In this document: one piece after another, positions 1 to 64,000 of the stretch
Layout: each line of letters starts with the position of its first letter
Numbering within the stretch: position 1 is the stretch's first letter
Assembly: GCA_024720975.1 (NCBI GenBank)
Contig: JANJXX010000002.1
Location: 1 to 64,000 of the forward strand
Direction of reading: 5' to 3'
Length of the DNA: 64,000 nt
Origin: Candidatus Panguiarchaeum symbiosum
GTDB taxonomy: Archaea; Asgardarchaeota; Njordarchaeia; Njordarchaeales; Panguiarchaeaceae
Program-made: the position numbers and the translations under genes
The notes under the pieces: generated by a model
Seen by the model: only the letters and a program-made list of their open reading frames with translations
Database searches by the model: none
What the model was told of the DNA's origin: nothing

Positions 1-1058
1 CTGCTGGCATCAGGTAAACCCAACGATAGTGGTTTAATACACAAAACGCTGAATTGCCTTCTGCCAGTTATGCCCCTGATAAATTTGCTAATAGCATCCG
101 GTACTAAGAAATAAATCTCGTTTCTCGTTTGTATTTTTAGCACATCTTCTGCTCTTGCACCAAGTGCTAAAAAATCCTTAAGAGATTGCGAAATGTCTAG
201 GGAATCTATTGAGACTGATCCGTCTAAACCCTTGGATATATCAACGATTTCTGGTATCCACTTGAGCTCTCCTCTAGCTACTAAGTCGTAAGCTAGAGAA
301 TGTATTAGCGGCTTTATGGTACCAGCCTGATCGGCTACTACAACATACCTATGGTTCTTGAGTACATCAACCAAGTAGTTTGCTAATGACGAATCAAATT
401 TCAAAATCCCTGTGAGACGAACCATATCAAGCATCTTTTGTGCTAGAAGCACGTTAAAGATCGATTTAAACATAACACCAAATGCTAAAACAACCACGGG
501 TCCAGATCCAATTTCTATCGTTGATGTATCAATTGTCATTGAAGTCTTTGTTTCTACCGGTTGAGATGATATAACCAAACTTTCCTCAATCAAAGATGGT
601 TCGCAGATAATTATTCCGCTCCTTTTGTTTCTTGCCAAGGTTAACATGGAGTTGGCAAAAGCTTCTAAATCGAATGGTAGTAGTAGCTCTGTACCATGCC
701 TAATTGAGTAACATAGTATATCTCTAACCAACTCCTCACTTCTGGCTAATATAACAAAGATACAGAGTTTGACATCAAGTTTTTTCCCATTTTGCTGTAA
801 AATGGGGACAATATTGTTGAGCAAACCTATAACTCTGGAAACTTCGAATTTTTCAGGCGATAAAACCACTACTGTATTAACAGGATCAGCAGACCACTCA
901 GATATGAAGCCTTCAAGGGACTTTATGTATTTTTTCCTCAATTTCTTAAGCGATATCTGTGAAGCTACTTTCAGGGATATGGGGTCTATCGCAAAGTGTA
1001 TTATGTCTATGTTTGCTTCCAGAGACAGTCTCTCTAGAACATATGGAAGCGAAAGCAT
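1..1058 (-). CDS. Hypothetical protein, partial (continues beyond window start); mid region loosely resembles 2-oxoacid oxidoreductase / transketolase-C-like domains
   Basis: I translated the minus strand by hand: open from ATG (CAT at 1056-1058) to base 1 with no stop (MLSLPYVLERLSLEANIDIIHFAIDPISLKVASQ...). Not in the ORF track because it has no stop in the window. The plus ORF 769..1101 is antisense to it. Confidence 0.7.
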   Translation of the reverse strand, partial: MLSLPYVLERLSLEANIDIIHFAIDPISLKVASQISLKKLRKKYIKSLEGFISEWSADPVNTVVVLSPEKFEVSRVIGLLNNIVPILQQNGKKLDVKLCIFVILARSEELVRDILCYSIRHGTELLLPFDLEAFANSMLTLARNKRSGIIICEPSLIEESLVISSQPVETKTSMTIDTSTIEIGSGPVVVLAFGVMFKSIFNVLLAQKMLDMVRLTGILKFDSSLANYLVDVLKNHRYVVVADQAGTIKPLIHSLAYDLVARGELKWIPEIVDISKGLDGSVSIDSLDISQSLKDFLALGARAEDVLKIQTRNEIYFLVPDAISKFIRGITGRRQFSVLCIKPLSLGLPDAS

Positions 1059-1168
1059 CTGCACAACTTTCCACCGACTTTTCAGTTATTTCGCCACTTA
1101 AAGTAATCAAAAAGAAGTTATAATAATTGACTAGAAGCGATATTTACCCGAGGGGCTATCCTATAAAA

Positions 1169-2095
1169 CTACCATGCTGTAAGAATCTCTGCTGAGTTAG
1201 TTCCTACGAGAATCGTATGCTCAAATTGCGCCACTAGGCGATTTCGTGCCTCTACTAATGCTGGATATATGTTTACTTTTCCTTCTAGATGGCACGCCAG
1301 CAAGTGCTTGTGAATGGTATCATAAAACTCTCTTTCGGCTCTGGCTTTATCAATCCATCTCAGTGTGAATGGTAGGGTTCGGAAGTTCTGATGCAGCATC
1401 TCTAATACTTTGTCTTTTCCTGGGTTTTTTATGGAGTATATGCCTACCATAGCCATATTAGGTCGCGTGTAAGAATCCATTGGTGATGCAACAAGAAATG
1501 GTTCAATCGCAATGATCATCCCAGCTCTTAGCTTTGGGGTAAATTTTCGAGGAACGTTGGGAATTAAGATACCGCTATGAAGTTTATACTCCTCTAGGGA
1601 ATGTCCCCCTAGATCCACTAGTACTCCAAACCCCTCCTCATGAGCTTCTTTGGAGATGATATTGCCGATTTCCCCGACTCTTATACCATCTTTTGTGAGC
1701 TCTATAGCTTTCTCTAGTGCACGTTGCGTTGCTTTGATTAAGGCCTCCACTTTTCCATTTAGATTGATAGATACTGTTACGGCTGTGTCAGCTATCGCCC
1801 CCGATGTGGGATGCAGGACGCCCAAATCAAGCTTCACAAGGGCTTTTTTTGAGACCTCTGAAAAATCAAAAGGTGTTGCTGTATAATGAGCAACGACCTC
1901 ATTAATGCTTATGTTTACCGGGAAGGCTGGTCTGTAACCAGCCTCTCTGATCAGGTCCTCTATTTTATCACATAATTCTAGGAGCCGAACCCCCGGCTTT
2001 ACTAGTGTCACAGCCTTGCGAAGAATCTCACCAGCGACTCGCCCAACTTCTTTCCAAGCTTCTATGTTTCTCATACTCATTTCCTTTTTAGGCAC
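1169..2095 (-). CDS. map: Type II methionine aminopeptidase
   Basis: 308 aa; FPVNISINEVVAHYTATP, KLDLGVLHPTSGAIADTAVTV, GGHSLEEYKLHSG, IAIEPF motifs. Confidence 0.96.
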   Translation of the reverse strand: MPKKEMSMRNIEAWKEVGRVAGEILRKAVTLVKPGVRLLELCDKIEDLIREAGYRPAFPVNISINEVVAHYTATPFDFSEVSKKALVKLDLGVLHPTSGAIADTAVTVSINLNGKVEALIKATQRALEKAIELTKDGIRVGEIGNIISKEAHEEGFGVLVDLGGHSLEEYKLHSGILIPNVPRKFTPKLRAGMIIAIEPFLVASPMDSYTRPNMAMVGIYSIKNPGKDKVLEMLHQNFRTLPFTLRWIDKARAEREFYDTIHKHLLACHLEGKVNIYPALVEARNRLVAQFEHTILVGTNSAEILTAW

Positions 2096-2129
2096 TAAAT
2101 TTAAGTTGTTCCGCTAAGCATAAAAGTGA

Positions 2130-3164
2130 CTATACAATGATCATTTGCTGAATTATTTCATGTCTAAGACCTTTGGCTATAGCCTCTGTGAGTATTCTTA
2201 AGTTCTCGTATTCAAATTCGAAGAGTTTGTATATACCAAAGACATAGGGAAATCCTATGGGATTTTTAGGCAGGGCACGCAGAGCTTCTCTTAGTATTAG
2301 ACGCTCACCAAGAGTTCTTGCAAAAAAGTCCATGCCAATCAGATATTGCTCAATTATTTCGCTGTAGACTTGTGGAACTACCTCCACTACTGAACGTCCC
2401 TCCAGGGCATATAGTTCCTTAAGTTTTTTCACAGCTACCCTGTAAGATTTTTCGATGAGCATTTTGTCTAAGTAGTCCACAGCAAAACCATACTTCATTG
2501 GCCCGAGGGCAATTGATATATTCATTAAGTCTATCTCGGTTCCAATAATTGCCCAGATAATAGCCGCATCCTCACCGGGAATTTCTTTCAATTTTTCTAT
2601 AAGCTTTTTGTAATAGGTGCTCCAGAACGAGAGTTCAATTGCATAGAAACTTTTATATTTTTCCCACAAGTTCATTGCTAATTCTAGTGCTTCGCCGAAG
2701 AGGGCTTTCGGCAGAACCTCTAATAATTCTTTCATATTTCCTGCCTTTAGTAGTTGTTCATAGTTAAGCATAGAAAACTTGTACCTGTAACTCTCTGCGG
2801 GCGCGTGAGGGATGCCTCTTATCGTCTCCGAGAGAATCCTAAGCAAGTTTTTGATATCAAATTTAAGTATGTAAGAACGCATGAACTCGTCGTATGGGCG
2901 CGGTAAACCGGACAATATCATCTGTAGTCTTTCCTCAAACACATCAAGAAATAGTCTTAAAAGTGCGTCCTCGCTTATCTCTTTGCCAAGTTGAGTGAGC
3001 TTTTCACCATAATAGGTAGCATACATATAATTAACAAATTCGTCCAGTGATTTAGCCTTGGCAAGATAGTTACTGATGTATGCAGTATCGATTAGGCGTA
3101 CTCTATTTGCATGGCACCTAGCAGTCAAGTAAGCCAAATCTTGTGCAGGCATCATACTTCTCAT
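2130..3164 (-). CDS. atpC: V/A-type ATP synthase subunit C (AC39 family)
   Basis: 344 aa AC39-like; adjacent to subunits D and I. Confidence 0.88.
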   Translation of the reverse strand: MRSMMPAQDLAYLTARCHANRVRLIDTAYISNYLAKAKSLDEFVNYMYATYYGEKLTQLGKEISEDALLRLFLDVFEERLQMILSGLPRPYDEFMRSYILKFDIKNLLRILSETIRGIPHAPAESYRYKFSMLNYEQLLKAGNMKELLEVLPKALFGEALELAMNLWEKYKSFYAIELSFWSTYYKKLIEKLKEIPGEDAAIIWAIIGTEIDLMNISIALGPMKYGFAVDYLDKMLIEKSYRVAVKKLKELYALEGRSVVEVVPQVYSEIIEQYLIGMDFFARTLGERLILREALRALPKNPIGFPYVFGIYKLFEFEYENLRILTEAIAKGLRHEIIQQMIIV

Positions 3165-3778
3165 CCCGAAAAAAGTACTCGGAGAGAAGAGAGTTCAGAA
3201 AGGAGCATCTCAGATAACATCATATTTATGTATTTAATTCTCTCTTCAAGCGATGGAATTGACACCTTCTCGAGGGTATTAACGATTCTATTTGTGATCT
3301 CGATCTCTCGGAGCAAAATTAAAAGCTCCGTTAGACTACTCACGAGTTTGAGTATGTTTGGCAACTCCTCATAGAACTTGCTAGCTATAGCTCTCAAGCC
3401 CTCTGGATACTCTACTGTAGAGGGTATATTAGCAATCCTAAATTCTGGTGCGTAATAACCTCCCTTTGAAATCCATATTACCTCAACTTCAATCCTCTCT
3501 TTAGCGATGGGCTCATATGCCCTTACTGCCTCCTCATACTTTATCAGATTGGCATAGAGAAGCTCCAAAATTTCTAGAATGTTCCTCTTAAGGAAGGATA
3601 TTATATCTACTAGCAGAACAATCGAGCTTTTAAGTGCTTCCCGCAGCGAGTCCCGCTTTTGCTCTAGGATTCTCTTTGCGGAGCGCATCAATCGAAGTTT
3701 CTCTTTAAGTTCAATTAGAGCAAGCTTCGTAGGAGTTACATGCCCTATGCTCATATTATCCCCATAGCTTAGACCCAA
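3161..3778 (-). CDS. atpD: V/A-type ATP synthase subunit D
   Basis: 205 aa; TPTKLALIELKEKLRLMRSAKRILEQKRDSLREAL is the characteristic N terminus. Confidence 0.93.
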   Translation of the reverse strand: MGLSYGDNMSIGHVTPTKLALIELKEKLRLMRSAKRILEQKRDSLREALKSSIVLLVDIISFLKRNILEILELLYANLIKYEEAVRAYEPIAKERIEVEVIWISKGGYYAPEFRIANIPSTVEYPEGLRAIASKFYEELPNILKLVSSLTELLILLREIEITNRIVNTLEKVSIPSLEERIKYINMMLSEMLLSELSSLRVLFSG

Positions 3779-4022
3779 AAATTATTTTTCCCAGTAAGAT
3801 TGGCAAAACAGTTGCTACAAAAATACCAGCTAGAATTACCAAAGCGAGCGCCAATAAATGTACTTCCAAGCGCAATACATTGATATAAGCTCGTATTATT
3901 AACAAGACGGTTATTTGCACGAATATTAAAAGGGAGAAATATACTACTGCCCTCCTTAAATTTTTCCTCCTTAGTTCTTCTTTTGAAATATCTCCCTGGT
4001 TTAACATACACTGACACTTCAT
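3756..4022 (-). CDS. Small two-helix membrane protein within the ATPase gene cluster
   Basis: 88 aa, two hydrophobic segments (VYFSLLIFVQITVLLIIRAYI; VHLLALALVILAGIFVATVLPILLG); packed between atpI and atpD, overlapping atpD by 23 nt. Confidence 0.75.
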   Translation of the reverse strand: MKCQCMLNQGDISKEELRRKNLRRAVVYFSLLIFVQITVLLIIRAYINVLRLEVHLLALALVILAGIFVATVLPILLGKIIFGSKLWG

Positions 4023-4023
4023 T

Positions 4024-6024
4024 TTATCCTAACGCGAATGGTTTGAAATATCTTCCTCCTCCTAAGTACCACTTCGTAGAGAATTCATATAAGAGAAGCC
4101 TTAAAGCTTGTAAGCTTACTACAATCGTTTCTAGTATTATTATCAGTAAGTTAAGAAAGGCTAACCCAGCCACATAAGTAAGCGTCCCCATTACCTTAAA
4201 TTTGCTTGCTATGATACTGAATGCCGCATGGCCTATGAGGAAGCCAGCTAATCGAGAGAATGAAAGCGTATTTGATATCATACCAATTGGCATTTCTATG
4301 AGCTTGGATGCATATTCTCCTAGATTTCTCTCAATAATGCCGCTGATGATAAGGAGCCCAACACCACTCAGTATCATGTATACTGGCCAGCTCTTTGACG
4401 GGTCTAGGATGTTTAGCACTTCCATACCGTACTTTTCGAATACTAGCTCTATTCTGACGTTTATTATGGGTACAGTAACTGGAGGCAACAGAGTTATGCC
4501 TAAGAAGTGGAAACCAAGTGAGATCAAACCTATGTACATCAGCATTCCAGGCAGTGCCCATTCACCCAGGATTCCTTCAATGTAGTGACCATGCTTGATG
4601 TTCTTGTACATAAATAAGAGCATTGCTAGGATTATTTCTGCAATCCCAATAAACAGAGCTATTTTGATAACCCATTTGATGCTTGCCATATCTTCTACCC
4701 AGTGTTCCTTCAAGAAGGGCAACAACGGAGGGTATAGTCCAATCAAGAAGCATTCACCGAATAGTATGCCGAATAATGTTGCAGAAAATCCTGCTAGCAT
4801 GAGAATTGCCCCTGCCTTTTTCCCAGAGAACCCCAAGAGCTTTTCTATACCAACTCGAATTTTCTTGACGCCAGCAAACATGGCACCTAATGCAAACAGA
4901 ACCGCTCCCTGCCCTATGTCCGGAAACATGTAACCAAACATGAGAGCCCATAAGATGCTCACTAAAATCCAAGGGAATATATCGCCCTCTCCAGGATAGC
5001 CCATCTGCGCTAGAATCGATGCTAAAGGAGATAATGAACCTCGTATCTTTACGTAGGAAGGCGGAGCTTCACCTTTTAAGGGTTTTTCTCTTCTTATCAG
5101 TATACTAGGACTCAGATTCTTAAGTAGACGCTCAAACTCTTCAAAGTACTCTTCAGGAATCCAGCATAGAGCGACTCCAATATACTCCCCTTTAGCAGTC
5201 ATTGTCTTCGCTGTGAGTATTTTGCGCGATATATTGGCTTTGTACCAAAGTTTCACTAAACTTAGGGCTCGCTCTTGAAAAGATACTTCAAACTCTGCAG
5301 TGAGCTTCTTTATACTGCTCTCTATGTCATAGATAGTGTTCTCTAGGTCCTTTATGTTTCTTGGAATTTCGTCTATATCTAGACTTAATTCGTTGACGCC
5401 AGGAACTTTTAGAACCGCTAGTGCAGCGTTTAGAATATCTCTTGAGGGTGCTGAAACAAATGCAATTACATCACCCGCGAGGCCTACGTTTCTACGTAGA
5501 TCCTTGGGTATTTCCATAGTCTCGAAGTCCAGATTCATCGCTGAAAGATTTTCAAGAACAAAATCTCGCAGTTCAGCATGAAGAGTTACAATGGCTGAAA
5601 ATTCCCTGCTAAGAATTTCCAACACTTTCTGTGAATTTCTGGCTAGGCCATATATTAACCTTAATTTTGATAGCTTTTCTTTTAATTTTTCTACGTGAGT
5701 TGAGATTTCAAAGAATTCCTCTAAGTTCTTTAATTCCTGCTGGATTTCACCCAAGTCATATAATTTTACAGGAACAACACCTGCTACCTTATTGACATGC
5801 TCCTTTATATCGACATTATTTTTTTGAGCTAGTTTTTCTAAGAGCCCTATAAGTAAATGAAAACTATGTAGTTCTGTTGGTACCTCTTTTTTAAAACCTA
5901 CAAATTTGTCCTCCGGGACACTGATAAGCTCCGCCTTACCGAATTTGCCTATCAGCAGTATTATGTCGTCTTCAAGCCTTTTAGGATATATTATTGCGAC
6001 CTTATACATAACTCCTGTCACCAA
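4024..6024 (-). CDS. atpI: V/A-type ATP synthase subunit I (a subunit)
   Basis: 666 aa; long soluble N-terminal half followed by multi-TM C-terminal half (LMFGYMFPDIGQGAVLF, RLAGFLIGHAAF). Confidence 0.94.
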   Translation of the reverse strand: MVTGVMYKVAIIYPKRLEDDIILLIGKFGKAELISVPEDKFVGFKKEVPTELHSFHLLIGLLEKLAQKNNVDIKEHVNKVAGVVPVKLYDLGEIQQELKNLEEFFEISTHVEKLKEKLSKLRLIYGLARNSQKVLEILSREFSAIVTLHAELRDFVLENLSAMNLDFETMEIPKDLRRNVGLAGDVIAFVSAPSRDILNAALAVLKVPGVNELSLDIDEIPRNIKDLENTIYDIESSIKKLTAEFEVSFQERALSLVKLWYKANISRKILTAKTMTAKGEYIGVALCWIPEEYFEEFERLLKNLSPSILIRREKPLKGEAPPSYVKIRGSLSPLASILAQMGYPGEGDIFPWILVSILWALMFGYMFPDIGQGAVLFALGAMFAGVKKIRVGIEKLLGFSGKKAGAILMLAGFSATLFGILFGECFLIGLYPPLLPFLKEHWVEDMASIKWVIKIALFIGIAEIILAMLLFMYKNIKHGHYIEGILGEWALPGMLMYIGLISLGFHFLGITLLPPVTVPIINVRIELVFEKYGMEVLNILDPSKSWPVYMILSGVGLLIISGIIERNLGEYASKLIEMPIGMISNTLSFSRLAGFLIGHAAFSIIASKFKVMGTLTYVAGLAFLNLLIIILETIVVSLQALRLLLYEFSTKWYLGGGRYFKPFALG

Positions 6025-6091
6025 TGCTCGTGAACTATATTAAGACTAAAAAAGGCCGAATAATTACTAATTGTCCCTTAGGTGACGACAT

Positions 6092-6409
6092 ATGCGAACA
6101 CTAGCTGCCATGAGAATAGCATTGGCGCTACTTTCTGTTTGTGTATTAATGCTTATCGCTACCGGTAGTGTCCTCGCACAAGAGCAAGGAACAACGCAGA
6201 GTCAACAAGAGCTGAGAGCTATAGCATCTGCATTAAGCATAGGAATAAGTTGTATAGGAGCAAGCTATGCAGTTGCAAAGACTGGTACAGCTGCTATAGG
6301 CGCCGTTATTGAGCGCCCTGAGGTTTTTGGTAAGGCAATAATTTTCGTCGGTCTTGCTGAAGGTATCGCTATATATGGTTTACTAATAGCGATTCTCCTA
6401 GTTCCGTAG
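6092..6409 (+). CDS. atpK: V/A-type ATP synthase proteolipid subunit K (c)
   Basis: 105 aa; leader-like N terminus then two glycine-rich TM helices, ion-binding-type GLAEGIAIYG; GGTGA 6 nt before the ATG. Confidence 0.9.
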   Translation: MRTLAAMRIALALLSVCVLMLIATGSVLAQEQGTTQSQQELRAIASALSIGISCIGASYAVAKTGTAAIGAVIERPEVFGKAIIFVGLAEGIAIYGLLIAILLVP

Positions 6410-6725
6410 ATTACTACTAGCAAATTTTCATTTTTTATCAAACAAACGAAACATACCAGAAATGTCTCTGGAAGGAATTAACGCTTGTTTATAGGCAGTA
6501 CTAGAAAACTAGGGCATTTCTCAGGATTATTCCAAGTACAGGCGGCAGATTATGATTTTTCGTTTGCACAAGTCTAACGATATTGAATAGTTAAATGGTG
6601 CTTCTGGTTACAACTCACCATAATATCTACGACAAAAAACACTGGGTTACGTCGACTTTAAGTATAAATAGCTGTTACCTTATTGTGTTGAAGTGCCAGT
6701 TATTAAACAGAACAGAAGTACTAAT

Positions 6726-7373
6726 TCACTCCTCTCTAGTCCGCCTCCACAACCAGACTCCATCGAAGAAGACTCTAATGTCTTTTCTATAGCGTCCCCT
6801 TAATTTACACGCATTCTCTAATGCTGCGCTTGTAAGCGATACAGCTTCTATATCGCAGCCTTTTAGATAAACAAGGTCTGGTATCTCCGATCCAGCCTGG
6901 TACTCGATGTTTATTTCAACGTCTCCATATATTGGTACTTGTATAGTGTCTCTTCTGCCATAAAGCCCCTTTATCAGAATCCTCTTATTCTCCTTGTCTA
7001 CTTCGACCCTAGGCGGGAAGTGTCTGTAGACAACTTTATGTATATAGACATATCTTTGCCGCACGCCTTCTATCATTTTTTTGATCTTTGTTGCGGCTGT
7101 TCCTAGGTATTTAGTCTGTCTTCTCTTTCTGGCTTGACCTGCCACGATTATTCTGTTATTATCCCTGATTATATACACCGGTAGGTGAGTGAAATCTTTC
7201 TCAATTTTTCCTTTCGGACCTTCTACACGAACTATTTTCCCGATGATTTCTACTCTAACGTCCGGTGGTACATCTATTATTCGACAGTCTATACCGTATC
7301 CTCCACGTTTTATTGCTTCAAGAATAATCTTTTCGCTCGCTTCATTGGGTTCAATCATATTGTTCCCCCTCAC
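6726..7373 (-). CDS. rpl6: 50S ribosomal protein L6 (uL6)
   Basis: 215 aa; VRVEGPKGKIEKDF, GLYGRRDTIQVPIYGDVEI. Confidence 0.93.
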   Translation of the reverse strand: MRGNNMIEPNEASEKIILEAIKRGGYGIDCRIIDVPPDVRVEIIGKIVRVEGPKGKIEKDFTHLPVYIIRDNNRIIVAGQARKRRQTKYLGTAATKIKKMIEGVRQRYVYIHKVVYRHFPPRVEVDKENKRILIKGLYGRRDTIQVPIYGDVEINIEYQAGSEIPDLVYLKGCDIEAVSLTSAALENACKLRGRYRKDIRVFFDGVWLWRRTREE

Positions 7374-7766
7374 TTAGTAAACGTAAGCAATTAATTTGCC
7401 ACCGATTCTTTCCTTAACGCACTCTATGTGCGTCTTTAAGCCTTTAGGCGTTGAGACTATCAATAAACCCATAGTATATGCTGGGAGATATTTTCGTATC
7501 CACCCCTCTAGATCCTGCCAGCCTGTTGAGAATCGAGGCTTAATGGCACCTATTTCATGAATTTTCCCGTTCAGATGAACTATTATGTACTCTTTCTTGT
7601 TCAACGTCATAGATTTGAAATCCTCTATGTAGCCATGCTCCTTTAAAATTAATAAGACAGCCTTTATGAGTTTGTTTGCAGGGAAGATGTAGACTGTTTT
7701 TTTATTCACAATCTCCGCATTTTTTATCGCTGATAATGCATCTGCAAGTGGATCTAGGCGTGTCAT
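7374..7766 (-). CDS. rps8: 30S ribosomal protein S8 (uS8)
   Basis: 130 aa; DPLADALSAIKNAE; GLLIVSTPKGLKTH...GGKLIAYVY. Confidence 0.96.
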   Translation of the reverse strand: MTRLDPLADALSAIKNAEIVNKKTVYIFPANKLIKAVLLILKEHGYIEDFKSMTLNKKEYIIVHLNGKIHEIGAIKPRFSTGWQDLEGWIRKYLPAYTMGLLIVSTPKGLKTHIECVKERIGGKLIAYVY

Positions 7767-7771
7767 TTAAA

Positions 7772-7999
7772 TCAACTCCTATGAACTGATGATTTTTTGA
7801 AGCCAAGTAGACTGTGAACTTCCCTAAAGCATCTTCGACACAAGTTTAGACCATACTTGTGAATTACAGCCTTGGCTGTACCGCATCTGATACATCTTCT
7901 GGCTCTGACTGTTTTTGCATCAAGTAAAGCTTTCCGTATCAGGTTCAGTCTCTTTAACCTTGAGCTCTTTTGGGTAACTGGCTGAATCTGCCTACTCAT
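7772..7999 (-). CDS. rps14: 30S ribosomal protein S14, zinc-binding type (uS14)
   Basis: 75 aa; CIRCG...[11 protein letters not shown] zinc knuckle; directly upstream of S8. Confidence 0.9.
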
Positions 8000-8087
8000 T
8001 TTTTCAGCCCACAGTAGACTGTCAACTCACTACTATCATCAATAGAGCTTTATAAAATAGTACATTCAAGCAATTAAGTTTTATAGA

Positions 8088-9110
8088 TCATTCAAAAATT
8101 TTGCTCCCAACTTGACGATCAATATTGAAGAGCTCTTTTCTAGTTAACAGTGCAATGTCATGCTCGTGCAAAAGCTCTTTAACTTCCTCATCTGAGCCGC
8201 TAAAAGCTATGAATATCTTTTGATATTCTTTGCCTGCGAGCTTGCTGCTGACAACATTTATGAATTCCTCAATTTTTCTTGATGTGGCTTTACCTATCGT
8301 GGCATATATCGCCGTTTCAATGTTATCAGCTTCACAGATCAGATCTATTCTACCTGATTCTGTAGTGAGGCTATAAATGTTTTTGCAGGGATGGAGAAGT
8401 ACTTTTTTTCCGTTAGAGGCTTCTATTTCTATATTGTCGCTGATTTTTGAAAACATAGTATAGAGCAACCTCACGAATCTGTTTTGGGATATTAAGCCTA
8501 ACCTCCTCACAATCCTCTTGATATTGCGAGAGATTACACGCTTCACTAAAGTGTCAAGTACTGCGTTGAATACTTTATCTCCGCTCTTATTTCTCACAAT
8601 GATGCCGCCAATTACATTTATCTTTTCCCCTAACTCTAGATTTACATCTATGCCTATCTCCTCTCTGATTTTTCGTCTAATGTCATCATTCCTAGACTTT
8701 ATAAATTCAAGATCTCTGGTATTTGCGCTGACTACTATCTCATTTTCGCCTAGTTCTAGGACGGCTTCTCTTACAAGTTTGTATAGAAATCCATAGTAGT
8801 CTACATCCTTGGTACGTTCCTGGATTTTTTCCTCGATTAGCTTCAGGATTTTGCCCTGTAAATTATTGAGGATTTTATCCTTGAGCACAGCTTTTTCTCC
8901 TTTAATTCTGCGTATTTCTGTATCCAAGATTCTACGCCGTTCCATGTCAATAACTTCCCTTGCACGTCTTTCTGCTTCAGCTCTAGCTTTTTCCTCTGCA
9001 GCTTTGATAATACCATCTGCCTCTTTATGGGCTTTTTCTAGAATTTCTCGAGCTTCTTCCTCGACTTTTCCCAGTATGTCGCGTATAAAGAGTTCGAGCT
9101 CGTCACTCAT
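8088..9110 (-). CDS. atpE: V/A-type ATP synthase subunit E with an extra C-terminal domain
   Basis: 340 aa; first ~200 aa match a subunit E pattern (coiled coil AEEKARAEAERRAREVIDMERRRIL...; INVIGGIIVRNKSGDKVFNAVLDTLVKR); ~140 additional aa. Confidence 0.87.
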   Translation of the reverse strand: MSDELELFIRDILGKVEEEAREILEKAHKEADGIIKAAEEKARAEAERRAREVIDMERRRILDTEIRRIKGEKAVLKDKILNNLQGKILKLIEEKIQERTKDVDYYGFLYKLVREAVLELGENEIVVSANTRDLEFIKSRNDDIRRKIREEIGIDVNLELGEKINVIGGIIVRNKSGDKVFNAVLDTLVKRVISRNIKRIVRRLGLISQNRFVRLLYTMFSKISDNIEIEASNGKKVLLHPCKNIYSLTTESGRIDLICEADNIETAIYATIGKATSRKIEEFINVVSSKLAGKEYQKIFIAFSGSDEEVKELLHEHDIALLTRKELFNIDRQVGSKIFE

Positions 9111-9424
9111 TTGAAGATCGCCTTAATAAGCATTTCTGCAATTTCATTTAATTCTTCATCTGAGATTGACATTAGACGCTCAAACTCTTCATCAAGTTTC
9201 AGCTCAAGTTTACTAACTTCGCTGGCCAATTCTTGGCGGTACTTTTCTATGAGAGACTCCGTTAACTTTTTAATATAGTCCTCACTTAAGATTTCCTTCT
9301 CCATAGTTCTGGCATTATTTATGATTTTTTGAGCCTCTGCTTTAGCTTTTTCGATTATCTCTCCTGCTTTTTTCTCTGCCATAGCTAGACGCATTGCTAA
9401 TGCTATGCTCATTGTAACCCCCAA
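9107..9424 (-). CDS. atpH: V/A-type ATP synthase peripheral stalk subunit H/G
   Basis: 105 aa coiled coil (EKKAGEIIEKAKAEAQKIINNAR) immediately upstream of atpE, as in archaeal ATPase operons. Confidence 0.78.
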   Translation of the reverse strand: MGVTMSIALAMRLAMAEKKAGEIIEKAKAEAQKIINNARTMEKEILSEDYIKKLTESLIEKYRQELASEVSKLELKLDEEFERLMSISDEELNEIAEMLIKAIFK

Positions 9425-9467
9425 CGAAGCCTATCTTCAAAATAATTATTAAGAGCATTCAAAAACC

Positions 9468-10304
9468 TCAAATAGGATGCTTATCAGTTCTTTTTAATAT
9501 CGAAAATCTGCTAAGTTCGCTTTGTATTGTCTGACGCTTAAGCTCAGTTGGTTGTAAATCCATAATCTCAATAAACTCTCTCGCATTTTTGGGCGCAAAA
9601 GCCCTGAAATGATTGTTAAAGTATATGTATAACTTTCTTACGCTAGGTTCTAATTCCTTGCGAATTCGGTCGGCCCAGCTCTGTAACTCTTCCTTCTTGT
9701 AGTCATAGTAATACCAGACTTTCTTTCCGCGTCCGTGAAATCGCACGTAAGCAAAATCATTGGTGGTGACTCTCAAGATTGGCTGGAGCAATGGTCCATC
9801 AACAATAACAAATGCAACATTATACGACGACAGTAGTTCGAATGCTTTTTCGTTTAACCAACTTCTATGCCTAAATTCTATTGCAAATTCATGATCTTTT
9901 GGTAAGTTATTTAAAAATTCCTCTAGACGTTTAAGTGTTGATTCTGTATACACGAATTCCGGAGGAGCTTGAAATAGAATAGGGCCGAGTTTATTTGCGC
10001 TTCTTAGTGGTGCAAGTGCGTTCAGGAAGTTCATCATTTTGCGATGTGCATATAGGAAATGCATCTGATGAGTAAATTCTTGCGGAGCTTTAACACTAAA
10101 GATGAAGTCCTTCGGAGTTTTCCTAACCCAGAGTTTAATCATCACTTCTGGTGGGAGCTTATAGAATGTTACATTTACCTCAACAGTGTTGAAAATTTGC
10201 GAGTAGTATCTTAACCGTTCTGGTTCATTAATTTCCTTTGGATAAAATCTTTCGATCCAATCCTTATACCACCATCCGGAGCAGCCGATATAGTATTTAG
10301 CCAA
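9468..10304 (-). CDS. DUF72 family protein
   Basis: 278 aa; YIGCSGWWYKDWIERFYP, NTVEVNVTFYKLP, FSVKAPQEFTH, YVRFHGR motifs. Confidence 0.95.
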   Translation of the reverse strand: MAKYYIGCSGWWYKDWIERFYPKEINEPERLRYYSQIFNTVEVNVTFYKLPPEVMIKLWVRKTPKDFIFSVKAPQEFTHQMHFLYAHRKMMNFLNALAPLRSANKLGPILFQAPPEFVYTESTLKRLEEFLNNLPKDHEFAIEFRHRSWLNEKAFELLSSYNVAFVIVDGPLLQPILRVTTNDFAYVRFHGRGKKVWYYYDYKKEELQSWADRIRKELEPSVRKLYIYFNNHFRAFAPKNAREFIEIMDLQPTELKRQTIQSELSRFSILKRTDKHPI

Positions 10305-10346
10305 GAAGCCGCACCAAGATTGTATTGAGGATAATACATATGAGTA

Positions 10347-10844
10347 CTACAAAACCTCCGATAAAACTTTGTTAATGTTCCTAAAATGACTGCCGATCCA
10401 GTACACATGACCGCAATTGTTGCAAATCCAAAACTCGTTATGTATTTTGAGAACTGATGGAGGAACCTTGTTTGTTAGATCTTCTTTGTTTGCAGGAACG
10501 AGAATTCCATTGCACAACGGACACCTTGAAAGCATGTCTCTATGGGCTTCCTCGCGAATATTTAGGTTTTCTAGAATTTTTCTTAGGACTTCTTTAAGAC
10601 TCAAATTTGGTTCAATATACATTGCCCTTAAGCCCATTTTATTTGCCCTGCTAGCTAGCTGTTTGTCAGAGGTTAATAGAATTCTGTCATCTTTCATTGC
10701 TATTCTTAAGATAGCTTTATCAACATCTATGTTTTCCTTTCTAAAACTGCTAGCAGAAAGCGTATCAAAACCTAAAATTCTCAGCCAGCGCGCTAGATTT
10801 TCAAGCATCTCATCAACAATAAATTTCGTCAAGCTTGTCACCAA
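10347..10844 (-). CDS. Mut7-C RNase domain (DUF82) protein
   Basis: 165 aa; FIVDEMLENLARWLRILGFDT, RILLTSDKQLA, two CxxC pairs (CPLCNG, CNNCGHVYWIGSH). Confidence 0.93.
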   Translation of the reverse strand: MVTSLTKFIVDEMLENLARWLRILGFDTLSASSFRKENIDVDKAILRIAMKDDRILLTSDKQLASRANKMGLRAMYIEPNLSLKEVLRKILENLNIREEAHRDMLSRCPLCNGILVPANKEDLTNKVPPSVLKIHNEFWICNNCGHVYWIGSHFRNINKVLSEVL

Positions 10845-10999
10845 CTTGACTAAAACTAATCCCTCGAGAAAATTGGAACTCTTAGATTAAACTCAAGACG
10901 CAGCATATCTTCTGCAAGAGTCAATTAAATATAGTTTCACCTCATTTCTACAATATAGAATTAAAGGTTGATAAGTTCAAAGAAGAAATCGGAGGCGTA

Positions 11000-11402
11000 T
11001 AGACTGAATACCAACACAAACGAAAAAGAAAGCGACTTCTAAGAATATAGGCTTAGATGGGCTGCTAAAGCCTAGTGCACTGGGAGCCCTCTTGATATCC
11101 TCTCTCGTCTTGAGTGTACAAAGGATACTCCTTTGGTTCTCTCTCAATTTCCCGCTCTGCTAAGATCCCTTTGGCAAGTCTCTCAAGCCTTTCTTCCCCT
11201 CTTTAATGGGAGCTTGAATGACTCTGTATTCAGCAATTTTCCCAAAGGTTTTTCTCTCCTTCTTCCTTCCCTTAGGTGTAACTTGCAGCGGGCCCTTGAA
11301 GATACTCTGCCTTTGCTACATTATAATATCTCTCTGCCTGTGAATGTTCATGACTTGAGTTTTGCGCTCCAAGTTTATGAGCTTGGTGTGTATGAAGTTT
11401 AA
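11000..11402 (-). pseudogene. Possible decayed coding region in a 0.6-kb gap
   Basis: Minus-strand peptide fragments in shifting frames (KGPLQVTPKGRKKERKTFGKIAEYRVIQAPIKEGKKGLRDLPKG; RLERLAKGILAEREIEREPKEYPLYTQDERGYQEG), none intact. Confidence 0.25.
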
Positions 11403-11512
11403 CGCAACTCTCGTCTGCAATTTTGTCCATAAAAATATGTAAGCTTCGATGTTTTTCTTTTGCTCAAGTTAACTAATTTCCAGTTGACTGGGGATGTTCC
11501 ATGAGGTCTTCC

Positions 11513-12622
11513 TCAGCATGCTTCTAGGATTGTATTTATTAGATCTTCTAGATGGGTATTTGTTTTTGCTGAAACAGCAACGATCTTATATTCGGTGCCG
11601 GCATATTTGTAGAGGGTATTTTTAAGGAATTCTAAGCGCGTGTTGAGCGTATTTTTCACTAAGTCTATCTTGTTAGCTACAACTATTACTGGTTTCTCAA
11701 GGAGACCAGTCTTTTTTAGTATTTCTGTTGTGGCTTTGATTTTCATTTCTAATATGGAATCTTCTTCGCTAATGTCTATAACCCAGAGTAATAAGTGTGC
11801 TTCAGTCATGTCTTCTAGATTAACTCGAAATGAGGATATGATCTTTGGATTCAAGTCTGAGGCAAATCCGATTGTGTCTACTAGTAGTACGTTTCCAGTG
11901 CCTCTGAGTCGAGAGTATTTGGAAGACAGCGTTGTGAATGGCTGTGGTGAGACTAGCTTATTTTCGCCGGTTAATGCATTAAAGAGGCTCGTTTTCCCCG
12001 CATTGTAGTAGCCAATTATGGTAACTATTTTGAAACCTAGATCCTTTCTTTTTTTGATCTCAGTCACTTTTTTGTTCAACTCAGCTTCGATTTCTTTGAG
12101 TAGCTTGCTTCTTCTCCTCCTCAACCATGCAACCTTAGGGACCCAGCCATATTCACCTCCGGCCTTGAAGAATGGTTTATCCTTAGAGCCGTGAAGTACT
12201 CTTTCTCGAAGCTTGAAGTATGGAATAAGCTTTTCGAGGTAGGCCAGTTCGATTTGCATTTTGGACAATTTATCGCCAGCGTTTCTCTGGAATACTTCTA
12301 GCACCAGCTCATAGCGGTCAATGACTCTTAGACCAATAGAACGCTCAAGATTAAGTTTTTGTATGCTCTTAAGTTCATTCCAAACAATGATTGTGCCAGC
12401 GCCACGTTCTTCAGCTAAGCGTTTTATCTCTTCAACCTTCCCTTTGCCAAATAAAAATGCCGAAGAGGGACTCTGTCTGAATTGAGAAATTTCGCCAACA
12501 ATAATATATCCTGCCGCCTTTGTTAGTTCCTTGAATTCACTAAATTTTACCTTCCAGTCAGCGATCTTAGGCGTTACGAGCATTGCAACAACTGCATAGT
12601 ACTCTGGATCCATCAAATGCAC
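11513..12622 (-). CDS. hflX: GTPase HflX
   Basis: 369 aa; GYYNAGKTSLFNALTG, DTIGFASDLNP, NKIDL; HflX N-terminal domain. Confidence 0.95.
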   Translation of the reverse strand: MHLMDPEYYAVVAMLVTPKIADWKVKFSEFKELTKAAGYIIVGEISQFRQSPSSAFLFGKGKVEEIKRLAEERGAGTIIVWNELKSIQKLNLERSIGLRVIDRYELVLEVFQRNAGDKLSKMQIELAYLEKLIPYFKLRERVLHGSKDKPFFKAGGEYGWVPKVAWLRRRRSKLLKEIEAELNKKVTEIKKRKDLGFKIVTIIGYYNAGKTSLFNALTGENKLVSPQPFTTLSSKYSRLRGTGNVLLVDTIGFASDLNPKIISSFRVNLEDMTEAHLLLWVIDISEEDSILEMKIKATTEILKKTGLLEKPVIVVANKIDLVKNTLNTRLEFLKNTLYKYAGTEYKIVAVSAKTNTHLEDLINTILEAC

Positions 12623-12991
12623 CGAGATGTATTAGCGATGGTCGACGCACTTCTTAGGTTCCTTCTTAATTAGCTCAAACTTTAACCTTATTTTTAAATT
12701 TTAGCGACTGAGGGATACACATGCTACTGTGCGTAGTTTGCGTTTGACTAGTCCGTTAATGATTCTACGAATTTCAATGAGAGTCTAATGCTAGCATCGG
12801 GAAGCCCCTAAACAATTATTGCATTTATCAAGTAGGCGGTATAATAATTGAGTTTGAGGTTCTAGTTTGATAAAACCTATAACTCGCATAAGAGAAGTAG
12901 AGGATGTAGGTTGATATGCTAAGATTGCTTAGCTAGTCTCTGGTTGGGAGTTTTGAGAGCTTAGAATGAACTTTGAGTAATAATTACATGG

Positions 12992-13068
12992 AGGCGGGGG
13001 CGGGATTTGAACCCGCGACACTGGGATCTGCAATCCCACGCGCTTAAACCGGGCTGCGCTACCCCGCC
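12992..13068 (-). tRNA. tRNA-Cys(GCA)
   Basis: rc GGCGGGGTAGCGCAGCCCGGTTTAAGCGCGTGGGATTGCAGATCCCAGTGTCGCGGGTTCAAATCCCGCCCCCGCCT; full cloverleaf, loop TTGCAGA, U73 discriminator; CCA encoded directly after (12989-12991). Confidence 0.97.
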
Positions 13069-13183
13069 GTTGTTTTTGCGTCAAATTATTATGACACCGT
13101 AGTTAGGTACAATTATTAAAACATTTCTTATTTTAAAAGTTACCAATTGCAAGTTGCGATTAAGCTTAACTTGAATGTTTGCA

Positions 13184-13870
13184 CTAGTTCTTCGTATTAC
13201 TTTCTTTCAGGCTGTTTCTTTTGATCCTGAATGCTATTTTAAATGGAGTGAGTATGTCTAACATTGCTGCTTTTATTTGTGTGATTGTTGTTTGTCCGGG
13301 TGTTGGTAGCAAAGGATACCCTATTGTCTTAACTTCCCTCTCTGGTTGCGCATATATACCCGCTATTATCATTTTTTCTCCGCATACTCCACACTTAGTT
13401 TCGGTAACCATTCCAACGTATTCATCACTCTGTTTCTCACGAGTCTCTACAAAACCGCATTTGGGGCATTTCAGCTTTGAAAAGCATTTGTATCTCCCGC
13501 GGCCAGGGTTTAATAAATTTGCTGTCGAGTGCAACATCATCGTCCCTTGTCTGCTTATAAATGATCCGAATAATGCAATGAAAAGCGCGTAGGCGGTGTA
13601 TGTTAGTGTTTGCATTGGCTCAAGCTTTGAAAATGCGATGAATATTATCGACAATAATGCGCCTGCATTGAGCACAATACCAGCCAGCATTAATATCGTC
13701 GCAACTCTTTTGTTTCTGTTTATAATTTTTTTCAGAAACTTCCTGTCTTCTTCAAATAGCTTGTCAATAATGGCATCAATATCTCGTGACATTGAATATC
13801 GCCAACGCCTTCTAGATAAAAATAAAAGCTTAAATTTGTCCTTAATAATGTCTATGAGTTTTACTTGCAC
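13184..13870 (-). CDS. Membrane protein with two TM segments and a zinc-ribbon-like domain
   Basis: 228 aa; CPKCGFVETRE...CGVCGEKM. Confidence 0.8.
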   Translation of the reverse strand: MQVKLIDIIKDKFKLLFLSRRRWRYSMSRDIDAIIDKLFEEDRKFLKKIINRNKRVATILMLAGIVLNAGALLSIIFIAFSKLEPMQTLTYTAYALFIALFGSFISRQGTMMLHSTANLLNPGRGRYKCFSKLKCPKCGFVETREKQSDEYVGMVTETKCGVCGEKMIIAGIYAQPEREVKTIGYPLLPTPGQTTITQIKAAMLDILTPFKIAFRIKRNSLKESNTKN

Positions 13871-13891
13871 GATAGTTAGATGGTGACTCTG

Positions 13892-14413
13892 ATGGCCGTT
13901 GCTACTGAAGAAAGCAGAACCCTTCCTAAACCGGAGGGCCAGTGGATTGCAGTTATTAGGATTCGAGGCCGAGTAAACACCAGAGAGGATGTTGAATGGA
14001 CATTAAAACTTCTTCGACTAAATAAACCAAATCATTGCGTTATTATAAGATATACACCAAGTATTCGCGGAATGCTTATTAAAGCCCAACATAAGATAGC
14101 CTGGGGCGAAATAGACTTCGAGACATTTTATCAACTCCTTAAGGAAAGGGGACGCATTATCGGAGATAAATCATTAACTGATGACATAGTAAAGGAAAAG
14201 ACAAACGGAAGGTACCAAGATATCAAAGCCCTTGCTGAAGCCATCTGGAGGGGAGAAATAACTTTCAGAGATTTAGAGTGGTTCAAACCAGTCTTTCGAC
14301 TGCATCCCCCAAGGAAGGGATATAAAAGGAGCACGCGAAAACTCTATCAAGAGCGTGGAGCCTTAGGTTATTGGGGACCAAAAATTAGTGACCTACTGAG
14401 ACGAATGTTTTGA
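13892..14413 (+). CDS. rpl30: 50S ribosomal protein L30 (uL30)
   Basis: WIAVIRIRGRVNTREDVEWTLKLLRLNKPNHCVI; start chosen at the ATG preceded by GGTGA (track starts at 13880). Confidence 0.94.
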   Translation: MAVATEESRTLPKPEGQWIAVIRIRGRVNTREDVEWTLKLLRLNKPNHCVIIRYTPSIRGMLIKAQHKIAWGEIDFETFYQLLKERGRIIGDKSLTDDIVKEKTNGRYQDIKALAEAIWRGEITFRDLEWFKPVFRLHPPRKGYKRSTRKLYQERGALGYWGPKISDLLRRMF

Positions 14414-16696
14414 GTCCGATTTCTTTCCTCTGGGTCGACCCTTACTAAATTTAACTTTCGCTATTTGTTGCCAGAGTCTTTTGATTATCTCCCTAATTAG
14501 ATGCAGTTCCTCTCTTTTAAGCAGCTGACGTTGGAGTATCTTTTTAATTATCAGCTGCTCGTCGTCGGGAGATAAGAAATTATAACCCCCAGCAAAATAC
14601 ACCTTAACAATCTCGTCAACGACGTCTATACAGGCTTCTATTTTCCCTCCTAAAGAGACGTATAGACCAAGGCGAAATACGTCACCCATATTTAGTTGCG
14701 GAATAACTCCTGTTATGGGCTCTCCGTATTTAAGAATTTTGTGAGCTGTCTCTGTCTCCAGCTCCCAGTAGGTGTTTCTCAACTCTCTGAGTAGACGGAT
14801 TCTAAGCTGCCTGTTAGCCTCCTTAACCAAGCGTTCTGCCTCTTCAGAGAGCGGTTTTATGACGATAGCTGAGTATTCGCCGGTCTTGGGATTAATCAAA
14901 GGTGAGAGATTTGCTACATAAAATTCGTTCTTTAACCAGAAATTGAGGAGCTCCGGATTGGCACCAAAAGACGCTCCGATCCAATCTTTACCTTCCTTCT
15001 TTGCCAATTCCTCTAATAACTTAAGTGCTGTACTACCTAGTCCCCTGCCCTGCAATTTTGGGTGCGTTGCAATACGCACGATCCTGAGTCCTTTCATCTG
15101 CGGAAATGATACTAGTCCAGTATATCTGGTTACATTATCCGGTATCAGTTGACCAAGTGGTGCTTCTTCTAACAATTCTTGCACGCGATCTTGAGGTATC
15201 CCCCCTTCTTCTGCGATCTGCAATGCCACTAATGGTTGAGAATCTATAGTTAGTGCAAAGATTCTATGATGCGGTGCATCGCACATGAGTAGTAGATCTT
15301 TAGGATTGTTTCTATAGTGTGCTGTTGTAAGAATTCCTATCAGCGAGCGCACGAAATTTTCAGCTTCTTTTTCACCAAGAAAGTATTTGCTTGGATCTAT
15401 TTCTACTAATTTTGCAGTATCGATCTTTTCCAGAATGCTTTCATCAACAGGTGCTGGCTCGGCGTCAAGGAACAACATATCAAAGAGCCACTTTTCTATG
15501 GGATCTGTTCCAGAGTACCTGATAGGCTCCTCAAGCCTTACTTTTTGGTAGTTAATCCCACTTTCATCTAGCATTTTTAGGAATCTAACAGCAAAAACCC
15601 TACCTGTTCCCTCATAACCGTGGACGGTACCTGAGAATACTATCTTATCATATGCATTTATGACGCGTTTCAGGTATGAAAATGGAATGGCAGCAACCTC
15701 ATCTATTATAAGACAATCGGCCAGACCCGCTAGCTTTATTGCTCTATGAGGAAATCTAAATTCAAGCCTTAGTAAATCACTTTCGAATTCTTTATTACTT
15801 TCTGAGAATTTATACTCTAATTCTAAAGCTTTATGTGCAATCTCAGCGAACCTGAAAACTTCTTCTACATTAAGCTCATCCCTTGAAGTTATGCATACAT
15901 ATAACGCCCTCTTATGTTTCCTTGCAAATCGCCAGGCATAACCTGTTATTCCTAGCCCTATACTCGCAGATTTTCCACGGCCTCTGTTAGCGAGTAGTAT
16001 TATATAATTCTTCCACTCTTCAAAACTCCTCAAAACTTCCACTTGATCTTGCGAGGCTGCTAGTTTATAAATTTCTTTTGGAAATTGCGTGTTCTCTGGA
16101 ATCTTTATTTCGCTTTTAGTATAGACTCTTCGTTCCTCATTGGGTTGCCAGATGAACTCATTTTTATCTACATCGAAGATGTATACTCCCTGATATCCGA
16201 TTGATTTCTCTATGAGTCTTCTCAGCATTATCTTCCTTGGAGGCTTGGGATAGTATGGTGGAACTATTTCTTCGTAGTAGGTTTTAGATTCATAGTCACG
16301 AGGTAGCATAACCACAATTATTCCTCCACCGCGTACTGTTCCTACAACGCGCGATAATGCCATTACATCTAGCCAGTCTCGCAGATCAATGAACGATAGG
16401 TCATAAGTCTGGCCAAGTATACGGTCCGTCTCCCAATTTTTAATGATTCTTTTCGACTTAGATCTACAAACTTCATCAAACAGATTCTGAAAACGTTTAT
16501 AATTCGATGAACAAATCACCGAGGAATCTTCATCTACTATTTGCTCAGCAATTTTCAATGCAGTCCTAGCCACTTTTTGGTTCTCACCAACCATTATGAA
16601 GAGTCTGCGTTCATAAGCCGACTTAGCAAATTCTCTAGAAACCTTTATAGCTTCTAACATGTAGTCGATGCTCATCATTGCAACCATTTTAAGCAA
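14393..16696 (-). CDS. tmcA: tRNA(Met) cytidine acetyltransferase
   Basis: 767 aa; NRGRGKSASIGLGITGYAW (Walker A), CLIIDEVAAIP, FSGTVHGYEGTGR, HPKLQGRGLGSTAL (GNAT). Confidence 0.96.
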   Translation of the reverse strand: MLKMVAMMSIDYMLEAIKVSREFAKSAYERRLFIMVGENQKVARTALKIAEQIVDEDSSVICSSNYKRFQNLFDEVCRSKSKRIIKNWETDRILGQTYDLSFIDLRDWLDVMALSRVVGTVRGGGIIVVMLPRDYESKTYYEEIVPPYYPKPPRKIMLRRLIEKSIGYQGVYIFDVDKNEFIWQPNEERRVYTKSEIKIPENTQFPKEIYKLAASQDQVEVLRSFEEWKNYIILLANRGRGKSASIGLGITGYAWRFARKHKRALYVCITSRDELNVEEVFRFAEIAHKALELEYKFSESNKEFESDLLRLEFRFPHRAIKLAGLADCLIIDEVAAIPFSYLKRVINAYDKIVFSGTVHGYEGTGRVFAVRFLKMLDESGINYQKVRLEEPIRYSGTDPIEKWLFDMLFLDAEPAPVDESILEKIDTAKLVEIDPSKYFLGEKEAENFVRSLIGILTTAHYRNNPKDLLLMCDAPHHRIFALTIDSQPLVALQIAEEGGIPQDRVQELLEEAPLGQLIPDNVTRYTGLVSFPQMKGLRIVRIATHPKLQGRGLGSTALKLLEELAKKEGKDWIGASFGANPELLNFWLKNEFYVANLSPLINPKTGEYSAIVIKPLSEEAERLVKEANRQLRIRLLRELRNTYWELETETAHKILKYGEPITGVIPQLNMGDVFRLGLYVSLGGKIEACIDVVDEIVKVYFAGGYNFLSPDDEQLIIKKILQRQLLKREELHLIREIIKRLWQQIAKVKFSKGRPRGKKSDSKHSSQ

Positions 16697-16711
16697 ACGC
16701 TATTCCCACGA

Positions 16712-17326
16712 CTAAGGAGTTTTCTCAGGAATTTCTGGTTTTTTGAAAGATTGCGAAAATAAGAACCTAAATAAGCTTCTGGCGAGTAAACGGCTGACGC
16801 GCAATGGTTCTATATAACGACCATGGATAGCGAATAGGTTAAGTATATTTGTAGCATTCGTGATAGTTATTCCTACGGGCCTTATGTAGACTATGTATCC
16901 ATTTCTTAATCTGACTGGAATCCTCGGACCATTTCTGCGATAGATCTCTATTCGCTTTTCGGCGTCTGGTAAATCCACGAGGAATTTCTCTATTCCTGAA
17001 GATTCCTCGTATGAGACTGCTATTATTGGTGCCCCCGTGCATTCATAAAGCTTGTTGAGGTCTATGATGTTATATAGTGATATTATCGTTCCTGAGAGAA
17101 CTATCACTCTGACGTCAGGTCTTCCCAGCTGATTGTATATTGAGAGTACGGCATCTGTAGCATCTAATCCACCAACCGTACATAGTGAAAAGCCAAAACC
17201 ATCAATTTGGAGATCAGCTCTCATTACCACGCCTGCTAGCAAAGATTTATTGATAGGTGACTTCTTAAGAAACGATTCTGCAATGCCGAGGACTCTTAAT
17301 TCTTTTTTCGGAGTGATCCACTTCAC
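16712..17326 (-). CDS. DUF99 family protein
   Basis: 204 aa; VLGIAESF, GGLDATDAVLSIYNQLGRPDVRVIVLSGTIISLYNIIDL. Confidence 0.93.
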   Translation of the reverse strand: MKWITPKKELRVLGIAESFLKKSPINKSLLAGVVMRADLQIDGFGFSLCTVGGLDATDAVLSIYNQLGRPDVRVIVLSGTIISLYNIIDLNKLYECTGAPIIAVSYEESSGIEKFLVDLPDAEKRIEIYRRNGPRIPVRLRNGYIVYIRPVGITITNATNILNLFAIHGRYIEPLRVSRLLARSLFRFLFSQSFKKPEIPEKTP

Positions 17327-18252
17327 TGAGCTGGCACCTCAATGCTTGAGCCCTGCAGGTAGTTAAAGATTACTACACTAATGCTTGTACTAATATCTTC
17401 CAAGTTTTCCACTTGCGAGCTTAAGAGTATTGCGATGGAAACAATTTTTGTGCCGTAGAAAGGGTAAATGATACTCCAGCTGCCTAGTCCAATGGTCACG
17501 TTACCATAAGAAACTTGAATGTAGATTTTGCTTATTGACTCCATACTGCTTATTTTCGACGTTATATTTAGCTTCAAGGTTATATAATAGTCGCTTTCGA
17601 TTTTGTAGAGGCTTTTAGAAACTACTGTGACACTCCAATATCCCCTACCAGAGACATGACTATGGACGAGAAGTAACAAAACTATTGAGAGAAGCAAAGC
17701 CATGCAAATTATAACGACTCTCCTATTTTTGAGATATTGGAGAACCGGAGCTATTTGTATGTGCTCTTCAAATCCTTTAGCTATATATGTCAGGATCACC
17801 AGTGTCCCTAGCAATATCAGTAAAAATCTTGCACTTGGTTCGTCGAACATCAAAAATATATAACCCAAAAATTGTACACGAGCAACAAGAATGCCTATAA
17901 CATTATCTTCTCTGACCCAACCCCAAACATCAACACAAGGGTTTGTATCAGGATTATCACCTTTTGTTAGGAAGTATCTTACACTATCGTGCTCTTTCAC
18001 AGCAACTACTCTGTGTAGAATAAGCACACTGGGATCGCGGGGATCTCTGAAAACGATTACGTCTCCCACGGATATCTCTTTGGGATCTACACGTTTGATT
18101 ATTACTAAATCGCCTCGGTTGTATGTAGGCTCCATAGAGCCAGATTTTATGTAAGATATCATATACTGTTCGTGGATTTGATAGATAAATATCGCAAGAA
18201 TCCCAAAGGCAATTAATAAGGTCAGTATCTCTAGTGTTCTTTCCTTAGGCAA
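17323..18252 (-). CDS. Signal peptidase I (S26B type) with extended C-terminal TM/extracytoplasmic region
   Basis: SGSMEPTYNRGDLVIIKRVD...GDVIVFRDP...ILHRVV...TKGDNPD. Confidence 0.93.
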   Translation of the reverse strand: MPKERTLEILTLLIAFGILAIFIYQIHEQYMISYIKSGSMEPTYNRGDLVIIKRVDPKEISVGDVIVFRDPRDPSVLILHRVVAVKEHDSVRYFLTKGDNPDTNPCVDVWGWVREDNVIGILVARVQFLGYIFLMFDEPSARFLLILLGTLVILTYIAKGFEEHIQIAPVLQYLKNRRVVIICMALLLSIVLLLLVHSHVSGRGYWSVTVVSKSLYKIESDYYITLKLNITSKISSMESISKIYIQVSYGNVTIGLGSWSIIYPFYGTKIVSIAILLSSQVENLEDISTSISVVIFNYLQGSSIEVPAQ

Positions 18253-18334
18253 TCTGAGTTACCTGATCAATTACAACCTTAACTTAATAAATGTCCAATA
18301 GAGCTTACAAAAACAGATGAGTTGGTGACCCATC

Positions 18335-18886
18335 TTGGATCTGTCACGCAAGACACTTTACTCGAATACATTCTGTGCGTATAGAGATAAGTATTTAAAT
18401 CGGACACTGTGCAGACACCCGTGTAGCTATGGTGAATGCGATTTAGATCTTTGCCCCATAGTCAACGATCACTTCGCAAATGTGATCTTCCAAGAGGACG
18501 GTGTGTATCTAGTTGTTAAAACACCATCTGAGGAGTACGTTGCTGGTACGTGGGAGAAAACCAAGCTGGATATCTCACCTGAACTAACAAATGAAGAAAA
18601 CGTGATAAGACTTGCACTGGAAAAAGCAAAGAATACACATGAAAAGATTCGAATGGCCCTCCAGAGGCGAATTCGCGGGATTTATGCTCGCATGCGATTC
18701 CTAAAGGAAAGAGGAAAGCCCGTGGGAATATTAGCACCGGTTCCACCTTCAACGCCTGCGCCCGAATTAGCACTTGAAGAGACATTAAAGGAAGAGATTG
18801 AAATGCTCGAACGCAAGGAGAAAGAAGAAGCTAAAATTGAGGAAGAAATTTCAGAGCTAGAGAAAGAGTTAGAGAAAATCGAGTAA
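18335..18886 (+). CDS. Hypothetical protein: Cys-rich N terminus, acidic coiled-coil C terminus
   Basis: 183 aa; TTG start 6 nt after GGTGA; C-x13-C-x3-C-x4-C-x4-C spacing at N terminus. Confidence 0.75.
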   Translation: MDLSRKTLYSNTFCAYRDKYLNRTLCRHPCSYGECDLDLCPIVNDHFANVIFQEDGVYLVVKTPSEEYVAGTWEKTKLDISPELTNEENVIRLALEKAKNTHEKIRMALQRRIRGIYARMRFLKERGKPVGILAPVPPSTPAPELALEETLKEEIEMLERKEKEEAKIEEEISELEKELEKIE

Positions 18887-19164
18887 GCTTCCAGTCTCCC
18901 TCTAAATCAACCTGGACTACCTGATTGGATTATATTGATTTCATTTCTCAATACTAAGTTTTGGCAATCTTTACTTAGCGTCTATCACATTATCTAGTCT
19001 GTCTCATTCTTTAATCTTAAGAAGCATTTCCTGAATGCCCTTCAACCTACTAAAAACCAATCTGTAAAGAAGAAAGTTCTAATTCCGCAGACCGAATTTA
19101 TTGGCGCTGTTAGCATGCTTCACTCGGTGATCAAAGGACAAGAGCCTGGCTGCATACATACAGA

Positions 19165-19236
19165 TGGAGGGGGCGGGACTTGAACCCGCGGCCTCAGGAT
19201 TGCGAATCCTGCGTGCTACCCCTACACTACCCCTCC
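19165..19236 (-). tRNA. tRNA-Ala(CGC)
   Basis: rc GGAGGGGTAGTGTAGGGGTAGCACGCAGGATTCGCAATCCTGAGGCCGCGGGTTCAAGTCCCGCCCCCTCCA; stem CAGGA/TCCTG, loop TTCGCAA. Confidence 0.93.
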
Positions 19237-19308
19237 ACTTTCTAGATATTACTGTCTTCTTAATGCTTTTAAGTTTTTTAGTTATTGGAACCAAACTGGC
19301 GGTCTAAA

Positions 19309-20541
19309 ATGATCAGTCAAATAGCAAAACAAATGTTGGAGCGACCTAGTTCAATTAGAGAAATAATGACACTTGTTGCTGAATATGAAAAGCACCCAGA
19401 GAAATTTCCTAAGCCTTTAATATACCTTGCAGGAGGTTGGCCCCAAGATCCACCGCCAGAAGTTCTTCGAGCAAAATTGCGAGAGGTTGTTAATGATGAT
19501 AAACTTTGGATAAAAGCTGCGAGGTACTCCCCAACAATAGGTTATCCTGACTTAATTGAACTTATTCCAGAATATGAATATCGGGTTTTTGGTCGGCGCA
19601 TTTATCCACAAAATGTAGTTTTCGGACTGGGATCATCAGCACAAACTTCTGCAATCTTCAAACTTCTCCTCGACCCCGGAGATGAAATAATACTGACGCG
19701 ACCCGGGTATCTGAATTATACCAGACAGATTGATCTTGAGCTTCACTCACAGGTTAAAATAAAGTATTGGCCAATCATTGAAGATTTGGAATTCAGACCT
19801 TCAATTGATGCATTAAATGACATGTTGACTAACAAGACAAAGGCTGTACTTGTTTGTTCCCCAGGAAATCCTGATGGTGCTGTCTGGAATGATTCCCAGT
19901 TGAGGGCTATGCATGATTTGGCGGAGGATCATAACTTCTACGTCATTATCGACGCCGCATATCGCGCATTTATATGGAACGGAGACAAAAAGCCACTTGA
20001 ACGCGAGCCACTTGAGAGAGAGATCTGGATCTGTTCTTTTAGCAAAGAGTTTAGGACACCCGGCTGGCGTGCGTCGTATGTTGTAGTACCCGAGGAACTT
20101 AAAAGACCCCTGGATACAATAGAACAAGCCCGAACGCTTGCTCCGGTTTCATTAGTTCAAATGATTATTATTAGACTGTTTTCAGATGCCGAGGCCCTGA
20201 AGGAATTAAAAAGATATTATGATTCTGGTGCTAGAAAGTATGCAGAGATTTCCCGTGAAGTTACAAAGGAGCTGCAAAGTATCGAAGATATAGGAGTGTT
20301 AAATCCTCAAGGAGGTTTCTATGTATTCTTCGATGTTAGTGCCTACAGCAATGACGATAAAAAGATCTGGCGCGACTTAATAGATAAAGAACAACTCGCA
20401 CTAGCGCCTGGCAGCGATTTTAACGGAGCGAAAGGTTGGCTGCGACTATCATTCGCGCCTGTTGTTGAGACACCTCAAGTTCTAAGGGAGGGTATTAGTA
20501 GATTAAAGCAGTATTTCTCGGGACTCAAAGCTCGCCAATAA
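19309..20541 (+). CDS. PLP-dependent aminotransferase class I/II
   Basis: LIYLAGGWPQDPPPE, NPDGAVWN, CSFSKEFRTPGWRASYVV; start chosen at the ATG (track starts at 19285). Confidence 0.93.
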   Translation: MISQIAKQMLERPSSIREIMTLVAEYEKHPEKFPKPLIYLAGGWPQDPPPEVLRAKLREVVNDDKLWIKAARYSPTIGYPDLIELIPEYEYRVFGRRIYPQNVVFGLGSSAQTSAIFKLLLDPGDEIILTRPGYLNYTRQIDLELHSQVKIKYWPIIEDLEFRPSIDALNDMLTNKTKAVLVCSPGNPDGAVWNDSQLRAMHDLAEDHNFYVIIDAAYRAFIWNGDKKPLEREPLEREIWICSFSKEFRTPGWRASYVVVPEELKRPLDTIEQARTLAPVSLVQMIIIRLFSDAEALKELKRYYDSGARKYAEISREVTKELQSIEDIGVLNPQGGFYVFFDVSAYSNDDKKIWRDLIDKEQLALAPGSDFNGAKGWLRLSFAPVVETPQVLREGISRLKQYFSGLKARQ

Positions 20542-21451
20542 TTTTCTCAAGGAACCACTCGTGCTCAAATTTTTTCAAATCTTCATATTTTTGTCCAACG
20601 CCAATAAATTCTATCGGTTTTTTAGTGACATGGATAAGCGTAATCGCAGCTCCACCCTTCACATCAGCGTCTACTTTTGTCAAGACGCTGCAGTCTATTC
20701 CTACTCCATTATTAAAGAGTTCTGCCTGAACAACTAGGTCATTACCCATTAGTGCATCAACCACTAAACAGCGAATATCTGGTTTAGACACTCTTACTAT
20801 TTTCTGCATTTCAGCTATCAAATCCACATCCGTAGCTAATCTACCAGCCGTATCAATGAGCACTACATCGATTTTTTTGGCTACAGCATGCGCTATTGCG
20901 TCGAAACATACTGAAGCAGGGTCCGCTCCATATTCCCTCTTTATCATGCGAATTCCTAGCCTCTTAGCGTGCTCTTCTAACTGTTCTATAGCGCCGGCAC
21001 GAAATGTGTCAGAACAAGCTAAAACTACAGAGAATCCGCTCTTTTTGAGTAAGTTTGCGATTTTAGCTATGGTTGTAGTTTTTCCGCTACCATTCGGTCC
21101 CAGAAAAACTATAACAAAAGGCTTCCATTGGCTTGATGATAAATTAGCGTTCCTTTGTTCTTGAATCTTCTTTAAAATATCAAGCGGTCTGATCGCAAGT
21201 ATTTGACTTAGTTCTTCCCTCACGGCATTTAGGACCAATTTCCTGGTATCTGAAAATCTTCCAACGGTTTGTCCCTTGAGTTTGTTTAAAACTGCTTTTG
21301 AAATCTCGCTGGCAACGGAGGCTGCTACATCTGCAGCGATAAGATTTAGTTCAAATTCGAATAGAATCCTTGTTAGATCTGACTCGCTTAGCTCTTTATA
21401 TGCAATCTTCTCAACTAAGCCGGCTACGGCTCTTCTAAGTGCATCGAACAA
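20525..21451 (-). CDS. ftsY: Signal recognition particle receptor FtsY
   Basis: 308 aa; GPNGSGKTTTIAKIANLLK, DTFRAGAIEQL, DTAGR, TKVDADVKGGAA. Confidence 0.97.
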   Translation of the reverse strand: MFDALRRAVAGLVEKIAYKELSESDLTRILFEFELNLIAADVAASVASEISKAVLNKLKGQTVGRFSDTRKLVLNAVREELSQILAIRPLDILKKIQEQRNANLSSSQWKPFVIVFLGPNGSGKTTTIAKIANLLKKSGFSVVLACSDTFRAGAIEQLEEHAKRLGIRMIKREYGADPASVCFDAIAHAVAKKIDVVLIDTAGRLATDVDLIAEMQKIVRVSKPDIRCLVVDALMGNDLVVQAELFNNGVGIDCSVLTKVDADVKGGAAITLIHVTKKPIEFIGVGQKYEDLKKFEHEWFLEKIIGEL

Positions 21452-21524
21452 TCAAATCACACAGAAAAATTTCTCTTATACTTTCAAAGACAGCTTTATC
21501 ACCTCAAAAATATTGAATTAAATT

Positions 21525-23567
21525 TTGAGCACAAGTCAAAGGATAATAGGTGCCAGCTTGTTGCGCATACTCGGACTGGACATTTTGCCGGATCGACGCA
21601 ATTTCTTCTTTGTAATTCTGAATTCCGAAACACAAGAGATCATTCTCAAGGGCATTGTAAGTAGAGGAGATCTCATTGACTTCATAAAGAGGAACTCAAT
21701 AGACTTAGTGGCTATAGATAACATCTTTGAATTATACAGCAACACAAATGAAATACTGCGGTTTCTTGAGGAGACTGGAACAACTCTGGTACAAGTTACT
21801 GGTTCTATGTTTAGGCAGAGAAAGCTCGCTTCAATAGCTAAAGAATACGATATGCACAGGGGTGGAAAGTTATCCCCAGAGCAAGCTGCAGAAATAGCGG
21901 CCAGGCTTGCCGCCTCTAAAGAGGGAGCAAAAGTTGTAGCATTTATGGAGGCTACCTTGATTACAATCACACGTTCGAGAAGCTTCGGAGTCGTTGGTGG
22001 AAGTCATCAGAGACAATACCTTAGAGCCGCGGAAGCGCGGATAAAGGCTGCTGCCAAGGAAGTGTTAGATCTTTTAAACGAGAGGGGAATTCCCTATGAT
22101 CTATTCGTACGCCAAGGTGAGGGTGGATATAAGTCTGCTAAGATAATTGTCTATGAATCATTCAATAACCTTCGCGGCATCATAAAGCAGACTGAGAACG
22201 ATTGGTATCAAATAAAGATTGAACCAATAAGCCATAATAAACTGCTCTTCATAAATGGATCTGAACCATCCGAAGTTTCTAAGAAGGGGCAATACCTAAT
22301 AATTGGAATCGATCCAGGCGAGACGACGGGTCTTGCAATACTAAATTTAAATGGAGATGTACTATACATTGCGAGCAGAAGGTCTATAGGATTATTTGAT
22401 CTTATCGATGAGATCTACAAACATGGGCAGCCACTAATAATCAGCTGTGATGTTCCAAAAGTACCACATTTCGTGAAGATGATTGCTACACAATCTGGAG
22501 CAGTTATATATAGACCTGATAAGGTACTGCCAGTAAGCAAGAAGAATGAAGTTGCAAGAAAAGCTGGGGTGAAAGTCTTCGATTCTCATCAACGCGATGC
22601 ATATGTCGCCGCTTGGCTAGCTTACAAGCACTACGAGAAGAAGTTCTCTAAGATCAACGCCTTAGCGAAGTACATACCATTTATCGACGCGGATTCAATT
22701 AAAGCTGAAGTCGTACTTAAGAGTATCGACGTGCGCTCTGCCATAATTATGCAACTCTCTAAACTTCTCCAAGAGCCGCAAAAAACTGAAAATATAATCT
22801 CCTCACGGGAAGCTATACTGCAGAAGGAAAATTCTATCCTCAGGGAGAAGTATGTACAGCTTAAAGAAAAGTATGAAGAAATCCTAAAAGAAAACGAAAA
22901 CCTCCGCTTAAAACTGGCTGAGAGTGAACGTAGAATATCAGAGCTGTTAAAGGAGCTCGAAAAAACTCACAGAGAAGAGTTTAAGAGAACTCTTGACGAA
23001 TTAAAACTCAAGGATCCCATCGTACAAAAGCTTTGCCTAGAGAACGAGACTCTTAAAGGTACCATTACGAATCTCGAAAATAAAATAAGGACGTTAGAGT
23101 CCAAGATCGAGATCCTAGAGCGAATTGCTTCGAGAGAAAATGACGAAGTGATCATTAAAAAAATTCCTACTCTATCACATCAGACAGCAGAGGAGTGGAT
23201 CCAAACTTATGGTTTGACTCGATTTGATTTCATTCTAACGCATAGGATCTTGTTCAGTTCTAGATTGCTTGAGATATTGAAGGAGTCAAAAATTCTGGGA
23301 ATAATACTAGTTGACCGAGATTCAACTCCACCAGAAACGGTCCATACACTAGAAGCCAATGGCATTGCAGTGATCGATTATCAGGATACTTTAGATCTTA
23401 TAGACAAAAATCTATTGGTGCAGAAGATCAAGATATCAGAAATACGCAAGCGGATTCGAGGCATTCTTATCGAGCGGTTTGAATCCCATGAGCATCTATA
23501 TCAGGAGTTCTTAGAGATCCTCGAGGAGTATAGAAAGAAGAGGTTAGAAGAACTGCTTAATGAATAA
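21525..23567 (+). CDS. DUF460 family protein (RNase H-like fold, coiled coil)
   Basis: 680 aa; YLIIGIDPGETTGLAIL, DSHQRDAYVAAWLAY; central coiled coil. Confidence 0.92.
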   Translation: MSTSQRIIGASLLRILGLDILPDRRNFFFVILNSETQEIILKGIVSRGDLIDFIKRNSIDLVAIDNIFELYSNTNEILRFLEETGTTLVQVTGSMFRQRKLASIAKEYDMHRGGKLSPEQAAEIAARLAASKEGAKVVAFMEATLITITRSRSFGVVGGSHQRQYLRAAEARIKAAAKEVLDLLNERGIPYDLFVRQGEGGYKSAKIIVYESFNNLRGIIKQTENDWYQIKIEPISHNKLLFINGSEPSEVSKKGQYLIIGIDPGETTGLAILNLNGDVLYIASRRSIGLFDLIDEIYKHGQPLIISCDVPKVPHFVKMIATQSGAVIYRPDKVLPVSKKNEVARKAGVKVFDSHQRDAYVAAWLAYKHYEKKFSKINALAKYIPFIDADSIKAEVVLKSIDVRSAIIMQLSKLLQEPQKTENIISSREAILQKENSILREKYVQLKEKYEEILKENENLRLKLAESERRISELLKELEKTHREEFKRTLDELKLKDPIVQKLCLENETLKGTITNLENKIRTLESKIEILERIASRENDEVIIKKIPTLSHQTAEEWIQTYGLTRFDFILTHRILFSSRLLEILKESKILGIILVDRDSTPPETVHTLEANGIAVIDYQDTLDLIDKNLLVQKIKISEIRKRIRGILIERFESHEHLYQEFLEILEEYRKKRLEELLNE

Positions 23568-24944
23568 TCATTTTTTGATTTTGAAGTATTTTCGATATAC
23601 CCGAAGTGCAATTCCAAAAATGACTACAAGCGAAATTATTGCATAAATTATGGGGGCTACTAGTTCGATAGGACTTACTTCCTTCTCCTCCTTATACATA
23701 ACCCTATAGGCAAATATTTCTGAACTATATGAGCCATAAGTTGAGAAGATTGTTGCATTGACTAATATCCATCTCGTTCTGTTGTCTAAGCTCTCAATAG
23801 TATATGATAACGAAATTGGGGATATTGAGATAGGCTTTGATGTTCTGTAGATTGTTTTATTCTCACTATCAAGTAAGGCATAAGACAATTTTACCTCGGT
23901 GATATTTCCAAATCCAGTTCCAGGAATTACATAGACTTTGCAGGGTTTACCTGCATATGGGTCCTTTGCCACAACTGCTAGTATAGGATATATAGGCAGA
24001 CTAAAGACACCTTTCTCAAGATACATGCTTATGTATATCATTAGCTCAGTTGAGGGAACGATTCCATAGGTTTTGAACCAGACTAAGCCTGAGCTGTCCA
24101 GGAGGATAATAAGGGGCTCTGCATTTGTGCTATTTACTGTAAAGATCTCAAGTGAACCATTCTTTCCCGCGAGGACAATCGTTTGATTGTCCCAAACAAT
24201 GGATACATTTTTCGGTAATGTTTTATTTGAGAGATACTTGGAGATGTTGAAGCTATTTGTTGTATCAATTACTAGGGTGTGAATATCACTCTTGAAGCGC
24301 TCGATTAGGCTTTGTGCATAATTCAGAATTATGTCTAGTGTTTCATCTACCTCTATTCTTGCGTAGATTAGAAGGAAGATCCTTGAATCCGCTCCTTCTA
24401 GGATATTTCTTATAAGCGTCGTGTTGTTAGAGGGATCAAATGTTGTTATGTTAAAGTAGGATATTCTACCGTATAGAGCTATTCTGGGAAAATAGCTACC
24501 ATAGACTAAGTTCAAATATTCCTTATCGGATACGGGAACTATCTGTCCCGAATAGTTCGAGTACACTTTACTAAGTTCTGGGGTTAATTTTTGGAAAAAT
24601 ACCTTCAGTGCACACGTATACTCAACTGATGAACTCTCATTGCTTAGATATTCGTAGTAGTTCCCAAACAGCGAAATATTGACGCTTCTTATAGCATTTG
24701 CTGGAATAATTCCGGAGTATATTTGTCTCAATGCTTCATCAACGGATGAACAGTTAATAAGCGATCCGTTCTCCAGGGATATTATTGCAATTGGAAGTCT
24801 AGTTACGTTGTCAGTTTTATTGCTGGCTAATATTGAGACTCCTTTGTCTGAATCAACAACGATTGTTTCATTGATTCTAATCATAGGAACAGCATTCAAA
24901 ACTAATAGGATTAATATTAGAGTTCTCAGCAACTCACTTCGCAT
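23568..24944 (-). CDS. Secreted, membrane-anchored surface protein, function unknown
   Basis: 458 aa; N-terminal signal-like segment, many N-x-S/T sequons, C-terminal TM (APIIYAIISLVVIFGIALRVYRKYF). Confidence 0.8.
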   Translation of the reverse strand: MRSELLRTLILILLVLNAVPMIRINETIVVDSDKGVSILASNKTDNVTRLPIAIISLENGSLINCSSVDEALRQIYSGIIPANAIRSVNISLFGNYYEYLSNESSSVEYTCALKVFFQKLTPELSKVYSNYSGQIVPVSDKEYLNLVYGSYFPRIALYGRISYFNITTFDPSNNTTLIRNILEGADSRIFLLIYARIEVDETLDIILNYAQSLIERFKSDIHTLVIDTTNSFNISKYLSNKTLPKNVSIVWDNQTIVLAGKNGSLEIFTVNSTNAEPLIILLDSSGLVWFKTYGIVPSTELMIYISMYLEKGVFSLPIYPILAVVAKDPYAGKPCKVYVIPGTGFGNITEVKLSYALLDSENKTIYRTSKPISISPISLSYTIESLDNRTRWILVNATIFSTYGSYSSEIFAYRVMYKEEKEVSPIELVAPIIYAIISLVVIFGIALRVYRKYFKIKK

Positions 24945-24992
24945 TTTTGGTCACGTATATTTCTAAGTTGTAATCAATTTAGATTAAATATG

Positions 24993-25706
24993 CTACAAAA
25001 CTGACTCAATACCAAAGATTGCTAAAGCTTTAGCTATTCTATCTGATAGATCAACCGGTAATTTGAGTCCGGCCAACCAATATATGCTTGAGACAAGGAA
25101 AATAGCATTATTAGCCTTTCCTAGTAGACTATTATTGGCTATACTGCACGAAGAAAAAACAACCACGTTTCCATTTCCATAGTGAACAACACAACTAACG
25201 ATTGCATCTGGAGGACTATGATTTTTGCTACTCCTTACGAGCACTCTATTTTTATCACTCTCTCCGTCAATCAATATTAGAGCCTTTGGATGCTGAGCGA
25301 TTATTTCATTTACACCACTTGTGATGCTGTGCTTCTTATTTATACTTGTAAGGAGAACATGTTCTGTATCGTTTTGTTCTTTTATTATGTTGTCTGAGAC
25401 ATATATTCCCATTTCGGCTAAAAATTTAGACGCAAAATCAAAGTGCGGGGCACTCTCTGTGTCCAGTAAAACGAGTGCTCCTAATCCGTCACGTATTGCT
25501 CTAAGCATAAGTGAGACTTGGTCGCGCGTCCTCATTTCATATCTCGGACATATAAGCAGAACTTTGCCCCTAGAAAGCTCATCTAATTTGACCTCCCTCA
25601 GCGGATGTGTCTTGAATCCCAAATGCTCAAGGAGTGATTTGAAATCGTCTAAATCACCTGAATAGAAACCAGCACCATCAAGGATTACTGATACGGCTTC
25701 GAACAC
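24993..25706 (-). CDS. Hypothetical protein, GATase-1/GIFT-like alpha/beta domain
   Basis: 237 aa; VLLICPRYEMRTRDQVSLMLRAIRDGLGALVLLDTE; GNVVVFSS. Confidence 0.7.
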   Translation of the reverse strand: MFEAVSVILDGAGFYSGDLDDFKSLLEHLGFKTHPLREVKLDELSRGKVLLICPRYEMRTRDQVSLMLRAIRDGLGALVLLDTESAPHFDFASKFLAEMGIYVSDNIIKEQNDTEHVLLTSINKKHSITSGVNEIIAQHPKALILIDGESDKNRVLVRSSKNHSPPDAIVSCVVHYGNGNVVVFSSCSIANNSLLGKANNAIFLVSSIYWLAGLKLPVDLSDRIAKALAIFGIESVL

Positions 25707-25777
25707 CTTAATCTCCTGTGGAAAGCTCTGTATTATATTGAGATAAAATTTATGAAATCGTTGTTATTAAGGTCTCT

Positions 25778-26311
25778 GTGAATGTGATAAGAATGGTACT
25801 GCCGGGCGTTTACTTTAGGAGAATCATTAGAAGCGTAGTGTTCGACTTCGATGAGCATGGCATTTTAGAGGCTCTACTTCGATACCCAGCAGGAGAGTAT
25901 GGAGAGTCCGTAACCTATGAGAGAATTGAGAGAACATCTATAATCTCAAAGATTTACTCAACATTACCAATCCAAACTGAAGCAATACTCCTCGATGATG
26001 TTGAGATTCTTATTAAACTTCCGAGGTACTATAGACAAAAGATCTATAGGCGCGATCACATTGCTTACCCCGGTCAAATAATTTATCGTCCCCAAGTACC
26101 AGCAATCTCAATAGCAGCAGGTCTCCTCGAAACATATGAACCAGTAGAAATAATAGGCGAAGTAAAAACGGTGGAAAAACAAGAGAGTCGAGAATATGTT
26201 CCAAGGGAGATTCAAGAGCTGGCTGATAAAATAAGAAATAGGGCTAGCGTCTATGTAGTCATACGCAAGTCGAAACCGGAGACGGAAGAAGATACTGAGG
26301 GCGACAAATGA
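25778..26311 (+). CDS. Hypothetical protein upstream of gar1
   Basis: 177 aa; overlaps the next CDS start by 4 nt. Confidence 0.75.
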   Translation: MNVIRMVLPGVYFRRIIRSVVFDFDEHGILEALLRYPAGEYGESVTYERIERTSIISKIYSTLPIQTEAILLDDVEILIKLPRYYRQKIYRRDHIAYPGQIIYRPQVPAISIAAGLLETYEPVEIIGEVKTVEKQESREYVPREIQELADKIRNRASVYVVIRKSKPETEEDTEGDK

Positions 26312-26661
26312 TTGGACCTCTTAAAAAAGTGGGAGAGATACTTCATATATCCAATCTTACGGATAATATTCTAATAGTTAAACTTGATGAGTTCGTAAAG
26401 CCGGGAACAGTCATTTACAACGGTTTCATGAGAGAACTTGGAGTTGTCATTGAATGTTTTGGCCCGACGAAGTCTCCATATGCACGCGTCAAAATAAATA
26501 GTAAGGAGAAGGACCACATTCTGGAACTTCTGGACAGGAGAGCGAAAGAACAAACGAGCAAAGACCTACGACAACAACTTCTTTGCTACGTAATAGCTGG
26601 TGAGGAGGAGAAAGTTCAATGGAGGAAAATGCCACACCCACGGAAAGGCCAAGTACACTAG
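26308..26661 (+). CDS. gar1: H/ACA RNP protein Gar1
   Basis: LKKVGEILHISNLTDNILIVKLDEFVKPGTVIYNGFMRELGVVIECFGPTKSPYARVKI. Confidence 0.87.
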   Translation: MIGPLKKVGEILHISNLTDNILIVKLDEFVKPGTVIYNGFMRELGVVIECFGPTKSPYARVKINSKEKDHILELLDRRAKEQTSKDLRQQLLCYVIAGEEEKVQWRKMPHPRKGQVH

Positions 26662-27185
26662 TTACATGCCCAAACACTGTAATTACATCTACCGTTCGTG
26701 TTACTCCTACCACAAGAAAGTTTATGAAAGTTATGTCCGCGCTCACTGGTGCTTCAATTCTCCCGCGAGGGAAATCTCGTCTTGATGACATTGCATATAT
26801 TGCTAAAAAGGCAGGATTCACATCATTTCTTGTAGTCTTCTCTTACAAAGGTCAACCCTCACGGATTGACATATACTCTCTAAGACCTGAAGGTTACTTT
26901 GAAAAATTAGGCCTAGTGATCATGAGAGGCTTCAACTTATTTGCAAGTCCCCCTGCGTGCGTTGGTATGGAATTATCTCTTGCTGGAAGTAACGCCGTGT
27001 CAAAGAATTTATGGAGGATCTTAATGAACGCTTTTGGAAATGATGATTGCTCAAAATATCGCGGAGGAAAAATATCTAAGTGTCAGATTTGTGACGAAAA
27101 CCTCGAGTCGGTGATATCCTTTTGGTGGAAAGAGAAACTTTTAGCGAAAATTCTGGTAAGACACGTAAAATGCTTGAGGGAATAA
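26619..27185 (+). CDS. Brix domain (Imp4-like) ribosome biogenesis protein
   Basis: 188 aa; TRKFMKVMSALTGASILPRGKSRLDDIAYIAKKAGFTSFLVVFSYKGQPSRIDIY. Confidence 0.83.
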   Translation: MEENATPTERPSTLVTCPNTVITSTVRVTPTTRKFMKVMSALTGASILPRGKSRLDDIAYIAKKAGFTSFLVVFSYKGQPSRIDIYSLRPEGYFEKLGLVIMRGFNLFASPPACVGMELSLAGSNAVSKNLWRILMNAFGNDDCSKYRGGKISKCQICDENLESVISFWWKEKLLAKILVRHVKCLRE

Positions 27186-27427
27186 TAAAAATAACACTTA
27201 AGTTTGAGCGCTTAGAGGATCTCATAGCAATTTACAAGGCATTAGTGCCAGAGACTAAAAACCCTCCCACACATAGATCTGAAGCCAAAGTTTGGATCGA
27301 GGATAGATCATTAAAAATAGAGATTTCTTCTAAAGACTTGATTAGTTTAAGAGCAGCTCTCAACAGTTACCTCCGATGGATATACATACTTACCATGGGA
27401 TTAAAGGTGATGAAGAATGTCAACTGA
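27170..27427 (+). CDS. pcc1: KEOPS complex subunit Pcc1
   Basis: MLEGIIKITLKFERLEDLIAIYKALVPETKN...KIEISSKDLISLRAALNSYLRWI; internal ATG used (track starts 27122). Confidence 0.82.
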   Translation: MLEGIIKITLKFERLEDLIAIYKALVPETKNPPTHRSEAKVWIEDRSLKIEISSKDLISLRAALNSYLRWIYILTMGLKVMKNVN

Positions 27428-27743
27428 AGCAATGAAACTTGCTCAGGCGAAACAACAACAGATCTTGGTTCTCGAGGAGTACCTACGGTTGTACAAACAA
27501 AGATTAATGGAAATAGAGACTGCTATTAGATCACTAAATAAAGCTAAAGTCCATGGAGAAGATTCTGCATATGAAATTCTGGGAGCAAATATTTTAGTTA
27601 GAAGAAACATAGATGAGCTCGTTACAGAGCTTGACCAGGAAAAAGACGTGTTGTCCAAAAGGATTCAGAGCATTGAAGAACAATTAATAGCCCTGCGAAG
27701 AGAATTGCGAGAACTTGTATCTAAAAAACCAGAAGGAGGATAG
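27417..27743 (+). CDS. pfdB: Prefoldin beta subunit
   Basis: 108 aa; two coiled coils flanking AYEILGANILVRRNIDELVTELDQEKD. Confidence 0.87.
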   Translation: MSTEAMKLAQAKQQQILVLEEYLRLYKQRLMEIETAIRSLNKAKVHGEDSAYEILGANILVRRNIDELVTELDQEKDVLSKRIQSIEEQLIALRRELRELVSKKPEGG

Positions 27744-27751
27744 AGCTAGAC

Positions 27752-28105
27752 ATGGTAATATATAGATTTGAAAAAGAATTTGAATTCACACTGGGAACTG
27801 AAAACAAAAAAGTGAACTCGAACCTTCTAGGAGAAGCCCTAGAATCCGCTGAGGAGGAGGCATATAAAAGACTCCATGAAGCGGTTTCTAGACATTTCAT
27901 AGACTTCGCAATCGATGCCGACGTCAAACTACTACAGGAAAACAAAGGAATAAAATTACTAATACTGCTTACCATAAACCTTGAAATATCACCTATTAGC
28001 CCAAAAGTCACAGAGCAAGATCTGATCGCTAGGGAGATCGCTGATGCATTCTTTGAAACAATCAGAAAACAAATATCTAAAGTTCTGGGAGAAGCTTACC
28101 ACTGA
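27752..28105 (+). CDS. DUF3194-like protein
   Basis: 117 aa; position after pfdB matches the known archaeal arrangement; family call mainly from size and context. Confidence 0.65.
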   Translation: MVIYRFEKEFEFTLGTENKKVNSNLLGEALESAEEEAYKRLHEAVSRHFIDFAIDADVKLLQENKGIKLLILLTINLEISPISPKVTEQDLIAREIADAFFETIRKQISKVLGEAYH

Positions 28106-29084
28106 TCGTCCAGAACTATATGTGCTCATTCCCCATGAGAAGCCAGACTTTGATGCAATAGCATCCTCTTGTATTCTACAGAAACTGCTGACGACATTAA
28201 TGCAAATCAAAAGTGTAATTGTAATGGATTCGCCGACTCTGGAAACTCAATACGTTCTTAGAGAATTAAATATAGATCTCGTTTGGATGAATCCAGGAGA
28301 TTTTTCAACAGAAGGATCCTATGATGTCGTGTTGATAGATTCAAGCAACCCAGAAAGGTTCATTTCTGAACAAATAAAACAACTCATAGGAGCGTCAAGA
28401 AGGATTTTTGCGATCGATCATCACTTCACAGGCGAAAGTGCATCAGCTACCTTGGAATTGCTTTACCATCCGGTACCAGCGACCACAGAAATAATTCTAG
28501 GACTCAGCGAGGAGCTTGGAGTTCTAAGTAATATACTCGAAGATGAAAGGCTGACTAAACTAGCCATACTTGGCTTGGTCACAGATACATACTTCTTCAC
28601 TTTAGCAACACCAAGTACGTTTCGCTACATGAGCAAGCTATCCGAAAGAGTACAGTACATTAAGATCGTTGAGACCCTTAGAAAGAAAAGAGAGCAACCC
28701 CTACCGGAGAAACTAGCGCGCCTAAAGGCCATGCAAAGAATTATGCTAAGGGTAATTAACAGTAAAATCGTTTGCATCACACACGTGGGAAGCTATGAAT
28801 CAAAGGTTGCGAGTTCATTACTGGACATGGGAGCGGATCTCAGTATAGTGATATCACCCAAGAGAGAACGAGGAAAGAAGCTTATAAGAGTCATTCTCAG
28901 ATCCAAAGGAATTCAACTTGAGCCAATAGTTAAGGAAATTGCCGATGTGTATGGTGGATCTTATGGCATATTGATGAACTATGCGGGAGGTATTCAAATA
29001 TCCTCCAAGGAAAGGATTGATAAACTCAGGAAAGCTATCATGGAAATAGTCTTTAAACATTTAGGTGAAGGCGTGGAAACCTGA
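28044..29084 (+). CDS. DHH superfamily phosphoesterase
   Basis: HEKPDFDAIAS, VLIDSSNPE, AIDHHF, GGIQIS; N-terminal 62 nt overlap with the previous CDS suggests a possible later start. Confidence 0.9.
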   Translation: MHSLKQSENKYLKFWEKLTTDRPELYVLIPHEKPDFDAIASSCILQKLLTTLMQIKSVIVMDSPTLETQYVLRELNIDLVWMNPGDFSTEGSYDVVLIDSSNPERFISEQIKQLIGASRRIFAIDHHFTGESASATLELLYHPVPATTEIILGLSEELGVLSNILEDERLTKLAILGLVTDTYFFTLATPSTFRYMSKLSERVQYIKIVETLRKKREQPLPEKLARLKAMQRIMLRVINSKIVCITHVGSYESKVASSLLDMGADLSIVISPKRERGKKLIRVILRSKGIQLEPIVKEIADVYGGSYGILMNYAGGIQISSKERIDKLRKAIMEIVFKHLGEGVET

Positions 29085-29392
29085 TCTAATCCGTGATCTA
29101 TGTACACCGTATAGTGGTTCTGCTGACTTATTCACAGTATTATTCAAACAATGCATCAAAAAGCCTCGATGCCTGAGATCTTCAAATTAACACTAGCTAC
29201 ATATAACCTATCACTACATGCCAAGTTTGAGATTAACTGAGGATCTTCTAAACTTCTTAAGAGGAATACTCTTCTAGCCAATCAGGTATTTTTTAACTCA
29301 ATAGATTAGAGAGATTTTCGAGTGTAGGAAATTTTAAATCAAATTCCTACTTTTACTAAGCAAATGCACGAGTTGAGGCAGGGCGATATTTT

Positions 29393-29554
29393 ATGGATAA
29401 GTGGGTATGTACAGTCTGCGGCTATATTTATGATCCTGAAAAAGGAGATCCAACTCAAAACATCAGACCCGGAACGCCATTCGAGGAGTTACCTGATGAC
29501 TGGGTTTGTCCATTATGTGGAGCTCCAAAGGAGGCATTTGAAAAACTGAAGTGA
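29393..29554 (+). CDS. Rubredoxin (53 aa)
   Basis: Hand translation [53 protein letters not shown]; two CxxC pairs; below the track's size limit. Track ORF 29364..29549 is an overlapping wrong frame. Confidence 0.97.
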
Positions 29555-29617
29555 TCAATAACTGATAACTAGAGGACGAAATTTTCCATCAAAATTTTTT
29601 GTGAAAAGCTGGTGTAG

Positions 29618-29733
29618 TGGGCCGGGGCGGACTCGAACCGCCGACCTTACGGTCTCCGCGACTTTTAGTACACTTGTACAACATAGAGTTCAATTCCTTC
29701 AGCCGTACGCGCTCCCAGCTGCGCCACCGGCCC
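29618..29733 (-). tRNA. tRNA-Phe(GAA) with ~43-nt intron
   Basis: rc GGGCCGGTGGCGCAGCTGGGAGCGCGTACGGCTGAAG-[GAATTG...GCGGAG]-ACCGTAAGGTCGGCGGTTCGAGTCCGCCCCGGCCCA; 73-nt mature tRNA if spliced at 37/38. Confidence 0.87.
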
Positions 29734-30038
29734 ATGATATCTTCTCATGAACCAGAGATAGGGACCTACTATAGTATATTTCTATCCTCTTTTTTTAAAA
29801 GTTTGCTTTTGGAATCCACAATTTGCTATTACTAGTTCTAATTCTCAACAAATACACGCTTAGAGCTCTCGGTAATATGATCCATTAGCAACATTACAGT
29901 CATTGATAAGGCATTGGCATACTCATCAAAAACCCAGCTATCTGTAAGTTAAATTCCATATTGCACTTAATCCGCTGTTTATAAAAAGTAACCTAACCTG
30001 CCCATATGAGCATACTCAGCTTTTTTATAGAGTATAAA

Positions 30039-30725
30039 CTAACTCACAATTCCGTGATAGCGTTCAAGCTCTACTATTAGGTTACATAGAACATAGGAGG
30101 TAGTCAAGCGTTCGGAGTCAATTTCTATAATGCTATTCGCCATCTTTAGGAACTTTTCAGGTATATTCTCATGTGGCGCTGCGCCAATGATAATTGCGAC
30201 GTTTCCCTTAATCTGTTGGAGTATATCGATTATCCTTTTCCGTTCACCCCCAACCTCCAGGCAGATTATATAACTTATGGAGAATTCTCTAAGTATCTGG
30301 TCTAAACTAGCGACCTCCCACATTAGAATTTCTCCATTATCTGCTTGAATCACACCTCGCTGAAGTAAATCCTCCATGACACCCATGAATCTGAAATAAT
30401 GTCTTGGAATGCGTACATTTGGTTTTACTATGAAGTATCTTTCTTCAATTGTATGAATTATTATAGCTGAGACAAGACCTCTTCTACTCAATCTTGAGTC
30501 CAGAATCGTCAGGAGAGCTCTATGCAGAATATCAGCTCGCCCGCGATTTTCGAAATTTTTAAGCTTTCTCATGGCTGAGAAGTGAAGTGTTTGGTCTAGA
30601 AGCATTTTCGATGGATGTTTTCGCCTTGTTTCTGCCCACTTTTTAACTGCTGGATGATTCCACAGAGCCTTGGGTATTAATTCAAGTGCAGCTCTGACAA
30701 TCACAAACGTATACACAGCTCTCAA
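30039..30725 (-). CDS. nep1: rRNA pseudouridine methyltransferase Nep1/Emg1
   Basis: LLDQTLHFSAMRKLKNFENRGRADILHRALLTILDSRLSRRG; PRHYFRFMGVMEDLL. Confidence 0.92.
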   Translation of the reverse strand: MRAVYTFVIVRAALELIPKALWNHPAVKKWAETRRKHPSKMLLDQTLHFSAMRKLKNFENRGRADILHRALLTILDSRLSRRGLVSAIIIHTIEERYFIVKPNVRIPRHYFRFMGVMEDLLQRGVIQADNGEILMWEVASLDQILREFSISYIICLEVGGERKRIIDILQQIKGNVAIIIGAAPHENIPEKFLKMANSIIEIDSERLTTSYVLCNLIVELERYHGIVS

Positions 30726-30789
30726 CCTCGTAGTATATTACACATTATTGTTATTATCTTAGCAAACTTAATGACTTGGTGATAACCCC

Positions 30790-31581
30790 ATGAACATAAG
30801 AGTCGGGGCTGCTCAAATTCGACCAATCCTTGGAGACCTGGATAGAAACCGAGAAATCATTAGAAAGTTCGCTGAACTAGGATATAAAAATGAACTAGAC
30901 TTACTAGTATTCCCGGAGTTAGCGAACTCTGGATATAATTTCAAGAGTCGCGAAGACGCTTGGAGGGCAAGTGAGACCATACCAGAAGGGAGAACAATAA
31001 AACTTTTAGAAAAACTATCCCAGGAGTACTCAATCTATGTTGTGTCGGGGATTAATGAAAGACACGAAGATAAACTCTACAATTCAGCAGTTCTAGTTGG
31101 GCCTAATGGCTTCATTGGAACGTACAGGAAAGTCCATTTATTTATGAATGAGAAAGATATCTTTGAACGCGGTAGGGAGTTCTTTGTATTTGAGACAAAA
31201 ATCGCTAGGATAGGCATCATGATATGCTTTGATTGGATCTTTCCTGAGGCAACACGCACCTTAGTACTAAAAGGGGCTGAAATAATCTGCCATCCGGCAA
31301 ATCTAGTCTTACCATATTGGCAAAAATTATGCGGATTAAGAGCTTTAGAAAATCGCGTGTATATAGTAACTGCAAACCGGGTAGGTATAGAGGGAAATCT
31401 AAACTTCACAGGGCGCTCGATAATAGTTGATCCGAAGGGCGAAATAATAACTGAAGCAAGTAGGACCCACGAGGAACTTATTTATGCTGATATTGATGTC
31501 ACACTATCACGAGACAAGAATATAACGCCCAGAAACAACATATTTGAGGATAGACTCCCGGAAGCTTATGTGCTCTTCTAA
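30790..31581 (+). CDS. Carbon-nitrogen hydrolase (nitrilase superfamily)
   Basis: LLVFPELANSGY, YRKVHLF, GIMICFDWIFPEATR (E-K-C triad). Confidence 0.96.
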   Translation: MNIRVGAAQIRPILGDLDRNREIIRKFAELGYKNELDLLVFPELANSGYNFKSREDAWRASETIPEGRTIKLLEKLSQEYSIYVVSGINERHEDKLYNSAVLVGPNGFIGTYRKVHLFMNEKDIFERGREFFVFETKIARIGIMICFDWIFPEATRTLVLKGAEIICHPANLVLPYWQKLCGLRALENRVYIVTANRVGIEGNLNFTGRSIIVDPKGEIITEASRTHEELIYADIDVTLSRDKNITPRNNIFEDRLPEAYVLF

Positions 31582-31583
31582 TG

Positions 31584-33431
31584 CTATTCTTTTTTGGTCA
31601 TTTTATGCCTCAATAATGCCCAAGGTACGAATATTCTTATTGGTATTGAGGCGTTACTTCTAGCAAATACAACAGCTTGCCTTGCGGGAAGATTCACTAG
31701 CAATGTTGTTAAATCGGTGGGTAGTTCCATAAATTTTTTGAGAGTCTTAACCTGGAGGGGAGTCAAACCAAATATAGTGTATGTATTTACAGTTTTGAGA
31801 ATGCTAGGACATAAATCCTCCGGACTTTGTGTCGAAAACTCTATTCGTAACCTAAATTTCCTTCCTTCTCGAGCTATCCGCTCGACCCAAGATACAGTTC
31901 TTAATACCCACTCCCTTTCGTTATAGTCGTAGACAAATCTTGGAAAATAGTTGTGAGCTTCATCTATGAGTAGCATTGTTGGTGGAGTTTCGTTATCGTA
32001 GTCACTAAGCTTTACTTGAGCTATTTTGCTTATTATATGCATTGTGATAATCCTCCTCGCAACTATAGACTTAAGCGTATCAACTCTTACTATGTTTACT
32101 CTTTCTGGTTTCAGAAGTTCCCTGACATTTATATCGGGTGTGCCTTCCAAATCAAATATTTCTTCTCCTAAGATTGCAGCTAATCTTCTTAGAATAGCTT
32201 CTCTGGTAGCATCACTAACCTCTTCCTTAGGGAATGCCGAGTTTTCAAGCCATCGGTAAAATCTCTCAAGTGTCTGTTTCTCACTTGGATACATCAATCG
32301 GAACCGTTTTGCAAGTTTAGGTAAGACATAGTAACCTTGCGGAGACAGTGCTGGCAGGTAATATTGGAGCATAGATTCTGGGATTCCGGCGAATCTTATT
32401 GTAAAGAATTTTAAATTGGCATTCTCAGCTAGGGTATACTCTTTAGCGCCGCCTTCTGAACTGGATTCCTGTTTTGGGATCCAAACCAAAACGTCATCGA
32501 TTTTCTGCGGGCTCAGTTTTAGGTCTTTCCATATTTTAATGTCAGACTGACTGGGTTTTATGGGGTCGTCATCTTTTATTGGATCTTCAGCTATCATGGA
32601 GTATTCATTATGTGTGTCTATAACAACTACAGAACCACCAAATGTATTGATGAAGTTATATATATCGTTCTTACATTTGGCAGTTTTTCCTTTGCCCGTT
32701 GTGCCTATAATCAATTCATGTTCAAATAGTAGTTCTGGACGCATCCTGTAGGCTATTGTCTCACCGGTTTTTGGGTCTTGTATTATGTCGTCCCCAAACA
32801 TTATGGCACCGTACGCAGGACCTTCATTGGGAATACCGTATATTGTGTTTACTATCCTTTGCGATGGAAGGTAGGCAGGGGCTCTTATATGTGGTGCGAA
32901 GTTAACATCCCCCTTCACTATACTGCCGCCAAGTTTCTTCAGAGAGCATATAGGTTCCATTCCTATTAGTGGCACCAGGTCCAGGAATTCTGTGTCTCCC
33001 TCTATGATCATACGAGAGGTTAGTATATCCCTAGTTTCAGGAGAGTCTCTATCTATGAGCTCATGCCAGGCTACGTCATATCCCATCATTGTAATTATTC
33101 CGGCTATGTATTCATCGTGAAGATAATCGTAAATCAACAAGGGAAAACCTCTGCGCACTCTTGTCGACCACTCAGAGAAGGGACGGACCCATAGAAGTCT
33201 CGCAGAATCTCCAACACCAACTTTCACGGATAATTTTTTGGGAACGACCAAATATCCAATTTCAACACAGTCGTCTAACCACGGCTCCTTCAATTTCTCG
33301 CTGAGTTTCTGCTTAGATCTTTGATAGAGTTCATGCTTTATGAAAACGATTTCTAGAGCCTCTTTTTCATCCCCCTCATAGGTTTCTTTTTCACTTGGTT
33401 TATCCGCAATTAGGTACTTATCCAAACTCAT
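31584..33431 (-). CDS. herA: HerA-like ATPase/helicase
   Basis: 615 aa; ELIIGTTGKGKT Walker A, VVVIDTHNEYS, TMLLIDEAHNYFPR; paired with NurA. Confidence 0.9.
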   Translation of the reverse strand: MSLDKYLIADKPSEKETYEGDEKEALEIVFIKHELYQRSKQKLSEKLKEPWLDDCVEIGYLVVPKKLSVKVGVGDSARLLWVRPFSEWSTRVRRGFPLLIYDYLHDEYIAGIITMMGYDVAWHELIDRDSPETRDILTSRMIIEGDTEFLDLVPLIGMEPICSLKKLGGSIVKGDVNFAPHIRAPAYLPSQRIVNTIYGIPNEGPAYGAIMFGDDIIQDPKTGETIAYRMRPELLFEHELIIGTTGKGKTAKCKNDIYNFINTFGGSVVVIDTHNEYSMIAEDPIKDDDPIKPSQSDIKIWKDLKLSPQKIDDVLVWIPKQESSSEGGAKEYTLAENANLKFFTIRFAGIPESMLQYYLPALSPQGYYVLPKLAKRFRLMYPSEKQTLERFYRWLENSAFPKEEVSDATREAILRRLAAILGEEIFDLEGTPDINVRELLKPERVNIVRVDTLKSIVARRIITMHIISKIAQVKLSDYDNETPPTMLLIDEAHNYFPRFVYDYNEREWVLRTVSWVERIAREGRKFRLRIEFSTQSPEDLCPSILKTVNTYTIFGLTPLQVKTLKKFMELPTDLTTLLVNLPARQAVVFARSNASIPIRIFVPWALLRHKMTKKE

Positions 33432-33437
33432 AGTCTA

Positions 33438-34544
33438 TCACTCTGAGAGAAAGCGCGCCCATCTTCTTTCATTAAAGAAGAAAGCATCTTCAATACCATT
33501 TTCCCTTATTGCTTTGATCACGTGAAGTGTAAGCTGTTTTTTCTCCTCATCGGAGAATCTCGCTATACCATCAGCTTTGCCGATAACGTAGCTTAAACCA
33601 TTGCCTAAAGCCAGATCTGCATAGACTAAATCGAGGACATAATTTATACCAAATTCCTCTAGGACCCAGGATGGAAACTCGTATCGAAGTATAACTCTTT
33701 GCGGAGATTTCAAGTAGAAGAAGGCTGGCTTCATATCATCTGCCAGCTTGGAGGCATAGCCATCGTTATATACAAATATGGAAGATCGTTCATTAACACC
33801 TAAATATGCAACGTAGATGTCGGCGTCGGAGAACCCCCGCCCCTTAATCACCTGCGAAATTCTTGAAGCAAGAGAATTCTTGACTAATTTTACGCAGATT
33901 ATTGATCTGTTAGTTAGAGCCTTAACTGCTGAGTGCAATTTGCTTAGGTACCTGGATGTGTAAAGGGGACCATCCCAGAAAAAGGCATCTATATGCGCCC
34001 CATATTCGTTCAGGAATTCTTTTACGGTCTGGACTTCTAAATCTAGAAGCATCTCCCTGATTTTCCTTCGAATTTGCTCCTCACTATCACCTAAGCTTTG
34101 TTGAATTGCAATAGACGACTTCCAAATTCCCCTCAAATTGTAATCAAAATCAATACGACGCGAGTACGTGAACACAGCTGATCGTGCAAGTATCAGTCTT
34201 ACCGGGTGCAACTTTATTGGAAAGACTCCTCCGTCCACACCAACAATAGCTTTATTTTTTAACGCTTGTATTGGATCTACATGAGGAACTTCGTACTTAT
34301 ACCTGCTCTCGATGGGTATAACTATTCCGGAATCAATAGCTTTGTCTATAATGCTCTCGATAACATCCTTAGTCAGATTTCTAACTGGTGAACTTTTGAT
34401 GAATGACCTGATTAAATCCTCGATAGCTGCTGAGATTAATTTACAAGGGTGCTTTCCTACTTTTTCGGAACTTTCTGTATTACATTGCTCTTCCTTGCTG
34501 TAGCTAGTCTCAGAACCTCTCAAAGTTTTATTGACGGTTTGCAT
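33438..34544 (-). CDS. nurA: NurA domain nuclease
   Basis: 368 aa; AIVGVDGGVFPIKLHPVRLILARSAVF; C-terminal NGLSYVIGKADGIARFSDEEKKQL; directly upstream of herA. Confidence 0.87.
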   Translation of the reverse strand: MQTVNKTLRGSETSYSKEEQCNTESSEKVGKHPCKLISAAIEDLIRSFIKSSPVRNLTKDVIESIIDKAIDSGIVIPIESRYKYEVPHVDPIQALKNKAIVGVDGGVFPIKLHPVRLILARSAVFTYSRRIDFDYNLRGIWKSSIAIQQSLGDSEEQIRRKIREMLLDLEVQTVKEFLNEYGAHIDAFFWDGPLYTSRYLSKLHSAVKALTNRSIICVKLVKNSLASRISQVIKGRGFSDADIYVAYLGVNERSSIFVYNDGYASKLADDMKPAFFYLKSPQRVILRYEFPSWVLEEFGINYVLDLVYADLALGNGLSYVIGKADGIARFSDEEKKQLTLHVIKAIRENGIEDAFFFNERRWARFLSE

Positions 34545-34596
34545 CTAAAACACACGATTCTCATCTTGGCTATTGTATTATCAGCGTATATTATGA

Positions 34597-34637
34597 GTAT
34601 TACAAAGCATTATATAAAGCGTAACTTATTGTAATAC
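34597..34637. promoter_or_regulatory. 9-bp inverted repeat flanking a TATA-like motif upstream of nurA-herA
   Basis: GTATTACAA (34597-34605) ... TTATATAA (34610-34617) ... TTGTAATAC (34629-34637). Confidence 0.5.
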
Positions 34638-34703
34638 AGGAAAGAAGGAGAAAATATAACACTAAACTTTTGTCAATTCTCTCTCGCTTCAAGGAGCCCT
34701 CTA

Positions 34704-35486
34704 TTAGCTTATCTTATCGATGGACAGCTGCTCGACAAGCTTTCTAATTTTTCTTGGCATGAAAATCGACACGCACTTTGCTGTGCTCTTCCGTAAAATA
34801 TTAGCAACTTCATCTGCAAATGTATCAAATCTACACACTATTGCATACTCGAGAAATCCGATGCGATCAATTCTAACTATTTTTTTGAATAACCCTGTTT
34901 TCCGCATTACCTTATCTAGATGAGTCCTTAGAACACCAGTAACTACAACTCTGTCTAGTCGCTCTCGAAACCACTTTCTAAACATGTTAATCGTCCTTCT
35001 CCCTGGCAGACCTATTACCTGATTTTCTTCCATCGAAACCACTTTCACAACAAATGGCATATTTCTTGCTAGACCGGCTATTCGAATGATTTCATCAATT
35101 TTAGGTTCCAGGCGCCTGGGATTCTTTCTTAAGATCTTCGAAAGTAGCGAAACTGCATTTATTTTTACATACATCGCTTCTTCGGTGCCAATGTCTGTCA
35201 ATATATCACTCCCTAGAACTCCCATAATTCGCCCGCTATACTCCTGTTCAACTACGATATCACTGTATTGTATCCTTCGCCCAAAGACCTTCTCTAGGTA
35301 CCTCACAGCGACCTCTGCATCATCACCCTCGATTCTTACCAAAGTGAAACGATTGTCGAGTTTAGAGGCGTCAACTATGGATGCATTTAATCCTATGAGA
35401 AGACCTTGAAGATAGGCTCTAAGTGCTTTCTTAAGACTATAATCCGGAAGACTGACGTATATTGGATTGAATATTATCGTTCCAAT
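34704..35486 (-). CDS. DUF2110 family protein; apparent non-canonical start (or frameshift at A6)
   Basis: Track starts at TTG (35342) but the frame reads upstream TIIFNPIYVSLPDYSLKKALRAYLQGLLIGLNASIVDASKLDNRFTLVRIEGDDAEVAV with no ATG/GTG/TTG; candidate ATT at 35484-35486. Confidence 0.75.
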   Translation of the reverse strand: MGTIIFNPIYVSLPDYSLKKALRAYLQGLLIGLNASIVDASKLDNRFTLVRIEGDDAEVAVRYLEKVFGRRIQYSDIVVEQEYSGRIMGVLGSDILTDIGTEEAMYVKINAVSLLSKILRKNPRRLEPKIDEIIRIAGLARNMPFVVKVVSMEENQVIGLPGRRTINMFRKWFRERLDRVVVTGVLRTHLDKVMRKTGLFKKIVRIDRIGFLEYAIVCRFDTFADEVANILRKSTAKCVSIFMPRKIRKLVEQLSIDKIS

Positions 35487-35506
35487 TTTTTCACTGGATA
35501 TTATTG

Positions 35507-35779
35507 CTATCGTTTTTTGTATTGTTCAAGTATACTGAGAAATTTTGCGTTGGTATCAGAAATAGGTTCAAAAGCTGCGCCACCCATTTTAAAACCACAG
35601 TTTTTACATTCCCATATACCAAAAGCAACCCACTCAAGACCTTCTTTTTTGCAATGAGGACATTGGTATCTTGCTTTTTTCTTCTTTTCGATAGCTTCAA
35701 CGCGCTTGCGGACTGTCGCTCCGTACCGAGCCCCAAATCTTCTGGTAGACATTCTTGCCCACCTGAACTCATTTTTCAA
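35507..35779 (-). CDS. rpl37ae: 50S ribosomal protein L37Ae (eL43)
   Basis: RRFGARYGATVRKRVEAIE...CPHCKKEG...WECKNCGFKMGGAAFEP. Confidence 0.97.
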   Translation of the reverse strand: MKNEFRWARMSTRRFGARYGATVRKRVEAIEKKKKARYQCPHCKKEGLEWVAFGIWECKNCGFKMGGAAFEPISDTNAKFLSILEQYKKR

Positions 35780-36612
35780 CCTAATGTTTGCTTTAAAACC
35801 AGATCCTTTATTAAGTTTGACCGTTCCTTAAGATCCCTAACAGCTGCTAGAAAATCGTCTATATCTAAAACCCCAGCTCCACTTTTTTGCGTGGCAACGA
35901 GATCATTCTTAGAGATCGCAAGCGTTAATTTATAGCCGGATACAAGCTCTTCTTGATGTGTTGGATCTAGGACTATCTTGTCTAGTATTTTCGCATATGT
36001 TAACTGTATTGGCATTAGCTCAATATTAAGACTTAGGGGCTTTGTTTCATTTTTTAAAATCACTGGACCCTTGTCCCCTATTTCAACTTTGGGTATCCTC
36101 GTTGTTAATAAGGCACCTAATGTTGCATAGAAGGCTGCATCAACTAGATTTCCGTGGTCATTTATAGGGTATATATCAATAAACATAACGTATACGTACT
36201 TCTCAGGCTCGACGACCAGGTCCTCTAATTTGATGAAGTTTGAACTTCTTATTGATCTATCAACAACACGCGCATATTCTATTCCAATTTCATTGGGAGG
36301 GCCTAATTCAAAGCTGGGCGAGGCTATTGGCATTGTTTCCATGTTGACAACAAACGCCCCTTGATTGGGTGTATCAGGGTAGGGCGGTCCAACTGATATT
36401 TTTATGCCTGCAAGCACTGAAGTCTTGCCTAGTTTTGCTATGCATGATCCCTCCGCTTTTTCGATGCAATTTGGTATTAGCTCTAGTTTACGCATTTCTA
36501 GAAGATCTCTCCCATCTAATCTTTTGCCTCTACTTATGTGGCTAAATATGCTCTCCTTCTCTATGTTAGAAAGAAATTCGCGGTGAATCGAAGACAAGAA
36601 TTCCGAGGCCAT
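35776..36612 (-). CDS. rrp42: Exosome subunit Rrp42
   Basis: 278 aa RNase PH fold; SRGKRLDGRDL...; exosome operon context. Confidence 0.96.
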   Translation of the reverse strand: MASEFLSSIHREFLSNIEKESIFSHISRGKRLDGRDLLEMRKLELIPNCIEKAEGSCIAKLGKTSVLAGIKISVGPPYPDTPNQGAFVVNMETMPIASPSFELGPPNEIGIEYARVVDRSIRSSNFIKLEDLVVEPEKYVYVMFIDIYPINDHGNLVDAAFYATLGALLTTRIPKVEIGDKGPVILKNETKPLSLNIELMPIQLTYAKILDKIVLDPTHQEELVSGYKLTLAISKNDLVATQKSGAGVLDIDDFLAAVRDLKERSNLIKDLVLKQTLG

Positions 36613-36613
36613 A

Positions 36614-37357
36614 TTAATCTCCGGTTTTCGTTGACGACAAGTAATACTCCTTAAGCGCTTTCTTTTGAAGTTCGTATATTTGATCTATAGCCTTAATTGC
36701 CGTTGATAAAATTTCGGATAATCTATCTATCGGAAGGCGATGATCTGACTGAAGAAGAGTTATTTTTCTGTATGCAGGTAACATCGCTATTGGAATGTCA
36801 GCACATAATTCATCCTCGATAGAACAAACATCGACTACGATATTTCCATAGCAATAACCAACAGCCACGGAGGTGACAAGATCACGCAAAGGAATACCTG
36901 CTTGCGCTAGGGCTAATGAGGCAGCGTTTATACTTGCTGTCCGTGTCCCAGCGTCCGCTTGTAGTACTAAACAATATACTTTTATCATCATTCTGGGAAA
37001 TTCCTCAAGAAGAATTGACGGTTCTAGAGCTTCTCTTATAACTTTCGAAAGTTCTACTTCTCTCCTTGAGGGTGTGGGACTTTTTCTTTCTTCTGTAGAA
37101 AAGGTGCACATTCTATAGGCTACATCTAAAACGGCACGCTCGGGGTCTGCTATGTATGCAGGAACACATTCAGTTGGTCCACGTACAACGCAGAGAACCT
37201 TAGTGTGTCCCATTTCGAATAGACAAGAGCCCTCAGCCCTCTCTACAATTCCTAGTCTTATATTTATGGGACGTAACTCAGTAAATGCACGTCCATCTAC
37301 TCTCTTTCCACTTTCTAATATTTTCTTAAACTCCTCTTCACTTATCTTTAAACTCAC
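36614..37357 (-). CDS. rrp41: Exosome subunit Rrp41
   Basis: 247 aa; GKRVDGRAFTELRPINIRLG; LQADAGTRTASINAASLAL. Confidence 0.97.
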   Translation of the reverse strand: MSLKISEEEFKKILESGKRVDGRAFTELRPINIRLGIVERAEGSCLFEMGHTKVLCVVRGPTECVPAYIADPERAVLDVAYRMCTFSTEERKSPTPSRREVELSKVIREALEPSILLEEFPRMMIKVYCLVLQADAGTRTASINAASLALAQAGIPLRDLVTSVAVGYCYGNIVVDVCSIEDELCADIPIAMLPAYRKITLLQSDHRLPIDRLSEILSTAIKAIDQIYELQKKALKEYYLSSTKTGD

Positions 37358-38073
37358 TAAGATTCGCCCCTTTGAATCTTATGCATGCCTTTCATCAAGA
37401 AGTCTTCAATTTTCTTTGTTAATCCCTGCAAGTGTGCTAATTTCTCAATTCTCTTAATTGTTTGCTCTACTAATTCCTCAATCTCAGGTTTTTCTGCACG
37501 CACCCAGATAATACCATTTGTCCCAACCTTAACCTCTGCTTTAGTTATCCTTTTAATAGTCTCTAACATCGAACCCTTAGCACCAATCAAGCGCGGCACT
37601 TTAGCGGGATTTATCGATATTAACCTTCCTTTTTCGAGTTTCCCGTAACCAGAATCTCGACAACTTAAAATGGGGGCCAAGCCCCTTTCAACATACATAA
37701 CTTTAGTATACACAACATCACCAACTTTTAGATAATCCGTTGGAAGCTCCTTGCTCGGATCAAGAGGTCTTTTTAGGTATTCTGATGCATCTAGACGCCC
37801 TTTCCATACGTAATTTATCTCTAATAACCAGTAAGTTAGCGCATAATCAACAACGATTCCTATAACGCTGTCTCCTTGCTTGGGTATGTATTTTCCCACC
37901 AGTGGTACGACATTTATTTCTCGACCCTTAGCACTCACTAGGCTTATTCGTGTTGCAACAGTTTTTCCATCTGGTCTGACTATCGTACCAGTTCCCTTTA
38001 TCGTATAGTGTGCTGGATCCTCGACTATTACTTCACCGGGTACAACTATGCGATACTTAGTTTGTTCATTCAT
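37357..38073 (-). CDS. rrp4: Exosome subunit Rrp4
   Basis: 238 aa; S1 and KH domains (RLIGAKGSMLETIK). Confidence 0.96.
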   Translation of the reverse strand: MNEQTKYRIVVPGEVIVEDPAHYTIKGTGTIVRPDGKTVATRISLVSAKGREINVVPLVGKYIPKQGDSVIGIVVDYALTYWLLEINYVWKGRLDASEYLKRPLDPSKELPTDYLKVGDVVYTKVMYVERGLAPILSCRDSGYGKLEKGRLISINPAKVPRLIGAKGSMLETIKRITKAEVKVGTNGIIWVRAEKPEIEELVEQTIKRIEKLAHLQGLTKKIEDFLMKGMHKIQRGES

Positions 38074-38105
38074 TGCTAGTTCCCATCAAGAGAGATAAAC
38101 CTTTG

Positions 38106-38951
38106 TCATAGGCGTTTTCTTGATATAATTTCAATTTTAGCTTGACCCCTTGTAGAGTTTGTTAGCAAATTGTTAAACTGCAAGAAGACCCCTGCGGGTA
38201 CTTCTATAACTGCGCGCAAACTCCCATCTTCTAGCCATTGCTGTTCTATGAATGTTCCCAAATTAGTTAGTTTACCATATAGGGGCCCCACAAATTCGGC
38301 CGGAATATGTATTCTGGTAGATATTATCTCTAACTTTATTGGTAAGATTTCTTGGAGGGATTTAATTACAATCGGAATCAATTCCTTGATGTCAAGGAGA
38401 GGATCTAGCTTCACTCCTTTTACGGCTCGAACCTTTTTTAATGCCTCATCTAGTTGCTGAGGCAAGTATGGCGCATTAGTCGCGGGATTGACTGCATATT
38501 TTTGAATGTACTTAAGAATCTCAGACATTTTTTCTTCGATTAACTTGTCCCTAATTGGCTCGGGAATTTTTACAAACCCCTTTTCTAGAACAATCTTGGC
38601 AGCCTCATGGTGTATTTTTTCATCGTTCCATCTCATCAATTCCTCCTCAAGTTTTTTCTTCTCATCTTCAGTAAGTTCCCTCGAAAGTTTCTTTTGAGCT
38701 TTTTCGATTGCCACTTCAAGTAGCATTTTGCGCAGTAGTTCAGTGGAAGCCAAAATACCCTTATTTACATCACTAAATACATAGGGATGCTCAATAACAG
38801 TATCGATATCGACACTTTCACCCTTTTTGTATCTTATGGCGTCGTTAGTATTCACGACAACATAGAATTTCTCTCCCCATCTTTCATAAACAACAAAAGT
38901 AAATTTCTCCCCCAGGTCTAATCTACCCCAAGCGCCACGCCATCTAGACAT
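38106..38951 (-). CDS. SBDS-family ribosome maturation protein Sdo1 with an internal insertion
   Basis: GEKFYVVVNTNDAIRYKKGESVDIDTVI; NPATNAPYLPQQLDEALKKVR; EIPAGVFLQF; start at MSRWRGAW because the longer track ORF runs into the next gene. Confidence 0.92.
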   Translation of the reverse strand: MSRWRGAWGRLDLGEKFTFVVYERWGEKFYVVVNTNDAIRYKKGESVDIDTVIEHPYVFSDVNKGILASTELLRKMLLEVAIEKAQKKLSRELTEDEKKKLEEELMRWNDEKIHHEAAKIVLEKGFVKIPEPIRDKLIEEKMSEILKYIQKYAVNPATNAPYLPQQLDEALKKVRAVKGVKLDPLLDIKELIPIVIKSLQEILPIKLEIISTRIHIPAEFVGPLYGKLTNLGTFIEQQWLEDGSLRAVIEVPAGVFLQFNNLLTNSTRGQAKIEIISRKRL

Positions 38952-38961
38952 CCATCGCCAC

Positions 38962-39330
38962 CTATTCACTGTACAATATGTATAGTATGGCAAAAACACT
39001 CGAGGCAGCGAATACGTACAAGAAGCGGCCAAGAACTCCTAGTGCTAGCATGTACAATATTAATGGGATGTATGAAAACCCTATTGTTATTATTCCAGGC
39101 TCTCGGTTCATGTATTCGGCAATGCATCCAAAGAGTACCAGAGAAAACAGGAAAGCAAACCACAGTATAACGAGCTGTAGAGTTATAATCGCATAGTATA
39201 TCCATCCACCACTCCCTATAACTCCGTATTGTTTTGCAGAAACCCATATTGTTGCGGCAATGATTAGTGAAGTAATCAACCCTACGAACGATATAAATGC
39301 TGATCGCTTTAATTCAATCCTTGTGACCAT
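38962..39330 (-). CDS. Four-TM membrane protein, function unknown
   Basis: 122 aa, four hydrophobic segments; upstream of SBDS. Confidence 0.75.
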   Translation of the reverse strand: MVTRIELKRSAFISFVGLITSLIIAATIWVSAKQYGVIGSGGWIYYAIITLQLVILWFAFLFSLVLFGCIAEYMNREPGIITIGFSYIPLILYMLALGVLGRFLYVFAASSVFAILYILYSE

Positions 39331-39355
39331 TTAGACTCACTTCAATTATCTTAAG

Positions 39356-39595
39356 TTAAGTGAATTTTCTGACGCTTGGAACCTTCCAGTATCTTCTATA
39401 GAATATTCGGTACCTCAGATAGTAAGGTTGCCTCCATCGGTACTCTCGGAGACGCGGAGATCGCCCGTAGCCACAAGCGGCACAGTATTTATGCCTAACA
39501 TTGTAGGCACGTTTACCACATCTACGGCATCTTATGTGCGTTTTACCTTGATTTTTCTGACCAAAACTTGGTGTTCCTTTCGTCATGGAGCTCAC
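39356..39595 (-). CDS. rpl37e: 50S ribosomal protein L37e (eL37)
   Basis: [39 protein letters not shown]. Confidence 0.98.
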
Positions 39596-39859
39596 CTACT
39601 TTTCTTCGCCTTTAGATTTGTACTCGAGGAATGGAAATACTATGAAAATGACTACGTCCCCTCGCACTACTACATGTCCCAGAGACTTAAACGAGCCATC
39701 ATCTAGTATTTGCTGCGCATCACCTAGAGTTAAATTCAAGTGAACATCAAAACCCTTCAATTTGCCTCTTATGTACTTATTTCCCTTGACTTTAACAACA
39801 ACATTATTTTCTAGGGACCAAACGAGTGCCTCTTTAGGCTTTAATGCTGCTTCCGACAT
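39596..39859 (-). CDS. Sm-like (LSm) RNA-binding protein
   Basis: VVVKVKGNKYIRGKLKGFDVHLNLTLGDA...VVRGDVVIFI; adjacent to L37e as in other archaea. Confidence 0.96.
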   Translation of the reverse strand: MSEAALKPKEALVWSLENNVVVKVKGNKYIRGKLKGFDVHLNLTLGDAQQILDDGSFKSLGHVVVRGDVVIFIVFPFLEYKSKGEEK

Positions 39860-39924
39860 TTTAAGACCCTTTGTATAATTGGATACTCAATTATGGATTA
39901 AAGCCACTACCTTAAGACCCTTAA

Positions 39925-41178
39925 TCAAACAATGAAATTAAATGCAAAAATTGTTAATATAACCACAGAGATTATCAAGAGTATTCGAAAGCCAAGTTTA
40001 CCATAATTTTCTATAAACACAGAGGCTAACCAATTAAAGCCATCTAGAAAGAATATCGGAAGTGAATTTACGACAAATATTAAGAACTCCAACATCGAAT
40101 TTATTAGAAGGAAGTAAACTATGTCAAACATCATACTGTCACTTATTAACGAAAAATTGCTTTTGATGTACTGTTGCATTAGAATACCTATGTATGGTTT
40201 GCCATTTTCCTCGGCTAGCACGATGTAAAATGTTTTTTCTAATCCCGCCCGTAGAACTGTTATTGATATATTGTCACCAGGACGAAATCTTAGAAGGACC
40301 TCTTGAAATTCTTTAATCGTCCTAACACGTTGCTCTGCTAACCTTATTATTATATCCTCTACCTGGAGACCATAAATGTACGCTGGACTGTTGTTATCTA
40401 CAGCCAAAATCTTAATGCCGTATTCCTCGTAAACCCCAGTGAGCTTAAAACTATATAATGTGCCTGCAAATGCAAGCATCAAGATTATGTTTGCAAAAAC
40501 ACCAGCAGCGACGATTTTCCTAAACTTTTTTAGCAATGCTTTACTGTTCGTTTTAAGCGACACTTCTTCCTCTGAGCTTGACTTGTTACTTTTAACTTCA
40601 CTAGTGGCGCTGCTTTTAGTATATCTGTCCAACACTTGTTGGAGCTCATCTTCTATATCTAGCTCAACGAAACCCCCACCAAAGCCGATTGATATCAGTA
40701 ATCCTGCAGATTTTATCCTCTTATCTTCTGCCACAGCAACAGCGCCATGGAAAATCTCATGCGTTATCACTGCTATGGCGAAGCCAAGGAATATGATGAT
40801 TAGAAATTTGCCTAGTGGTATGGTTATGAAGGGAATAACTAACTCAAATCTAGATCCTATTGGTAGACCCATGAACTCCATGTAAAAGTTTGTGAATAGG
40901 GCAATAGTGTTGATTGAAATGTAGGAGATACTTAGTGTCATTATAAACGGAAAAGTTCGATTAGCGACCGAACCAAGATATTTCCAAAAGTCTTTATATT
41001 TTATTCCAACATATTCAATGAACTTTTTGAATTTATCACTTTGATAGACTACGATAAGAGGATAAATCTTTAAACGCCCCCTATTCTGTTTGAATTTCTT
41101 CCAGATTATTGATAATGCTATCCAGGTGACAACGAGCAAAATTACTGGATGAATGCCATTAACTAATTTTTCGCTCAT
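39925..41178 (-). CDS. M50 family site-2 protease with PDZ domain
   Basis: VITHEIFHGAVAVAE (HExxH), NSPAYIYGLQVEDIIIRLAEQRV, LPIFFLDGFN. Confidence 0.93.
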   Translation of the reverse strand: MSEKLVNGIHPVILLVVTWIALSIIWKKFKQNRGRLKIYPLIVVYQSDKFKKFIEYVGIKYKDFWKYLGSVANRTFPFIMTLSISYISINTIALFTNFYMEFMGLPIGSRFELVIPFITIPLGKFLIIIFLGFAIAVITHEIFHGAVAVAEDKRIKSAGLLISIGFGGGFVELDIEDELQQVLDRYTKSSATSEVKSNKSSSEEEVSLKTNSKALLKKFRKIVAAGVFANIILMLAFAGTLYSFKLTGVYEEYGIKILAVDNNSPAYIYGLQVEDIIIRLAEQRVRTIKEFQEVLLRFRPGDNISITVLRAGLEKTFYIVLAEENGKPYIGILMQQYIKSNFSLISDSMMFDIVYFLLINSMLEFLIFVVNSLPIFFLDGFNWLASVFIENYGKLGFRILLIISVVILTIFAFNFIV

Positions 41179-41181
41179 TCG

Positions 41182-42249
41182 TTAGCGCCTAATAACGGCT
41201 CGTGCCTGCATAAGGATGTTGGTTACAGTCAACAGCTTACACGCTTCAGCGACATTAAGTATCTCTTGAAGTACTAAATCTGAGACAAATTCTATTGTGC
41301 GATCCAAAACTATCTGAGCGAATTTTTTGTTAGAAAGCTCCTGGATTATTGTTGCAAAGACTTCTGAGTTTGATATGAAGTATGCCATTATCGGATTTTT
41401 ATGTATGTCAAAGACTCCGCTAAAGTTCTTGGCTAACAGATCGAGTATTAATTCCTGGATTCTTGTAGGAACATCAAAATTGTGGAGTATTAACCATCGT
41501 GCGGCCACTAGAATTCTCTTTAATACCATGCTTTCGAAGTTCTCGCTAATCTTATTGATATCATGTTCGTTTAATCCTTCTCTTAAGAGAGCCTTTGATC
41601 TGGCTATAATATCATACGTATATATACTTTCCATATCCTGATCAATCTTGAGCGATATATCTCTGAGATTGCTTACTAAAGGAAGCAACAAGTTTTGTAC
41701 ATTTTCATATGAAAGTTTATTGAATGCTGCCCAGGCAGCGTCCATTATCGGCACTAGGAACTCTACTTTCAGTGATTCTATGTCTACTTTGGATATCACC
41801 CTAAGTAAAAAGTTTAATCCCCTTAGCAATACTGTCATACCTATTCCTTTAATTCCGGCTAGAGCTTCCAATGCCCTTGCTGTGGGGTATATGATGCCGA
41901 AGTATAAATCGTCGTCCAATACTATTGGACTTCCCGTCTGTAGATCATCTGCACGGTTATCAGATGTTAAAATCCAGGCACCATCTAGAGGGTCTGTAGA
42001 TGGTTGTGCTAGTCTACTTTTTCTTTGTAGTGAGAGAAGATGATTAAGCACAAAGCTTAAGAAGTTAGAGACATTGGGCACCTCCATAAGATATCTCAAT
42101 GCTAGTATTAGAAAGTTAGTCGTTGCAAGCTTTTCTTGGATTGCATCCTCAGCGTCGTTATTTTTGAAGAATTTCCTGTAGATTAAGTAGTCAAGGAACT
42201 CAGCCAGTGTGGAAGTGGCTAATTTGACGATCGTACGTTCACGTGCTAT
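41182..42249 (-). CDS. Hypothetical helical protein; frame extends 50 codons upstream of the called TTG start to an ATA
   Basis: Track ORF 41182..42099; upstream in-frame ARERTIVKLATSTLAEFLDYLIYRKFFKNNDAEDAIQEKLATTNFLILA; ATA 6 nt after GGTGG. Confidence 0.6.
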   Translation of the reverse strand: MARERTIVKLATSTLAEFLDYLIYRKFFKNNDAEDAIQEKLATTNFLILALRYLMEVPNVSNFLSFVLNHLLSLQRKSRLAQPSTDPLDGAWILTSDNRADDLQTGSPIVLDDDLYFGIIYPTARALEALAGIKGIGMTVLLRGLNFLLRVISKVDIESLKVEFLVPIMDAAWAAFNKLSYENVQNLLLPLVSNLRDISLKIDQDMESIYTYDIIARSKALLREGLNEHDINKISENFESMVLKRILVAARWLILHNFDVPTRIQELILDLLAKNFSGVFDIHKNPIMAYFISNSEVFATIIQELSNKKFAQIVLDRTIEFVSDLVLQEILNVAEACKLLTVTNILMQARAVIRR

Positions 42250-42414
42250 TTCCGCCCACCAACTCTATCCTTCTTTAATGTTTAGTATCTTAACGCATTA
42301 TTACTATATTAGGGCCATGAGAGAATATAATGCGGTTCATGAAAGCACTGGCATGATTGCCAGCCTAAGGACTTGCTATCGCATTTGTTCATTATCCTTT
42401 GATCCCTCTTAGAG

Positions 42415-43482
42415 TTGGGTGCAAAGAGGATGACAACCCTAGAAAAAGTTAGTGGCGACCTCGAACGAATGTATGCGCAGTTTCAGATAAAACCTATGTC
42501 TGACATAGCAAGTATACTGCCACCAAATAGATACCTCGAAATGGGCATACTAATAGCTCACCGAGACCTAGACGAAGTGCTAAGAGAAAGAACCTGGGCC
42601 ATAGTCTCAGGCCGCGGTCCAAGTGGACCAATGCACTTAGGACATATTTTGGTGTTTGAGTTGGTCGCCTGGTTTCAGCGCACATTTGATGTTTACGCGT
42701 TTATTCCTTTATCGGATGATGAAAAATATGTCTTTGGTAAGATAGATGATTTGCATGACGCACATACGTGGGCCATAGATAATGCTAGGTGGATTGCTTC
42801 TCTGGGGTTTAATCCAAAGAAGACCCGCATCTACATATCTTCGACTCATCCTTGGGTTTACCGTTATTCTGTTTTTATATCGAGGTACCTAACTTTATCG
42901 ACAGTTAAAAACGCATTAGGAGCAGATGACTCTAAAAACATTGGAATCCCCTTTTACGCCGCTGTACAAATTGCACATATACTCCAACCAACAATTGATT
43001 ATGGTCTTAGAACCTTGGTTCCCATTGGTCTAGACCAGGATGTATTTATGAGACTTACCAGGGACGTTGCGGAAAAGTTGAAGTTGAAAAAACCTGCCAG
43101 TGTGTATGTGAAGTTCCTGTCTGGTTTGAAAAAGGTGCCCATGTCGAGTTCGATACCAGAAACTGCGATATACCTGACGGACGACGATTATACGATATTT
43201 AATAAAATAATGCGTGCCCATTCTGGAGGAGCTATATCAACTGTTCATCAAAGAATTCAGGGAGGAAATCCTAATGATTGTGTGATTTTTGAATGGCTTC
43301 AGGCATTCTACTTTAGAAGTAAGAGAGAGTCAGATGAGTACGCCTATATCTGCAAAACCGGCCAGATCATTTGTGGTTACGATTGCAGAATTCTCGCATA
43401 TAAGGCGATAAAGCATTATCTTGATTGGCTTCGTAGGAAATATGAAAAAACGAATCTTGAGCAATTTATCTGGAAACCTTAG
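42415..43482 (+). CDS. trpS: Tryptophanyl-tRNA synthetase
   Basis: VSGRGPSGPMHLGH; PMSSSIPETAIYLTDD (KMSKS-like); archaeal TrpRS length. Confidence 0.95.
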   Translation: MGAKRMTTLEKVSGDLERMYAQFQIKPMSDIASILPPNRYLEMGILIAHRDLDEVLRERTWAIVSGRGPSGPMHLGHILVFELVAWFQRTFDVYAFIPLSDDEKYVFGKIDDLHDAHTWAIDNARWIASLGFNPKKTRIYISSTHPWVYRYSVFISRYLTLSTVKNALGADDSKNIGIPFYAAVQIAHILQPTIDYGLRTLVPIGLDQDVFMRLTRDVAEKLKLKKPASVYVKFLSGLKKVPMSSSIPETAIYLTDDDYTIFNKIMRAHSGGAISTVHQRIQGGNPNDCVIFEWLQAFYFRSKRESDEYAYICKTGQIICGYDCRILAYKAIKHYLDWLRRKYEKTNLEQFIWKP

Positions 43483-43695
43483 GGGACACTTTATTGACAT
43501 CAATTACAAATTAACCTTTGTGTCGTTACCTAGAGAACCAAGCTTAAACTTTACCTTGCCTTAGGACAAACCCCGAGATGAATTCAATAGAAGAAACCAG
43601 ATACATTCTACTTTTACTCTTGCGCATTTATTCATACTTCGTGCTGCGCTCCGACGCCATAGGTATCCAAGAATTTCAAAGTCAAATGCGAATTT

Positions 43696-43932
43696 CTATT
43701 TTTCTTGAGTTACTATCAGCCAGGACCCTACTTTCCTTATTTTGTATTCCTTTGAGAGCTTTCTTGTAATAAATTGCAGTCCTCTTTGTCCTTTCAGCTC
43801 TTTCTTCAAGACCCTTAGACGAACAATTGCGTATGGACTATGCTTTAATTCCTGCTCGATTCTTTCCTTTAAACGCTTATATACTTGCCCTAGTAGATCA
43901 GAAAGCGAGTTCTCGTCCGATTCAGGCTCCAT
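43696..43932 (-). CDS. Hypothetical small protein
   Basis: 78 aa charged, coding-like composition; upstream of the gltX gene. Confidence 0.55.
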   Translation of the reverse strand: MEPESDENSLSDLLGQVYKRLKERIEQELKHSPYAIVRLRVLKKELKGQRGLQFITRKLSKEYKIRKVGSWLIVTQEK

Positions 43933-44057
43933 AGCTTAATTACCAATTTTAATTTGACTGGGAATAGTGTTGATATCCCCAAAAAGTTTATGATGAACAA
44001 AATTTGTGGTTCTGAATCATTCATATAATAGTCGATAACCCTAATAAATTCATGCAG

Positions 44058-45836
44058 CTATTTGTGGGCAAATGCTATGAAGATTACCTCACCTTCATTT
44101 TGAATAATACGCCCAAATCCATATCTTTCCATCTGGACATATTCACCATTCTTTAATTGCTGAGCCAGAAATTCAACGTAACCCTCCTTAATACCGCTAG
44201 GAGTTTCTACAAACGCTTTTATTGCCAGATCTCCCGCTGGAACCCAGTGAATTATTTCAACACCTCTGATAGGCTTTAAACTTAGTTGTTCTGCATAGAT
44301 GCTATTGTTCATTAGATCTATGTTTACGATTCTACAATTCATTAATCCCTTTAATCTTATAGGACTCTTCGAATCTTGAGCCCTTCGAAGCAAGTCGACA
44401 TCTTCCCTGGAGATGTATAGGTTGAGCACTTTTTTACCATCGACTGTTAACGGACGAAGTCTATACTCTCTGTAACCGGCGGCTTCATTCCCAGGTATCC
44501 ATGGATTACGCGCTAGGAAGAGGTCATCCTCTACATAGACTTTCAAAACTATTGGATCCTCGACAAAGAAGATTCTCTTGGCTATCTTTGATAGCACCTT
44601 GGAATTGAACGAATATAACGTCACGAGTGGCATATCTTTTATGTCATTCTTTGTCATACCAACGTGTTCAGCTAACATCTTTATGGCATCGGGGTGTATT
44701 CCTCTACGAATAAGCGCGCGAATTGTTACTAATGATGAATCTTCCCAGCCACTTATTTCCTTGCTTCTGAGGGCCGATCTTATGTGCCTCTTGTGTGCCG
44801 GTGCGCCTTCAAAAGTTACCATTCCATACTCAATATAGTTTATGTTCAATTTCCAGTTAAAGGCATCAGCAATGAAATTCTGGATAACTCGATTCGTTTC
44901 ATGCTCTTTAGCTCTAATAACATGAGTGATCTTTGATATGTAATGGTCCTCTATTATACACGCATAATTATAGAGCGGGTAGATTTTGTAATTGTATCCT
45001 GTGCGAGGATGAGGTACTGTCTCAATTATTCTAAGCAGAGGGGGATCTATTAAAGCAGGATTTTCTAGTTCGAGATTGGTTTTAAGACGCACTATAGCTT
45101 CTCCTTCCCGGTATTTACACTGAAGCATATTCTCCCAATAGTCAACGGTGTCCATTTTTTCCCTATGTTCGCACGGTTTTCTTCTGGCGACATTCCTCTT
45201 GAACTCTTCACTTGAGCAGAGGCATACGTAAGCTTTTCCATTCTCAAAAAGCTTGTAGGTTAACTCATAATAAATTTCAAAATGGTCTGATTCACAGACG
45301 AGCTCGTCCCAATCTAGGCCGAGGGAGCGCAGATCCTCCTGTATCCAATCATAGTATATTAGTCGAATTCTTCTTGGATCAGTATCTTCGATACGAAGTA
45401 TGAATTTACCATCATAACGCCTAGCATAATACCAGCTAAGATATGCTGCCCTCAAGATTTGTCCGAGGTGTAGGGCACCCGTTGGGGCCGGAGCAAAACG
45501 AGTGATAACTTTCCCCTTCGAGGCATTAGGGAGTTCAGGGAGACCAATCCTTGTTTTAGTGGCTTTTTCTTCTTCGATCATTTGTATGGTTATTCCATAT
45601 TCTTCCTCCATTAGTTTAACTTGCTCATCGTAGCTCAATGAGTTAACATATTCTACTATCTCGTTGACTAGAGACATTAATGCATCTCGCCTTGAGACAT
45701 CTTTTATTTCTTGCTTCAGCTCGGGTACCTCAACGAAGATTTTGTTCATAACAGCTATCTTATCAGCTTTACCCTCGTGTTCGATAGCATTTTTGAGTGC
45801 ATACTTGAATATTAAATCTCTCAGGTCTACGCTCAT
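44058..45836 (-). CDS. gltX: Glutamyl-tRNA synthetase (archaeal type)
   Basis: TRFAPAPTGALHLGQILRAAYLS...RIEDTDPRR. Confidence 0.97.
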   Translation of the reverse strand: MSVDLRDLIFKYALKNAIEHEGKADKIAVMNKIFVEVPELKQEIKDVSRRDALMSLVNEIVEYVNSLSYDEQVKLMEEEYGITIQMIEEEKATKTRIGLPELPNASKGKVITRFAPAPTGALHLGQILRAAYLSWYYARRYDGKFILRIEDTDPRRIRLIYYDWIQEDLRSLGLDWDELVCESDHFEIYYELTYKLFENGKAYVCLCSSEEFKRNVARRKPCEHREKMDTVDYWENMLQCKYREGEAIVRLKTNLELENPALIDPPLLRIIETVPHPRTGYNYKIYPLYNYACIIEDHYISKITHVIRAKEHETNRVIQNFIADAFNWKLNINYIEYGMVTFEGAPAHKRHIRSALRSKEISGWEDSSLVTIRALIRRGIHPDAIKMLAEHVGMTKNDIKDMPLVTLYSFNSKVLSKIAKRIFFVEDPIVLKVYVEDDLFLARNPWIPGNEAAGYREYRLRPLTVDGKKVLNLYISREDVDLLRRAQDSKSPIRLKGLMNCRIVNIDLMNNSIYAEQLSLKPIRGVEIIHWVPAGDLAIKAFVETPSGIKEGYVEFLAQQLKNGEYVQMERYGFGRIIQNEGEVIFIAFAHK

Positions 45837-46016
45837 TAAATTCCCCGCAACTTATACCTAATCATAACAAATATGACCCTAATTTTTAATAATTAAGAGG
45901 GATGAGCTAAATACAGGCAAATCCTTGAACACTCATGTACCAAAATAGATCCTTCGAGACTTTAAATAGAATCTGCTGTCAGATCCTTCAGGGTTTAATA
46001 AAGTGACAGTTTGAAA

Positions 46017-46091
46017 TGGGCCCGGCGGGATTTGAACCCGCGACACCCGCCTTAGAAGGGCGGCGCGCTTTCCTGGCTGCGCCACGGGCCC
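46017..46091 (-). tRNA. tRNA-Arg(TCT)
   Basis: rc GGGCCCGTGGCGCAGCCAGGAAAGCGCGCCGCCCTTCTAAGGCGGGTGTCGCGGGTTCAAATCCCGCCGGGCCCA; loop CTTCTAA. Confidence 0.96.
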
Positions 46092-46144
46092 CTATTTTCT
46101 CAACTTCTCTATAGTTATGAAAAGTAGGAATTTTTCGGAAATAT

Positions 46145-46217
46145 TAGGCCCGGCCGGATTCGAACCGGCGTCAGAGGATCCAGAGTCCCCCATGCTTGAC
46201 CGCTACACCACGGGCCT
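46145..46217 (-). tRNA. tRNA-Gln(CTG)
   Basis: rc AGGCCCGTGGTGTAGCGGTCAAGCATGGGGGACTCTGGATCCTCTGACGCCGGTTCGAATCCGGCCGGGCCTA; loop CTCTGGA. Confidence 0.95.
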
Positions 46218-46239
46218 ATAGTGTAAGTGTTAGTAGTGA

Positions 46240-46310
46240 TGCGCCGGGCGGGATTCGAACCCGCGTCACCAGCTTGGAAGGCTGGCATCCTTCCACTAGA
46301 CTACCGGCGC
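46240..46310 (-). tRNA. tRNA-Gly(TCC)
   Basis: rc GCGCCGGTAGTCTAGTGGAAGGATGCCAGCCTTCCAAGCTGGTGACGCGGGTTCGAATCCCGCCCGGCGCA; loop CTTCCAA. Confidence 0.96.
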
Positions 46311-46477
46311 ACCTAAGTACTACTCTACCTATTTTACTATTTTTTAAGATTTATCTTTGGAAGCATCAAACAGCTGTGTTCATAAACACCTAGCTATAGT
46401 CTCTAGACACTATCGTTTATCTACATCTTGAATAAGGTGGGAAACTAACAGCCCTCGGCAAGGGAATTTTGTGAAAA

Positions 46478-46806
46478 GTGTTTTTTGGATATATAGAGCT
46501 AAGGTTTTTCTCCACAATCTGGATGCAGCAAACAACAAAGACTACTTCACAAAAAGAGGTCTTTTTTGCTGTATCAGGCAAATACTCTGTACTTGGAGAA
46601 TTTTTTGCTTCAATGAAACCTTTCTATATGGTTGAAAGCGATTTAATAGACGATCCAAAGATACCAGGAGTGCCGTTGTATCTATAGGATGTTTAAAAAA
46701 CCAGAAGAAGCTTTTAGCCAAAAATGTGGCCGATGAAGAAGTGTCCTATAGATTGAATGCAGATATTGTTGTAGAAATCTACAGAATCAAACCACCCTTG
46801 ACCTAG
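46478..46806 (+). pseudogene. Frameshifted coding remnant
   Basis: EVFFAVSGKYSVLGEFFASMKPFYMVESDLIDDPKIPG in one frame, then VVSIGCLKNQKKLLAKNVADEEVSYRLNADIVVEIYRIKPPLT* in another. Confidence 0.4.
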
Positions 46807-46947
46807 AACCTCTACAACTTTCCAAATTGAAGTTAAAGGTTTCTGAAACTTCTGAATTAGGTTGAAACTACCATGCGATTCGCATAAGTAGCTTTTATAT
46901 TTAACAAAAAGCTAGGTCATTACAGATAGACAAGGTAAATGAGGATA

Positions 46948-47502
46948 TATATGAGTGAGCCAAAGAAATATAAACACCTACCCGAAAAATTTCCAACTAG
47001 AGAAGAAGTTAAGGGAATAGATGTAGACAAACTTGTCAACATGCTACTTTCAGCATTTGCTGATAAAATACTAGCCTGGTATCAATATTACGTAAGTGGA
47101 TATGCTGTCAAAGGCCATACTTCTACAGAAATAGAGGATGTATTCAAGAAGATAGCAGATGATGAGTTAAATGATCATGCGAAACTGTTAGCAGATAGAC
47201 TACAGAATTTTGATGTAGATCCACCAGACTTTAGGGATCTTTGGCATTTATCGAAATGCAGACAAACAGAGCTTCCTGAAGATCCGCATGACATAGATGG
47301 ATTCATAATTGCCAGCATATTAGCCGAAAGATGTGCTCTAGCTCATTATAGAGAGATATTCAACTACGTGTTTGGAAAAGATCCAATAACAGAAGAAATT
47401 ATAGAAGATATAATGAAGGATGAAGCTGAACATGAAACAATATTCAGGAGCTTGCTGTCGAAAGAAGGACTAAAAAGACTTGAAGAACTAGAGAAGAAGT
47501 AA
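46948..47502 (+). CDS. Dps-like / ferritin-like protein
   Basis: Four-helix ferritin-like pattern: KILAWYQYYVSGYAVKGH...DDELNDHAKLLADRL...AERCALAHYREI...DEAEHETIFRSLL; start adjusted to MSEPKK. Confidence 0.87.
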   Translation, partial: YMSEPKKYKHLPEKFPTREEVKGIDVDKLVNMLLSAFADKILAWYQYYVSGYAVKGHTSTEIEDVFKKIADDELNDHAKLLADRLQNFDVDPPDFRDLWHLSKCRQTELPEDPHDIDGFIIASILAERCALAHYREIFNYVFGKDPITEEIIEDIMKDEAEHETIFRSLLSKEGLKRLEELEKK

Positions 47503-47688
47503 ATATTATCGCCCCTATTTCTATCTCGATACATTATCTTTTAATTTTTTGAATTAGCAAGATCTACAGTATGCAAGGACTATTTTTCTATGTTTTTAAT
47601 TAGATACTCCAAAAACCCGGTAACAATAGCCAAGGTGTTTAAATCAGTACATATTGTGAGGCAGATTGGAATCCATGAAATGAACTGA

Positions 47689-48002
47689 GTATTCACCTAT
47701 TCACCACAACGCGAAAAACTCATATTAGTTGATAGAGCAGCACACACATCGCGTGAAGCAACCTCAGTCGCTCGTCTCGAGATCTACAAGCTTGAGCCAT
47801 TAAGCAGAATACACCTCATACATATAAAATTTGAGCTGTTTGTGAGTCACTTAGACCTTCTCTATTGATGAACTAAGAACTATTCTTAGAGAAAGAGGCT
47901 GGCTATATTGTGTAAGTTGTAGGAAGATTACATGCGATGAAAGCAAGCTGGAGAGGTATGCAGGGAAACATTTTATCTCTCCAGGTTTTCGTACTCAATG
48001 AA
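47689..48002 (+). pseudogene. Frameshifted coding remnant ending in a CxxC-containing segment
   Basis: VFTYSPQREKLILVDRAAHTSREATSVARLEIYKLEPLSRIHLIHIKFELFVSHLDL then +1 frame SIDELRTILRERGWLYCVSCRKITCDESKLERYAGKHFISPGFRTQ*. Confidence 0.4.
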
Positions 48003-48190
48003 TCTGTAGCTTAAGACGCTTACACAGGAGATTGGGAAATCCTCTAGGACTAACTAGAGAAAATGTTGATATCATTTTAGGGAGGTCCTCAAGGTGCTGA
48101 GTAGAGACTTCAATGATTGTACTTGCGAGAGCTTCAGCTCGTCAAAGTTTTCTTGTTATTTTTCTTGTTATAATTGATAGAGGGCATTTT

Positions 48191-48781
48191 TCAAATACAA
48201 CCGGTAGACATAGCTAATATGTATGTGTTAATATCCTCTAGAATCTTTCGTCTTATCTCCTTTCTCTGGATTTCAGACGACTGGTACGTAATTGTGTATA
48301 CTACTGTGTCTTTTCTTCTTCGAATGCTTAGAACAAGTGGATCGTCTACGTATCCTAAAACTCCTACCACCAATTTGGGTGAGTTAAGAGCCTCTTCTAC
48401 GAAGGATCTAAATTTTTTGCTTAGTAACTCCATCTTACCTATTTCATCAATGAGTAATACTTGTACGTTCGGATCCTTAAGCATTTTCATTAAATAATTC
48501 TCTACAATTCTCTCAAAACCTTCGATATTAACTCCATATTTTGATACTCTGTATGGACTCTGAATTTCTACGCTTGCTAGTATCTCCTCGGGGCCTTCTG
48601 GATATACCTTGACTTTAAACCCCCACCTCTTTCCGCTAACTCGAATTTCGGGACAAATTATACCTGAGATGCGAATCTTATCTTTCTGCAGGTCTTCTAA
48701 TATACTCATCAGGAGTGTCGATTTGCCTGACCTTGGTGGTCCTGCTATGAATATATTTTTAATCGATTGAAACAAACTCAT
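48191..48781 (-). CDS. THEP1/NTPase-1 family nucleoside triphosphatase
   Basis: NIFIAGPPRSGKSTLLMSIL; VLLIDEIGKMELLSKKFRSFVEEAL. Confidence 0.93.
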   Translation of the reverse strand: MSLFQSIKNIFIAGPPRSGKSTLLMSILEDLQKDKIRISGIICPEIRVSGKRWGFKVKVYPEGPEEILASVEIQSPYRVSKYGVNIEGFERIVENYLMKMLKDPNVQVLLIDEIGKMELLSKKFRSFVEEALNSPKLVVGVLGYVDDPLVLSIRRRKDTVVYTITYQSSEIQRKEIRRKILEDINTYILAMSTGCI

Positions 48782-48831
48782 TTGTCTACACCAAATCTTA
48801 TGATTGTATTTTTGCTAATATTGTTCTGCAG

Positions 48832-49179
48832 GTGCAAATATTGTCCGAGGAAATTAGAAGAATAGGTGCTATTTGGAAGGAGATACTTGAAAAGGGCAAG
48901 ATTTCCCTGGAGGAACTTAAGACCGTAATTAGCAAGGAGCATCCGGAAATCTTAAAATACTTTGATGAAATCATTGAAAAGCTCTTCGTGCTAGGATTCA
49001 TTAAGTATGATGGCGAAGACATAGCCCTTGATAATACCATGCCGGACGATTTAGTTGAAATGCCTTGTATCCGTTGCACTAAGGTCTCCACGTGTAAAGT
49101 AGGAGCTAAAAACGATCCCCTAAAATGCGAGAGTTTTGTTGAGTGGTTTATAAAAAAATTCTCTGAGCAATCTTTGTGA
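48832..49179 (+). CDS. Archaeal RPC34-like protein (winged helix plus putative Fe-S Cys cluster)
   Basis: 115 aa; C-terminal CIRCTKVSTCKVGAKNDPLKCESFVEWF resembles the RPC34/RPC39 cysteine cluster. Confidence 0.68.
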   Translation: MQILSEEIRRIGAIWKEILEKGKISLEELKTVISKEHPEILKYFDEIIEKLFVLGFIKYDGEDIALDNTMPDDLVEMPCIRCTKVSTCKVGAKNDPLKCESFVEWFIKKFSEQSL

Positions 49180-49185
49180 TCCAAC

Positions 49186-49731
49186 ATGGAAATTGAAATC
49201 ATTGATAGCAATACTATACGCCTGGGTGAAAACATTTTTAAGGGAGAGTCCATTCAGGGTGTCTTAGAGGTCGCCATACCAATTAATTACTTAATGTCTC
49301 TGCACTTTCTCGATATTCCCAGTAATGTGCGCATACTTACTGACGTCTCAAATTTACTCCCAAGAGATGTTCAGGAGGAATTTACATACAATATTCCATG
49401 CTCTACTGATATCCAAATATCTAGGAACGGCATATCTTACACATTTGACATTGTTCGTAGATACTACTCCAACATTGTTTCCGCTGACTTTTTTACTGAT
49501 GTTATCACTAGGATCGCATCCATGCTAGGCTTCGAAATACTAAGAAAAAGAAGCGACGTTCATTATATCTTAGTAGAATTATTCTTTAATGCACGTCTAC
49601 AGGACTCTGTTTTAGATATCGTAGAAAAAAGAATTCTCTGCTTGCTTAAGTTAGCGTATAGGTTCAACAAACACCTGAGAGAGAATATCGAGAGTTATAT
49701 CAATGAATTTCTTAGGTCAACTTTTTGCTAG
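49186..49731 (+). CDS. Hypothetical protein
   Basis: 181 aa, coding-like; directly follows the RPC34-like gene. Confidence 0.7.
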   Translation: MEIEIIDSNTIRLGENIFKGESIQGVLEVAIPINYLMSLHFLDIPSNVRILTDVSNLLPRDVQEEFTYNIPCSTDIQISRNGISYTFDIVRRYYSNIVSADFFTDVITRIASMLGFEILRKRSDVHYILVELFFNARLQDSVLDIVEKRILCLLKLAYRFNKHLRENIESYINEFLRSTFC

Positions 49732-50121
49732 TTTATCTCCCATGAAGGCCAACCTAAAGTAGGTTCTAAACATGCCTAAAAGAAATCTTAGCTGGCTTTG
49801 TTTGTCGAGCTCAGCAAAGAAATCAATATAGCAAAGTTTGCTTTGAGGTTCTAAGTGCGCATAGAAAACATACACTTTACCCTGTTGAAGTTTCACCTCA
49901 AAATTTGCGCCACCGAAAGCAAGTCTAGGTAGAAATACTGCTTGGATCTTGTTTTTGTCATCACTGATCGTTAAAATTATCTTCGATCTTTCCTCTCTCA
50001 TATCCTCAAGCTTGCCTATGAATCTAACGGCGTATATATTCCTTCCCAGTTCTGATAAAATTTCCGTACCCACAAGCTTCATTGTTAAAATCTCGCGGAT
50101 ATTTGAGAATGTAAAAACCAT
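49717..50121 (-). CDS. Hypothetical protein
   Basis: 134 aa; abuts ribK start. Confidence 0.7.
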   Translation of the reverse strand: MVFTFSNIREILTMKLVGTEILSELGRNIYAVRFIGKLEDMREERSKIILTISDDKNKIQAVFLPRLAFGGANFEVKLQQGKVYVFYAHLEPQSKLCYIDFFAELDKQSQLRFLLGMFRTYFRLAFMGDKLAKS

Positions 50122-50579
50122 TATTCAATGACCTCTAATTCTATTTTATCGCCATCTTTCAGACCAAATTTAGATTTCAGATTGCACTTAGCAACAACTT
50201 CAATCACATCATCTCCATGCGTTGTCTTTTCCGGCCGAACTATCAATACGGTTTCTCCACAAAGAGATGCATAAGCATAGTATATAGCACCGTAACCATC
50301 TTGTGGGGCAAATTTCTTGTATATTGGTGATAGATCATACCATCTCATGTTTTTCAGTCTCACATTTAGAGTCCCACTCGCTATCTTCCCTCCTAAAAGT
50401 CTCTCGAAAAATCCAGAGTAGTGCGAAATGGATGTATAGTACGAACCCTTACCTATTCCACTTGTGACTATACCCTCTATTTTTAACCTCCTCATTTGTT
50501 TAACCACAGCTAGAGTACGTCGCCATGATTTACTTGCCCACTGACCAAAGTAAGTCGTTATTCCTTTATTCAAATTCAA
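50121..50579 (-). CDS. ribK: CTP-dependent riboflavin kinase (DUF120)
   Basis: GIVTSGIGKGSYYTSI, GTLNVRL, TTHGDDVIEVVA. Confidence 0.93.
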   Translation of the reverse strand: MNLNKGITTYFGQWASKSWRRTLAVVKQMRRLKIEGIVTSGIGKGSYYTSISHYSGFFERLLGGKIASGTLNVRLKNMRWYDLSPIYKKFAPQDGYGAIYYAYASLCGETVLIVRPEKTTHGDDVIEVVAKCNLKSKFGLKDGDKIELEVIE

Positions 50580-50712
50580 TAGTACTATAAAGTGTCTCTA
50601 AATAATACGATTAATAACAGAATTTGCGTCGCTAAAAAATCTTAATTAATTTAGACCACGATAGTTTATACGTTTATCCATTGTAGTATATCATCACTTG
50701 GTGGGTTAAGGA

Positions 50713-51177
50713 ATGCACACCGATTTAGATTTTAATGAAGAAAAAACCCATGAAAAAAAGACTGAGGTCATACCGTTAACATACCACGACGTAGCAGAAC
50801 TTCTAGAGAAAATGCAGAAAGAGTCCGGATTCAGGCTTGCGGAGCAAAGACGAGTTTACGAGTACGTTCAGAAATTCCTATTCGCTTCGAAGGAGGACAT
50901 TTTAGCCATCATTGAGAGTTTAGAAAAAGAACTGAGAATTCCAAGACAAATAGCGATACAAATGGCGTATGTACTACCTACAACCCATGAGGAATATGAA
51001 CCCTTCTTACTTCAACTAAGGCGCATTGATTATGAGGAACTAAGTAAAAGTGAGTTCATTTCTAGGGCCCAAAAAATAATACTTCCCTTCTGGAAGAAGT
51101 ACCAAAATGTTATAGCAACCCTTAGAAATATAAGTATCTCTGAATTGACAGCAGAAAGAAAGAAGCCTAGTAAATAG
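50713..51177 (+). CDS. rpoF: RNA polymerase subunit RpoF (Rpb4)
   Basis: PLTYHDVAELLEKMQKESGFRLAEQRRVYEYVQKF. Confidence 0.88.
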   Translation: MHTDLDFNEEKTHEKKTEVIPLTYHDVAELLEKMQKESGFRLAEQRRVYEYVQKFLFASKEDILAIIESLEKELRIPRQIAIQMAYVLPTTHEEYEPFLLQLRRIDYEELSKSEFISRAQKIILPFWKKYQNVIATLRNISISELTAERKKPSK

Positions 51178-51195
51178 TTATTTAAGGGATTTCTT

Positions 51196-52548
51196 TTGAG
51201 TGCCATATTTCAAGGACTTCGAAAATTGTTTAGCAAACTACGAGGACGTTACATAGACGAGAAAGAGCTGGATAACATACTCAAGAATCTTCAAAGAACG
51301 TTAATAGAATCAGACGTAAACGTTAACCTCGCAACATCACTAGCAGAACGCATTAGGGAAAAAGTTTTAGAAGCAAAAATACCGACAGGAGTGTCGATCG
51401 ATACTATTGTCATGAGAGTCCTCTACGAGGAGCTTGTGAAATTCTTAGGCGAAAAAAGATACAGCTTAAACATACAGCCCGGTAAGAGGAATGTCATAGT
51501 GCTCATAGGTTTACAGGGAAGTGGGAAAACAACAACTGCTGCCAAGTTAGCCTTTTGGTTAAAGAGAAGAGGATTAAATGTTGGACTGATTTGCGCTGAT
51601 ACATATAGACCTGCAGCATATGACCAATTAAAGCAATTGGCCGAGCAAATTAGCGTCAAATTCTATGGGGACCAAAAAGAAAGAGACCCGATAAAGATCA
51701 TAGAGAAAGGTCTTAAGGAGTTAAGGAACATAGACGTTATAATAGTTGATACTGCCGGGCGCCACAAAGAAGAGAAGGGTCTTATGAAAGAAATGCAAGA
51801 GATCGTGGATAAATTTAAGCCGAATGAAGTTCTACTTGTCATAGATGGTCTAATCGGACAAAGAGCTTATGACCAAGCTAAAGCATTTAAGGAAGCTGTA
51901 GGAGAAATCGGAGGAATTATCGTGACTAAGTTAGATGGAAGCGCGCGCGGCGGAGGAGCTTTGTCAGCAGCAGTTGCTGCGGGAGCTCCGATAAAATTCA
52001 TAGGTACCGGTGAACACATTGAGGAGTTCGAACCCTATGATCCTCCTACGTTTGTATGTAGAATCCTTGGCTTACCAGACAAAACATTCTTAGAAGAGTT
52101 ACTTCAAGCTGTCCCGGAGAAGTTACTAATGAAGACAGCCAAGGATTTAACATTAAAAGACTTGCGAGACTACTATGAAAACATGCTTAAAAAAGAGGGC
52201 GGAGTTTTAGGAAAGCTCAAAGAGATGTTCTCTGGTATCAGCGAAAGGGAAATAAGAAAAAACATTGGGCGGACCCTTGCGTTACTAAAGGCACTAAACG
52301 AGGATGAATTATACAATGTTGAGCTTCTTAAAAATCCTGAGCGAATCGATCGCATTGCTCGTGGTAGTGGTGTTGATCGAACTTATGTTAAAAAATTTAT
52401 AAAACAATTTCACTACCTCAGAAAGCTAGTCAATACAATGATGCGCCAACGTGGATTGCGGAAGGAGGAAGCTTTGAAGCAAATAATGGAACAGGGATTT
52501 GATCCTAGAACCCTTACAAGAATTACTCAGAAGAAAATTGGCGCATAA
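51196..52548 (+). CDS. srp54: Signal recognition particle 54 kDa protein
   Basis: [67 protein letters not shown] domain. Confidence 0.98.
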
Positions 52549-53675
52549 TGATGGAAAAAAGAATCAGAGACCGCGTCCTTCTGCTCCTGGCCATAAAACC
52601 ACCTGGCAAAGCCGTTAGTCTCAATCACATCCATGAGAAAGTTAATAGGGATTGCAATGCATCCAGAGAAGAAATTATCCAAGCGATCAATGAGCTCATA
52701 AGAGAAAACCTCGTCCAGCGTAAGGAGGACAATTACGCTGTCACTGAAGAAGGAAGAAAAGCTGCGTGGAATCTTGCATTTGATCCTCAAATGAATCGTA
52801 GCTACAGGCAAATCTATATTGCACGTTGGTACTATGAACATGTTGAGAGCTTAATTCTGCCCTTCCTAATTAAAAGACCAGTTAGCGTCGTTAAGATCTT
52901 TTCAGATGAATCCGATCCTATAAATAAAGTCAAGCCGATTTTCTCTCGATATGCTAAGCAGAAGCCGAAAGAGTACAATTACATAAACTCAAGTGCTGAT
53001 TTATGGAGGTACATAGATGCGCATGCCGTTGATTTCATACCATACGTACACTCAAGAATTGATCAAGAGTACCCGGATTGGTTCATTGTTGACATCGACG
53101 CTGGTGATGCTATAAAGTCCTCTGAAAACGGATTCGAGCTCATAAAAGAGATAACAAAAGAGACCTATCTTACTCTCTACGAGGAATTTGACATCCAAGC
53201 TTATATTAAGTTCTCTGGAGGTCGAGGATTTCAAATTTGGGCGACATTTGATAGACCGCTAGGAAGCTTCGAAACATATAGAGACGCCGTCAAGCTTCTT
53301 CAAAGATTTGTTGAAAAAAGACTTGAGAATAGGTATGAAGAGCTTAGAAGAAAATATGAAAGTATCTTTGATGTGCCAATAACAACAAGTGACGTTGCCC
53401 ATACCGAAAAAAGAGCTCGCAAGATTCTGTTAGATTGGAGTAGTCTGAAGCCTGAGGGGGATATCAGAGCTCCCTGGTCTATGCATTGGAAGACGGGACT
53501 CATAAGTGTGCCGGTTGATTATAAAAGAATCCAAACGTTCAAAGTTGAAGATGCAAACCCTATAAAGGTTGTTCAGAACATCAAGATCCTCGAACGCTTG
53601 TTTGAATTAAAGCCGTCTAACTCCACAACATTAAGGAAAGTACTGCGGCCTTCGCTAGATCTTTTCTTTAATTAG
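52548..53675 (+). CDS. Primase small-subunit-like (AEP superfamily) protein with N-terminal winged helix
   Basis: WFIVDIDAGD, YIKFSGGRGFQIW, RAPWSMHWKTGLISVPVD motifs; N-terminal ~85 aa wHTH-like. Confidence 0.85.
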   Translation: MMEKRIRDRVLLLLAIKPPGKAVSLNHIHEKVNRDCNASREEIIQAINELIRENLVQRKEDNYAVTEEGRKAAWNLAFDPQMNRSYRQIYIARWYYEHVESLILPFLIKRPVSVVKIFSDESDPINKVKPIFSRYAKQKPKEYNYINSSADLWRYIDAHAVDFIPYVHSRIDQEYPDWFIVDIDAGDAIKSSENGFELIKEITKETYLTLYEEFDIQAYIKFSGGRGFQIWATFDRPLGSFETYRDAVKLLQRFVEKRLENRYEELRRKYESIFDVPITTSDVAHTEKRARKILLDWSSLKPEGDIRAPWSMHWKTGLISVPVDYKRIQTFKVEDANPIKVVQNIKILERLFELKPSNSTTLRKVLRPSLDLFFN

Positions 53676-53719
53676 TGGACTAATGTGCAAAAGAAAAATT
53701 AGGGAAAAAGAATTCCTAG

Positions 53720-55108
53720 TTGGTGCAAATCATGGAGATCGGGCATGTATTCAGAGCCTATGATATTAGAGGTATCGCAAATAAGGATCTCACTCCAGAC
53801 TTAATACTTAAAGCTTCTAATATCTTCGCAAACCTAGTATCGGAAAACAATGGAAGATGTGTTGCTATAAGTGGAGATGTGAGAGCTTCTACCATGAGCT
53901 TTATATATGCATCAGTTTCTGGTGTCATCTCAGCAGGCTTGCATACATATCTGACTTACCCATTACCGATACCAACTTTCTGTTTCTTAATTTGGAGGAG
54001 TAAACAAATAGCTGGAGGCGCATATGTAACAGCATCGCATAACCCGCCCGAATACAATGGAATAAGATTTAGAAGAGGCGATGGAACAGGTTTCTCCAGC
54101 GAAAATCTCGAAGTTAAAGAACGCTTCTTTAAGGGAATTGTGAAATATGCGGAGTGGCACAGCATCGGTAGAGTCAGACGCATCCCTAATAAGAGAATCA
54201 TTGAGCAGTACATCGACTTCATAAATTCTAGGATACCTGGTGCTTCTAAGAGTTTAAGTGTAATTATTGATGGGAAAAATGGTGCCGCCAATTTAGTCAT
54301 AACAGAGCTCTTTGCCAAGCTCGGCCATAGGATTCTCGGCATAAACACAAACATAGATGGGAAATTTCCATCAGGAATGCCAGATCCTCTCCACGGCGAC
54401 ACCAGCCATTTAAGTAGCCTGACAGCTCAAACAAAAAAACCTGGAATAGCCTACGATGGAGACGGAGATCGTGCTGCGTTTTTCGATGAGAACGGTAGAT
54501 TAGTACCTTCTGAAATCATCGGATTATTTCTTGCAGAGAATTTGCTGAAAGCTAACGACGTGATTGTCTACAATACGATGTGCAGCTCTATTATCAGAAG
54601 AAAAGCTGAGGAAATGGGATTTAGAACGGTTGAATGCCGAGTTGGCGATGTCTTTATGTCGGAAGCTCTAAAAAAGCACCAAGGAAAGTTAGGTGTTGAA
54701 GAATCCTACCATTTCTTCTTACCAGTCTATGGCTTCTATTATGATGACGCTATAATGGCCTCTACATTAGTGATTAATTTGCTTGCACAGACTGAAAAAA
54801 CATTAGCCAACATATATGACTCTTATGGTCCATTTCACACAATTCGAATGAACATTGGGGTTAGCGAAGACATAAAATTCCTGGCAATCGATAAGTTCAA
54901 GGAATGGGCCCTAAATAATTATAGTGAGGTAAGTGTCGTTGATGGCGTTAAGATCTATCTGGACAATGGCAGTTTCTTAGCCCGTCCCTCTAATACTGAA
55001 CCCCTAATAAGAATTGTGGCTGACGCAGATAACAAAAACTACGCAGAGGAAATCATAACGAAATTTACTAAAAAGCTTGAAGACATTATTGCTAGTTTAA
55101 CTACATAG
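53720..55108 (+). CDS. Phosphomannomutase/phosphoglucomutase
   Basis: FRAYDIRGIANKDLTP, VTASHNPPEYNGIRF, YDGDGDRAAFFDENG, RPSNTEPLIRI. Confidence 0.96.
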   Translation: MVQIMEIGHVFRAYDIRGIANKDLTPDLILKASNIFANLVSENNGRCVAISGDVRASTMSFIYASVSGVISAGLHTYLTYPLPIPTFCFLIWRSKQIAGGAYVTASHNPPEYNGIRFRRGDGTGFSSENLEVKERFFKGIVKYAEWHSIGRVRRIPNKRIIEQYIDFINSRIPGASKSLSVIIDGKNGAANLVITELFAKLGHRILGINTNIDGKFPSGMPDPLHGDTSHLSSLTAQTKKPGIAYDGDGDRAAFFDENGRLVPSEIIGLFLAENLLKANDVIVYNTMCSSIIRRKAEEMGFRTVECRVGDVFMSEALKKHQGKLGVEESYHFFLPVYGFYYDDAIMASTLVINLLAQTEKTLANIYDSYGPFHTIRMNIGVSEDIKFLAIDKFKEWALNNYSEVSVVDGVKIYLDNGSFLARPSNTEPLIRIVADADNKNYAEEIITKFTKKLEDIIASLTT

Positions 55109-56056
55109 TTAGGCCGACGCTGCCGCTGACTTTATCTTAAACTTAAACTCTACCTTTAGCTCATTATTGAATGCTTTCTCCGCACCCTCAAGTATTTTGT
55201 CACGAAGATTTGCTATAATAGCATCCGCATTTTCGATGCTAACTTTACCTTCTTTCAGGTCTTGATATAATTCATGGAGGATTTTCCCAATATATTTAGC
55301 AAAGGGAGTGTTTCCGCGAACTTTGAGCACGGGTTTTATTACAGTTTCAATGAATCTGCGACCACGCTTGATTATTTTAATTCCAAGTTCTATGCTAAGC
55401 TTTTTGAGTATATCTTCATCAAAACCTAATTCCTTAAGTTTTTCTTGCAAGCTAACTACTTGACCATCCTCTATGTATCGAACCCTTTGGAGACCGTTCT
55501 TGAGAACTTGCATGCCAATTTTCTCGACTAACTTAGAGAGGATACGATCGGACATAATCGATTCCGCGCTCATTTCCTTTATGCTTTGACCAGATCTCGA
55601 TACTATTGTCAGGTTAATCTGTCTTGTGTATTCACTGATTATAGCTCCTCTCACAGTTTTTTTACGATAGACCTTTCTATTATCAATTAATTTGTATCCC
55701 CCACCTCGCTTCTCAACCTTGTATCTGTAGAACCTTATCCCTGGAGGTTCCGTCAACGAGACTTTTCTGAGTTCAGTAGAAATTATTGAGGGATTGTGCG
55801 GAAATCCGAATTTATCGGTTGCTCCGCTTATACTAAACGTGTAGCCTGGAAGACCTATTTCCGAGCCATCTAGTAACTGTCCAATGCGTTTACCATACAG
55901 AGCTCTCTTACTCTTCTCATCTTGTAGCATAATTTCAAATGCTAATCCCGTGCCCATGAATGCCTTTCCGTCACTTATAACCAGTATTATTCCCTCGGGC
56001 TTTGGAGCTTTCTCTTTTTTAACAACCTTCTTTTTCCTATGGACCAAATCTTTCAC
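55109..56056 (-). CDS. rps6e: 30S ribosomal protein S6e with a long C-terminal extension
   Basis: FSISGATDKFGFPHNPSII...YRKKTVRGAIISEYTRQINLTIVSRSG is the S6e core; ~150 extra aa. Confidence 0.92.
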   Translation of the reverse strand: MKDLVHRKKKVVKKEKAPKPEGIILVISDGKAFMGTGLAFEIMLQDEKSKRALYGKRIGQLLDGSEIGLPGYTFSISGATDKFGFPHNPSIISTELRKVSLTEPPGIRFYRYKVEKRGGGYKLIDNRKVYRKKTVRGAIISEYTRQINLTIVSRSGQSIKEMSAESIMSDRILSKLVEKIGMQVLKNGLQRVRYIEDGQVVSLQEKLKELGFDEDILKKLSIELGIKIIKRGRRFIETVIKPVLKVRGNTPFAKYIGKILHELYQDLKEGKVSIENADAIIANLRDKILEGAEKAFNNELKVEFKFKIKSAAASA

Positions 56057-56653
56057 CTACAGAAATACCATAAAGTTTTCAACTGGTTCTTCTATTGATT
56101 CATCAGGACCCAAAACTTCCCTTTCCCTTAGATATTGATTTGTCAGTAACCAGTATATGAGAGCCAAAGATTTACGTCCTCTATTATTACATGGTATTAC
56201 TAAATCTACATTGTAGGGCTCATTTGATGTATCGCATAAGGAGATTATAGGAACCCCAATTTTATTGGCTTCTCTTATTACATTAGCTTCCTTAGATGGG
56301 TCCGATATGAAAACTAATTCTGGTTCCTTATACTGCGGCAGGGATGGGTTAGTTAATATGCCCGCGTAGTATTTCCCTATCATTGCTGGAATTCCTGTCC
56401 ACTTAGAGAACATCAACAAAGGTTTCTGAGCGTAAATCCTCATAGCAAATGCGAAAATATGCTCGGGTTCATAGTTTGCCATCATTTTAGCTGCAATTCT
56501 TACTCGTTCATCAGTTTTTCGGATGTCAATGAGATAAACTCCAACTTTCTTCGTGTGAACGTATTGTTGCATAGGATCTGCCAAGCTGTGAGTCCCGATG
56601 TGAACACCGAATTTCATATACGTCTTAGCGGGAACCAGCAATTCATCCGGCAT
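56057..56653 (-). CDS. rps2: 30S ribosomal protein S2 (uS2)
   Basis: KFGVHIGTHSLADPMQQYVHTKKVGVYLIDIRKTDERVRIAAKMM; PCNNRGRKSLALIYWLL. Confidence 0.97.
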   Translation of the reverse strand: MPDELLVPAKTYMKFGVHIGTHSLADPMQQYVHTKKVGVYLIDIRKTDERVRIAAKMMANYEPEHIFAFAMRIYAQKPLLMFSKWTGIPAMIGKYYAGILTNPSLPQYKEPELVFISDPSKEANVIREANKIGVPIISLCDTSNEPYNVDLVIPCNNRGRKSLALIYWLLTNQYLREREVLGPDESIEEPVENFMVFL

Positions 56654-56666
56654 CTAATCACCGCAC

Positions 56667-56903
56667 TTAAGATTTCCTCTCCATATCGCCGTAAGCGCTT
56701 CTAAACCATCTATGTTCGTATAGAATTATAGCATCTATTAACTCTAAATGCGCGAGAAACATTCTTCGACAGCACTCTTTTTTCACACCTAAGCTATCAA
56801 GTACTAGCCCGGGATCTTCTCCTGCCTTTACCCTCGCAGCAAATTTTTCCCAGAGGTGACCGATCATTTCACCACAACTAAAGCACCTTATAGGGATGAT
56901 TAT
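56667..56903 (-). CDS. rpoN: RNA polymerase subunit RpoN (Rpb10), apparent ATA start
   Basis: Extended frame gives (M)IIPIRCFSCGEMIGHLWEKFAARVKAGEDPGLVLDSLGVKKECCRRMFLAHLELIDAII; track ORF starts at the internal ATG (56867) and loses the first zinc-binding Cys pair. Confidence 0.93.
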   Translation of the reverse strand: MIIPIRCFSCGEMIGHLWEKFAARVKAGEDPGLVLDSLGVKKECCRRMFLAHLELIDAIILYEHRWFRSAYGDMERKS

Positions 56904-57170
56904 TTTTGTTCACCTTAGCGCTATTGTAACGACATTTGCTTGTTAACTTACAGTTAGCAAATCCTTATCATATTGGCTTTGATATTATAAAAAGAATGCA
57001 CCTTCTAAACTACTTATTCATTTAAAAGCATTCAATAGGTTTGTTGACAACTGACTGATAGTTATAGTTAATAGTACGTCGAATCATTGACTTTGGTTCG
57101 AATATCGAAATGTTCCCCCTTAAATTTGAATAAGCAATGAGTACACTTTGCATTATATTGGTGTGCCTTC

Positions 57171-57851
57171 ATGAAAATAACAAAGCTTGAAGATCTAAAG
57201 GAGCATCTGGAAGACTCCATAAAGAAAGCTGTTACGCTCGCGCCAAAAAGGAACTTTGAGGAAAGCGTAGAGTGCATTATGGTCATACGCGACGTTGATC
57301 TAAGACATCCTGAGAACAGATTTAGGTTACTCGTAAAACTTCCAAATAAGGTTGCTAAAATCGACAAGATAGGGGTATTCGCAGATGGTCCTCATTTATC
57401 TCAGATACAATCCACAAAAATTGAAGACGCCATTGTTGAGGTTATAGATCGCGCAAAGCTAGAGGTTTTAAGATCAAAATCAAGGGCTACAAGAAAACTA
57501 GCCAGAAAACTTCGAATCTTTATTGCAAGTGCGCCTCTAATGCCAATAATCGGTAAGTATGTTGCAAAATATTTATCACCACTAAACAAAATGCCTATTC
57601 CAATTCCATTGGATCAAAACATTATAGACGCTCTAAACGACGCGAAGCATACGGTAGCTGTCAGACTCTCTACATCGCCGCAAATAGCTACAAGGATAGG
57701 ATACAAATCCATGAAAATTGAGCAATTAACCGAAAATGCCTTTACATTAGTGAGCGCTGTGGTTGGTAAATTACCCAGCGGGCTTAGTAATATAAGTGAC
57801 ATTTACATTAAGACGACCATGGGGCCGCCAGCAAGGATATCATTGGAGTAG
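57171..57851 (+). CDS. rpl1: 50S ribosomal protein L1 (uL1)
   Basis: KNFEESVECIMVIRDVDLRHPENRFRLLVKLPN-type; SGLSNISDIYIKTTMGPPARI. Confidence 0.94.
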   Translation: MKITKLEDLKEHLEDSIKKAVTLAPKRNFEESVECIMVIRDVDLRHPENRFRLLVKLPNKVAKIDKIGVFADGPHLSQIQSTKIEDAIVEVIDRAKLEVLRSKSRATRKLARKLRIFIASAPLMPIIGKYVAKYLSPLNKMPIPIPLDQNIIDALNDAKHTVAVRLSTSPQIATRIGYKSMKIEQLTENAFTLVSAVVGKLPSGLSNISDIYIKTTMGPPARISLE

Positions 57852-57860
57852 GAGATTGCT

Positions 57861-58898
57861 ATGTCATACGCATTAATATATAAGAGGAAAAAGCCCTACC
57901 CTGAAACAAAGATAAGTAAAGTCCAAGAGCTTTCGAAGCTTCTTAAGACTTACCGCAACATTCTACTCATAAGCATCAGGGATGTTAGTGCAAATCAAAT
58001 GAAAGAATTGAGGGCAAAAATATGGGGCAAGGGAGTTTGTAAGGTTGTAAAGAATACTCTAGCAAGAATAGCTATAGACAATGCTTCCAAAGAACGAAAG
58101 GAACTATCGATACTCAGGGACCACCTGACGGATATGCATGCCTTTGTGTTCACTAATCAAGATCCTTTCGAAATAGCGCAGATTGTAGATTCAATTAAGG
58201 AGGCAAGATTATTAAAACCAGGCAAGATTGCACCAATAGACGTTGTGATACAGAAGGGATTTACGGGGTTCAAGCCTGGGCCTGAACTAAGCGAGATTAG
58301 GATGGCAGGAATCCCGGTCAGAATTCTTGATGGTGAGGTTTTCATAACTGAGAACTATACACTAGTTCGAGCAGGGCAGGTCGTATCTCCGTATGCAGCG
58401 CGCGTCATGGCTCTCCTTGACATAAAGCCGCTAAAAATAGGACCTAAAGTTATTCTAGGACTTATCGACAACACAATTGTTCGGGCTGAAATTTTACTTA
58501 GACCACTGGAGGAATACTTCAAAGATATACAAGTAGCTGTTAATGAGGGAAGAACACTAGCGATAGAAGCTAAGATACCGGTTCCCGAAGTTACTGAAGA
58601 CCTCATTAGTGTTGCTACAAAAGAGGCTCTCAATTTGGCTACAGAGATAGCTTTCATCTTACCAGAGACTATACCTGAACTAATAGGACTTGCCTTGATT
58701 GAAATTATTTCTCTACTAAATGTGGTGAAAGACTACCTTCCTGTCATCCCAGAAGAATTAAAGGCGCTTATTCCTACTGCACTAGAATCAAAATCAATGC
58801 CTCCGACTAAAGAAGAAAATATCGGAGAGGAAAAAAAGGAAGAAAAGAAGGAGAAAAAGGAGGAAGAAACTTTAGCCGGATTAAGTTTGCTTTTCTAG
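57861..58898 (+). CDS. rpl10: 50S ribosomal protein L10/P0 (uL10)
   Basis: NTLARIAI, VIQKGFTGFKPGPELSEIRMAGIPVRILDGEVFI; acidic tail EEKKEEKKEKKEEETLAGLSLLF. Confidence 0.96.
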   Translation: MSYALIYKRKKPYPETKISKVQELSKLLKTYRNILLISIRDVSANQMKELRAKIWGKGVCKVVKNTLARIAIDNASKERKELSILRDHLTDMHAFVFTNQDPFEIAQIVDSIKEARLLKPGKIAPIDVVIQKGFTGFKPGPELSEIRMAGIPVRILDGEVFITENYTLVRAGQVVSPYAARVMALLDIKPLKIGPKVILGLIDNTIVRAEILLRPLEEYFKDIQVAVNEGRTLAIEAKIPVPEVTEDLISVATKEALNLATEIAFILPETIPELIGLALIEIISLLNVVKDYLPVIPEELKALIPTALESKSMPPTKEENIGEEKKEEKKEKKEEETLAGLSLLF

Positions 58899-59067
58899 TC
58901 CTGTTGCGCGCATCTATATAACTCCAAACTATTTCTGCTTCTAAGATGCTCTAATATCAAACTCCGGCGTGATCATTCAGACTTACAGCACGTGTATTTT
59001 TACATAAGAACCTAAACTATTCGAATTCGAATTTTAGAAAAATTGTTGAGATTTTATCCACGTTAGC

Positions 59068-59430
59068 CTAATCCCTTGCTCCTTCTAGAAGTTTTTTGAC
59101 TCTTTCCACCATTTGTTTCATTTCATTGAGGTACTGGATTTTGCTAGCTCTTATTGTAACTATGAGGTTGTAGTCTTCATATCTAACAAAAAGTAAAGCT
59201 AAACCAGACTGGAGGTATATTGTCAAGAAGCTTATCTGGTCGTGCGCGGATAATATTCTATTCAAGGCACTTTCGGCGCTCTTGATAACCGAATTCATAA
59301 TTTTTATGATTAAGTTTACACTGTCAGAGTCTATGTTAGCGTTAATTATTTCATCGCCGTTTTTGTATATTATGACCCACTTTACATCACTTATACTTAA
59401 TAGAGCCTTGTAAAACGTATTCAAGTCCAA
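59068..59430 (-). CDS. Roadblock/LC7-like protein
   Basis: 120 aa; alternating alpha/beta pattern typical of roadblock domains. Confidence 0.55.
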   Translation of the reverse strand: MDLNTFYKALLSISDVKWVIIYKNGDEIINANIDSDSVNLIIKIMNSVIKSAESALNRILSAHDQISFLTIYLQSGLALLFVRYEDYNLIVTIRASKIQYLNEMKQMVERVKKLLEGARD

Positions 59431-59440
59431 AGCACTTCCC

Positions 59441-59965
59441 TCATAATAGTCTACGTATTTCTAGAAGCGATTTCAGAATTTCAAGAAGGTCCTTTACACT
59501 AAGTCTATTAATTTCTATTTCCAGTGCATAGCTCATCTGGTAAAGCAATCTCTTTATCATAGACTCTAGTTGTTTGTTCACGTCTTCCCCAGTTTTTTCG
59601 CCGGTTTTCTCAGCCGCCAGTGCACTTACCTCTCTTTCATGTGCTTCCCTGCTTGAAATTCCCTCTGGACTTCTAATAATCGTGGCCTCTTCTAACTTTA
59701 AAACGCCGCCTTCAGCTATTTCACCGATAATTTTCACCTTCGATGAATCCAATTTATTTAATTCCTCCGGTGTAGCTAGATAAACATCGCAATTCGGGCA
59801 ATATCTCAATCCGACGTCTTTTTTCAAAAAGAGAATTGCTGAACACACTGGACAAACTTCATCAAGCATTCTATGCCCTTCCCTTAGCAGTAGAACCATC
59901 TTTTTTACTAATTCATTTCTGAGTTCCGGATTTTTCACCCAGTCTTTTTTTATTTCATCGGACAA
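59441..59965 (-). CDS. Sjogren's syndrome/scleroderma autoantigen 1 (ZNRD2) family zinc-ribbon protein
   Basis: LVKKMVLLLREGHRMLDEVCPVCSAILFLKKDVGLRYCPNCDVYLAT. Confidence 0.82.
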   Translation of the reverse strand: MSDEIKKDWVKNPELRNELVKKMVLLLREGHRMLDEVCPVCSAILFLKKDVGLRYCPNCDVYLATPEELNKLDSSKVKIIGEIAEGGVLKLEEATIIRSPEGISSREAHEREVSALAAEKTGEKTGEDVNKQLESMIKRLLYQMSYALEIEINRLSVKDLLEILKSLLEIRRLL

Positions 59966-60170
59966 AAATTACACCGAGTTCAATCAAGTTTATGATCAAA
60001 CTAGCTTAATGCGTGACTATCTATTTAAAATCCTGTCAACTTTTACTAATAACTGGAACACATGTTCCATCTCTATTTGAGAGCAATATAAAAATGGATT
60101 ACATTAAGCCAGATTATATTTAAAAGCCTTAAAATTAGACTTTGATTTCGTCATTTAGAGGGAAAAGAAA

Positions 60171-60683
60171 ATGCCTACAAAGAGAGAGGCTAAATGCTAC
60201 AGAAAAGTGCCAGTCCATCCATACACTAGAGTGGAGTATATAAAAAGCGTGCCACAGTCCAAAATTAGGATCTTTAATATGGGCAACCCAAATGAAAGGT
60301 ATGACTATAAAGTGATGTTGATCTCTAAGCAAAGAGCTATGATTTTAGCGCGGGCATTGGAAGCAGCAAGGATAGCTACCAACAGATATTTAAGCGAAAG
60401 TATTGGTAAAGGTACCTTCTTCATTCGAGTCCGGCCAGTTCCTCATGCGATAGTGAGAGAAAGAAAGTTCCTAGGAACGGCCGGTGCCGATCGGATACAA
60501 AAAGGTATGAGACGAGCTTATGGAAAACCATCAGATCGCGCTGCAATAGTTGAAGTAAACGATATTATCTTAGAACTATGGGTCCACTCAAAGGATCTAG
60601 AAACTGCAAAAAAAGCAGCAAAATTAGCAGCATATAAAATAGGTGTGAGTACCAGAATCGAGGTTACGCCATTTAGCAAATGA
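60171..60683 (+). CDS. rpl10e: 50S ribosomal protein L10e (uL16)
   Basis: 170 aa; RVRPVPHAIVRERKFLGTAGADRIQKGMRRAYGKP. Confidence 0.97.
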   Translation: MPTKREAKCYRKVPVHPYTRVEYIKSVPQSKIRIFNMGNPNERYDYKVMLISKQRAMILARALEAARIATNRYLSESIGKGTFFIRVRPVPHAIVRERKFLGTAGADRIQKGMRRAYGKPSDRAAIVEVNDIILELWVHSKDLETAKKAAKLAAYKIGVSTRIEVTPFSK

Positions 60684-60786
60684 CAATAATTAATCATTAT
60701 CACAATTATGATGTATGCGATTAATGATTATTCAGCATGCCTTTTAATTTCCGAATTAAGATAAAATTGTCAGTGAGGGAACATCC

Positions 60787-61284
60787 ATGTCAAAACGAAA
60801 GGCGAAACTCATATTACCTAAGAGTCTGATCAACAAATTTATAAAACCACCAGAATTCAAAAATATTGTACGTATTGTCGATACTGATTTACCCGGAGAA
60901 CTTCCAGTATTGTGGGCGTTGACTAGAATCCTAGGCGTTGGCATAAGTTTTGCAAACGCTATCGTAAAAGTAGCAGATATTGATCCTAGGCGCCTACTTG
61001 GCACCCTAACAGATGAAGAAATAGCAAAACTGGACAGTATTATAAGAAATCCCATTCAGTATGCTATTCCGGCATGGTTGTTAAATCGAAGATACGATAG
61101 AGAAACCGGAGAGCACATCCATCTTACAGGTAGCAAATTAACTCTCCAGCTTAAAAAAGACATTGAACGCCTAATAAATCTAGGGCACTGGAGAGGAATC
61201 AGACATAGCAGGGGACTTAAAGTCCGAGGTCAAAGACTCGGACGCAGCAGACCAAGAGCTATTATACACCACCTTAAGAGGTAA
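60787..61284 (+). CDS. rps13: 30S ribosomal protein S13 (uS13)
   Basis: WALTRILGVGISFANAIV; HWRGIRHSRGLKVRGQRLGRSRPRA. Confidence 0.97.
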   Translation: MSKRKAKLILPKSLINKFIKPPEFKNIVRIVDTDLPGELPVLWALTRILGVGISFANAIVKVADIDPRRLLGTLTDEEIAKLDSIIRNPIQYAIPAWLLNRRYDRETGEHIHLTGSKLTLQLKKDIERLINLGHWRGIRHSRGLKVRGQRLGRSRPRAIIHHLKR

Positions 61285-61778
61285 TGCATATGCGAAGTCT
61301 TCGAAAGAAGTATAAAACCCCTCGTAAACCATTTGAGAAAGATAGACTTATTGAAGAAATGAGGCTTATTGGCGAATATGGATTAAGAAATAAACATGAG
61401 CTCTGGCGCACCAAAACGATGCTCTCTGAAATACGAAGACGCGCTCGAGAACTCCTAGCTCTGCCTCCTGATGAGAGAAAAAATGAAGAAGAAGCTCTCA
61501 TAGGACGCCTATACCAGTTAGGTATACTCGAGAAAAATTCAACATTGGATGATATACTAAAACTCAGGGTTGAAGATCTTTTGGAGAGACGCCTACAAAC
61601 AGTTGTCTGGAGACTCGGTTATGCTAAAACCCCCCATCAAGCACGGCAAATGATCGTGCATAGACACATAATAGTAAACGGGAAAATAGTTACGATTCCA
61701 TCTTTTCTTGTTAAAAGAGACGATGTAGTTGAAATTCACCCTCGATCCCCCTTTGCTAAAGCTCTACAAGAGGGATAG
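61284..61778 (+). CDS. rps4: 30S ribosomal protein S4 (uS4)
   Basis: RRKYKTPRKPFEKDRL-type N terminus; LLERRLQTVVWRLGYAKTPHQARQMIVHRHIIVNGKIV. Confidence 0.97.
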   Translation: MHMRSLRKKYKTPRKPFEKDRLIEEMRLIGEYGLRNKHELWRTKTMLSEIRRRARELLALPPDERKNEEEALIGRLYQLGILEKNSTLDDILKLRVEDLLERRLQTVVWRLGYAKTPHQARQMIVHRHIIVNGKIVTIPSFLVKRDDVVEIHPRSPFAKALQEG

Positions 61779-61817
61779 GAACTTAAATGACAAATTAAGA
61801 CTACAGGCGCAAAGTTT

Positions 61818-62405
61818 GTGTTAAGAAATGAGAGCTACTACCTTCTCGCATTTGAATTAGATTCACCAAGAGATCTATGCAATGTCATCTACTATGATTT
61901 CCTCCTAAGTCCCTCACCCAAGGTCTTACTGAAGGAGCGAAGAAAAATCCTTTACTTTGCTTCGCGCATCTTACGGGGGAAGGCGGGAAATTGTGTAGGT
62001 TTCTGCTTTTTCGTGATCACTCCTAATGAGATGAGTAAGGATTACTTAATATGCTCGGAGGATCGAGGTTTAATATCTGATGTGCCTGATCCTAAAGCTC
62101 CTGCATGCTTCGAAATTTTCAATGTAGAAGGTCTTCTTCGAGCGCCTGGTTCAGAAATAGCAATAAATGATCCCTGGATACGCCAATGGTCTTTTGTTAT
62201 TAAGGCGGATGAAAATATCATCACTCATATCACATCCAAGAGGGGGCGAATACTTCTTGCTCCGAAATCAGGCAATTACTTGATTATAATATCTAAAAAC
62301 TCACTAACAATCTCTTACCTAGAAGAATCCGCGACATATAAGTTAAAATCGCTGTCACCGGCGATCTTTCGGTGCGTAATGTTATACAAATTGCGTGATG
62401 TATAA
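61818..62405 (+). CDS. Hypothetical protein downstream of S4
   Basis: 195 aa intact ORF, no family recognised. Confidence 0.65.
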   Translation: MLRNESYYLLAFELDSPRDLCNVIYYDFLLSPSPKVLLKERRKILYFASRILRGKAGNCVGFCFFVITPNEMSKDYLICSEDRGLISDVPDPKAPACFEIFNVEGLLRAPGSEIAINDPWIRQWSFVIKADENIITHITSKRGRILLAPKSGNYLIIISKNSLTISYLEESATYKLKSLSPAIFRCVMLYKLRDV

Positions 62406-62463
62406 ACCATACCAGAAAGCTGCTGATTTCTTTGACTCTTGCATACGATGTTGCTATGTTTGA

Positions 62464-63006
62464 CTACCAATATGTTATGTCCTTGTCTGAAGTTTCTTCG
62501 GACGTACTCCGCTCTTTTTCTCCTTTGGTGCCCAATCCTAACAGCTTCTCAGATACGTATATATCAGCCTCACATTTTAAGGCAAGCAAAATTGCATGGG
62601 AGGGTACCATCTTGAGGGTTCTTTTTCCTTCAGGACTTTCTGAAATGTTTCTAATTTCTACCTCAGCAACATAGACTCCTAACTCTGGTATTACATCTGA
62701 TATTACTACCTTACATATTTTTGCCAATTCACAAACAAGATCTGACATCGAAAGTCTAAAATCCTTTGCCGGCTTCGGTGGTTTTCCACTTACCATTAGC
62801 CATATCTCCGTGGCAATTTCCATTGGGATTCCCATCAACCTTAGTGCGCGACCGTCTTCTAGCCGAAGTTCTATTACAGGTCTACGCAACTGCTCTTTCA
62901 ATTCCGGCGGCAGCAAAAGATGTGCATACGTGCGTGTTATGGGAAAGAGAATTGCTACATTTATCACTTTAATGCATTTTTCTTGCGATGTTTTTCCCCC
63001 ACCCAA
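62464..63006 (-). CDS. Bifunctional nuclease (DUF151)-like protein
   Basis: KVVISDVIPELGVYVAEVEI...KMVPSHAILLALKCEADIYVSEKLL matches the DUF151 C-terminal pattern. Confidence 0.72.
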   Translation of the reverse strand: MGGGKTSQEKCIKVINVAILFPITRTYAHLLLPPELKEQLRRPVIELRLEDGRALRLMGIPMEIATEIWLMVSGKPPKPAKDFRLSMSDLVCELAKICKVVISDVIPELGVYVAEVEIRNISESPEGKRTLKMVPSHAILLALKCEADIYVSEKLLGLGTKGEKERSTSEETSDKDITYW

Positions 63007-63104
63007 TGTGAACTCCTAAGTAGCGTCGTCAGTAAAATCTAGAACTCAGCCAACAATATTTAATATTTTTGGAATAATGGGTAAAGAGAAATTCTGGGAT
63101 AAAA

Positions 63105-63914
63105 ATGACGACTTTTCAACCGGTGAATATTTTTAGAGCATACAACATATTAATTTCATTGCCCGGAGAGATATCACAAGAAGATGCTATAAGTATCATA
63201 GTTGAGAAGTTCAAATTAAGCGAAAGAACAGCAAAGACATACCTTCGTGCCCTCAAGGTTTGGGGCTTCCTCTGGGGAGAAGAAACTCTTTATGTTAAAA
63301 AGACATCACTGGAGGAGTTCATTCTACAATTGCAGAGGCTATTTCTTGCCGATTTAGGAGCTTTTTTTGAAGTACTTAAGACTACTATCGAATCTCTTCC
63401 AGCCAGTTCCGTGTGGAGTATAGTTTTAACTCTTAGAAGTAAAGGTTTCGACGTAAGTGCTTGGAAATTAAAACACATTATACGTCTCCTTAAACAAGCT
63501 TGTTTGCTATGGGAAAAACGCTTTTATGAACCATTAAATCTTGAAGTCTCACTGCAGAATATCATATACGCTAGAATAATATCCCGAGGATACTACAGAC
63601 TCGGTAAGTTACTGAATGAACTCACGCGCGAATTGAACTTAAGCCACTGTGAAATTAAAAAGGTACTTGTACAAATGATTCTCAACCAGCAGATTTTAGT
63701 AAACGCACCTGAATCTCTTGTTAGAATTTGGATAAAAAGCTTACAATCAGGCTATTGTGATATTACTGAACTCTCACTCGAGAACGCTAATGCCGAGGAA
63801 TTAAACGAGCTGAAGCAACTTTCTACCTTATATCCTGATTTAATCTCTATTCGCGGCGATGTTCTCACAGTTAAAATTTTCGATGGTAACTTCATAGTGG
63901 TCCCATACAAATGA
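63105..63914 (+). CDS. Hypothetical protein with helix-turn-helix-like N terminus
   Basis: 269 aa; EDAISIIVEKFKLSERTAKTYLRALKVWGFLW. Confidence 0.65.
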   Translation: MTTFQPVNIFRAYNILISLPGEISQEDAISIIVEKFKLSERTAKTYLRALKVWGFLWGEETLYVKKTSLEEFILQLQRLFLADLGAFFEVLKTTIESLPASSVWSIVLTLRSKGFDVSAWKLKHIIRLLKQACLLWEKRFYEPLNLEVSLQNIIYARIISRGYYRLGKLLNELTRELNLSHCEIKKVLVQMILNQQILVNAPESLVRIWIKSLQSGYCDITELSLENANAEELNELKQLSTLYPDLISIRGDVLTVKIFDGNFIVVPYK

Positions 63915-63931
63915 TTTAAAAAGGAGTGTCT

Positions 63932-64000
63932 TAATCTTTGCGATAGGTTTCTATGAATTTCTCAATACTCGCCGCAGACCCTCTCAGTATTAACATGTCC
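63932..64000 (-). CDS. C-terminal end of a CDS continuing beyond the window
   Basis: Minus frame DMLILRGSAASIEKFIETYRKD* open to the window end. Confidence 0.5.

What the first reader, a model, noticed from the sequence alone, without database searches (positions are those of the whole stretch)
8088..9110. V-ATPase subunit E fused to an extra ~140-aa C-terminal domain
Seen: the subunit E part ends around VLDTLVKRVISRNIKRIV; it is followed by LYTMFSKISDNIEIEASNGKKVLLHPCKNIYSLTTESGRIDLICEADNIETAIYATIGKATSRKIEEFINVVSSKLAGKEYQKIFIAFSGSDEEVKELLHEHDIALLTR. Known: archaeal subunit E is usually about 200 aa. Inference: the tail follows the beta-alpha order of PD-(D/E)XK-like domains (GRIDLICE...; IFIAFSGSDEEVKELLHEHDIALL), but the usual ExK position reads TIGK, so it would be catalytically dead and perhaps structural or regulatory on the peripheral stalk.
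Basis: partly seen in the sequence, partly recalled or inferred. Interest (0 to 1): 0.6.

Follow-up and report, generated by a model that had tools for sequence, protein, structure and literature searches.

The report
ATP-synthase stalk subunit with dead nuclease domain
In one genus of Asgard archaea (Njordarchaeales), the stalk subunit E of the ATP-making rotary motor carries an extra domain captured from a nuclease-bearing ATPase family that has lost its cutting residues, which suggests that a worn-out nuclease fold was reused as a building or docking block on a core energy machine.

Summary
The 340-aa ORF at 8088-9110 (-) is A-type ATPase subunit E (residues 1-203) followed in frame by a 137-aa domain. 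It is not an assembly error: a second genome of the same genus, Candidatus Njordarchaeota B13_G17, has the same fusion in the same gene order, and in both it is the only E gene found. Among 155 genomes of the phylum with an E match, no other listed E open frame exceeds 300 aa. Between the two species the tail is at least as conserved (62% identity) as the E core (54%). AlphaFold models the tail confidently (pLDDT 89.7, pTM 0.86); its best PDB matches are PD-(D/E)XK proteins (AF1548, NucS/EndoMS, Cdn1/Can2). It is homologous (hhalign E 1.3e-11) to the C-terminal domain of an ATPase_2 subfamily of related genomes. Of four acidic residues invariant there, both tails have lost three, including the Glu of E-x-K; one Asp remains. 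The most likely role is a cap or docking module, two copies per enzyme, on top of the A1 head; that role is inferred, not shown. It is a genus-restricted new variant of subunit E, of moderate interest.

The parts
8088..9110 (-). Whole fused gene: A-type ATPase subunit E plus C-terminal domain, 340 aa (stop codon 8088-8090)
   Evidence: PF01991 at residues 12-204
8502..9110 (-). Subunit E part, residues 1-203: N-terminal coiled coil (about 1-100) and alpha/beta globular part
8091..8501 (-). Added domain, residues 204-340: degenerate PD-(D/E)XK fold, helix-5 strands-helix-strand-helix-strand-helix
   Evidence: homology; model; Foldseek
8343..8345 (-). Codon of Asp256, the retained motif Asp (GRIDL) on the second core strand
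   Evidence: alignment; residue numbers
8295..8303 (-). Codons of Ala270-Thr271-Ile272, which stand where relatives have E-x-K (or E-x-H/Y)
   Evidence: alignment; residue numbers
9107..9424 (-). Upstream gene overlapping E by 4 bases: 105-aa coiled-coil protein, probable H/G partner of E on the peripheral stalk
   Evidence: weak sub-cut-off matches to V-ATPase_G_2 (0.0019) and V-ATPase_G (0.007); position next to E in both genomes

Best explanation
In this Njordarchaeales genus the only subunit E gene found has captured, in frame at its 3' end, the C-terminal PD-(D/E)XK-type domain of an ATPase_2 protein family. The domain then lost most of its catalytic acids but kept its fold. The protein still works as subunit E: the coiled coil pairs with the H/G subunit and the globular part attaches to the top of the A1 head. 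The extra domain, joined by only about five residues and so probably fixed rather than dangling, sits beside that attachment point, two copies per enzyme, and acts as a cap that stiffens the stalk-head joint or as a docking surface for another protein. Shown here: the fusion, its recurrence, the homology, the predicted fold, the residue losses and the conservation. Inferred: the position on the enzyme, the copy number and the role.
For: Same intact fusion and gene order in two genomes of one genus, single E match in each. Homology of the tail to ATPase_2 C-terminal domains (hhalign 97.4%, E 1.3e-11; HMM about 2e-12). Confident PD-(D/E)XK-like model and Foldseek matches. Three of four acids invariant in the ATPase subgroup are lost in both tails. 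Tail conserved at least as well as the E core: 62% against 54% identity, changes mostly at third codon positions. [quoted passage not shown] The order is described as hyperthermophilic (PMC10307638), which would suit a stiffening role.
Against: No model of the whole complex; the full-length single-sequence model is too weak around the junction (pLDDT 30-50) to place the tail. Only two species carry the fusion, and its absence in sister families shows that the enzyme does not need it. No interaction partner is known. Foldseek E-values are modest (1.5e-3 at best).
Confidence: 0.6

Rival explanations
1. Tolerated accretion: the domain was joined by a recombination accident, does no harm and has no function beyond folding stably.
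For: Confined to one genus; catalytic residues lost; no known role for such a domain on an ATP synthase.
Against: The tail is at least as conserved as the E core (62% against 54% identity; third-position bias; dN 0.315 against 0.334, dS saturated), the frame is intact in both species, and the linker and several strand motifs (GLISQNRF, HPCKNIY, GRIDL, FIAFSGSD) are identical.
Confidence: 0.17
2. Pseudo-nuclease that still binds a nucleic acid or nucleotide in the former active-site cleft and so tethers or senses it at the ATP synthase.
For: PD-(D/E)XK fold kept; Asp256, Lys279 and the strands around the former active site are conserved between the two tails.
Against: The tail is slightly acidic (18 K/R, 20 D/E, pI 6.0); no recognisable ligand motif.
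Confidence: 0.12
3. The domain is still an active nuclease with a migrated active site (Asp256 with helix-B Lys279 and Glu281/Glu282).
For: Asp256, Lys279, Glu281 and Glu282 are the same in both species; migrated catalytic residues are known in this superfamily (general knowledge); Lys279 corresponds to a Lys invariant in the ATPase subgroup.
Against: Strand-3 Glu is Ala in both, no strand-3 Lys, both helix-A Glu lost; an exposed nuclease on an ATP synthase has no evident use.
Confidence: 0.06
4. The tail is made or released as a separate protein (internal start or cleavage).
For: In-frame GTG/TTG/ATG codons lie near the junction in the window.
Against: Of these only one TTG inside the first helix (codon 215) is at the same place in both species, and no ribosome-binding site is evident before it (sequence shown); the frame runs through the junction in both.
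Confidence: 0.05

Closest known systems
A/V-ATPase subunit E (PF01991; Pyrococcus horikoshii E, PDB 2dm9 and 4dt0)
   Same: Residues 1-203: profile match, coiled coil plus globular part, neighbouring H/G-like gene, single copy
   Different: 137 extra C-terminal residues that form a second folded domain, absent from the E proteins of sister families
C-terminal domain of archaeal ATPase_2 proteins (PF01637 N-terminal; DUF234/Mrr-like C-terminal)
   Same: Homologous over 135 columns, 25% identity; same motif Asp and helix-B Lys
   Different: No ATPase or winged-helix-like part; strand-3 Glu replaced by Ala and both helix-A Glu lost
PD-(D/E)XK nucleases: AF1548 (1y88), NucS/EndoMS (2vld, 5gke), Cdn1 (8z4i), Can2 (8q3y)
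   Same: Predicted fold (Foldseek probability 0.92-1.00)
   Different: Catalytic residues missing except the Asp; sequence identity only 10-14%
RPB5 N-terminal domain of RNA polymerase (general knowledge: restriction-endonuclease-like fold used as a structural part)
   Same: Inert nuclease-like fold built into a large multi-subunit machine; viral RPB5 appears among weak matches
   Different: Different complex and no shown common descent; works-like analogy only
TLDc proteins (mEAK-7, Oxr1) bound to eukaryotic V-ATPase (PMC9263379)
   Same: An extra domain placed against the stalk and the A/B subunits, with a possible regulatory effect
   Different: Separate proteins of unrelated fold that contact other parts of E; analogy of mode only

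Membership tests
A/V-ATPase subunit E (PF01991) | Profile match above the curated cut-off over the whole model | tested here: met
   62.3 bits against a cut-off of 24.2, model positions 2-198 of 199
A/V-ATPase subunit E (PF01991) | N-terminal coiled coil and C-terminal alpha/beta globular part like solved E structures | tested here: met
   Foldseek to V-ATPase E chains and 2dm9/4dt0, phmmer to 4dt0 and 2dm9; the model itself is of low confidence
A/V-ATPase subunit E (PF01991) | Genome encodes the other A-ATPase subunits and no other E | tested here: met
   C, D, I, K and H/G-like in the window, A and B on the same contig, one E match; the genome is about 81% complete
A/V-ATPase subunit E (PF01991) | Incorporation into the peripheral stalk | not testable with these tools
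   Needs a purified complex or a complex model
PD-(D/E)XK superfamily (fold) | Core alpha-beta-beta-beta-alpha-beta fold | tested here: met
   Model pLDDT 89.7; Foldseek matches to AF1548, NucS, Cdn1, Can2; E-values 1.5e-3 and weaker
PD-(D/E)XK superfamily (active nuclease) | Asp on strand 2 and E-x-K on strand 3, helix-A Glu | tested here: not met
   Asp256 kept; E-x-K position is A-T-I; helix-A positions are V/R and T/K
ATPase_2 C-terminal domain subfamily (alignment A2) | Statistically supported homology over the whole domain | tested here: met
   hhalign 97.4%, E 1.3e-11, 135 columns; HMM E 2.8e-12 and 1.7e-12
ATPase_2 C-terminal domain subfamily (alignment A2) | N-terminal ATPase (PF01637) in the same protein | tested here: not met
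   The tail is joined to subunit E instead
DUF234 (PF03008) / Mrr_cat (PF04471) | Direct profile match of the tail | tested here: not met
   No such match of the tail; only sub-cut-off matches of some ATPase relatives: DUF234 0.024, Mrr_cat 6.7e-5

The most novel reading that the evidence does not exclude
The captured domain is a regulatory interface of the archaeal ATP synthase: two inert nuclease folds on top of each A1 head form a docking platform, perhaps pairing between enzymes or with the same domain of the related ATPase_2 proteins, so that an ATPase family with nuclease-like domains is coupled to ATP synthesis.
Probability: 0.08. Interest if true: 0.8.

Novelty: new variant of a known kind. 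Interest (0 to 1): 0.42.

Why it matters
A-type ATP synthase subunits are conservative (in this phylum scan E is mostly 200-275 aa). A lineage of Asgard archaea that has added a second folded domain to its only stalk subunit E gives a natural test of whether the joint between stalk and A1 head can carry stabilising or regulatory modules. It also records how a nuclease fold can lose its active site: E-x-K in wider relatives, E-x-H/Y in the nearest ATPase subgroup, A-x-I/L in the fusion. I found no earlier description in the papers searched, which cover open-licence papers only.

Tried and rejected
Assembly error: rejected, same fusion in a second MAG. Chance read-through tail: rejected by homology, confident fold and conservation. 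A second, ordinary E gene: none found in either genome (both about 80% complete). Identity by direct Pfam or NCBIfam match of the tail: nothing above cut-off, only SMEK_N at 0.0077 below cut-off. PDB by sequence with the ATPase-domain profile: nothing convincing. Relatives in viral contigs: none confirmed. Close relatives of the tail in GTDB r220 contigs: only B13_G17, but that scan uses short exact patterns and would miss distant ones. PADLOC: no match of the tail, weak ATPase-part matches of relatives. Full-length structure from one sequence: too weak to place the tail. dS is saturated, so no proper dN/dS ratio. ATPase loci fetched by the genome search were not sent to the structure tool, because its stated rule names other sources; the tail model therefore rests on two sequences. 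A literature search for inert nuclease folds with RPB5 gave nothing. Fusions of E outside this phylum were not surveyed.

Full report
What is there. The finding is an ORF on the minus strand, 8088-9110, 340 residues, ATG start. Its first 203 residues are an A-type ATPase subunit E by Pfam (5.6e-17, residues 12-204), by NCBIfam (2.6e-23, below that model's strict cut-off), by sequence to the solved E structures 4dt0 and 2dm9 and by Foldseek. The gene upstream (9107-9424) encodes a 105-aa H/G-like partner and overlaps it by four bases; downstream lie ribosomal protein genes (uS14, uS8, uL6 by inspection). Subunits C, D and I lie at 2130-6024 and K on the other strand at 6092-6409. The catalytic A and B subunits are elsewhere on the same contig.

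Is the tail real and unusual? Aligned with E proteins of the same order, the ordinary protein ends at about our residue 204 or soon after. The remaining 137 residues have no counterpart there. A scan of 228 genomes of the phylum for PF01991 found a match in 155; the window genome and its one genus mate have open frames of 344 and 348 aa, and the others listed are mostly 200-275 (the two largest, 300 and 274 aa, were not examined, and the weakest matches were not listed). The genus mate is Candidatus Njordarchaeota B13_G17, so the window comes from the same genus of Njordarchaeales, within the Asgard archaea. Its fusion is intact and has the same neighbours. Each genome has a single E match, though both are only about 80% complete. 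Between the two species the tail is 62% identical and the E core 54%; differences fall mostly at third codon positions in both parts; dN is 0.315 and 0.334, dS saturated. The tail is therefore constrained about as much as the rest of the protein.

Where the tail comes from. The tail alone, searched in 99 relatives, matched the C-terminal part of 465-502-aa ATPases at 1e-6 to 1e-4. Those tested carry PF01637 (ATPase_2), and one matches Mrr_cat, below its cut-off, in its C-terminal domain. Profile against profile the two are homologous over 135 columns (97.4%, 1.3e-11), and an HMM of the ATPase domains finds both tails at about 2e-12. In the 59 nearest genomes this domain was found in Njordarchaeales and one other lineage only, so a local source is likely. 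In a tree the two tails form one well supported, long-branched group (100/100), which fits one fusion followed by rapid change; their nearest ATPase relative is not resolved.

Fold and active site. A model of the tail from two sequences is confident (mean pLDDT 89.7, pTM 0.86), with the order helix, five strands, helix, strand, helix, strand, helix. The best PDB matches are AF1548, Cdn1, NucS/EndoMS, VC1899 and Can2, which I recognise as PD-(D/E)XK proteins; E-values are modest (1.5e-3 to about 4e-2), with metallo-beta-lactamases and others mixed in lower down at lower probability. Viral-library matches include restriction endonucleases. In the ATPase subgroup two helix-A Glu, the second-strand Asp and the third-strand Glu are invariant. 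Wider ATPase_2 relatives keep E-x-K on strand 3; the nearest subgroup has E-x-H or E-x-Y; the tails have A-T-I and A-T-L, with V/R and T/K in place of the helix-A Glu. Asp256 and a helix-B Lys (279) remain. The domain is predicted to be inactive. A migrated active site using helix-B residues cannot be excluded from sequence.

How it probably works. [quoted passage not shown]). A domain that follows directly after the last E helix would sit beside that attachment, two copies per enzyme. The link is short, about five residues between predicted helices, so a fixed cap is more likely than a free tether, but the full-length model does not resolve the junction. The order is described as hyperthermophilic (PMC10307638), which fits a stiffening role without testing it. 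The tail is slightly acidic, which argues mildly against nucleic-acid binding. I commit to a structural or docking module as most likely (0.6), with tolerated accretion (0.17), ligand-binding pseudo-nuclease (0.12), migrated-site nuclease (0.06) and separate product (0.05) as rivals.

Compared with what is known. As subunit E it is a member with an added domain. As a PD-(D/E)XK domain it belongs by fold and homology but fails the catalytic-residue test, so it should not be called a nuclease. The nearest precedent in mode is an inert restriction-endonuclease-like fold used as a structural part, as in RPB5 (general knowledge; viral RPB5 appears among weak matches). TLDc proteins on eukaryotic V-ATPase offer a loose analogy for added domains at the stalks (PMC9263379). 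A survey of archaeal fusions shows no such E fusion in the passages found (PMC11237513). I found no earlier description, within open-licence papers only.

Verdict. It is a new variant of a known subunit, of moderate interest, because its function is inferred and only two species are known to carry it.

Noticed in passing
window 3756-4022 (-): An 88-aa, probably two-helix membrane protein lies between the D and I subunit genes of the A-ATPase cluster; no Pfam match above cut-off (best MgtE 0.011).
   Followed up: no
window 6092-6409 (+): The proteolipid K subunit (PF00137) is on the opposite strand to the C, D, I, H/G and E genes, and A and B are about 110-160 kb away on the contig: the A-ATPase genes are scattered.
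   Followed up: partly
L029-L035, C-terminal domains: A subgroup of ATPase_2 proteins in Njordarchaeales and one other lineage has E-[VI]-[HY]-F in place of E-x-K, with an invariant helix-B Lys, so it may itself be inactive or have a migrated active site.
   Followed up: partly
G184:C207 and G220:C1: Two other E matches in the phylum lie in longer open frames (300 and 274 aa); whether these are other extensions or only upstream open frame was not examined.
   Followed up: no
G001: L064, L065, L067: The genus mate has three full ATP-synt_ab matches against two in the window genome: an extra A/B-type gene or contamination of the MAG.
   Followed up: no
L005 1-332 and 1967-2947; L004 600-1043: Genes beside the ATPase_2 relatives look like further DUF234-type ATPase parts and a PIN-domain toxin (by eye), a setting typical of mobile or conflict genes.
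   Followed up: no
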